Source: an uncultured beta proteobacterium
GTDB taxonomy: Bacteria > Pseudomonadota > Gammaproteobacteria > Burkholderiales > Burkholderiaceae_C
NCBI GenBank assembly: GCA_903897005.1
Contig: CAITZZ010000383.1
Location: 1-34,189, forward strand
DNA length: 34,189 nucleotides
Reading direction: 5' to 3'
Position numbers and translations under genes: made by a program. The notes under the pieces are model-generated. The model was not told where the DNA came from. It worked only from the letters and a program-made list of their open reading frames with translations, and searched no databases. Every line of letters begins with the position of its first letter. Position 1 is the stretch's first letter. This document shows, in pieces, positions 1-34,189 of this stretch.

Positions 1-60
1 CAATATCTCGGCCCTGAACTCCGCGCTGTGCATCCGACGCTTGACTCTCTTCGTTTCCAT
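1..60 (-). CDS. IS66-like accessory protein TnpA (N-terminal fragment)
   Basis: Read leftward from the ATG at 60, the frame gives METKRVKRRMHSAEFRAEIL and runs off the left edge. The basic start followed by HSAEF+AE(I/V)L resembles the N-terminus of the small DNA-binding accessory protein (TnpA/OrfA type) of IS66-family elements. The ATG lies inside a perfect 12-bp inverted repeat, and a GTAAGCG-type element end lies 80 bases upstream, which supports an IS context. Only 20 codons are visible, so an IS3-type OrfA cannot be excluded. Confidence 0.55.
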   Translation of the reverse strand, partial: METKRVKRRMHSAEFRAEIL

Positions 61-92
61 AGTGTCCACCTGTTTGTTTCGTGGACACTATG
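58..92. repeat. Perfect 12-bp inverted repeat over the tnpA start codon
   Basis: CATAGTGTCCAC (58-69) and GTGGACACTATG (81-92) are exact reverse complements separated by 11 bases. The left arm contains the start codon of the IS accessory gene. In RNA it would form a hairpin that sequesters the start codon. As DNA it could be a transposase or autoregulator site. Which of these holds is inference. Confidence 0.6.
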
Positions 93-140
93 TTTACCCG
101 CTTGGCCGCCGGATTCAAGATGACTTCGCTAGCCGCTTAC

Positions 141-288
141 CCTTGAAGTGCTCTCTGAGCTTGCCATCAATGTGGATGAAAAATTGGCGTACGGCGTAGA
201 TTAGCAGCAGCCGGTTTTTCCATCGTGTTGAATGGGGGCCACCGCTTCAGATACGCCTTACCGCGAACCCACAGGAAAACAAATCGCT
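141..288. other. Intergenic stretch next to the IS end
   Basis: No supported gene lies between the IS terminus and the end of the MarR-type gene. An open minus-strand frame of about 45 codons reads through here into the IS end (it includes RLLLIYAVRQFFIHIDG), but it has no convincing start and matches nothing I recognise. It may be the remnant of a gene cut by the IS insertion. Confidence 0.3.
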
Positions 289-792
289 CTAGATTTCTGC
301 CAAAGGCATATCGGCGGCGGCTTCATCGGCTTTGAGAAGGCGGATCAACTCATCGAGGTCACGATCCAGACGCGTAAGGGTATCGGCACTCAAATTGCCA
401 AGCGCAACGGGCAACACGCCTTCAAACGGCCCGGAGACAGTGCTCAGTAGTTTCTGCCCGTCAGGCAAGATGGCCAGATGCAGGTTGCGCTTGTCGCTCT
501 TGGCCTTGGCCATCATGATCAACTCCTTCGCCAAGAGGGTCTTGATCAGATTGCTGGCTGTGGATTGATGAATTTGCATCTGAGAGGCGATCCCACCCAC
601 GCCAATACCGGGGTTCTGCTCGATGATGCTGAGTGCCCAAACTTGGGCGCCACCCAGACCCACTTGCTTCTCCATTTGCCGGAAGTGGCTTCGTACCGCG
701 TTGAATACAACTCGAAATCGGCGCAACACCTTCGCGGGCGTTACTGCTTCTACCGAGGGAGTCGCATCTTGGAGCATGCTGGGTATTGTCAT
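289..792 (-). CDS. MarR family transcriptional regulator
   Basis: 167-residue protein of typical MarR length. It has a helical N-terminus (about 20-50), a winged-helix DNA-binding core (about 60-125, with GIASQMQIHQSTASNLIKTL as the recognition-helix region and SDKRNLHLAILPDG as the wing) and a C-terminal dimerisation helix. MarR proteins are usually dimeric repressors released by small aromatic or oxidative ligands; the ligand here is unknown. The ATG at 792 has no clear Shine-Dalgarno sequence, and an alternative ATG is at 777. It sits downstream of pal on the same strand, but a hairpin/T-tract terminator separates the two, so it is probably transcribed alone. The 497 bases between it and the left edge hold no target gene, so its regulon is not evident. 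Confidence 0.85.
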   Translation of the reverse strand: MTIPSMLQDATPSVEAVTPAKVLRRFRVVFNAVRSHFRQMEKQVGLGGAQVWALSIIEQNPGIGVGGIASQMQIHQSTASNLIKTLLAKELIMMAKAKSDKRNLHLAILPDGQKLLSTVSGPFEGVLPVALGNLSADTLTRLDRDLDELIRLLKADEAAADMPLAEI

Positions 793-840
793 CGAAGAAT
801 GGAGCGATGTTGATCGACTGGCCTTGGCTTGCGGTTCGGT

Positions 841-866
841 AAAAAAAGGGAGCCCCGAAGGGCTCC
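841..866 (-). terminator. Rho-independent terminator of pal
   Basis: The inverted repeat GGAGCCC (849-855) / GGGCTCC (860-866) has a CGAA tetraloop. On the minus strand it is followed by seven T (A-run at 841-847). It lies 48 bases beyond the pal stop codon and so should end minus-strand transcription before the MarR gene. Confidence 0.8.
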
Positions 867-913
867 AACCTCGCTCACTTTGAAAACCCTGGTCTCGAGT
901 TCAGGGAATCACG

Positions 914-1462
914 CTACTTGTTCGGGTAAACCAGATCGACACGGCGATTCTGCGCCCAAGCGGCCTCATCGTGCCCTTGCGACTTGGGCTTCTCTTTGCC
1001 CCAGCTTACGGCCTCAACTTGAGAATCTTTGATCCCGTACAGCTTCAAAGCTCGTACAACTGCATCAGCGCGCTTTTGGCCCAACGCCAGGTTGTATTCC
1101 GACCCGCCACGTTCGTCGGCATTACCTTCAACACGGATGGCGAGCTTCGGATTGCCTGCCAGGTATTTGCCATGCACTTCCAGCATTTGGATGAAATTTG
1201 GCTTCACAGAAAAGACGTCATAGTCAAAGTAGACACTGCGATTGGTCGAGATGGCGCTCTTTGGATCAAGGTACGGCGGAATCACGACTGACTGCACCTT
1301 GGATGCACTTGCCGATGCTGGCTTGGCGGGAGCAGGTGCAACCACAGGAGCCTGGACCACGGGAGACGGCGGCGGCGCGACTGGCGCAGGCGGTGTGCTG
1401 CTGCAAGCTGCAAGCAAAACAGCGCTACCCAAAAGGATCGACAGGTTCTTGAAGATTTTCAT
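914..1462 (-). CDS. pal: Peptidoglycan-associated lipoprotein Pal
   Basis: 182 residues. The signal peptide ends in a lipobox LLAAC, so Cys20 is the expected lipidated residue. A Pro/Ala-rich linker (about 22-60) follows, then an OmpA-like peptidoglycan-binding domain with the usual YFDYD start, EGNADERGGSEYNLALGQKRA core and a final NRRVDLVY. Pal anchors the outer membrane to murein and works with TolB in the Tol-Pal envelope system. A GGAG ribosome site lies 8 bases before the ATG. Unlike the usual tolQRAB-pal-cpoB order, it is transcribed away from tolB, with a 238-base divergent intergenic region and its own terminator at 841-866. Confidence 0.92.
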   Translation of the reverse strand: MKIFKNLSILLGSAVLLAACSSTPPAPVAPPPSPVVQAPVVAPAPAKPASASASKVQSVVIPPYLDPKSAISTNRSVYFDYDVFSVKPNFIQMLEVHGKYLAGNPKLAIRVEGNADERGGSEYNLALGQKRADAVVRALKLYGIKDSQVEAVSWGKEKPKSQGHDEAAWAQNRRVDLVYPNK

Positions 1463-1528
1463 TGACTACTCCAGGTGTAAATGAGGCGGAACGACCGCAA
1501 TGGGATGCAATAAGACCCATCGAGAACA

Positions 1529-1559
1529 ATTATACATTTGCTAGAATGTGTATGTGCAA
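1529..1559 (-). promoter_or_regulatory. Candidate promoter of pal
   Basis: On the minus strand there is an exact TATAAT at 1534-1529 with TTGCAC at 1559-1554 as a possible -35. The 19-base spacer is longer than ideal. It lies about 70 bases upstream of the pal ATG in the divergent pal/tolB region. The -10 is strong and the -35 uncertain. Confidence 0.4.
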
Positions 1560-1700
1560 TCGTCATTGTCAGTCATTACTCGGTATTCATAAGGTCTCTA
1601 TAGATGGCCCCTTTCATTGGTCCATTCTGTATCTAAAGCTCATTAACACATTTGCTACAACTAAGTTGCTGCATGCACTGATGGATTGGAAGGACAAGCT

Positions 1701-2996
1701 TTGAATGCTCCTATTGGAAAGGGTCGTTCGCGCCGTTGGGCGCTTGCAGCCACGCTTGCGCTGATGATCACGCCTGCGATGGCCCAGTTTCGAGTCGATG
1801 TGGCGGGAATTGGCCTGAACCAACTACCGATTGCAATAGCGAACTTTCGGGGTGAGACCGGCTCACCACAGAAGATTGCTGCGATCATTGCGGCGGACCT
1901 GGGGCGCAGTGGGCAGTTTCGGGCGATGGACGCCACAGGGGCAGCACTCGATGAACTTAGCCGACCTGACGTTGCCCTCTGGCGCCAAAGAGGTGCCGAC
2001 TCGCTGGTGTCGGGCAGCGTGACTCGCTTGGTGGATGGCCGTTATGACGTTCGCTTCAGGTTGTGGGACACAGTCAAGGCGCAAGACTTGGGCGGTCAAA
2101 GCTATGCCGTGACGGTGACCGATTTGCGTCTGTCAGCACATCGCATTGCCGATTTCATTTATGAAAAGCTGACTGGAGATAAGGGTGCTTTTTCCACTCG
2201 AATCGCTTACGTTACCAAGACCCAGCACCGTTATCAGTTATGGGTGGCAGACGCCGATGGTGAGAACGCCCAGGACGCATTGACCAGCCCTGAGCCCATT
2301 ATTTCACCTGCCTGGTCGCCCAATGGAGGGCAACTGGCCTACGTTTCCTTTGAGTCGCGCAAGCCGGTGGTTTATACGCATGATGTGGCCAGCGGCAAAC
2401 GTCGTCTGGTAGCCAATTTCAGGGGCTCGAACAGCGCACCTGCATGGTCGCCCGATGGGAGTACGCTGGCAGTGACGCTGAGTCGTAGCGGCGGGTCGCA
2501 GCTTTACGCGATTGCCGCCAACGGGGGCACGCCGCAACGACTGGCCGAATCCAACAGCATTGATACCGAACCGGTCTACAGCGCCGACGGGCGGTCCATC
2601 TATTTCGTCAGCGACCGAGGTGGCGGCCCGCAGATTTACAAGATGCCAGCCGCAGGTGGCAGCGCCGAGCGCGTCACTTTCACTGGCAACTACAACATTT
2701 CACCGGCGCTCAGTCCCGACGGACGATGGCTGGCGTACATCTCCAGGGTAAGCGGCAACTTCAAACTTTATGTCATGGAACTGGCCAGTGGCGCAGCCAA
2801 CGGCATTACCGACACCGCGGCCGATGAGAGCCCTAGTTTTTCTCCCAATAGCCGCCTGATTCTCTACGTCACCCAAACCGATGGCCACGAAGCCTTGGTT
2901 ACTACCAGTCTGGACGGGCAAACAAAAGTCAAGTTGGCCGGCAATTCTGGCGACATCCGACAAGCATCTTGGGGGCCGTTTAACAAGGGTGGATGA
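1701..2996 (+). CDS. tolB: Tol-Pal system periplasmic protein TolB
   Basis: About 431 residues. The signal peptide ends ITPAMA|Q, followed by the TolB N-terminal domain (about 30-155) and a C-terminal six-bladed beta-propeller whose blades show repeated SPAWSPNGGQLAYVS, APAWSPDGSTLAV, EPVYSADGRSIYFVS and SPALSPDGRWLAYIS motifs. TolB is the periplasmic partner of Pal and TolA in outer-membrane constriction and integrity. I chose the TTG at 1701 because AAGGA lies 6 bases upstream; a TTG at 1686 in the same frame would add five residues. pal is not downstream but divergent on the other side, and tolA/Q/R are not in the window. The copy appears intact. Confidence 0.92.
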   Translation: MNAPIGKGRSRRWALAATLALMITPAMAQFRVDVAGIGLNQLPIAIANFRGETGSPQKIAAIIAADLGRSGQFRAMDATGAALDELSRPDVALWRQRGADSLVSGSVTRLVDGRYDVRFRLWDTVKAQDLGGQSYAVTVTDLRLSAHRIADFIYEKLTGDKGAFSTRIAYVTKTQHRYQLWVADADGENAQDALTSPEPIISPAWSPNGGQLAYVSFESRKPVVYTHDVASGKRRLVANFRGSNSAPAWSPDGSTLAVTLSRSGGSQLYAIAANGGTPQRLAESNSIDTEPVYSADGRSIYFVSDRGGGPQIYKMPAAGGSAERVTFTGNYNISPALSPDGRWLAYISRVSGNFKLYVMELASGAANGITDTAADESPSFSPNSRLILYVTQTDGHEALVTTSLDGQTKVKLAGNSGDIRQASWGPFNKGG

Positions 2997-3113
2997 GAGT
3001 CATCGTTTCAGCGATCCGAACCACGCCATAGCACCGATGCAGGATTAGGCTCCACCCAGGATGCAGGGTAATGAACTGGTTTCGGATTTCGTCTTGGAGT
3101 TTTCATGAATCGA
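2997..3113. other. Convergent intergenic region between tolB and the isomerase gene
   Basis: 117 bases between the ends of two convergent genes. I see no hairpin/T-tract terminator and no ORF. Confidence 0.4.
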
Positions 3114-3746
3114 TCAACGCCGAGCGGCTTGCACCACCCTCTGCGTGGCATTCCATTGGCGTTCGAACCATGCGTCGCCGGCCAGATATTGCTGCAGCAT
3201 CGGCAAGGCATCAAAGCCCCAGAACAATTTGTCATCGACGGCCATCGTCGGTACACCAAAAACTCCGCGCGCAATGGCTTCGTCGGTATGGGCTTTGAGT
3301 TGCGCCTTGACCTCCTCGCTGTTGACCGCTCGGCTTGGCGCCAGTTGCTGCGTCACGAGCTGCAAACGTGCAGGGTCAGCGGCCTCGGCGCCACCGCGCC
3401 AGACATGGCGGAACAGGGTTTCGCAGACATAGCGGTTCGGCAGACCCTGCGCATCACAGGCGAGCGCCAGTCTGAGCAGCGCCAGCGGGTTGAAGGGATG
3501 GCTGGCTGGCAACTGCAGCTCAAGGCCATGCTCCTTGGCCAGCCAGAGTACCTGTCGATAGGTCCATTCGCGCTTTCCCGGCATCTCAGCTGGCCCCAGT
3601 TGCCCATGGTGTTTCAGCAGGGCCGCAAACAGCACCGGTTTGTAAGTGACGCTATAGCTGTGCCCGATCAGGGCCTCGGGAAGTGCCTCAAACGCCAGGT
3701 AGGCATAGGGCGAAATGAAATCAAGATAGAAAGTGATGTGTTTCAT
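3114..3746 (-). CDS. 2-hydroxychromene-2-carboxylate isomerase family protein (DsbA-like fold)
   Basis: 210 residues. The N-terminus ITFYLDFISPYAYLAFEAL is typical of HCCA isomerase / kappa-class GST-like proteins, in which the Ser of SPY replaces the thioredoxin cysteine and binds glutathione. The C-terminal GVFGVPTMAVDDKLFWGFDAL contains the cis-Pro (VPT) loop and the usual FWG(F)D segment. Known members isomerise 2-hydroxychromene-2-carboxylate in naphthalene breakdown; many chromosomal homologues act on unknown substrates. It is the last gene of the minus-strand run and its ATG overlaps the upstream stop by 4 bases, so it is translationally coupled to the DUF1289 gene. No other aromatic-ring genes lie nearby, so a naphthalene role is unlikely to be its main job. 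Confidence 0.85.
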   Translation of the reverse strand: MKHITFYLDFISPYAYLAFEALPEALIGHSYSVTYKPVLFAALLKHHGQLGPAEMPGKREWTYRQVLWLAKEHGLELQLPASHPFNPLALLRLALACDAQGLPNRYVCETLFRHVWRGGAEAADPARLQLVTQQLAPSRAVNSEEVKAQLKAHTDEAIARGVFGVPTMAVDDKLFWGFDALPMLQQYLAGDAWFERQWNATQRVVQAARR

Positions 3747-3928
3747 GATGCTCCTTTCTCACGGCGCTGTTCGATGCGCCGCAGGATGGCTCGCTTGAGT
3801 TCGTCACCGGCGTTGCCCCACTGGGCGATCTCCTCGATGCTGCGCAGGCAGCCCTCACACAAGCCGGACTGCGGGTTCATGCGACAAACCGATATGCAGG
3901 GTGAGGGCACGTTTTCCGACACCGTCAT
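3743..3928 (-). CDS. DUF1289 small cysteine-rich protein
   Basis: 61 residues with SPCISVCRMNPQSGLCEGC early in the chain. This four-cysteine pattern (C-x3-C-x8-C-x2-C) followed by R(S/T)xxEIxxW is typical of DUF1289 (YdhL-like). The cysteines suggest a small metal or Fe-S site; the function is unknown. It overlaps the genes on both sides by 4 bases (ATGA), so it is embedded in the operon with the YbaK-type and HCCA-isomerase-like genes. Confidence 0.85.
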   Translation of the reverse strand: MTVSENVPSPCISVCRMNPQSGLCEGCLRSIEEIAQWGNAGDELKRAILRRIEQRREKGAS

Positions 3929-4410
3929 GGCGTGTCCACCACCACATCGGCCAGCGGTGCGCCGGTCAGCGCCACCAGGTCAGCCGGGCTCAGACGGAAC
4001 ACCGCATGCGGATGCCCGGCTGCGGCCCAGATTTCTTTGAATCGGAACAGTTCGCGGTCGATCAGGGTCACCGACGCTGTGGCGTGCGCAAGCGGCGGCA
4101 CACCGCCGATCGAAAAGCCGGTCTTGGCCTTGACAAAGGCGGCGTCAGCGCGACCCAGCGCACCAAGCTGAGCCTCAACCTTTTTTTCGTCAACCCGCTT
4201 ATCGCCTGAAGTCACCACCAGCACCGCCACATCATCCGACTTGCGCCGGAAAACAATGCTCTTGGCGATCTGGCCCACCACAATGCCCAGTGCGTCGGCG
4301 GCCTGCTGCGCAGTGCGCGCCGCATCGTCCAGCATGACGGGTCGATGCGGGTGTCCGGCTTGCTGCAGGACGGCGGTGACGCGCTGGACGCCTTCCGGAA
4401 GCTCACTCAT
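3925..4410 (-). CDS. YbaK/EbsC family aminoacyl-tRNA deacylase
   Basis: 161 residues with the YbaK/ProRS-editing fold. It shows QIAKSIVFR (conserved catalytic-site Lys), a SGDKRVDEKKV stretch and the TGFSIGGVPPLAH signature. Family members hydrolyse mischarged tRNAs in trans, such as Cys-tRNA(Pro) or Ala-tRNA(Pro); which substrate applies here cannot be read from the sequence. The ATG shares one base with the liuE stop (TGATG), indicating translational coupling. Presence in a leucine-catabolic operon looks like positional rather than functional linkage. Confidence 0.85.
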   Translation of the reverse strand: MSELPEGVQRVTAVLQQAGHPHRPVMLDDAARTAQQAADALGIVVGQIAKSIVFRRKSDDVAVLVVTSGDKRVDEKKVEAQLGALGRADAAFVKAKTGFSIGGVPPLAHATASVTLIDRELFRFKEIWAAAGHPHAVFRLSPADLVALTGAPLADVVVDTP

Positions 4411-5318
4411 CAGTTCAGCCTTTTGTTGAGCAAGGCGGTCGCGGCCCGCGAGTTCGGTTTGCGCTGCAGGAAGTCACTGATGAATTGACCGGCATCGACC
4501 AGCCTCTCCAGATCGATGCCGGTCTCTATCCCCATGCCGTGCAGCAAATACACCACGTCTTCGGTCGCCACGTTGCCCGTCGCACCCTTGGCATAGGGAC
4601 AGCCGCCCAGGCCGGCGACGGAGGTGTCAAACTGCCATACACCCATCTGCAGCGCCGCCAGCGTGTTGGCCAGAGCCTGACCATAGGTGTCGTGAAAGTG
4701 ACCCGAAATGTCATCGACATCGAAATGCCGCAGTGTCGCCTCCAGCGCACGCTGCACCTTGATCGGTGTGCCCACGCCAATCGTGTCTGCCACACCGATA
4801 TGCTGTACGCCAATGCCCTTCATCAGCGCCGCCAGGTAACTCACACTGTCGGGCGAAACCTCGCCCTGGTAAGGGCAACCGACGGCGCAGGACATGGCGC
4901 CACGCACGTAGATGCCGGCCGCACGCGCCGCCTCGACCACCGGTGCAAAGCGCTCCATGCTCTCGGCTATCGAGCAGTTGATGTTCTTCTGGCTGAAGGC
5001 TTCGCTGGCCGCGCCAAAAACGACGATTTCGTCAGGCTTTGAAAGCAGGGCCGCCTGAAAACCCTGCAGGTTCGGCGTCAGCACCGAGTAGCGCACGCCG
5101 GGCAGGCGCGCGATGCCGGCCATGACCTGCGCGTTGTCAGCCATCTGCGGCACCCACTTGGGCGAAACAAAGCTGGTGACTTCAATTTCTTTCAGGCCCG
5201 CCGCCTGCAGGCGATGCACCAGTTCAATCTTGACCGCCGCCGGCACCGGCTGCTTCTCGTTTTGCAGACCGTCGCGCGGTCCGACATCAACCAGCTTGAC
5301 GCGGGTGGGTAAGTTCAT
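4410..5318 (-). CDS. liuE: Hydroxymethylglutaryl-CoA lyase
   Basis: 302 residues, usual for bacterial HMG-CoA lyases. VKLVDVGPRDGLQNEK at the N-terminus holds the catalytic Arg and metal-binding Asp (PRDGLQNE). SFVSPKWVPQMAD follows, then the HxH metal site in DDISGHFHDTYGQAL and the C-terminal G-loop GLGGCPYAKGATGNVATEDVVY with the active-site Cys. It cleaves HMG-CoA to acetyl-CoA and acetoacetate, the last step of leucine breakdown, and so completes the pathway begun by LiuB/LiuD in this operon. It lies 36 bases downstream of the GhrA-like gene. Confidence 0.93.
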   Translation of the reverse strand: MNLPTRVKLVDVGPRDGLQNEKQPVPAAVKIELVHRLQAAGLKEIEVTSFVSPKWVPQMADNAQVMAGIARLPGVRYSVLTPNLQGFQAALLSKPDEIVVFGAASEAFSQKNINCSIAESMERFAPVVEAARAAGIYVRGAMSCAVGCPYQGEVSPDSVSYLAALMKGIGVQHIGVADTIGVGTPIKVQRALEATLRHFDVDDISGHFHDTYGQALANTLAALQMGVWQFDTSVAGLGGCPYAKGATGNVATEDVVYLLHGMGIETGIDLERLVDAGQFISDFLQRKPNSRAATALLNKRLN

Positions 5319-5354
5319 TCTCGTGTCCTCAATTCGTTTGCAGCGCGATCGTAC

Positions 5355-6275
5355 TCAATAGCCGCGCACCGGGTCAACGACACCAACAATCGGCTGCCCT
5401 GCTTCCAGGCAGCGAATCTTGCCGGCAATTTGCGCAATGCTCTGGTCGCGCAGGGTGCGCGCCGAGGTGTGCGGCGTGATGGTGATTTTCGGGTTGTGCC
5501 AGAACGGATGTTCACCCGGCAGCGGCTCGGTGCGGAAGACGTCGAGCGTCGCGCCAGCCAGGTGACCCTTGTCCAGCAAGCTCAGCAGGTCTTCATCCAC
5601 CAGGTGCGCGCCGCGCGCGACGTTGATCACATAGCCGCCGCTCTGCAACTGCGACAGGGTTTGCAGGCGCATGATGTCGCGCGTCTCGGGCGTCAGCGGC
5701 AACAGGTTGACCAGGATGCGCGTCGCGGAAAGAAAGTCACTGAACCGCTCGGCACCGGCGAAACAACGTACCCCTGCGAGCGTCTTGGCCGAGCGGCTCC
5801 AGCCGACGACCGGAAAATCAAACTGCGCCAGGCTCTGCGCCACGCGTGCACCCAGCACGCCCAAGCCCATGACGCCCACCGGAAAGTCGCTGCGCTCCAG
5901 CGGTTTGCGGTACGACCACTTGCCGGCGCGGATGTCAGCCTCGTAAGCATCGAACTCGCGAAAATGCCGGATCACGGCGTGGCAGACGTACTCTGCCATC
6001 TGTACCGACATGCCAGCGTCATCCAGGCGAACCACCGTCGCCTTTGGCGGCAATTTCAGCTTCAGCAGGGCATCGACACCGGCGCCGATGTTGAAGATGC
6101 CCTTGAGCGCTGTCTGCTCGTCAAAAAACTGCTGCGGCGGTGCCCACACCACAGCGTGATCTGCCTGCGGTGCACCGGGCTGCCAGACTTCGACTTCTGC
6201 GCCAGGCAAGGCCGAGCGCAGCCCTGCCAACCAGGGTTCGGGCTTGGTGCCGGTGCAACAGAAGATAATTTTCAT
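5355..6275 (-). CDS. ghrA: Glyoxylate/hydroxypyruvate reductase A (D-2-hydroxyacid dehydrogenase)
   Basis: 306 residues, GhrA-like in length. The NAD(P) Rossmann motif is GVMGLGVLGARVAQSL (about 137-152), followed by WSRS, which suggests NADPH preference. Catalytic residues of the family are visible: Arg in VINVARGAHL, Glu in DVFRTEPLP and His in ITITPHTSA. It should reduce glyoxylate or hydroxypyruvate to glycolate or D-glycerate. Its ATG overlaps the liuD stop by 4 bases. It has no known step in leucine breakdown, so its place between liuD and liuE may mean co-expression for reducing a 2-oxoacid by-product, or simply gene-order history. Confidence 0.88.
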   Translation of the reverse strand: MKIIFCCTGTKPEPWLAGLRSALPGAEVEVWQPGAPQADHAVVWAPPQQFFDEQTALKGIFNIGAGVDALLKLKLPPKATVVRLDDAGMSVQMAEYVCHAVIRHFREFDAYEADIRAGKWSYRKPLERSDFPVGVMGLGVLGARVAQSLAQFDFPVVGWSRSAKTLAGVRCFAGAERFSDFLSATRILVNLLPLTPETRDIMRLQTLSQLQSGGYVINVARGAHLVDEDLLSLLDKGHLAGATLDVFRTEPLPGEHPFWHNPKITITPHTSARTLRDQSIAQIAGKIRCLEAGQPIVGVVDPVRGY

Positions 6276-8392
6276 CCAACCACCAGCTTCAGCAGTTCAG
6301 CCCCTTCCGGCACTTGATCCCCCGGGGCGTACAGCAGTTCGGCCACCACACCGTCCATCGGTGCTGAAATGGTGTGCTCCATCTTCATGGCATCGAGTAC
6401 CGCCAGCGCCTGGCCAATTTTGACCTTGTCACCGGCCTTGACGGCAAATGACACCACCTTACCCGGCATGGGCGCCGTCAGACGCCCGCCTTCGGTCTGG
6501 TTGTCGCCGGCATGGGCCAGCGCATCAATGGTGATGAGCTGCGTCGCACCCTGCGCGGAAAAAATGTGAACCGCGGCACCGTTCTTGTAGACATTCAGGA
6601 TCTGGCGCCGCTCACCCAGGTGCACGTCAATGCCATGGGTGACCGCGGCAAACGAAAAGCTCTCGCTCGCGCCGGCCACATCGAGTTGCAGCGCGCCATC
6701 GTGTAGCGTGGTCATCTGCACCACGTGCACGACCCCGGCAAATTCAAAGTCGAAGCGGCGCGTGCTCGGCCCATGCGAACGCCAGCCGTCGCGCCGTGCC
6801 CAGGGGTCCAGCCACAGGGACTTTTCGACCAGACCTGCCTCCAGCGCGATCTCCTGCAACAGTGTGTGCGCAATCGCGCCAGACACCGCCAGCGCGAGCC
6901 CGACTTTTTCCTGCTTGAACAGGACCGCCTCTTCGCGCGGAATCAGGCCGGTGTCCAGATCGGCCTCGACAAAGGAGCGGCTTTGCACCACGTTGCGCAG
7001 AAACTGGACATTGGTGTTCAGTCCCACGATATGCGTCTGGGCCAGTGCCACGTCCAGCCGTGCCAGCGCCTGAGCCCGGGTGTCGCCGTGCACGATCAGC
7101 TTGGCCACCATCGAGTCGTAGAAGGGCGAAATGGCGTCGCCCTGGCGCACGCCGGAATCGACCCGCACCACGGCGCTGGAGCCGACGTTTCCGCGCTCGA
7201 AGGTGACGCAATCGGGCAGTTCGTAAACGTGCAGCGTGCCAGTCGCGGGCATGAAGTTCTTGTCCGGGTTCTCGGCGCAGATGCGGGCCTCGATGGCATG
7301 GCCGCTGATCTTGAGCTGCTCCTGCAACAGTGGCAAGGGCTGACCGCTGGCCACGCGCAACTGCCACTCCACCAGGTCCTGCCCGGTGATCGCTTCCGTG
7401 ATCGGATGCTCCACCTGCAACCTTGTATTCATTTCCATAAAGTAGAAAGCCCCCACGCTTGCCACTTCGTGTGCTGCGCTGCCCCCCGAGGGGGCTAATT
7501 TTCCTTGGGGCGGCCCAGCGGAAAATTGATCATCATCACCGGTCCGTGGCCGCGTCTCGACGATGAACTCGACGGTACCGGCACCGACGTAGTTGACGGC
7601 GCGCGCTGCGGCCACGGCGGCTTCGCCCATCTGCTGGCGCAGCGCCGGCGTCATGCCGGGCGCCGGTGCTTCTTCCAGCACCTTTTGATGGCGTCGCTGG
7701 ACAGAGCAATCGCGTTCGAACAGGTAGACGTAATTGCCCAGCGTGTCGCCAAACACCTGAATCTCGATGTGGCGTGGCCGCTGCACGTATTTCTCGATCA
7801 GCACGGCATCGTCACCAAAACTGTTGATCGCCTCGCGCTGGCAACTGGCCAGCGCTGCGGCAAAGTCTTCAGCCCGGTCAACTGCGCGCATGCCCTTGCC
7901 ACCGCCACCCGCGCTGGCCTTGATCAGCACCGGGTAGCCAATGGCATCGGCTTCGCGCTGCAGCAACGCTGCGTCCTGCTCGGCACCGTGATAACCCGGG
8001 ACCAGCGGCACACCGGCCAGCGCCATCAGGCGCTTGGATTCGGCCTTCAAGCCCATCGCCTTGATGGCGGAAGCAGGCGGGCCGATGAAAACCAGACCTG
8101 CCTTCGAGCAGGCTTGTGCAAACTCTTCGTTTTCGCTCAGGAAACCGTAGCCGGGGTGGATCGCCTGGGCGCCGGTAGCCTGTGCCGCGGCGATGATTTT
8201 TTCCCAGCGCAGATAGCTGTCCTTGGGTGAACTGCCGCCGATGTGAACGGCCTCGTCACAAACGCTGACATGCTTGGCGTTGGCATCGGCATCCGAATAA
8301 ACCGCCACCGTCTTGATGGCCATGCGCCTTGCCGTAGCCGCCACGCGGCACGCGATCTCGCCTCGGTTGGCAATGAGAATCTTGTTAAACAT
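6272..8392 (-). CDS. liuD: Methylcrotonyl-CoA carboxylase biotin-containing alpha subunit
   Basis: 706 residues from ATG 8392 (MFNKILIANRGEIACRV). Biotin carboxylase domain with the ATP-grasp loop KASAGGGGKGMR and the MEMNTRLQVEHP signature, a linker, and a biotinyl domain with biotin-accepting Lys in VLDAMKMEHT near the C-terminus. With LiuB it carboxylates 3-methylcrotonyl-CoA to 3-methylglutaconyl-CoA in leucine catabolism. The start is 13 bases after the liuB stop, with a GGGAAAGA ribosome site; the longer open frame upstream overlaps liuB and is not needed. Odd point: residues of about 280-315, between GTVEFIVE and FYFMEMN, are an extra 36-residue low-complexity segment encoded largely by a dispersed repeat (7447-7522). 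Without it the protein would be about 670 residues, the normal family length. Confidence 0.92.
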   Translation of the reverse strand: MFNKILIANRGEIACRVAATARRMAIKTVAVYSDADANAKHVSVCDEAVHIGGSSPKDSYLRWEKIIAAAQATGAQAIHPGYGFLSENEEFAQACSKAGLVFIGPPASAIKAMGLKAESKRLMALAGVPLVPGYHGAEQDAALLQREADAIGYPVLIKASAGGGGKGMRAVDRAEDFAAALASCQREAINSFGDDAVLIEKYVQRPRHIEIQVFGDTLGNYVYLFERDCSVQRRHQKVLEEAPAPGMTPALRQQMGEAAVAAARAVNYVGAGTVEFIVETRPRTGDDDQFSAGPPQGKLAPSGGSAAHEVASVGAFYFMEMNTRLQVEHPITEAITGQDLVEWQLRVASGQPLPLLQEQLKISGHAIEARICAENPDKNFMPATGTLHVYELPDCVTFERGNVGSSAVVRVDSGVRQGDAISPFYDSMVAKLIVHGDTRAQALARLDVALAQTHIVGLNTNVQFLRNVVQSRSFVEADLDTGLIPREEAVLFKQEKVGLALAVSGAIAHTLLQEIALEAGLVEKSLWLDPWARRDGWRSHGPSTRRFDFEFAGVVHVVQMTTLHDGALQLDVAGASESFSFAAVTHGIDVHLGERRQILNVYKNGAAVHIFSAQGATQLITIDALAHAGDNQTEGGRLTAPMPGKVVSFAVKAGDKVKIGQALAVLDAMKMEHTISAPMDGVVAELLYAPGDQVPEGAELLKLVVG
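7447..7522. repeat. Comamonadaceae-type dispersed repeat inserted in frame in liuD
   Basis: A GC-rich segment with the stem GCCCCC-CGAG-GGGGC (about 7481-7495) and a flank CTTGGGGCGGCCCAGCGG (7504-7521). I recognise this pattern as an intergenic repeat common in Comamonadaceae genomes. Here it lies inside liuD with no stop or frameshift and encodes residues of about 290-315, in the turn between two ATP-grasp strands. Copy number in this genome cannot be counted from the window. Confidence 0.65.
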
Positions 8393-8405
8393 CTGAGTCT
8401 TTCCC

Positions 8406-10028
<1,623 letters not shown>

Positions 10029-10163
10029 GGTGTTCTTCCTGAAATTCGAAGTTGAGTGCTGCTTGCAGCGCCATTGTCTTGCACTGCGAGCATAGAGGAG
10101 TCAGCGGCGCGGCAATCGTCATCGAGGTTGCAAATCGTGCCACTCCGTCGCATACTTGTGCCC
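10029..10163. promoter_or_regulatory. Divergent control region between liuB and the AraC-type gene
   Basis: 135 bases that must hold the start of the liu operon and probably of the regulator gene. On the minus strand a weak TTGCCG / TATGCT pair with a 15-base spacer is the best promoter I can find for liuB. No clear palindromic operator stands out. The assignment is positional inference. Confidence 0.35.
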
Positions 10164-11216
10164 ATGCGCGTCGCCCCCCCTTCCAGGCTCCCTGTCCCTA
10201 CCAGACAGACTGCATCCCGTTCGGTTACTCCCATTGCTTTCGTAAAGGCCATTGTGCAGGCCTATGAACAACGCGGAAAGTCTCCCATCCAGGTGTTGAA
10301 GCTGGCACAAATCACGCCACAAATGCTGACTGACTCAAAGTCACGCATCAGCGCCGAACAGATGGAATGCATTTCCGGCGCCGCCATGCAGGAACTCGAC
10401 GATGAGGCGCTGGGCTGGTTCAGCCGGCGCCTGCCCTGGGGCAGCTACGGCATGCTGGCGCGCGCCTCCATCAGCGCCAGCAGCCTCGAAGTGGCGCTCA
10501 AGCGCTGGTGTCGGCATCACGCCCTGATCGCCGACGACATCACGCTGCAGTTGTCGAATGACGCTGAGAGTGCAAGCCTGTCCATCACCGAGCAGCGAGA
10601 TCTGGGCTCTCTGCGCGAGTTCTGTCTGGTCTCCGTCCTGCGCAATATCCACGGACTGGCTTGCTGGCTGATCGACTCTCGCATTCCTCTGCTAGGCGCT
10701 GAGTTCCCCTTCAAGGCGCCTGCCCACAGCGATTTCTACCGCGTGCTGTTTTCGGGACCGACACAGTTTGATCGCGGCACGGCGTCCATCCACTTTGACT
10801 CGCGCTACCTGGCACTACCGCTCAGGCGCGACGAGCAGGCACTGCAACAGATGCTGCAGCGTGCCCTGCCGCTCACCGTACTGCAGTACCGACGCGACCG
10901 CCTGCTGCCGACTCGCGTGCGCCAGGCGCTGGTCAGTCATCCATTGCAAAGTCGCAGTGCGGAAGAACTGGCGGCCCTGCTGCACGTGTCACCGCGCACG
11001 CTGCATCGGCAACTCAAGGAGAAAGGCACTTCGCTGCAAGCCCTGAAGGACGAGGTGCGCCAAAGCCGGGCTAGCGATTTATTACTGCGCACGGTGCGTC
11101 CAATCAAGCAGGTCGCAGAGGCCGTCGGGTTCCAGAACGAGAAGAGCTTTATCCGCGCCTTTCGAAGTTGGGTCGGACAGTCACCGGCGGAATTTCGGCA
11201 AGCAGCGCGGGGCTGA
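10164..11216 (+). CDS. AraC family transcriptional regulator with N-terminal Arabinose_bd-type domain
   Basis: 350 residues from ATG 10164; an open frame reaches back to 10056 but the extra segment is low-complexity and unlikely. The first two thirds (about residues 20-210, e.g. FVKAIVQAYEQRGKSPIQVLKLAQI) match the PF12625-type effector domain. The end (about 255-348) is a double helix-turn-helix with SAEELAALLHVSPRTLHRQLKEKGTS and IKQVAEAVGFQNEKSFIRAFRSWVGQSPAEFR. Such regulators usually activate adjacent fatty- or amino-acid-derived acyl-CoA catabolic genes. Because it diverges from liuB, it is the likely activator of the liu operon, in contrast to the MerR-type LiuR or TetR-type LiuQ known elsewhere. 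Confidence 0.9.
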   Translation: MRVAPPSRLPVPTRQTASRSVTPIAFVKAIVQAYEQRGKSPIQVLKLAQITPQMLTDSKSRISAEQMECISGAAMQELDDEALGWFSRRLPWGSYGMLARASISASSLEVALKRWCRHHALIADDITLQLSNDAESASLSITEQRDLGSLREFCLVSVLRNIHGLACWLIDSRIPLLGAEFPFKAPAHSDFYRVLFSGPTQFDRGTASIHFDSRYLALPLRRDEQALQQMLQRALPLTVLQYRRDRLLPTRVRQALVSHPLQSRSAEELAALLHVSPRTLHRQLKEKGTSLQALKDEVRQSRASDLLLRTVRPIKQVAEAVGFQNEKSFIRAFRSWVGQSPAEFRQAARG

Positions 11217-11247
11217 AACCTGTTAAGCGCGGCAGTAGGATATGGCT

Positions 11248-11323
11248 GGTGGGGCACTCAGCTCCGCGGCTGTCCCCCGCGCCTTGGGCTCCTCCTTGAT
11301 GCCGCTGCGCCGAGTGCCCCACC
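11248..11323. repeat. 12-bp perfect inverted repeat with 52-base loop
   Basis: GGTGGGGCACTC (11248-11259) and GAGTGCCCCACC (11312-11323) are exact complements, and pairing extends outward for a few more bases (CTGGT/ACCGG with a wobble). It could end transcription of the flanking convergent genes without a T-tract, but it looks more like a repeat-element arm. Confidence 0.55.
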
Positions 11324-11366
11324 GGCCTGATCCTTCGCATGGTTTTGTCATGGCGGGCCGCTGGTT

Positions 11367-11437
11367 TGTCATTGCGGGCCTGACCCGCAATCCAGTGGTG
11401 GTGTGGCACTGGATCCCGGATCGAGTCCGGGATGACA
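11367..11437. repeat. Dispersed palindromic repeat, copy 1
   Basis: Begins TTGTCATTGCGGGCC and ends CCGGGATGACA, with GACCCGCAATCCAGT and GTGGCACTGGATCCCGG inside. A near-identical copy lies at 30399-30470. A further CCGGGATGACA follows at 11449-11459. The TGTCAT...ATGACA ends make the unit palindromic. Copies of such elements are common between genes in proteobacteria. Confidence 0.75.
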
Positions 11438-11554
11438 AACTGGACGTCCGGGATGACAAGGCCGAAGGCCGGGGGACATTCGCGGAGTCACCCACGGTAG
11501 CGCCCTCCACCTCAGGCAAACGTCGCCAGAACGGTGTCACGGATTTCCGGACCC

Positions 11555-12232
11555 TCAACAACGCGGCAAGGAATTCGCCTGCGCCATCAGCTCCGGCAAG
11601 TCAGCCATCTGGTCAAACAGTCGACTGGCACCGGCCTGGCGCAAGGCACCACCCTGCTCCTCTTGCGGGCAATAGGCCCAGACCGTTGCACCAGCGGCAA
11701 CACCCGCCTTCACGCCGGTCGTTGTATCCTCAATCACCAGACAGCGCTGCGGCGGAACTTGCAGGTGTTGTGCAGCGGCCAGATAGACATCGGGCGCCGG
11801 CTTGGAACGCGCCATTTCATGTCCGCTGAAAATGCGACCCGCAAAGAAATCGATCAGGCCAACTTTGGACAACTGCATTTCAACCTTGAAGCGGTCGGCA
11901 CCGGAAGCACAGGCGATGCGCTCGCCGGTACGCGCGTGAGCGGTGGCCACGGCTGTGTGGGCACCAGCGATGACTTCCAGGCGTGCATCGAGTTCCCGAT
12001 TGCGGCGTTCAAAGAACAGCGACAGCCAGGTCTCGGTCATGGGCTGCCCGGTGTTGGCCTCGATCAGGACGCGCTCTTCACGCAGGGTCCTGCCAAGAAA
12101 GTGGTCCATGCATTCCTGCTGCGACAAGGCCCAGCCGGTCTCGGCCAGCAACTCACGCAAGACCCCAATGGTGATCGGTTCACTGTCGACCAGCACACCG
12201 TCACAGTCAAACAGAACGGCGTCAAATTTCAT
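11555..12232 (-). CDS. HAD superfamily phosphatase (phosphoglycolate phosphatase / phosphoglucomutase-like)
   Basis: 225 residues from ATG 12232 (MKFDAVLFDCDGVLVDSEPI). HAD motif I is DCDGVLVDSE. An alpha-helical C1 cap (about 18-85) follows, with motif III Lys in MARSKPAPDVYLAAA and motif IV in CLVIEDTTTGVKAGVAAGATV. This is the subfamily of small-sugar-phosphate phosphatases (YieH-, Gph-, YcjU-like); the substrate is not determined by motifs. It lies 20 bases downstream of the rhodanese gene, so the two may be cotranscribed. Confidence 0.85.
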   Translation of the reverse strand: MKFDAVLFDCDGVLVDSEPITIGVLRELLAETGWALSQQECMDHFLGRTLREERVLIEANTGQPMTETWLSLFFERRNRELDARLEVIAGAHTAVATAHARTGERIACASGADRFKVEMQLSKVGLIDFFAGRIFSGHEMARSKPAPDVYLAAAQHLQVPPQRCLVIEDTTTGVKAGVAAGATVWAYCPQEEQGGALRQAGASRLFDQMADLPELMAQANSLPRC

Positions 12233-12252
12233 CAATTCAGGGCGATAAGGAC

Positions 12253-12675
12253 TCAGCTCTTCTTTGTGCGCCGTGCTTTTTGCTGCTCCAGCGTCTCGGT
12301 CGGTGCGCCCTGTTTGACCCATGCTGCCCAGCCACCATCGATGTGCGCCACATTGCGCATTCCCATGTCCTGCAAAGCCTTGGCGGCGAGCGCGCTGCGC
12401 CAGCCGGCGCCGCAAAACAGGATGAACTCCCTGCTCTCATCGGCAAACAGGGGCTTGTGGTAGGGCGAAGCGGGATCAACCCAGAATTCGAGCATGCCCC
12501 GCGGCGCATGGAAGGCACCCAGCACAGTACCGTCGACGAGTTCACGGATGTCGCGAATATCGACGATCTGAACCGTGGAGTCGTTCAGGCGCGCCTGCAC
12601 CTGAGCCACGGAATAGGTCGTTACGTCGGCCATGGCCTCGGCCACCAGTTGTTGATACCCCTTGGTAATTGGCAT
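12253..12675 (-). CDS. Rhodanese-like sulfurtransferase
   Basis: 140 residues from ATG 12675, preceded by AAGGAG at 5 bases (AAGGAGACAGAATG). Single rhodanese domain: VQIVDIRDIRELVDGTVLGAFHAPRGMLEF (CH2A-type loop) and the active-site loop ILFCGAGWRSALAAKAL with the persulfide-forming Cys. It ends in HIDGGWAAWVKQGAP and a Lys-rich tail. Single-domain rhodaneses move sulfane sulfur between thiosulfate or other donors and acceptors, here in the cytoplasm as no signal peptide is seen. The specific partner is unknown. Confidence 0.88.
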   Translation of the reverse strand: MPITKGYQQLVAEAMADVTTYSVAQVQARLNDSTVQIVDIRDIRELVDGTVLGAFHAPRGMLEFWVDPASPYHKPLFADESREFILFCGAGWRSALAAKALQDMGMRNVAHIDGGWAAWVKQGAPTETLEQQKARRTKKS

Positions 12676-12777
12676 TCTGTCTCCTTGTACAAGTCGGTGG
12701 GCCGAGTCTACACAGATCGCGCCGACATCACTGACCTCGCAGACGATCCCGATTTCTAGGGCAATATCTCTAATGAT

Positions 12778-12792
12778 TGCTGCAGCGCAACA
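12778..12792. promoter_or_regulatory. Operator-like motif, copy 1, upstream of the phasin promoter
   Basis: TGCTGCAGCGCAACA, a near-palindrome (TGCTGCA / GCAACA), 7 bases upstream of the -35 element. The same motif recurs at 12835-12849. It resembles binding sites reported for the PHB-responsive repressor PhaR, which controls phasin genes. That identity is inference. Confidence 0.5.
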
Positions 12793-12798
12793 AAACAC

Positions 12799-12826
12799 TT
12801 GCCTTGATCTGAATCATCCCTATAAT
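12799..12826 (+). promoter_or_regulatory. Sigma-70-type promoter of the phasin gene
   Basis: TTGCCT (12799-12804), a 16-base spacer and an exact TATAAT (12821-12826), 78 bases before the phasin ATG. The two copies of the operator-like motif flank it. Confidence 0.65.
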
Positions 12827-12834
12827 TCGATCCA

Positions 12835-12849
12835 TGCTGCAGTGCAACA
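12835..12849. promoter_or_regulatory. Operator-like motif, copy 2, at the phasin transcription start
   Basis: TGCTGCAGTGCAACA, differing from copy 1 at one base and spaced exactly 57 bases from it. It begins 9 bases after the -10, so it covers the expected start site. Binding there would block initiation. Confidence 0.5.
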
Positions 12850-12903
12850 TAACTCACTGAGGCAATGCATCAACCCGATGCTCCACTTATCAAGGAAACC
12901 CAA

Positions 12904-13449
12904 ATGAACTTCACCGCCGAACAATTCACCGCTACCGCCAAGACCAACGCTCAGGCTCTGGAAGCACTGACCACCAACGCCTACGCCGGCTTTGAAAAGC
13001 TGGTCGAACTCAATCTGGCCACCTCCAAGGCGGTTCTGGGTGATGCCTTCAGCCAGTTCCAGGCCGTTCTCGGCGCGAAAGATCCCCAGCAAGCGTTTGC
13101 CCTGCAAAGCAGCCTGCTCCAGCCCGCAGCAGAAAAGTCGCTTGCCTATGGCCGTCACGTTTACGCGATTGCTACCGAATCCAGCGCCGACTTCAACAAA
13201 GCCGTCGAAGCCAAGCTGGCTCAAGCACAAGACGCATTCAACGGCGTGGTGGAAAACCTGGCCAAGAACGCACCGGCCGGAACCGAGTCCGCTGTTGCTG
13301 CTTTCAAGAACGCCTTGAGCACCAGCCAGCAAGCCATCGACTCCGCCAAAGGTTCGGCCAAGAAGGCTGCTGAAATGGCCGAAGCCAATTTCACCTCCCT
13401 GACCAACCAGGCCGTCAAGGTCGCAAGCAGCGCTGCCAAGAAGCGTTAA
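12904..13449 (+). CDS. phaP: Phasin (PHB granule-associated protein)
   Basis: 181 residues from ATG 12904 (MNFTAEQFTATAKTNAQALEALTTNAYAGFEKLVELNLATSK starts the chain in part), with AAGGAAAC before the start. It is an all-helical, Ala/Lys/Gln-rich protein of the Phasin_2 type, with an amphipathic FEKLVELNLATSKAVLGDA helix and a Lys-rich end. Phasins coat polyhydroxybutyrate granules and control their number and size. It has its own promoter with paired operator-like motifs and a strong terminator, so it is a single-gene unit. It implies that the organism stores PHB, though no phaCAB gene lies in the window. Confidence 0.9.
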   Translation: MNFTAEQFTATAKTNAQALEALTTNAYAGFEKLVELNLATSKAVLGDAFSQFQAVLGAKDPQQAFALQSSLLQPAAEKSLAYGRHVYAIATESSADFNKAVEAKLAQAQDAFNGVVENLAKNAPAGTESAVAAFKNALSTSQQAIDSAKGSAKKAAEMAEANFTSLTNQAVKVASSAAKKR

Positions 13450-13456
13450 GCAATTT

Positions 13457-13472
13457 CATGCCTTGCGGCATG
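13457..13472 (+). other. Small hairpin after the phasin stop
   Basis: CATGCC-TTGC-GGCATG, a 6-bp perfect stem with a 4-base loop, 8 bases after the stop codon. It has no T-tract and may protect the mRNA 3' end or assist the terminator that follows. Confidence 0.4.
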
Positions 13473-13477
13473 ACGAG

Positions 13478-13507
13478 AAACGGCATCTCCGGATGCCGTT
13501 TTTTTTT
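13478..13507 (+). terminator. Rho-independent terminator of the phasin gene
   Basis: AAACGGCATC (13478-13487) pairs with GATGCCGTTT (13492-13501) around a TCCG loop, followed by a run of T. It also separates the phasin gene from the convergent SCO gene. Confidence 0.9.
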
Positions 13508-13527
13508 GCCACCGCTCGCTGCCAGGT

Positions 13528-14121
13528 CTATTGCTGCAGCAGCAGTTTGATGTCGCCCGCCAGCAAGGCCGCGCCACTGCCATAACGCGTGTACAGACGC
13601 AGCTTGCCGTGCGTATCGTAGACATAGCTGCCAGCCGAATGATCCATGCTGTAACTGGTCGGCGTCGGTCCGGCCGCCTTCTTGTAGTACACCTTGTAGT
13701 CTTTGGTCAGCAGCTGCAATTTTTCCGGTGTGGTGTAGAGCGCCAGAAAGGTTGGATCGAAATTCTCCATATAGGCTTTCAACACTTCCGGCGTGTCACG
13801 CTCCGGGTCGACGGTGACGAACAGGCCCTGCACGCGTTCGCCCTGTGGACCCAGCAATTTCTTGATCTCCACCAGCTCCAGCATGGAGGTGGGGCAGACA
13901 TCGGGACACTGGGTGTAGCCAAAGAACAGCACCACGATCTTGCCGGCAAAGTCTTTCAGACTGCGTGGCTGTCCGTTGTGATCGGTCAGGGCAAAGTCGC
14001 GGGCATAGTCGGCACCGGTGATGTCGATGGCAGCAAAAGCCGGCTTGTGCTCCGAGCATGCGCCCAGCCCCGCCACAACGAGAGATGACAGCAAGGCCTT
14101 GAGAGCAGTTCTTTTGTTCAT
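13528..14121 (-). CDS. SCO1/SenC family copper chaperone
   Basis: 197 residues from ATG 14121. The signal-peptide-like N-terminus ends in a lipobox (VVAGLGAC), so it is probably a lipoprotein facing the periplasm. Thioredoxin fold with the SCO copper motif YTQCPDVCPTS (C-x3-C) and the distal His in YSMDHSAGSYVYD. It delivers copper to the CuA site of oxidase subunit II. It is the last gene of the minus-strand cox run, 8 bases after ctaB, and is separated from the phasin gene by the latter's terminator. All three copper ligands are present. Confidence 0.92.
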   Translation of the reverse strand: MNKRTALKALLSSLVVAGLGACSEHKPAFAAIDITGADYARDFALTDHNGQPRSLKDFAGKIVVLFFGYTQCPDVCPTSMLELVEIKKLLGPQGERVQGLFVTVDPERDTPEVLKAYMENFDPTFLALYTTPEKLQLLTKDYKVYYKKAAGPTPTSYSMDHSAGSYVYDTHGKLRLYTRYGSGAALLAGDIKLLLQQ

Positions 14122-14129
14122 ATTGACAA

Positions 14130-15026
14130 TCAGCAAAGGTAGTGGTCCAGCATCAGCGCAGCAAACAGCAGGCTCAGATGCCACAGAGAAAAGCGGAAGG
14201 TCTTGCGCGCGAGCTCATCGGAGTAGTCGCGCCAGAGATAAAAACCATACAGGCAAAAACCTGTATTCAGAACCAGCGCCGCCGCGAGGTAAAGCCAGGA
14301 ACTCATGCCGTAGATATAAGGCATCAGGCAGGCAGCAAACAGAATCAGGGTGTAGAGCAACACCATCAGACGCGTGAACTGGTTGCCGTGCGTGACCGGC
14401 AGCATCGGCAAACCCGATTTGCGGTAGTCCTCGACACGGTACAGGGCCAGCGCCCAGAAGTGTGGCGGCGTCCAGAGAAAGATGATCAGGAACAGGATGA
14501 GCGCTTCGGGACCCACCTCGCCGGCCATGGCGGCCCAGCCCAGCACAGGCGGCATGGCACCGGAAGCACCGCCGATCACGATATTTTGCGGCGTCAGGGG
14601 TTTCAGGATGACGGTGTAAACAACGGCGTAGCCGATGAAAGTCGCCAGGGTCAACCACATGGTGAGCGGATTGACCCATTGGTAGAGCAACACGCAACCG
14701 GCGCTGCAGAGCACGGCGGAAAACAGCAGTGTCTGCCAGTCTTCCAGTTCGCCGCGGGCAGTGGCACGCCAGGCGGTGCGCTTCATGCTGGCGTCTATGC
14801 CTTTTTCAACAATGCAGTTGAACGCTGCGGCGGCACCGGCCACCAGCCAGATACCGAGGCAGGCGAGCAGGGTCAGCCGGAGCTCGGTCCAGGAGGGAAG
14901 TCCGGGTAGAGCCAGCAGCATGCCAATCAGTGCGCAAAACACGATCAGCTGAATCACGCGCGGTTTGGTCAAGGCGTAGAACTGCCGAATCACGGACGTG
15001 CTGGCAGAAACGGAATGGCGGTTCAT
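14130..15026 (-). CDS. ctaB: Protoheme IX farnesyltransferase (heme O synthase)
   Basis: 298 residues from ATG 15026. UbiA-type integral membrane prenyltransferase with about eight or nine hydrophobic segments. The substrate motif region reads [20 protein letters not shown], with ID and KRT conserved; the first Asp of the textbook NxxxDxxxD motif is replaced, as is common in betaproteobacterial CtaB. The second motif is [18 protein letters not shown]. It adds a farnesyl group to heme B to give heme O, the first step to heme A. Its start overlaps the ctaA stop by 4 bases. Confidence 0.93.
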
Positions 15027-16147
15027 CGGCTGCGACTCGAAGCCAGTGCCCAGGTCAGGGCCAGCAGCAGCGCCGCCGCGCCACCGGTATGCAAAAGTGC
15101 GGCCAGCATGGGCCAGTCCAGCACGACATTGCTGAGTCCCGTGGCGAGTTGCAGCCCGGTCAGCGCGGCAAGCCAGCGCGAACACCGGCGCAGCGCAAGG
15201 ACTGCATTGAGGCGCCAGGCCAGCAGACCCAGCAAGGGCAAGACGATAAAAGCTGCCAATCGATGCACATAGTGAATGGCCGTCAGAGCGGAAAAGTTGA
15301 GAAAATCGCCGCTGCGTGTCAGGCCCAGGGGTCGCCAGAACTCAAAGCCCTGCTCAAAGTCCATCAGCGGCCACCAACTGCCCTGACAGCGCGGAAAGTC
15401 ACTGCAGGCCAGCACCGCGTAGTTGGAGCTGACCCAGCCGCCCAGCGCAATCTGCAGCAAGAGGCAAACTGCAGTAAGCCACAGCAAGCCGCGCAGGTTT
15501 CGATCCGTCAGGGCCAGCGAGCGGGCGCCGTCAAGCTGACTGGCGCGCACCAGTTGCCAGCACAGTAGCACCAGCAGCAGCAGACCCGCCAGCAAATGCA
15601 GCATCACAATGGCCGGGAACAGTTTCATGGTGACGGTCAAGGCGCCAAACGCGCCTTGAAGACAAACCCAGACCAGGGTGGCGGTCGGCCACCATGGACT
15701 CAGCAGCCTGGCTTGCACACTGCGCCCTGCTCTGAAACGTCCGATCCAGGCACGGACGGTCAGCACCGTGATCAAGGCGCCAACCGCTGTAGCCAGGTAG
15801 CGGTGAATCATTTCCACCCAGGCCTTGCCTTGCGTTACCGGGCCATCGGGCATGGCACTCTGTGCCGCTGCGATAGGGGCGTTGGCGCCTAGGGGACTGG
15901 CGTTGCCATAGCAGCCCGGCCAGTCCGGGCAGCCCAGACCCGAGTCAGTCAAGCGCGTGAAGGCGCCAAACACGATCAGATCGAAAGTGAGAAAGAGAGT
16001 CAATAGGGTGAGCGCCTGTGCCCAACTCGATGTTCCGGCGTTGCGCTGTTGGTAGGCGACCCAGAGCAAAGGTGGTAACGCGAACAGCGCACCCAGCAAC
16101 AGGATGCGCAGCAGCGGCGAGAGGTCAAACAGGGCTTGGGCGTTCAT
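15023..16147 (-). CDS. ctaA: Heme A synthase (COX15/CtaA family)
   Basis: 374 residues from ATG 16147, with eight predicted membrane segments. Heme-ligand histidines are visible in [33 protein letters not shown] and [11 protein letters not shown]. Cys pairs typical of the extracytoplasmic loops are in [13 protein letters not shown] and [12 protein letters not shown]. It oxidises the C8 methyl of heme O to the formyl group of heme A. It precedes ctaB with a 4-base overlap, so both heme-modifying enzymes are made together with the oxidase. Confidence 0.93.
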
Positions 16148-16157
16148 GTCACAGACG

Positions 16158-16835
16158 TTAGCGGCCAGGTGAGTCCCAGGATGCCGATGCGCGCAGCAGC
16201 CGCTCCAGATCGCGCTTGACCTTGCTGGCGGAAGCCGCGTCAAACTGCGCCGGAAAGCGCATCATGGTGTTGCCCATGGGGTCGATCACAAAGATGAAAT
16301 CGGTCAATGCCTTGTCTGGTGCGGCCAGCAACCAGTCGTTCAAGACCCCCTGCTCGACGCGCAGCAGCGTGGTGTCGGCCACGCGTTGACGCAGTCCCTC
16401 GGGTAGCGCTTGCTGATCACTGATCAGCCAGACCAGATCAAAGCGTTCCTTCTCCTTGCCCAGGGTCTCGCGCAGCTGACGTTGTGTGAACAAGCGGCGC
16501 TGGCAATCCGGCTCACAGGCAGCGCCCGCCACGCTGAGCAGCAACCATTGCCGCTTGAGGGACGACAAGGCCACCGGACTGCCATCGAGAGCGCTTGCGC
16601 CAGCGGTTGGAACCGGTCGAACCGGCTGAATCAGTTCGCCAAAACCGGCGCGCCCCGCAGGCCGCACCACGTAATAGGCAAAGTAGGCAACGATGGCCGG
16701 CAAGGAACAGACCAGCACGATCGCCAGCAATTTCCAGATGCTGCCACTTCGTCCGCCACTCAAAGTGGCTTGCTGCGCTGCCGGCATGGAATGAACGACC
16801 AGCCCCAAAGGCTCATCGGCTTTGGTCTTGCTCAT
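16158..16835 (-). CDS. Membrane-anchored SCO/thioredoxin-like protein of the cox locus
   Basis: 225 residues from ATG 16835, overlapping the SURF1 stop by 4 bases. A cytoplasmic tail of about 48 residues is followed by one membrane helix (KLLAIVLVCSLPAIVAYFAYYVV) and a periplasmic domain. The domain has ACEPDCQRR (a C-x3-C like SCO) and a late DFIFVIDPMGNTMMRFP that matches the final strand pair of SCO proteins. The SCO His is not at the expected place. A cysteine-based copper or thiol role in oxidase assembly is likely from context and fold. Homologous hypothetical genes sit at this place in related genomes as far as I recall; I know of no experimentally described function. Confidence 0.75.
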   Translation of the reverse strand: MSKTKADEPLGLVVHSMPAAQQATLSGGRSGSIWKLLAIVLVCSLPAIVAYFAYYVVRPAGRAGFGELIQPVRPVPTAGASALDGSPVALSSLKRQWLLLSVAGAACEPDCQRRLFTQRQLRETLGKEKERFDLVWLISDQQALPEGLRQRVADTTLLRVEQGVLNDWLLAAPDKALTDFIFVIDPMGNTMMRFPAQFDAASASKVKRDLERLLRASASWDSPGR

Positions 16836-17551
16836 GGGGATGCCGCCCGGCGCACTGACGCCACGCCATAAAAAACCAGCAGCGCCAGCGCCATGCCGAA
16901 CCATTGCAAGGCGTAACTCTGGTGCATTGCCACCCGGTCCTCCGGTGCCTGCCATTTGCGAATCAAGTTGTCGTGCATGTCGGATCGATTTTGCAGCAAG
17001 ACCACCGGCTGCAGCGGAAATTTCAGCTGACGTTCAAAGCGTTTGAGATCAAGAACCGGCCAGAGCTGGCTCCAGGCCTCGGGGCGCTCCGGCATCAGCA
17101 GAAATTTCTTCACGACCGGCGTCGCGGCAATGCCGCTGACTTCCACCAGCCCCGCCGGGGTGCTGACCTGCGGCAACTTCTGTCGCCCGTCGGTCCAGCC
17201 AATCCAGCCACGATTGACCAGAATCCGGGTCTGGCTGCCTTCGATTTTCAAAGGCGTGACCACGTGCACGCCGGCCCGGCCCTCTTGCTGCCGGTTGTCG
17301 ATGAAAATCTGCTGCGCCGGCTCATAGTGGCCGCGCACCGTGATCGGCGCGTCGCGCAGTTGCTCGGCGCTCACCAGCGTGGCACCCAGGCGCACGGGCT
17401 CGCGCTGCGCGCGCGCGGCGTACTGCGAGCGCTCGACGCTCAGGCGCTGCGCCTTGCCGGCCTGCCACTGACCCAGGTAAAGAAACAACAGCAGCATCGC
17501 CAGCGTCGCCAGAGTAGGAATCAAACGCGGCTGGAAGCGCAGGTTTGGCAT
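16832..17551 (-). CDS. SURF1 family cytochrome oxidase assembly protein
   Basis: 239 residues. Two membrane helices at the ends (LIPTLATLAMLLLFLYLGQWQ and YALQWFGMALALLVFYGV) enclose a periplasmic domain, the SURF1 layout. Typical motifs are LGQWQ+GKAQR near the start, VRGHYEPAQQIFIDNRQQ, ILVNRGWI and HQSYALQWFGMA at the end. SURF1 helps insert heme a into subunit I. Divergent from the DUF2909 gene by 49 bases; the cox assembly run continues behind it with 4-base overlaps. Confidence 0.93.
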   Translation of the reverse strand: MPNLRFQPRLIPTLATLAMLLLFLYLGQWQAGKAQRLSVERSQYAARAQREPVRLGATLVSAEQLRDAPITVRGHYEPAQQIFIDNRQQEGRAGVHVVTPLKIEGSQTRILVNRGWIGWTDGRQKLPQVSTPAGLVEVSGIAATPVVKKFLLMPERPEAWSQLWPVLDLKRFERQLKFPLQPVVLLQNRSDMHDNLIRKWQAPEDRVAMHQSYALQWFGMALALLVFYGVASVRRAASP

Positions 17552-17600
17552 GAATCAGTGACCGATTGCATAATGAGGTTACCCCTTTTCAGAGACCACC

Positions 17601-17807
17601 ATGCTGACGAAAATATTTATCCTGGCGGTATTGGTTTTGATACTTGGCAGCCTGTTCAGCGCGCTGGCCCTGCTGTTTCGCAAGCAGGGACAAAACAAAC
17701 GCATGGTGCAGGCCCTGACGATCCGGATTTCACTCTCGATCGGCCTGTTCCTGCTGCTGCTCGCGGGGTCCTATTTCGGCCTCATCCCGCAGCACGGACT
17801 GCGCTGA
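17601..17807 (+). CDS. DUF2909 twin-transmembrane protein
   Basis: 68 residues with two membrane helices (KIFILAVLVLILGSLFSALALLF and IRISLSIGLFLLLLAGSYFGL) joined by a basic loop RKQGQNKRMVQALT; the short length and this layout fit DUF2909. It is on the opposite strand within the cox cluster, convergent with ctaE and divergent from SURF1. Proteins of this type are often found in cox loci and are suspected oxidase-associated small subunits or assembly aids; the function is not established. Confidence 0.82.
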   Translation: MLTKIFILAVLVLILGSLFSALALLFRKQGQNKRMVQALTIRISLSIGLFLLLLAGSYFGLIPQHGLR

Positions 17808-17838
17808 CGCGCACTCCGCTTTGCGTCTGCGAAGAATT

Positions 17839-18702
17839 CTACAGCCAGTAAACAAACACGAACAGGATCAGCCAGACCACATCGACAAAGTGCCAGTACC
17901 AGGCGACGGCCTCGAAGGCAAAATGGTTGTGTTCAGAGAAATGACCTTTCAGGCCGCGACCCAGCATCGTCATCAGCATGATGGTGCCCAGGGTGACGTG
18001 CAGTCCATGAAAGCCGGTCAGGACAAAGAAGGTCGCACCATAGACGCCAGCACCCAGCGTCAGGCCCAGTTCCTGGTAGGCATGGATGTATTCGTAAGCC
18101 TGAAAGCCCATGAAGGTCACGCCCAGCAGCACCGTCAGCGCCAGCCCCAGGTTGAGCTGCGTCCGCTTGTTCTTGATCAGACCCCAATGGGCCCAGGTCA
18201 GTGTCGCGCCGGAAGTCAGCAGGATCAGGGTGTTCAGCGCCGGAATACCCCAGGGCCCCATCGGCGTGAAGGTCTCGCCCATCGGTCCGCTGCTGGGCCA
18301 GATGGCGGCGAATCCGGCGTAAGGCGTGTAGCCAGGCTCGTAACCACTCAACTCCGGCAGGGCGATGCGACGGATGTAGAACAGGGTGCCGAAGAAGCAG
18401 GCAAAGAACATCACTTCGGAAAAGATGAACCAGACCATGCCGATCCGGTAGGAACGGTCTTCCCATTGGGTGTAAACACCGCGCACGTTCTCGCCAATGA
18501 CCTCGCCAAACCAGCCCAGAATCACGTAGACAATCAACGCCGCGCCTATCCACATGCTCCAGACGCCGGGGGGTGAACCGTTTATCTTGAAGATGAAGCC
18601 CAGCGCCAGCATGAAGATGCCGGCCGACAGAAAGGTCGAGTAGTTGCTGGTGGCCGGTACAAAGTAATGCCCCCTGGAAGCAGGCACAGGGTTGTCATTC
18701 AT
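17839..18702 (-). CDS. ctaE: Cytochrome c oxidase subunit III
   Basis: 287 residues with about seven membrane helices. WFIFSEVMFFACFFGTLFY contains the conserved Glu that binds lipid near the D-channel mouth. GFQAYEYIHAY, FFVLTGFHGLHVTLGTIML and the end AWYWHFVDVVWLILFVFVYWL are standard COX3 signatures. It stabilises subunit I and D-channel proton uptake. It sits 33 bases downstream of ctaG; no room remains for the small DUF2970 gene I would expect here in related organisms. Confidence 0.95.
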   Translation of the reverse strand: MNDNPVPASRGHYFVPATSNYSTFLSAGIFMLALGFIFKINGSPPGVWSMWIGAALIVYVILGWFGEVIGENVRGVYTQWEDRSYRIGMVWFIFSEVMFFACFFGTLFYIRRIALPELSGYEPGYTPYAGFAAIWPSSGPMGETFTPMGPWGIPALNTLILLTSGATLTWAHWGLIKNKRTQLNLGLALTVLLGVTFMGFQAYEYIHAYQELGLTLGAGVYGATFFVLTGFHGLHVTLGTIMLMTMLGRGLKGHFSEHNHFAFEAVAWYWHFVDVVWLILFVFVYWL

Positions 18703-18735
18703 GTTTCATCTCCGTAGGGAACTTCATGTTCTTCA

Positions 18736-19296
18736 TCAAACTCGCGCCTTCACGGCTTCAAAAAAAGTGTAGGAAAGCGTGATGGTCCGCAGATCGCTGC
18801 CGAGCTCCGGATTGACCACAAAAACAACCGGCATGGTCCGCACCTCATCCTTGGCAAAGGTCTGCTGACTAAAACAGAAGCACTCGATCTTCTGAAAATG
18901 CTGCGCCGCCGCGGCTGGCGTCACGCTGGGAATAGCCTGACCCACGAAGACCTCCCCGCTCTCGTTCTTCACCACGTAGTTGGTGTGAACGATGGCCCCA
19001 GGGTGCACGCGCATGGAAAACTGCTCGGGCCTCAGCACCAGTCCAACGCCCGGCATGCTGTGGCTCAAGAACTCCACCGTCACCCAGCGCGAAGTATCAA
19101 CCTGCGTGTTCTTGTTGGCTGGCATGGCCACGGCATTGGTACGGCCATTCAGGCCGGTCATGCGGCAGATGACGTCGTACAGCGGCACCATGGCAAAACC
19201 AAAACCAGTGAAAAACAGTGATACCAGCGCCAGGCGAAGCGCCAGACGCCGGTTGGCAGCCGGACGGCTGCTGCCACTGTTTTCAGTTTCGCTCAT
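18736..19296 (-). CDS. ctaG: Cytochrome c oxidase assembly protein CtaG/Cox11
   Basis: 186 residues, one N-terminal membrane helix (ALRLALVSLFFTGFGFAMVPLYDVIC) and a periplasmic immunoglobulin-like domain. Copper-binding Cys pair in KIECFCFSQQTF (C-x-C) and a third Cys after the helix (DVICRMTG), as in Cox11. It delivers copper to the CuB site of subunit I. Its ATG overlaps the ctaD stop by 4 bases, so it is translationally coupled to its target. The small oxidase-assembly ORF often present between ctaD and ctaG is missing. Confidence 0.94.
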   Translation of the reverse strand: MSETENSGSSRPAANRRLALRLALVSLFFTGFGFAMVPLYDVICRMTGLNGRTNAVAMPANKNTQVDTSRWVTVEFLSHSMPGVGLVLRPEQFSMRVHPGAIVHTNYVVKNESGEVFVGQAIPSVTPAAAAQHFQKIECFCFSQQTFAKDEVRTMPVVFVVNPELGSDLRTITLSYTFFEAVKARV

Positions 19297-20888
19297 TTGA
19301 TGATGGGCTGGGTTTCAAAAGAGTGATAGGGCGCTGGCGATGGCAGCGTCCACTCCAGCCCCTCAGCGCCTTCCCAGGCCTTGGCCTCTGCTTTTTTGCC
19401 GCCACGGAAACACATGACCACGTTGTAGATGAAGATCAGGTGCGAAATGCCCAGAATGAAAGCGCCAATCGTGGAGAGCTGATTCCACTCGGTGAACATC
19501 AGCGGGTAGTCGGGAATGCGACGCGGCATGCCGGCCAGACCGACCAGAAACTGCGGGATGAAGGTCAGGTTGAAACCAACAATCACGATCCAGAAGTGCA
19601 ATTTGCCGAGTCGCTCGTCGATCATGTGCCCGGTCCACTTGGGCAACCAGTAGTAGATGGCGGCCATCGCGCCCATCACGGTGGTGGGATAGAGCGCGTA
19701 GTGAAAGTGCGCTACCAGAAAGTAGGCATTGTGGTACTGGGGATCGGCCGCTGCGTCAGCCAGCACCAGACCGGTCAGACCACCCCAGCCGAACAGCACG
19801 ATGAAACCGATGGCAAACAGCATCGGGGTCTCAAAAGTCAGCGAGCCGCGCCACAGCGTGGCGATCCAGCAGAAGAACAGCACGGCCAAGGGCAATGAGA
19901 TCAGCATCGTGCTGTACATGAAGTAGAGCTGCGAGCCGGTCGACATGCCGCTGGTGAACATGTGATGCGCCCAGACCACCACCGACAGGATCGCGATGCC
20001 CCACATGCCGTAGACCTGAGCCCGGTAGCCGTAGGTCGGCTTTCTGGAGAAGGCCGACAGCACGTGCGGCACGGCGCCGGTGATCGGCAGCAGCAGCACA
20101 TAGACCTCCGGGTGTCCCATGAACCAGAAGATGTGTTGCCACAGCACCGGGTCGCCACCGCCCGCGGCATTGAAGAAATGGGTGCCAAAATGCCGGTCCA
20201 TCAGCACCATCGTCACGCCACCTGCCAACACCGGCATGATGGTGATCAGCAGGATCGCCGTCATCAGGAAGCCGTGCGCAAACAGCGGCATTTTCATCAG
20301 CGTCATGCCGGGTGCGCGCATGTTCAAAATCGTGACAATGACGTTGATCGACCCCAGGATCGAAGACACGCCCAGCATGTGCACGGAAAAAATGGCGAAG
20401 TCCATGCCCCAGCCGCTTTGCACCGACAGCGGCGCGTACATCGTCCAGCCGGTATCCACCGCGCCCGGGCCAATGCCCGTCAGGCCGAGGAAAAACGGCA
20501 GCACCAGCATCAGCGCTGCCGGCGGCAGGATCCAGAAGCCCCAGTTGTTCAAGCGCGGCAAAGCCATGTCGGGCGCACCCAGAATCATGGGCAGCATGTA
20601 GTTACCCAGGCCGGTCGCCGCGGGCATGGCAAAGCCGAACACCATGATCAGCCCATGCAGGGTGATGAGCTGGTTGAAGAGTTCCGGCTGGACAAACTGC
20701 AGGCCCGGCTGGAACAATTCCAGGCGCACCACCAGAATCATGGCGCCACCAATCATCAGCATCGTGATGGCGAAGATCAGGTACATCAAGCCGATGTCCT
20801 TGTGATTGGTGGTCTGAATCCAGCGCAGCATGCCGCCATGGTAGGGTGCCGCGCCATGTGACGCGTCGTGTGCCATTTCATTTGCCAT
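19293..20888 (-). CDS. ctaD: Cytochrome c oxidase subunit I, divergent (K-channel lysine absent)
   Basis: 531 residues from ATG 20888, chosen for AGGAG at 6 bases. Twelve-helix heme-copper oxidase core. Low-spin heme His in LHGLIMVFG; CuB/active-site FWFMGHPEVYVLLLP (His, D-channel Glu, cross-linked Tyr) and VWAHHMFTSGM; heme ligands in VAHFHYAL; D-channel GAPDMALPRLNN. Two canonical residues are changed. The helix normally reading P-T-G-V-K reads LPLAVLFFCW, so the K-channel Lys is Leu337. The Mg-site HD reads YHNAYF, so Asp is Asn387. The active-site Tyr argues for an O2 reductase rather than an NO reductase. It overlaps ctaC by 11 bases. Confidence 0.93.
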   Translation of the reverse strand: MANEMAHDASHGAAPYHGGMLRWIQTTNHKDIGLMYLIFAITMLMIGGAMILVVRLELFQPGLQFVQPELFNQLITLHGLIMVFGFAMPAATGLGNYMLPMILGAPDMALPRLNNWGFWILPPAALMLVLPFFLGLTGIGPGAVDTGWTMYAPLSVQSGWGMDFAIFSVHMLGVSSILGSINVIVTILNMRAPGMTLMKMPLFAHGFLMTAILLITIMPVLAGGVTMVLMDRHFGTHFFNAAGGGDPVLWQHIFWFMGHPEVYVLLLPITGAVPHVLSAFSRKPTYGYRAQVYGMWGIAILSVVVWAHHMFTSGMSTGSQLYFMYSTMLISLPLAVLFFCWIATLWRGSLTFETPMLFAIGFIVLFGWGGLTGLVLADAAADPQYHNAYFLVAHFHYALYPTTVMGAMAAIYYWLPKWTGHMIDERLGKLHFWIVIVGFNLTFIPQFLVGLAGMPRRIPDYPLMFTEWNQLSTIGAFILGISHLIFIYNVVMCFRGGKKAEAKAWEGAEGLEWTLPSPAPYHSFETQPIIK

Positions 20889-21723
20889 TGGCAACTCCTG
20901 TGACTTGATTTGCACTACTCAGAACGGCCGCTGGCGCCTTCTTGCCAGCCAGCCAGGTCTTGAATTCTTCCTGCGACACCACGTTCACGACAATCGGCAT
21001 GTAGGCGTGCTCCTTGCCGCACAACTCGGAACACTGGCCACGGTAGGTGCCGATCGTGTCCACAGTCGCCCAAAACTCGCGCAGGAAGCCGGGAACCGCA
21101 TCGCGCTTCACGCCAAAGGCGGGCACCCACCAGCTGTGGATGACGTCGTTCGAGGTCGTGATGAATCGGATCTTCTTGCCCACCGGCAACACCAGCGGGT
21201 TATCCACTTCCAGCAGGTAGTGCTCGCCTTTGGGTTGCTCGTTGTCGATCTGCTCGCGCGGTGTCGCCAGGCGACTGGTGTACGTCACGCCCTCGGCCGG
21301 AAACTCATACTGCCAGAGCCACTGGCTGGCGGTCACCTTGACCACCAGATCGGCATTGGTCTTGGAGTCTTCGTACATCAGAACCGCGTGATAAGCCGGA
21401 ATGCCGAAAACACCGTAATCAAGAATCAGCAGGCCAGCAAAGGGAAGCAGCACCCAGAACCACTGCTTGCGCGACTTCGGCGCCACAAAATCAGCCGCCT
21501 GGTGGCCACGTGACTTGCGATGTGCCCAGAACGAGTACAGCATGATCCCGAGCACCGTAAAGAACAGGGTCAGGGCAATCACCATGAACAGGTTGTGCAC
21601 ATGCAGCGTCTCATGCGCAATCGGGGTCACCGGCGTCGGAAACTGCCAACCGTAGGCAGCCAGCGCCGCCGTTGCCCCCAAGCTGGCGGCAGCACCGACA
21701 CAGACTCTGAATAAACCGCTCAT
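20878..21723 (-). CDS. ctaC: Cytochrome c oxidase subunit II, divergent second helix
   Basis: 281 residues from ATG 21723 (AGAAGGA upstream). Signal-like helix, first membrane helix (HNLFMVIALTLFFTVLGIML), second helix (QWFWVLLPFAGLLILDYGVF), then the CuA cupredoxin domain. CuA ligands are complete: His196 (DVIHSWWVP), Cys231, Glu233, Cys235, His239, Met242 (CSELCGKEHAYM). No C-terminal cytochrome c domain. The second helix departs from the family: the usual VE-x-x-W-x-x-(I/V)P is SRKQWFWVLLP, so the Glu three residues before Trp90, which forms the K-channel entry, is Gln87. It receives electrons from cytochrome c and passes them to heme a. Confidence 0.93.
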   Translation of the reverse strand: MSGLFRVCVGAAASLGATAALAAYGWQFPTPVTPIAHETLHVHNLFMVIALTLFFTVLGIMLYSFWAHRKSRGHQAADFVAPKSRKQWFWVLLPFAGLLILDYGVFGIPAYHAVLMYEDSKTNADLVVKVTASQWLWQYEFPAEGVTYTSRLATPREQIDNEQPKGEHYLLEVDNPLVLPVGKKIRFITTSNDVIHSWWVPAFGVKRDAVPGFLREFWATVDTIGTYRGQCSELCGKEHAYMPIVVNVVSQEEFKTWLAGKKAPAAVLSSANQVTGVANGK

Positions 21724-21736
21724 TTCATTTGTCCTT

Positions 21737-21961
21737 CTATGAAACCCAAAAGATCCTGGCTGTTGGCCACACCAGCAGCACAACGATAACGCAGGGAATC
21801 AGAGCCCAGCAAATTTCGACCAGCACCGAGTCATGAAAATTGACCCGCCGGTCCAAACCCCAGCGATGGTGCTTCCAGACCGAAACAAACATCACCCCGA
21901 ATACCGTCACAAAAAGGACGATGGCAAGCAGCAGCAGAGAAAAGCGCAAGCCAAACAACAA
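21737..21961 (-). CDS. Small membrane protein resembling a detached subunit II transmembrane hairpin
   Basis: About 74 residues from TTG 21961, preceded by AGGAGG at 5 bases; the frame is open to a TTG at 22030, and TTG 21958 is also possible. Two membrane helices: LRFSLLLLAIVLFVTVFGVMFVSV, then after KHHRWGLDRRVNF the segment HDSVLVEICWALIPCVIVVLLV. The second matches the canonical COX2 helix signature FHxxxxVExxWxxIP, including the Glu (here Glu49) three residues before Trp52 that ctaC lacks. It stops just after the second helix (ARIFWVS) with no CuA domain. It is 13 bases upstream of ctaC. It may be a split or duplicated subunit II piece that supplies the missing glutamate; this is inference. 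Confidence 0.7.
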   Translation of the reverse strand: MLFGLRFSLLLLAIVLFVTVFGVMFVSVWKHHRWGLDRRVNFHDSVLVEICWALIPCVIVVLLVWPTARIFWVS

Positions 21962-22009
21962 ATCAGCCTCCTCGTCTTTCTGTAATCTGCACGCCCGGCA
22001 AAGTGCCGG

Positions 22010-22038
22010 ATTGTAGCGATGAACGGCCAATCGTGCAG
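22010..22038 (-). promoter_or_regulatory. Candidate promoter of the cox operon
   Basis: On the minus strand TACAAT (22015-22010) with a weak CTGCAC (22038-22033) at a 17-base spacing. Transcription would start near 22003, at a small CCGGCA/TGCCGG hairpin (21995-22009), about 40 bases before the first start codon. It lies after the stop of the methyltransferase gene on the same strand, so read-through from that gene is also possible. Confidence 0.35.
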
Positions 22039-22051
22039 GGGAGCGACGAGT

Positions 22052-22939
22052 TCAGCGGGCCGGTCCGGCCGTTTTGCCGCGCGCCAGGGCGGCTCGCATC
22101 TCCTGCAACGATATTTCGCGCTGCGCGCTCACCGCAAAAGTCGGTTGAGGCTTGATCGCATGACCATAGATCAGCTCGAACGTCAGTTGCAGAGGCTGCT
22201 GCGCCAGCGCCTGCTGCAATTGATCGTACCAGCGCCGACCGCGCAGCCCGGGGAAACGCGCCGGATGCAGATTGCGGCCCAGGCCGCGCAGCTCGTCGAG
22301 CAGGCGTTCTGGCGTCTCAAAAGTCAGGGTGACGCGCTCCATGTCCATCACCGGCTGGGCAAAGCCTGCCGCCAGCAACATGTCACCCCAGTCGTGCATG
22401 TCGGTGAACTCGTGGGCCGGCGCCGGCCAGCCCAGCGACTGGTAGAGCTGGCGCAATTCGAGCAAGGTGTCGGGCCCAAGGCAGGAAAACATCAGAAAGC
22501 CATCGACCGCCAGCGCGCTTTGCCACTGTGCCATCAAGGCCTGCGGATCGCTGGTCATGTGCAAGGCCATGTTCGACCACAACATTTGCACCGCTCCGTC
22601 GGTGGGCACTTGAAATAGCGTCTGTGCGGCGCGCCAGCGCGAGGGATGCCACCAGGGTTTGCTGATCGCGCTGGTGGCAAAGCGGACCCGGTCTGCCTGA
22701 AACTCGGTCACAAAACCCAGGGCATCCGGATAGCGCTGCGCCAACGCGGCATGGGCCTGCAAGCCGCCCCGCACCGGCTCCCAATGCGCCCAGCTCTGCG
22801 GCTGCAGCTTGATCCAGTCCAGCCTTTGCTGCATGCGTCGGGCCACTTCCTCGTGCAGCCACGGCGATGCGCTGGCGGGCACGCGCTGCCAGCGCTGCAC
22901 AGCGGCAGGATCGATGGTGGGTACAGGCAAGGCGGGCAT
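22052..22939 (-). CDS. BioC-like class I SAM methyltransferase with degenerate SAM motif
   Basis: 295 residues from ATG 22939. The middle is clearly BioC-like: VQMLWSNMALHMTSDPQALMAQWQSAL followed by GFLMFSCLGPDTLLELRQLY, as in malonyl-ACP O-methyltransferases. The early glycine-rich SAM motif (VLDLGCGxG) is not visible; the region reads WEPVRGGLQAHAALAQ. Such degenerate relatives are found upstream of cox loci in Burkholderiales as far as I recall. Whether it still binds SAM is doubtful, and a biotin-synthesis role is unproven. It diverges from comF by 40 bases. Confidence 0.72.
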   Translation of the reverse strand: MPALPVPTIDPAAVQRWQRVPASASPWLHEEVARRMQQRLDWIKLQPQSWAHWEPVRGGLQAHAALAQRYPDALGFVTEFQADRVRFATSAISKPWWHPSRWRAAQTLFQVPTDGAVQMLWSNMALHMTSDPQALMAQWQSALAVDGFLMFSCLGPDTLLELRQLYQSLGWPAPAHEFTDMHDWGDMLLAAGFAQPVMDMERVTLTFETPERLLDELRGLGRNLHPARFPGLRGRRWYDQLQQALAQQPLQLTFELIYGHAIKPQPTFAVSAQREISLQEMRAALARGKTAGPAR

Positions 22940-22979
22940 GTTATGGGAAAACAGGAGGTGGCCAGAGTATATTGACTCC

Positions 22980-23675
22980 ATGTTGCGGCGAACCATCCAA
23001 AGGCTGCTTGATGCACTGCCGAGCCAGTGCCTGGTCTGCCATGCCTGGCCGAGTCAGCCCATTTGCGAAGCCTGCGTCAACCGCTTTGCCCAACCGAGGC
23101 CGCGTTGCCGGAGCTGCGCTCTGGCCCTGCCAGCCGGGGTGGCGCAGTGCGGCGAGTGCATCAAGCAGCCACCGCCGCTGGACCACTGCCTGGCCGCCGT
23201 CTCCTACGAGTACCCCTGGTCAGACCTGCTTGTCGGCTACAAGTTTCACGAGCATCCGGGGCGCGCCAGCGCGCTGGCGCTGCTGCTGCGCAGCGCGCCC
23301 TGGGTCGAGCCGGCGCTCGAAGCAGCCGATCTGGTACTGCCCATGCCACTGTCCAACGCACGCCTGCAAACGCGCGGCTTCAACCAGGCGCTGTTGCTGG
23401 CGCGAGCGCTGGCGCCCGAGAAGACCGAGCATCGCCTGCTGCTGCGCATCAAGGACACAGCACCTCAGAGCTCGCTGCGCCGCAGCGAGCGACTGAACAG
23501 TCTGAACGACGTCTTCGCCGTCGATCCAATGCAGCACAGCAAAATCAAAGGGGCACGACTGGTGCTGGTGGACGATGTCATGACCAGCGGTGCCTCGCTG
23601 TTTGGCGCGGCCCGGGTGCTGCGCACCGCTGGCGCCGCCCACATCACGGGCATCGTGATAGCCAGAACCGAATAG
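22980..23675 (+). CDS. comF: ComF family phosphoribosyltransferase-like protein
   Basis: 231 residues from ATG 22980. N-terminal zinc-binding part with Cys pairs (QCLVCHAW, ICEACVNRF, CRSCALAL, CGEC), then a type I phosphoribosyltransferase domain with LVLPMPLSNARLQTRGFNQALLLAR and the PRPP loop RLVLVDDVMTSGASLFGAA. ComF-type proteins (ComFC, GntX) are linked to DNA uptake, where a ComFA partner is present, or to unknown housekeeping roles in other bacteria. It is followed 8 bases later by trmL. Confidence 0.9.
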   Translation: MLRRTIQRLLDALPSQCLVCHAWPSQPICEACVNRFAQPRPRCRSCALALPAGVAQCGECIKQPPPLDHCLAAVSYEYPWSDLLVGYKFHEHPGRASALALLLRSAPWVEPALEAADLVLPMPLSNARLQTRGFNQALLLARALAPEKTEHRLLLRIKDTAPQSSLRRSERLNSLNDVFAVDPMQHSKIKGARLVLVDDVMTSGASLFGAARVLRTAGAAHITGIVIARTE

Positions 23676-23683
23676 CATTGGCC

Positions 23684-24151
23684 ATGTTCAATATCGTTCT
23701 GGTCGAGCCTGAAATCCCGCCCAACACCGGCAACATCATCCGGCTGGCGGCCAATACCGGCTGCACGCTGCATCTGGTCGAGCCGCTCGGTTTTTCGATG
23801 GACGACAAGCACATGCGCCGGGCTGGTCTGGACTACCACGAGTACGCCGAACTCAAGCGCCATGCCAGCTGGCAGGCTTTCCTGGACGCAGAACAGCCGT
23901 CATCTGAGCGCATGTTCGCCCTGACCACCCGCGCCAGTCGACTGGTGCACGACGTGCAGTTCACAGGCGGCGACTGGCTGGTGTTTGGCGCAGAGACGCG
24001 CGGCCTGAGCGAGGCCGTACGCCAATGCTTCGGCACCGCGCAGTGCCTGAAGTTGCCGATGCGCTCCGGCCAGCGCAGCCTGAACCTGTCGAACGCGGTC
24101 GCTGTTGCGGTGTTTGAAGCGTGGCGGCAAAATGGGTTCAAACCCGACTGA
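23684..24151 (+). CDS. trmL: tRNA (cytidine(34)-2'-O)-methyltransferase
   Basis: 155 residues from ATG 23684. SPOUT fold with the TrmL signatures MFNIVLVEPEIPPNTGNIIRLAANT at the start (Asn/Gly-rich motif 1), WLVFGAETRGLSE (motif 2) and MRSGQRSLNLSNAVAVAVFEAWRQ at the trefoil knot (motif 3). The short length, lacking an extra RNA-binding domain, fits TrmL (YibK). It methylates the wobble ribose of tRNA-Leu isoacceptors. It is immediately downstream of comF, probably cotranscribed. Confidence 0.93.
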   Translation: MFNIVLVEPEIPPNTGNIIRLAANTGCTLHLVEPLGFSMDDKHMRRAGLDYHEYAELKRHASWQAFLDAEQPSSERMFALTTRASRLVHDVQFTGGDWLVFGAETRGLSEAVRQCFGTAQCLKLPMRSGQRSLNLSNAVAVAVFEAWRQNGFKPD

Positions 24152-24160
24152 GGAGATTTC

Positions 24161-26008
24161 ATGCCTGCATCGACGCTCCAAGCCGAAAATGCGCTTCCCC
24201 CGTCACCTCCAGGCTCGCAGATTGCACGGATCAGGTTGGGGATCGGCCTGCTGCAGGGCGGCACGCTGTACTTCCTGTACCGCGCAGCAAAAGACCTGAC
24301 CTGGCCAGCCACCGATCCGCTGCTGTTTGCGCCCCTGCTGCTGGTCTTCATTTTTGTGCCTGTGCTGCTGATGTCGGCGCTGGGTCATCTGGCTGGCAAG
24401 AGTCTGTGGCGATGGATGCTGCTGGCCACGGTGATAGCCGCCGGTCTGGCCTTCCATGATGTTTGGCGCAACATCGGTGCACCGGTAAGCGCGGACTATG
24501 GCGGCGCCCTGCCCAAGGCACCGTACCCGTCGCCTCTGCTTTCGCTGTTTGGCGCAGTCGGGTTTTACATTGCGCACAGCCTGGTGCTTGCATCGGCCAC
24601 AGAGCGACGAACGATCGCCAGCTACCCCAGCTACTTTGACAGTGCCTGGAAGCTGCTGATTCAGATCCAGTTCTCCGCCCTGTTTGTCGGGGCTTTCTGG
24701 GCGGTCTTGGGGCTGGGCGCCGCCATGTTCAAACTCATTCAATTGAGTTTCTTCATGGACTTGCTGAAAGAGCCCTGGTTTGCCATTCCCGTCACTGCTT
24801 TTGCGTTTGCCTGCGCGCTGCACCTGACCGATGTACGGCCCGCCATCGTGCAGGGAATTCGCAACCTGCTGCTGGTTCTGTTGTCATGGATCCTGCCGGT
24901 GGCGGTGCTCATCATCGGCGCCTTCCTGGCCAGCATGCCCTTCACCGGCATGGAGCACCTGTGGGCAACCCGACACGCAAGCGCACTGCTGCTGTCGGCA
25001 GCAGCAGTTCTGGTTATCCTGATCAACACCGCCTTTCAGAACGGCGCGATTGCAGACGAGGTGGCGCGCGTGCTGCGCGTCAGCGCCAGGCTCGCTTGCG
25101 GCTTGTTGTTACCCCTGGTTGCCATAGCCACTTACGCACTCGGTTTGCGCGTCGGCGAATACGGCTGGACGACCGACCGCATCATCGCCGCTTGCTGCCT
25201 CGCCGTGGCAAGCTGCTACGCACTCGGTTATGCATGGGCCGCGAGCCGACGCTCGGGCTGGCTGGCGCCGATGGCAAGCGTCAATATCGCCACCGCCTTC
25301 ATCATCCTGGCGGTGCTGCTGGCTTTGTTCTCGCCGGTACTTGACCCAGCCCGAATCTCGGTCGCCGATCAAATGGCACGACTGGAAAATGGCCAGCAAA
25401 GGGCTGACAACTTTGACTTTGACTACCTCAGATTCGAAGGCAAACGCTACGGCAGCGCAGCACTGGAGCAACTCAAGAGCAACACACAGGGCCGGGATGC
25501 TGCACTGCTGCAGATCAAGGCCGCACAGTCGCTGGAGAAGACGAGCCCACGCGAGCGCGCCGACGTGCGTCCGACCTTGGCCGACCTGCGCACCAATCTG
25601 AAATTCTGGCCCCAAGACAAACAGTTGCCCGAATCTTTTCTGACACAGGACTGGCGCAAGGAGACCAACCCGTGGCGCCTGCCAGACTGCTTCAGGAACC
25701 GGGCTACGGTCTGTGACGTTTACGCCATCCAATCTGATGCCGAGCCCAAGACCTCCTTGCTGGTGGTGGGACAGGACCGCGACCGTGCTCAGGCTGCGCT
25801 GTTTGCGCAAGGCCCGGACACGCGCTGGCGTTTGGCTGCAGTTCTACCGCCCGATTTTTCCAAGTGCGCACTGTTTCGCGACAAGCTCCGAGCGGGCGAG
25901 TTCAGTCTGGTGCCACCTGCCCTCAAAGATCTCGAAATAGCTGGTCGGCGCATCCGGTTTTTGCCGGTGGACGATCCAGGCGCAAATTGCCCCCGAGCAA
26001 AGAACTAG
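24161..26008 (+). CDS. DUF4153 multi-spanning membrane protein
   Basis: 615 residues with about ten or more hydrophobic helices over the first 400 residues (e.g. [63 protein letters not shown]). A soluble C-terminal region of about 200 residues begins near RISVADQMARLENGQQRADN and has Cys residues near the end (CFRNRATVCDVY, FSKCALF, PGANCPRAK). The membrane part fits DUF4153; the function is unknown. The gene has a good GAGGAG site (GAGGAGATTTCATG) and starts 9 bases after trmL, so it looks like part of the comF-trmL transcription unit. Confidence 0.8.
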   Translation: MPASTLQAENALPPSPPGSQIARIRLGIGLLQGGTLYFLYRAAKDLTWPATDPLLFAPLLLVFIFVPVLLMSALGHLAGKSLWRWMLLATVIAAGLAFHDVWRNIGAPVSADYGGALPKAPYPSPLLSLFGAVGFYIAHSLVLASATERRTIASYPSYFDSAWKLLIQIQFSALFVGAFWAVLGLGAAMFKLIQLSFFMDLLKEPWFAIPVTAFAFACALHLTDVRPAIVQGIRNLLLVLLSWILPVAVLIIGAFLASMPFTGMEHLWATRHASALLLSAAAVLVILINTAFQNGAIADEVARVLRVSARLACGLLLPLVAIATYALGLRVGEYGWTTDRIIAACCLAVASCYALGYAWAASRRSGWLAPMASVNIATAFIILAVLLALFSPVLDPARISVADQMARLENGQQRADNFDFDYLRFEGKRYGSAALEQLKSNTQGRDAALLQIKAAQSLEKTSPRERADVRPTLADLRTNLKFWPQDKQLPESFLTQDWRKETNPWRLPDCFRNRATVCDVYAIQSDAEPKTSLLVVGQDRDRAQAALFAQGPDTRWRLAAVLPPDFSKCALFRDKLRAGEFSLVPPALKDLEIAGRRIRFLPVDDPGANCPRAKN

Positions 26009-26026
26009 ACACAGCAAGGACTTCTC

Positions 26027-26377
26027 ATGATCACCCTCTACGGCATCCCCAACTGCGACACCGTCAAAAAGGCGCGCGCCTGGCTCAGCGAGCACGCTGT
26101 GCCCTACCAGTTTCACGATTTCAAGAAACAGGGCGTGCCGCCGGCACAACTCGATGTCTGGCTGCAAGCCGTGGGCTGGGAAACACTGGTGAATCGCAAA
26201 GGTACGATGTGGCGCAAGCTCGACGCCGCCGCGCAGACGGCCGTGGTGGACGCCGCCAGCGCGCGGGCGCTGGTGCTGACGCAAGCCAGCATCATCAAGC
26301 GCCCGGTGGTGGAGTGGATGGACGGCGCTGTGAGCGTCGGCTTCAAGCCCGAAGCCTTTGCCCGGCGCTGCGGCTAG
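26027..26377 (+). CDS. ArsC/Spx-type thioredoxin-fold reductase (YffB-like)
   Basis: 116 residues. It starts ITLYGIPNCDTVKKARAWL, where Cys9 is the single catalytic Cys of the ArsC/YffB fold, and continues with PYQFHDFKKQGV and the late ASIIKRPVVEW motif with the conserved RP. YffB-like proteins have the arsenate reductase fold but are thought to act as glutathione-dependent thiol reductases. No other ars genes are near, so arsenate reduction is unlikely. Its end overlaps that of the convergent MaoC-type gene by 4 bases. Confidence 0.88.
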   Translation: MITLYGIPNCDTVKKARAWLSEHAVPYQFHDFKKQGVPPAQLDVWLQAVGWETLVNRKGTMWRKLDAAAQTAVVDAASARALVLTQASIIKRPVVEWMDGAVSVGFKPEAFARRCG

Positions 26378-26829
26378 GGGTAGTAGCGCGCCATTGATTC
26401 GGCGACGCAGACCGGCTTGGTTCCGCCTTCGCGCTCGACCGTGGTCTCCCAGGTCATCTGCACGCCGCCCTGATCGATGGGCTCGCACTTCTGCAACTTC
26501 ATGCGTCCACGCAGACGGCTACCCACCGGCACCGGCGCCGGAAAGCGCACCTTGTTCAGACCGTAATTGACACCCATGCGGGTCTCTTCGATCTTGAGCG
26601 AGGAAATGAAGAACTGCGGCAGCAGGGACAGCGTCAGATAACCATGCGCAATCGGGCCGCCAAAAGGCCCGGCCTTGGCTTTTTCCACATCCACATGAAT
26701 CCATTGATGGTCGCCGGTGGCCTGCGCAAACTGATTGACCTGTTCCTGGGTGATGGTGATCCAGTCGCTGACCACGACCTCCTGGCCCACCAGAGCCGCC
26801 AGATCGGAAAGGGTTTGAAGTGTTTTCAT
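26374..26829 (-). CDS. MaoC family dehydratase (hot-dog fold)
   Basis: 151 residues of single hot-dog fold. The hydratase-2 active-site signature is visible: FAQATGDHQWIHVDVEKAKAGPFGGPIAHGYLTLS, with Asp40 and His45 of the catalytic pair, and the NYGLNKVRFPAPVPVGSRLRGR strand typical of NodN/MaoC-like proteins. It probably hydrates trans-2-enoyl-CoA esters, and may feed (R)-3-hydroxyacyl-CoA to PHA synthesis or take part in degradation. This is inference from the family and from the presence of a phasin gene in the window. Confidence 0.88.
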   Translation of the reverse strand: MKTLQTLSDLAALVGQEVVVSDWITITQEQVNQFAQATGDHQWIHVDVEKAKAGPFGGPIAHGYLTLSLLPQFFISSLKIEETRMGVNYGLNKVRFPAPVPVGSRLRGRMKLQKCEPIDQGGVQMTWETTVEREGGTKPVCVAESMARYYP

Positions 26830-26864
26830 GGCGCCACTGTAGCAATGTGGGCTCGGTACGCATG

Positions 26865-27086
26865 TCAGATCGGTGACAAAGCCGCCGCCGTGACCTTGTG
26901 CGTGGACGCCCGCGTGGGAGTCGCAAAGGCTTGCTCAGCCAACTCACGCTTGCTTTGCAGCAGCAATTCGATCTCGGATGGTGTCAATCGCCTCGGTGCG
27001 GGCGAGGTACCGAGCTTCTGATTCAGTAAGCGCGTCGAAGGCGTGAGCGAATTGTCCGATCCACCAGTTTTCAAGTTCTGTTCCAT
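26865..27086 (-). CDS. Small hypothetical protein overlapping the phosphoribosyltransferase gene
   Basis: 73 residues from ATG 27086, preceded by TTGAGGGG at 6 bases. Rich in polar residues, with one likely helical segment, TPSEIELLLQSKRELAEQAF, and no membrane helix. Its first 143 bases overlap the end of the phosphoribosyltransferase gene in another frame of the same strand, and the rest extends 79 bases beyond. I do not recognise the family. The helix motif resembles short proteins I associate with plasmid-type phosphoribosyltransferase loci, but this is uncertain. Confidence 0.45.
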   Translation of the reverse strand: MEQNLKTGGSDNSLTPSTRLLNQKLGTSPAPRRLTPSEIELLLQSKRELAEQAFATPTRASTHKVTAAALSPI

Positions 27087-27666
27087 GTTTGCCCCTCAAT
27101 TCTTGCAAGCGCTCTGACGATAGTGCGAGTTTGGCGGAATGAGGCTTGCCCGTCAAGGATACTGCCGCAAGCACTTTGCCGCCCTGGGATTCGATATAGC
27201 CCCTCAAATTCGCCAGCGTACCACCCATGCCGACGAAATCATCGACCAGTACGTACTCGCAACCGTTTTGCACTGTGCCAGCGAACTCCGCTTGACGCGC
27301 CAATCGCGAAAACCCGTCAGCACCAGTGTGTGTCACCACGTTGATTTGCGCCACACCCAGGTCATGAGACCAACCGACGGCCTTGCTGATCTCCACTGCA
27401 AACGCTTCGGGAATAGCGTTTATGCCTTCGCGCTCGTACGCATGGGCGCTCACCAGCGTGGGCGTGTGAGCTCGCAACAAATCGACGAGTCGCTGGTTTT
27501 GCTGCTCACTCATCGTGTCGTTAACCAGCGCTGTTGCCGACCGCCCGTCCCCCGCTTTGGCTGCCTTATAGGCTGGATGCTGCTTTACCGCCGACTCACC
27601 CGCGTGAATCAGCACATCGGGGAAGTTTCCCCACGGGGTGCGCGGCGGTTTGATGGTTGCTGACAT
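26944..27666 (-). CDS. Phosphoribosyltransferase family protein
   Basis: 240 residues from ATG 27666 (MSATIKPPRTPWGNFP). The type I PRTase PRPP loop is visible at CEYVLVDDFVGMGGTLANLRG, with a hydrophobic strand before the DD pair. The N-terminal third (HAGESAVKQHPAYKAAKAGDGRSATALVND) and a C-terminal ESEARYLARTEAIDTIRDRI are typical of a group of uncharacterised PRTases often found on plasmids and islands. It has no recognisable nucleobase specificity loop. A clear ribosome site is absent. The strand matches the genes around it, but its neighbours are not purine or pyrimidine salvage genes. Confidence 0.8.
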   Translation of the reverse strand: MSATIKPPRTPWGNFPDVLIHAGESAVKQHPAYKAAKAGDGRSATALVNDTMSEQQNQRLVDLLRAHTPTLVSAHAYEREGINAIPEAFAVEISKAVGWSHDLGVAQINVVTHTGADGFSRLARQAEFAGTVQNGCEYVLVDDFVGMGGTLANLRGYIESQGGKVLAAVSLTGKPHSAKLALSSERLQELRGKHGTELENWWIGQFAHAFDALTESEARYLARTEAIDTIRDRIAAAKQA

Positions 27667-27701
27667 GCTTTGAATTTTCTCACGCGCGCCAAGTATTGCA
27701 A

Positions 27702-27797
27702 CTAACCCATCGCATCCCACAGCAACTTGATGGGCGTGAGAAACATGCCCAGGTACACGAGGCGATAAAACAGCAGCGGATTCATGCGCCGCGTCAT
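27702..27797 (-). CDS. 31-residue membrane-type small ORF behind the thiolase gene
   Basis: From ATG 27797 to TAG 27704-27702 the frame reads MTRRMNPLLFYRLVYLGMFL then TPIKLLWDAMG. One hydrophobic helix follows a positively charged start. It begins 8 bases after the thiolase stop with GGCGG next to the ATG (a second ATG lies at 27785), suggesting translational coupling. The ORF is too short for usual gene finding and I know no family, so it is a candidate only. Confidence 0.4.
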   Translation of the reverse strand: MTRRMNPLLFYRLVYLGMFLTPIKLLWDAMG

Positions 27798-27805
27798 CCG
27801 CCGAA

Positions 27806-29008
27806 TCAGACCCGTTCAAGGATTAGCGCAATACCCTGCCCGACGCCAATGCACATGGTGCACAGGGCGTAGCGGCCGCCGCCCTCATGCAACTGATTGA
27901 CCGCAGTCGTGGCGAGTCGCGCGCCGGAGGCTCCCAAGGGATGCCCCAGCGCAATCGCACCGCCCCAGCGGTTCACGCGCTCGTCATCGTCCTGCAAGCC
28001 CAGCAGCCGCAGCACGGCCAGGCCTTGCGCGGCAAAGGCTTCGTTGAGTTCAATCACATCGAGTTGCGCCAACGTCAGGCCGGTCAGCGCCAGCACTTTT
28101 TGCGTGGCCGGTGCCGGGCCTATGCCCATGACACGTGGCGCGACGCCGGCGGTGGCCATGCCGAGCACGCGCGCCCGGGGCGTCAAGCCGTTCTTCGCCG
28201 CCGTCGCTTCATCGGCCAGCAGCAAGGCGCAGGCGCCATCATTCACGCCGCTGGCATTGCCGGCAGTCACCGTACCCTCAGGGCGCACGATGGGCTTGAG
28301 TTTGGCCAGCGCCTCCAGACTGGTTTCGCGCGGGTGCTCGTCCTTGTCGACGATCAGCGGATCGCCCTTTTTCTGCGCCAGACTGACCGGCGTGATTTCA
28401 CGCGCCAGGTGCCCTGCCTTTTGCGCTGCCACGGCTTTCATCTGGCTGGCCAGTGCCATTTTGTCCTGCGCTTCGCGGCTGATTCTGTGTTCAACGGCCA
28501 CGTTCTCCGCCGTCTCCGGCATGGCGTCGGTGCCATACTTTTCTTTCATCAGCTTGTTGATGAAACGCCAGCCGATGGTGGTATCAAAAACCGCGTTGTT
28601 GCGGCCAAAAGCGCTGTCCATCTTGGGCATCACAAAGGGGGCCCGGCTCATGCTCTCCACACCGCCGGCAATCATCAGGCTGGCTTCGCCAGCGCGGATG
28701 GCACGCGCTGCCGTACCCAGCGCGTCCAGGCCCGAGCCACAGAGGCGGTTGATGGTGGCGCCGGGCACGTCCAGCGGCAAGCCCGCCAGCAGCGAAGCCA
28801 TGTGGGCCACATTGCGGTTGTCCTCACCAGCTTGATTGGCGCAGCCAAACAGCACGTCGGTCACGGCTTGCCAGTCGACCTGCGGGTTGCGTGCCATCAG
28901 GGCCTTGAGCGGGAGTGCCGCCAGATCGTCGGTGCGCACGCTCGACAGCGCGCCACCGTAGCGGCCAAAAGGGGTGCGGATAGCGTCGCAGATGAAGGCT
29001 TGAGGCAT
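27806..29008 (-). CDS. pcaF: 3-oxoadipyl-CoA thiolase
   Basis: 400 residues from ATG 29008, the usual PcaF/PaaJ length. Catalytic residues are visible: the nucleophilic Cys in NRLCGSGLDALGTAARAI, His in GGAIALGHPLGASGARL and Cys in YALCTMCIGVGQGIAL. The start AFICDAIRTPFGRYGGALS and FINKLMKEKYGTDAMPETAENVA favour the 3-oxoadipyl-CoA thiolase group over acetoacetyl-CoA thiolases. It cleaves 3-oxoadipyl-CoA to succinyl-CoA and acetyl-CoA in aromatic breakdown. No other beta-ketoadipate or phenylacetate genes are in the window. It diverges from the DUF1841 gene. Confidence 0.88.
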   Translation of the reverse strand: MPQAFICDAIRTPFGRYGGALSSVRTDDLAALPLKALMARNPQVDWQAVTDVLFGCANQAGEDNRNVAHMASLLAGLPLDVPGATINRLCGSGLDALGTAARAIRAGEASLMIAGGVESMSRAPFVMPKMDSAFGRNNAVFDTTIGWRFINKLMKEKYGTDAMPETAENVAVEHRISREAQDKMALASQMKAVAAQKAGHLAREITPVSLAQKKGDPLIVDKDEHPRETSLEALAKLKPIVRPEGTVTAGNASGVNDGACALLLADEATAAKNGLTPRARVLGMATAGVAPRVMGIGPAPATQKVLALTGLTLAQLDVIELNEAFAAQGLAVLRLLGLQDDDERVNRWGGAIALGHPLGASGARLATTAVNQLHEGGGRYALCTMCIGVGQGIALILERV

Positions 29009-29061
29009 GGCGTTCGTCCTGAATGAAAAACCCCATTTTCGCCGCAAGCAAGCCGGCCTGG

Positions 29062-29090
29062 CTGATAAGTCCGCGACAGCGCGCGACAAT
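29062..29090 (+). promoter_or_regulatory. Candidate promoter of the DUF1841 gene, possibly leaderless
   Basis: CTGATA (29062-29067), a 17-base spacer and GACAAT (29085-29090). The -10 ends 10 bases before the ATG at 29100, so transcription would start within a few bases of the start codon. No ribosome site is seen before the ATG, consistent with a leaderless message. Confidence 0.35.
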
Positions 29091-29099
29091 ACGCCCACT

Positions 29100-29534
29100 A
29101 TGTTTTCACCTTCCCAAGCCGATGTTCGCCGCTATTTCTGCGAGGTGTACGCCAAATCGCAGGCTGGCCAACCCCTTGAAGCGCTGGAGACCATTGCCAG
29201 CCTGTGGATCGCCGAGCACCCCGAATACCATGCCGATCTGGCCGATGTGGAGCGCGCCCTGGGCGCCATGCTGCAGGTCGAGGAAGGCAAGACCAATCCG
29301 TTCCTGCACCTGTCCATGCACCTGTCGATCAGCGAGCAGTGCAGCATCGATCAGCCGCGTGGCATCCGCCAGGCGGTCGAATTACTGACGCACCGTCGCA
29401 ATTCGCTGCATCTGGCGCACCACGAGGCCATGGAATGTCTTGGAAAAATGTTGTGGGAAAGCCAGCGCGCCGGACGACCTCCCGATGGCGACGCCTACAT
29501 CGCCTGCGTGCAGCGGCACGCTACACGCGACTGA
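29100..29534 (+). CDS. DUF1841 family protein
   Basis: 144 residues from ATG 29100 (MFSPSQADVRRYFCEVYAK). All-helical, with the DUF1841 features FLHLSMHLSISEQCSIDQPRGIRQAVE (conserved NPFLHLSMHL) and LAHHEAMECLGKMLWESQRAG near the end. The family is widespread in betaproteobacteria with unknown function; the His/Glu-rich helices (HLAHHEAMECLG) suggest a metal site, which is inference. Convergent with the cytochrome c gene. Confidence 0.9.
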   Translation: MFSPSQADVRRYFCEVYAKSQAGQPLEALETIASLWIAEHPEYHADLADVERALGAMLQVEEGKTNPFLHLSMHLSISEQCSIDQPRGIRQAVELLTHRRNSLHLAHHEAMECLGKMLWESQRAGRPPDGDAYIACVQRHATRD

Positions 29535-29549
29535 GCCGCGAGGCTCGGC

Positions 29550-30215
29550 TCAGCGAAAACGGCTCGGCTGAACCGTCTGCAACTCGCCGGGCAAACTGCC
29601 GATGTAGTTCGCCAGTTCCTTCATGTCGGCATTGGAAAACTGCTTGGCTATGCCGCCCATGATCGGGTGGCTGCGGCCGATTTGCGGCTTGTCGGTGATG
29701 CGGTAAGACTTGAGCGCCACATAAATATAGTCGCTGTGCTGGCCGGCAATCTTCGGGTAGGTGGGGTCGATCGGCTTGCTGAAATTGACGCCATGGCAAG
29801 CGGCACAGCCGCCCTTGGCAACCAGTTCCATGGCTTTCACGGTACCCGCAGCGGCTTCCGCTGGTGCCACCGAGGCGGTGGCCGAACCACTGGTCTCGTA
29901 ATAGGCTGCCAGATCTGCAATGTCCTGCTCTGTCAGCGACGCGGCCACCGCCTTCATGGAGGGGTGCTTGCGTTCGCCCTTCTTGTAAGCGCTCAGCGCG
30001 GCACTGATGTATTTGGCGCCCTGCCCCGAAATCTTGGGCACGCGGTGCACCTCAGGAAACCCGATGTGATAACCCACAATGCCGTGGCAGCCCACGCACA
30101 AGGCGTTCTTCTTGCTTCCTGCCAGTGCGTCACCCTTGATCTCCTGCGCATAAGCTGACAAGGCCGTCACGGAGGCGACGACCAAAATGGAAGCTGACAG
30201 CAGTACTTTGTTCAT
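29550..30215 (-). CDS. Diheme cytochrome c (cytochrome c4-like)
   Basis: 221 residues from ATG 30215 (MNKVLLSASILVVASVTALSAYAQ; an ATG at 30230 is possible). Signal peptide with Ala-x-Ala-type cleavage near AYAQ. Two class I heme domains, with CVGCHG (first) and CAACHG (second), and distal Met ligands probably in KHPSMKAVA and SHPIMGGIA. Two-domain c4-type proteins shuttle electrons to terminal oxidases such as the aa3- or cbb3-type enzymes, so it could feed the cox locus of this window. It has its own probable promoter. Confidence 0.92.
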   Translation of the reverse strand: MNKVLLSASILVVASVTALSAYAQEIKGDALAGSKKNALCVGCHGIVGYHIGFPEVHRVPKISGQGAKYISAALSAYKKGERKHPSMKAVAASLTEQDIADLAAYYETSGSATASVAPAEAAAGTVKAMELVAKGGCAACHGVNFSKPIDPTYPKIAGQHSDYIYVALKSYRITDKPQIGRSHPIMGGIAKQFSNADMKELANYIGSLPGELQTVQPSRFR

Positions 30216-30257
30216 TTTGAGGGCAATCAAATTCGCTCGGGTTTCGATGGGCAGCGG

Positions 30258-30263
30258 ATTATA
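30258..30263 (-). promoter_or_regulatory. -10 element of the cytochrome c gene
   Basis: Exact TATAAT on the minus strand, 42 bases before the ATG at 30215. I find no good -35 at the usual distance, so an activator or another sigma factor may be needed. Confidence 0.4.
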
Positions 30264-30359
30264 TCGATCAGGCGCCAGTTCTGCTTGAGTCGGGCGCAGA
30301 CCGCAATAAAGCCTTCGGCTCCGTCGTTACGCCGCCTGGCTGCTATTGCGCCGCTTGAT

Positions 30360-30514
30360 TGTCATTGCGCCGCTTGGTTGTCATTGCGGGCACTTTTCTG
30401 TCATTGCGGGCCACGACCCGCAATCCAGTAGTGGCGTGGCACTGGATCCCGGGTCAGGCCCGGGATGACAGCTGAGGCGCCCGGGATGACAAATCCTGAA
30501 GCCCGGGATGACAA
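30360..30514. repeat. Dispersed palindromic repeat, copy 2, with iterated ends
   Basis: Core 30399-30470 is near identical to 11367-11437 (TGTCATTGCGGGCC ... CACTGGATCCCGGG ... CCCGGGATGACA). On its left TGTCATTGCG recurs (near 30360 and 30379). On its right CCCGGGATGACA recurs twice (30481-30492 and about 30502-30513). The result is three left ends followed by three right ends, which suggests end duplication by slippage or nested insertion. Confidence 0.72.
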
Positions 30515-30540
30515 TTGGTTGTCATCAAGAGGCGGTCAAG

Positions 30541-31704
30541 TCAAGTCAAGCCATGCCACGGCATGACAGACACGCCTTCACGGGCGTAAGCGTCGTCGCC
30601 GCCATACACCAAGCCCGGGTAGATGGCCGAAAAGTTGCCGCGCTCCTGCGCGTATTTTTGCCACTTCTTCAAACTGCCAAAAGCGTCGCTCGCCACGGTG
30701 ATGCCAGATTTGATTTCGATTGCCGCCAGTTCGGTGCCGCGTTCCAGAATCAGATCAACCTCGGTGCCACTGTTGTCGCGCCAGAAATACAGCGGCGAGC
30801 GCACCCCGGTGTTGGCGCGATTCTTGAGAAACTCGTTGACCACCATGGTTTCAAACAAGGCGCCGCGCAGGGGGTGGTGTTGCATCTGACTCGCGCTTTG
30901 AATACCCAGCAGCGCTGCGGCCAGTCCGACATCGGTCATGTAGAGCTTGGGGCTCTTGGTCAGGCGTTTGCCAAAGTTCGCAAAATGCGGCCGCACCAGA
31001 TGAACGAGGTAGCAGGTCTCCAGAATTGACAGCCAATGCTTGGCGGTTTTGTCCGACACGCCGGCGTCGCTGGCCAGGGACTGCATGTTGAGCAGTTGCC
31101 CGGTACGCGTCGCCGTGAGCCGCAAGAAGCGCTGAAAGGCACCGAGGTCTTGAATGGCGGCCAGCCCCCGTGCGTCACGTTCGGCATAAGTCACCAGATA
31201 GGCTTGCAACCACTCGTGCGGCTCCAGCGCCCGGTCGTACAAAGCCGGGTAAAAGCCTTTGACCATCTGACTGGGATAGTCGCTCGCCAACAGCTTGGCA
31301 TCACGCAACTCGGCAATCGAAAAAGGCAGAAGCTCCACCAGCGCCGTGCGGCCAGCCAGGCTCTGGGTCACGCTGGCGAGCAAAGAGAAATTGTGCGAAC
31401 CGGTCAAGACGAACTGCCCCATAACGCCAGAGGCATCTACCACGCCCTGCATTTGAGACAGCAACTCGGGTGCGTTCTGCGCCTCGTCAATGACCGCACC
31501 CTGCGGGAACTGCTGCAGAAAGTCGGCCGGCTGACTGCGGGCAAATTCGCGCTGCGCCGGCGCCTCCAGCGACACATAGGGCTTGTCGGCCAGAAGATGG
31601 CGTACCAGGGTGGTCTTGCCAGATTGACGCGGCCCGGTGAGCGTGACAATCGGAAAGCCTTGCAGCAGCCGAAGCAGGCGTGGCGTAGCGTGGCGCGGGA
31701 TCAT
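30541..31704 (-). CDS. AAA_14 / DUF4143 ATP-binding protein
   Basis: 387 residues. Walker A in LTGPRQSGKTTLVRHLL (about 23-39), Walker B in GAVIDEAQNAPELL, sensor-type VLTGSHNFSLL (AAA_14 domain, to about 150), then a DUF4143 domain with LRLTATRTGQLLNMQSLASDAGVSDKTAKHWLSILETCYLV and a C-terminal nuclease-like fold around WRDNSGTEVDLILERG and IEIKSG (an E/D...D-x(n)-E-x-K pattern, as in PD-(D/E)XK enzymes). This architecture is widespread and mobile and its role is unknown. Dispersed repeats lie on both sides (30360-30514 and about 31768-31841). Confidence 0.9.
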   Translation of the reverse strand: MIPRHATPRLLRLLQGFPIVTLTGPRQSGKTTLVRHLLADKPYVSLEAPAQREFARSQPADFLQQFPQGAVIDEAQNAPELLSQMQGVVDASGVMGQFVLTGSHNFSLLASVTQSLAGRTALVELLPFSIAELRDAKLLASDYPSQMVKGFYPALYDRALEPHEWLQAYLVTYAERDARGLAAIQDLGAFQRFLRLTATRTGQLLNMQSLASDAGVSDKTAKHWLSILETCYLVHLVRPHFANFGKRLTKSPKLYMTDVGLAAALLGIQSASQMQHHPLRGALFETMVVNEFLKNRANTGVRSPLYFWRDNSGTEVDLILERGTELAAIEIKSGITVASDAFGSLKKWQKYAQERGNFSAIYPGLVYGGDDAYAREGVSVMPWHGLT

Positions 31705-31706
31705 TC

Positions 31707-31741
31707 TTTACACTTTCGGAATTTGATTCCGGAATTGTAAA
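31707..31741 (-). promoter_or_regulatory. Nested inverted repeat and -10 before the AAA_14 gene
   Basis: TTTACA (31707-31712) and TGTAAA (31736-31741) flank CGGAAT-TTG-ATTCCG (31717-31731), with ATTCCGGAAT (31726-31735) as a further palindrome. On the minus strand TACAAT (31739-31734) is a plausible -10, so the palindromes span the likely start site. This looks like an operator for self- or cluster-specific repression. Confidence 0.4.
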
Positions 31742-31767
31742 TCACTATTTGTTGCAAACACTTCCAA

Positions 31768-31841
31768 ATCGTCATTGCCCTGTTCTTCCCGTTATTGCGC
31801 CCTCACGCCGTCATTGCGAGGAGCGCAGCGACGAAAGGGAA
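31768..31841. repeat. Dispersed repeat of CGTCATTGCG type at the end of the RTX gene
   Basis: Contains GTCATTGCCC (about 31771), CGTTATTGCGCC (about 31790) and CGTCATTGCGAGGAGCGCAG (31809-31828) followed by CGACGAAAGGGAA. The last part is a very common proteobacterial palindromic repeat (GTCATTGCGAGGAGCGCAGCGACGAA-type). It runs up to the stop codon of the RTX gene. Confidence 0.65.
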
Positions 31842-34189
31842 TCAGTTGCCCAAGCCCACCAGCACCACCTGCAAATGATGATCGGTGTGGGTAGCCAGAT
31901 ACGCCTCCACGTTAGCCACAGACTCCAGCCTGGTCGCATCAAAGTTGACCCCACCAATCTGCAATTGCTCAATGTTGCGGATGATGTCGACCTCGCCGCT
32001 GGAGGTATCGACCAGCGCCACATCCTTCGTCGTGCCACTGCCCACAATCCTGAGCTCAAAGTTGGACGCCTGTCCGTACCACAGTGCAATGTCTGCGCCG
32101 TCTCCACCATCCAGCAAGTCATTGCCACGGCCACCAATCAGGGTGTCGTTGCCAGCACCACCGAGCAGCGTGTCGGCTCCGGTGTCAAAGGCCCAGCCAC
32201 TGTCGGCCATGCTGCTGACCTGCGTCAGGGTCATGGAGCCGTCTGCATTGAGTAGGCTTACCTTGAAGTTGTCGCTCTTGATCAGGGCATCAATGAGTTG
32301 ACCCCAGCTGCCGCCGGCGTTGATCAGATTGGTATTGCTCTGCACCTGGGCATCGGTCACCTTGCCAGCACCCCAGAGCTGCTCCATGACAAACTTCACC
32401 TGAAATTGCGTCGGAATATCCAGCACGTACTTCAGCAGCATATTGGCTGCACCTTGTTCCAGTTGTGGCACGGTGTAGCCCAAAGTGCTCCAGAAGTTCA
32501 TCTCTTCTACTGTGGGCAGCTTGTTCAGCAGCAAATGGTAGAGCTCGGTCACGGTCTCGCGCATCTCGGTGCTCTGGTACATAAAGCCCAGGCGCGGGTC
32601 TATCGGTGTGCCACCATCGTGGTTGCCGGTATTGCCCCAGCCGGTGCTGTCAGCCAGTTCGGTGCTGTTGGGGCTCCAGTTCATCGTCAGCTGGTTCTTG
32701 AGCTGGCTAAAGCTCAGTAGCCCTGCATCGCTCTGGCCTCCCATCAGCAGATCGTCGCCAGCCCCGCCTTCAAGGTGATCGTCACCCAGGCCACCGACCA
32801 CGGTGTCGTTACCCTCGTCGCCAAAGAGCTGGTCGTCTCCGCTCTTGGAGCCAATCACATCGTTGCCGGCGCCACCGTGCAGGATGTCGTCATCAGGTCC
32901 GAGAATGATGGTCTGAGCACTGCCGTCGCCAATCACGTAGTTGCGCCCTGCGCCGCCGGTAGCGGTGGCCGGGCCAATGATGATGGCGAACTCGACGTTG
33001 TCCAGGTCCAGCACAGTGCCAGCCGGCAGGTGGCTGGCATCAATCACCAGTGCTTCCTGACGCAGCGGGTGAGTTGCATCGCTCTCACCGGTGCCCAGTG
33101 ATCCTGAGATGTGTATCGGCTCGCTTGGTGCCGTGGTGGTACCCGCCGCCACGGTCAAGGTGATGGTGCGAACAGTGACCTGGCTGCTGTCAGTCACTGT
33201 CGGCACGTACTGGTCGATGCCGTTACTGATGATCTGGGCCATCTGGGTGCTGTCATTGACCCGCGGGTCAGACGCGGCAATCAGTTGCTCGCGCAGCGTC
33301 GGCGCCGTGCTGCCCGCAGCCGTGACAGTTGCGCTTGATGTCAGGCCGACCCCCACGGGCAGGCTGACCTGCACCAGAGCAGCACCCGTGCTGTCGGTGG
33401 CCAGCGGAATGTCGGCCAAGGCAGTGTTGGCGGTGCTGCTGTCTTCGTTTCTGACAGCAGCTACCGGCTCTACGGTCTGGGTCCTGGTGGTCTGCCCCCC
33501 CTCAGTTGTACTGTGGATCACGACGGCCGTACCGTCAACCATGGCTGCAACGGTATCGGTAGCTGCGCTGGCCCCACTCTCCGAATAGCCACCACCGTCA
33601 ATGTAGCTCGCCAACACGCTGATGGTCATGCCGATTTCCGATTTGCTCAGGGTATGGCTGGCTCCGCTGCCCACCGCCACGCCGCCGGCATACCATTGGT
33701 AGCTGATGGCACCCAAGCCGTCCGGGTCAGTCAGGGTGTTTGATGCGCTCAGTCTCTGGCCTTCAATGGCGCTGCCGCCGATGCTGACACTGCCGCTGTG
33801 GCCCTCGTTGAGGTTGGTGACCGAGGCCACCACCGCTTGTGTCGTGTTGTGGGCAACATCGCCGTCGTTGGCGACAACATCAAAGCTGTAGCTGGCCTTG
33901 GCCTCACAGTTGGCCGAGGCCTTGAGCGTGACCACCCCGGCGCTGCTGATGTCGAGCAGGCTCGCATCGGTGCCGCTCAGGCTGTAGGTGCGCGCTGCCA
34001 GGTTGTCGCCATCCGTCGTGGCTGCCGTGTAGACGACAGTGCTGATGGCAGCGTTTTCAGCCACAGAGCCTGTGCCTGCGGAGGTGAACTCCGGGGCGTT
34101 GTCGTTGAGGTTGGTGACCGAGACCACCACCGCTTGCGTCGTGTTGTGGGCAACATCGCCGTCGTTGGCGACAACATCAAAGCTGTAGC
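31842..34189 (-). CDS. RTX/cadherin-like type I-secreted protein (C-terminal part)
   Basis: Minus-strand frame open at the right edge, at least 781 codons. In order: cadherin-like repeats (YSFDVVANDGDVAHNTTQAVV, two copies 297 bases apart), an Ig-like domain (SYQWYAGGVAVGSGASHTLS), a spacer, an RTX block (about 32740-32900: GGAGNDVIG, GDEGNDTVVGGLGDDHLEGGAGDD), a DUF4214-like segment (about 32230-32600: VTELYHLLLNKLPTVEEMNFW), a second RTX block (about 32100-32180: LGGAGNDTLIGGRGNDLLDGG) and a hydrophobic C-terminal tail, presumably the type I secretion signal. The RTX nonapeptides bind Ca2+ and fold outside the cell. Likely an adhesin or surface-layer-type protein; no secretion genes are in the window. 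Confidence 0.88.
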   Translation of the reverse strand, partial: YSFDVVANDGDVAHNTTQAVVVSVTNLNDNAPEFTSAGTGSVAENAAISTVVYTAATTDGDNLAARTYSLSGTDASLLDISSAGVVTLKASANCEAKASYSFDVVANDGDVAHNTTQAVVASVTNLNEGHSGSVSIGGSAIEGQRLSASNTLTDPDGLGAISYQWYAGGVAVGSGASHTLSKSEIGMTISVLASYIDGGGYSESGASAATDTVAAMVDGTAVVIHSTTEGGQTTRTQTVEPVAAVRNEDSSTANTALADIPLATDSTGAALVQVSLPVGVGLTSSATVTAAGSTAPTLREQLIAASDPRVNDSTQMAQIISNGIDQYVPTVTDSSQVTVRTITLTVAAGTTTAPSEPIHISGSLGTGESDATHPLRQEALVIDASHLPAGTVLDLDNVEFAIIIGPATATGGAGRNYVIGDGSAQTIILGPDDDILHGGAGNDVIGSKSGDDQLFGDEGNDTVVGGLGDDHLEGGAGDDLLMGGQSDAGLLSFSQLKNQLTMNWSPNSTELADSTGWGNTGNHDGGTPIDPRLGFMYQSTEMRETVTELYHLLLNKLPTVEEMNFWSTLGYTVPQLEQGAANMLLKYVLDIPTQFQVKFVMEQLWGAGKVTDAQVQSNTNLINAGGSWGQLIDALIKSDNFKVSLLNADGSMTLTQVSSMADSGWAFDTGADTLLGGAGNDTLIGGRGNDLLDGGDGADIALWYGQASNFELRIVGSGTTKDVALVDTSSGEVDIIRNIEQLQIGGVNFDATRLESVANVEAYLATHTDHHLQVVLVGLGN
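33805..34189. repeat. Tandem 297-bp repeat in the RTX gene
   Basis: 33805-33892 and 34102-34189 match at 86 of 88 positions with a 297-base offset (99 codons), and the second copy is cut by the window edge. The unit is one cadherin-like domain, so a longer tandem array upstream is likely. Confidence 0.8.

Follow-up and report, generated by a model that had tools for sequence, protein, structure and literature searches.

It has long been asked why A-type oxidases need two proton channels, and the argument that the K channel is indispensable comes from mutants of a few model enzymes. The question is raised again by a stretch of DNA of 34,189 nucleotides from an uncultured beta proteobacterium (the window, meaning the whole stretch that was analyzed), in which ctaD encodes a cytochrome c oxidase subunit I with leucine at the place of the K-channel lysine. 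Is the change genuine, how widely is it shared, and what reaction and proton route would such an enzyme use?

K-channel and D-channel residues in the window

PMC3084760 gives Lys354, Thr351, Ser291 and Tyr280 as the K-channel residues of the A-type enzyme, and PMC10341450 places the N-side end of the channel at a glutamate of subunit II (E101 in Rhodobacter). We located the corresponding codons in the window (Paracoccus numbering; proteins without the lysine are called K-less below):

19293..20888, minus strand: ctaD, cytochrome c oxidase subunit I without K-channel residues (ATG at 20888, stop at 19293, 531 aa)
19878..19880, minus strand: CTG, Leu337 counted from the ATG, at the K-channel lysine (Paracoccus Lys354, Rhodobacter Lys362)
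19887..19889, minus strand: TTG, Leu at K-channel Thr351 (alignment to Paracoccus)
20067..20069, minus strand: CCG, Pro at K-channel Ser291 (alignment, codon read)
19869..19871, minus strand: Cys codon at Ser357, a change specific to the K-less clade (alignment, codon read)
19728..19730, minus strand: Asn codon at Asp404, which we take to be the Mg-site aspartate; Asn, His or Gly across the K-less clade (alignment column)
21463..21465, minus strand: CAG, Gln at the K-channel entry Glu of subunit II, presumably Glu78 in Paracoccus (subunit II alignment)
20100..20108, minus strand: Glu278, at the D-channel end, and Tyr280, the cross-linked Tyr, both retained (alignment)
20568..20570, minus strand: D-channel Asp124, retained (alignment)

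A first-pass annotation had claimed that the K-channel lysine is Leu337, that it lies in a motif P-L-A-V-L-F-F-C-W and that a nearby Thr is lost as well. The alignment bears this out: CTG aligns with Lys354, TTG with Thr351, and the motif reads exactly so in ctaD, against P-T-G-I-K-V-F-S-W in Paracoccus. We found two further changes in the K pathway, Ser291 to Pro and, in subunit II, Glu78 to Gln; the latter is probably what the annotation meant by a subunit II change. Three of the four listed subunit I residues are replaced in the window (Leu, Leu and Pro), and all K-pathway side chains except Tyr280 are replaced, in both subunits.

The D channel and the active-site ligands are intact. D124, N113, N131, N199, E278, Y280 and R473/R474 are kept in the alignment, the six haem and CuB histidines and the cross-linked Tyr of helix VI are present in the sequence, and ctaC has an intact CuA motif; the annotation was right that the CuB, haem, cross-linked Tyr and D-channel Asp and Glu residues are all in place. 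The only change at the D channel or the active site is Ser134 to Gly, which the window shares with most of the K-less clade. The protein scores 671.8 bits against the CtaD family model TIGR02891, just above its cut-off of 670.75, and has the D-channel residues and Glu278 of A1-type enzymes. The D channel is present and the alternative K-channel residues were not gained, which sets it apart from B- and C-type oxidases. Family models label the K-less proteins plainly as cytochrome c oxidase subunit I, a label that hides the difference in the K channel.

A clade of K-less oxidases

Among 234 aligned subunit I rows, the lysine column holds 119 Leu, 4 Met, 109 Lys, 1 Gln and 1 gap; the 123 K-less rows are not a measure of prevalence, as the search was partly aimed at the clade and some genomes are present twice, from two collections. 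Loci with no usable subunit I (L088, L111, L236, L237 and L245) and repeats or members of other families (L001-L004, L184, L199 and L211) were left out. Leu or Met recurs across many assemblies, some of them from isolates (Methylotenera mobilis 13 and Sulfuricella sp. T08, for example), which excludes a sequencing error at this codon.

A maximum-likelihood tree of 68 rows (one per 90% identity for K-less and per 82% for Lys-bearing rows, with at least 85% of the columns; L242 and L243 left out), built without the six trait columns, placed its 30 K-less rows on a single branch with support of 100/100. This branch sits in a group of 51 together with beta- and gammaproteobacterial Lys-bearing rows, while alphaproteobacterial and more distant Lys-bearing rows fall outside it; the tree program warned of long outgroup branches meeting. 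Since the K-less rows form one branch among Lys-bearing ones, the tree supports a single loss of the K channel from a Lys-bearing A1 ancestor of Pseudomonadota. The distinct oxidase lineage proposed by the first-pass annotation, which had asked whether a clade shares the Leu, is thereby recovered as one clade of 119 Leu and 4 Met rows with residues of its own in subunits I and II.

Throughout the 123 Leu or Met rows, position 351 is Leu or Val and position 357 is Cys; at position 291, 118 rows have Pro, 4 have Ser and 1 has Val. E278 and Y280 occur in all 123, D124 in every row that covers it and D399 in all rows except L079. The K pathway is erased and the D channel kept in 123 of 123 rows (partial rows where covered). 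At the subunit II entry position, 98 of 113 K-less rows have Gln and 15 have Glu, setting aside one gap row and L242/L243 (outside the clade), compared with Glu in all 85 Lys-bearing rows. Each of the 15 Glu rows (for instance L123-L132) has Lys (13) or Arg (2) at position 360 of subunit I, where the 98 rows with Gln carry Ala (96) or Gly (2) and never Lys or Arg. Because Gln goes with Ala/Gly360 and Glu with Lys/Arg360, the former channel mouth is, judging from these residues, either neutral or charge-paired. Most of the 15 rows are named Methylotenera or Methylophilaceae, so the Glu and Lys/Arg360 pairing may represent one or two events only.

A lysine, glutamate or tyrosine gained close to the lost lysine would make the protein a known variant of the B- or C-type kind. 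Comparing 30 K-less with 30 Lys-bearing rows, we found no clade-wide gain of Lys, Glu, Asp, His or Tyr in columns 279-298 and 334-363 (helices VI and VIII); what these columns did gain is Ser in place of Ala343 and Cys in place of Ser/Asn357. A compensating residue near the lost lysine was rejected on these grounds, and the claim of a lost K-channel lysine stands. The residues specific to the clade include Pro291, Leu351, Leu354, Phe355, Cys357, Lys/Arg306, Gln308, Gly384, Asp395 and Phe464. The polar gains, per 30 K-less rows, are Lys/Arg306 (29), Gln308 (30) and Tyr303 (27), all three in the loop between helices VI and VII, and Asp395 (30), Cys357 (30) and Ser343 (28). They would fit an O2 reductase with a new proton route other than the D channel, entering at the helix VI-VII loop or another face and running along water wires. 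This route is rather unlikely in our estimate, since no protonatable residue was gained clade-wide in helices VI and VIII toward Tyr280.

The outer side of the enzyme is altered too, because Asp404 is replaced by Asn, His or Gly across the K-less rows and the new Asp395 occurs in 30 of 30 clade rows. Separately, L242 (G119, contig C7, 61228-62757) is a subunit I-like protein with 43% identity to that of the window; it has Gln at the lysine position and changed D-channel residues, and lies about 3 kb from a Lys-bearing A-type gene.

In a family sample of 150 genomes, two others match the window's ctaD, at 90 and 81%, both with the same K-less motif, and the next match drops to 61%. Of 89 genomes of the window's genus, 27 match at 78% or more, 44 at 54-63%, one at only 39% and 17 not at all at the cut-off; the residue itself was read as K-less in 21 genomes of the first group and as Lys in 4 of the second (L276, L277, L278 and L280). 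A second genus has the K-less form in four of five genomes. In evenly drawn samples its counts are 3 of 150 genomes for the family, 19 of 399 for the order (residues read), 3 of 321 for the class and 1 of 398 for the phylum (the window itself), all of them lower bounds because residues were read in fetched loci only. A targeted scan for the clade among named genomes yielded 218 matches, of which the best 80 include Rhodoferax and other Comamonadaceae, Rhizobacter, Thiobacillus, Rhodocyclaceae, Methylotenera, Methylovorus mays and Sulfuricella sp. T08, as well as MAGs labelled Gammaproteobacteria and Methylovirgula (labels as printed). Some ctaD matches were flagged for an in-frame TAG or TAA; in L007, the one that was read, it lies upstream of the ATG. 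One genome of the window's genus, G154 (3.0 Mb, a single contig, 99% complete), gave no COX1-family match in either search.

The oxidase module moved into a resident operon

The genes around ctaD and their affinities are as follows:

22052..22996, minus strand: bioC-like methyltransferase gene, upstream resident flank (flank comparison)
21737..21961, minus strand: mini-CoxB, a 74-aa truncated subunit II (TTG start preceded by GGAGG; 13 bases upstream of the ctaC ATG)
20878..21723, minus strand: ctaC, subunit II with CuA motif (sequence, family model)
18736..19296, minus strand: cox11, assembly protein, imported module (protein identities)
17839..18702, minus strand: ctaE, subunit III, imported module (protein identities)
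16832..17551, minus strand: surf1-like gene, imported module (protein identities)
15023..16243, minus strand: ctaA-like heme A synthase (start not fixed), resident lineage (protein identities, flanks)

The genes ctaC-ctaD-cox11-ctaE-surf1 entered a resident operon together, as one module. The window's proteins are closer to those of a K-less Sulfuricella (ctaD 69, cox11 48, ctaE 65 and surf1 44% identity) than to those of five Lys-bearing relatives (55-60, 40-43, 45-57 and 29-37%, respectively). The order is reversed for ctaA, with 46% identity to the K-less Sulfuricella and 59-69% to three Lys-bearing relatives. On an rpoB tree of 27 genomes of the genus (30 were asked for and three gave none) the oxidase types are mixed, with six changes, at least five of them forced by starred branches. 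The tree pairs the window's genome with G200 and the K-less G204 with G192, where G200 and G192 both belong to the 54-63% ctaD class. At the DNA level, window and G200 are 75-80% identical in the flanks on both sides, and from the end of bioC to the region before ctaA they share only pieces of 68-73%. The flanks of G204 and G192 are 81-83% identical, with the downstream break beyond ctaA; the locus comparison of G214 with G174 gave pieces of 67-74% only. Since the flanks match resident relatives while the module genes are nearer to the K-less Sulfuricella, and the types are mixed on the rpoB tree, a foreign module appears to have taken over the site of the resident one, either on more than one occasion or with reversals afterwards. 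The swapped region of the window spans approximately 16584-22150 and has resident flanks on both sides.

None of 72 genomes of the window's genus (fragments included) has ctaD genes of both the 78%-or-more and the 54-63% classes. Together with the exchange at one locus, this suggests that K-less and K-bearing oxidases do the same job.

Upstream of ctaC, mini-CoxB comprises the transmembrane hairpin of subunit II with the Glu of the VE-x-x-W motif (the channel-entry Glu) and lacks the CuA domain. Its NCBIfam match to CoxB is weak (4.1e-06, below the curated cut-off). A mini-CoxB profile matches the subunit II of Lys-bearing family members mostly at 1e-15 to 1e-24, compared with about 1e-4 to 1e-7 for the adjoining K-less subunit II (down to 1e-10 in Methylotenera). 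Because of this better fit, mini-CoxB looks like the 5' end of the displaced resident ctaC. It is probably a real protein, given its low dN/dS of 0.04-0.19 in 13 pairs (dS saturated in two); the value is 0.30 in the pair L276/L277. We considered mini-CoxB as a donor of the missing Glu that is specific to K-less enzymes. This idea is weakened by its distribution: among 93 K-less loci whose upstream sequence is long enough (genome repeats included) it occurs in 58 and was not found in the other 35, and it also precedes two Lys-bearing modules (L276:1796-2068 and L277:1714-2097). In view of those two modules we assign it no role in the K-less enzyme.

The K-less ctaD is itself under strong purifying selection. 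Pairwise dN/dS (NG86) is 0.009-0.059 in 13 chosen K-less pairs, compared with 0.063 for the Lys-bearing pair L276/L277. The first-pass annotation had suggested another proton route, a slow enzyme or another role; purifying selection speaks against an enzyme that is merely damaged. Nor does a dead or purely structural protein, which we regard as barely credible, agree with these values, the intact ligands, the complete operon and the displacement of a resident module by an imported one. A pseudogene or a misassembly was also considered; open frames in many genomes, the low dN/dS and a single contig that carries resident genes on either side argue against it.

Proton route and reaction of the K-less enzyme

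Our main reading, to which we give a probability of roughly 0.6, is that the K-less enzyme is an O2-reducing oxidase that takes all of its protons through the D channel. It would be an aa3-type, A1-derived cytochrome c oxidase in which the K pathway was lost once and the D pathway kept. Tyr280 takes part in O-O bond cleavage and, because it is kept, O2 would still be reduced to water. The protons of the reductive half-cycle, normally delivered via the K channel, would be taken up by the D channel and passed on via Glu278, and altered pumping stoichiometry or a slower reductive phase would be expected.

Mutants of model enzymes are reported to behave otherwise. During the reductive phase, chemical protons are said to travel through the K channel and pumped protons through the D channel, with K362 needed for delivery by the former (PMC10341450); K362M is reported to be fully inhibited as an oxidase and spared as a peroxidase, whereas D-channel mutations block the peroxidase (PMC7601700, in a passage citing Vygodina et al.). 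These reports speak against a D-only oxidase.

The other oxidases of the same genomes also bear on this reading. The window's genome has the K-less A-type gene, a C-type ccoN with ccoO adjoining and two divergent COX1-family genes. A C-type-like match, by score and length, was found in 16 of 16 K-less genome handles (two pairs being the same genome) and cydA in 7 of 17. Because each of the 16 has a C-type-like oxidase, the K-less enzyme need not carry O2 respiration, a second point against the D-only reading. We also counted against it that the K-less gene stands beside another A-type gene in Methylotenera versatilis 7 (Lys read) and in G1045 (a 59% match, Lys not read). A special tie between K-less ctaD and the C-type oxidase was not supported: among the matches listed, by score and length, C-type-like genes occur in the majority of the genus's genomes, whichever form of ctaD they have. 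In two cases ccoN-ccoO lies 6-7 kb downstream of the K-less ctaD (Sulfuricella, L117:17884-20239; Methylotenera, L130:16339-18415).

One alternative is a peroxide-cycle enzyme, that is, a proton-pumping cytochrome c peroxidase that runs the oxidative half-cycle only and is served by the D channel. The clade has the residue pattern of K362M, with the D channel kept and K gone; that mutant is reported to keep peroxidase activity without oxidase activity and D-channel mutations to do the reverse (same passage of PMC7601700), and a C-type-like oxidase is present in each of the 16 handles. Against this, Tyr280 in 123 of 123 rows suggests O-O cleavage starting from O2, and a steady supply of peroxide is doubtful, so we consider the alternative improbable. 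It is equally a long shot that a natural "peroxidase-phase" enzyme, working on H2O2 and pumping protons with the D channel as its only route while it removes peroxide, has repeatedly ousted the ordinary oxidase from bacteria in which cbb3 serves O2. The conserved Tyr280 and the exchange with Lys-bearing oxidases at one locus lead us to favour an O2 reductase with a bypass, most simply through the D channel, over a peroxide half-cycle enzyme.

A nitric oxide reductase derived from an A-type oxidase could also manage without a K channel, and nitric oxide reductases do lack such a channel according to PMC3084760. The same paper describes them as lacking the cross-linked Tyr, however, and Tyr280 is present here; in addition, separate NorB-like genes scoring about 260 bits (family assigned by score only) occur in several K-less genomes. 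We regard this alternative as very unlikely.

The K-less enzyme is closest to the A1 aa3 enzymes of Paracoccus and Rhodobacter. Its predicted subunit I (mean pLDDT 87.7, pTM 0.89) has the same fold (TM 0.91 to Paracoccus 1AR1), and the ligands, cross-linked Tyr, D channel, CuA subunit II, subunit III and assembly genes are held in common. It differs in the replacement of Lys354, Thr351, Ser291, subunit II Glu78 and Asp404, and in the new Asp395, Lys/Arg306 and Gln308. The Rhodobacter sphaeroides K362M mutant (3OM3), which is among the nearest folds, likewise has lost the lysine with the D channel intact. It is a single laboratory mutation with the rest of the channel present, whereas the K-less clade lost the whole pathway in evolution and its gene is maintained. 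B- and C-type oxidases also have a single proton channel; theirs is an alternative K channel without D, as PMC3084760 describes, and the K-less clade is the reverse. For archaeal family A oxidases, K-channel variants and inferred losses are described in section 11 of PMC8239418; those enzymes are archaeal, and the K-less clade arose among beta- and gammaproteobacterial A1 enzymes. We found no earlier report of this K-less bacterial clade in the open-access literature searched.

The need for the K channel can be tested directly in a natural clade that has lost the entire K pathway, retains everything else and has members in culture. Should these enzymes reduce O2, protons for the reductive phase can be supplied by the D channel or a new path, and the changes specific to the clade point to where it may be sought; should they not, there is a respiratory reaction that has gone unrecognised. 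The K-less genes are conserved and pass between species, and could show an oxidase working on the other channel alone.

The two divergent COX1-family genes of the window's genome lie on other contigs. One (L003:1438-3129, contig C352) reads GHSSQQ where A-type enzymes read GHPEVY, is without the cross-linked Tyr, has only weak NCBIfam matches and is followed by a ctaB-like gene. The other (L004, contig C321) is very distant (42.8 bits) and lies near cytochrome b/ferredoxin-like and CRP-like genes, as judged by eye.
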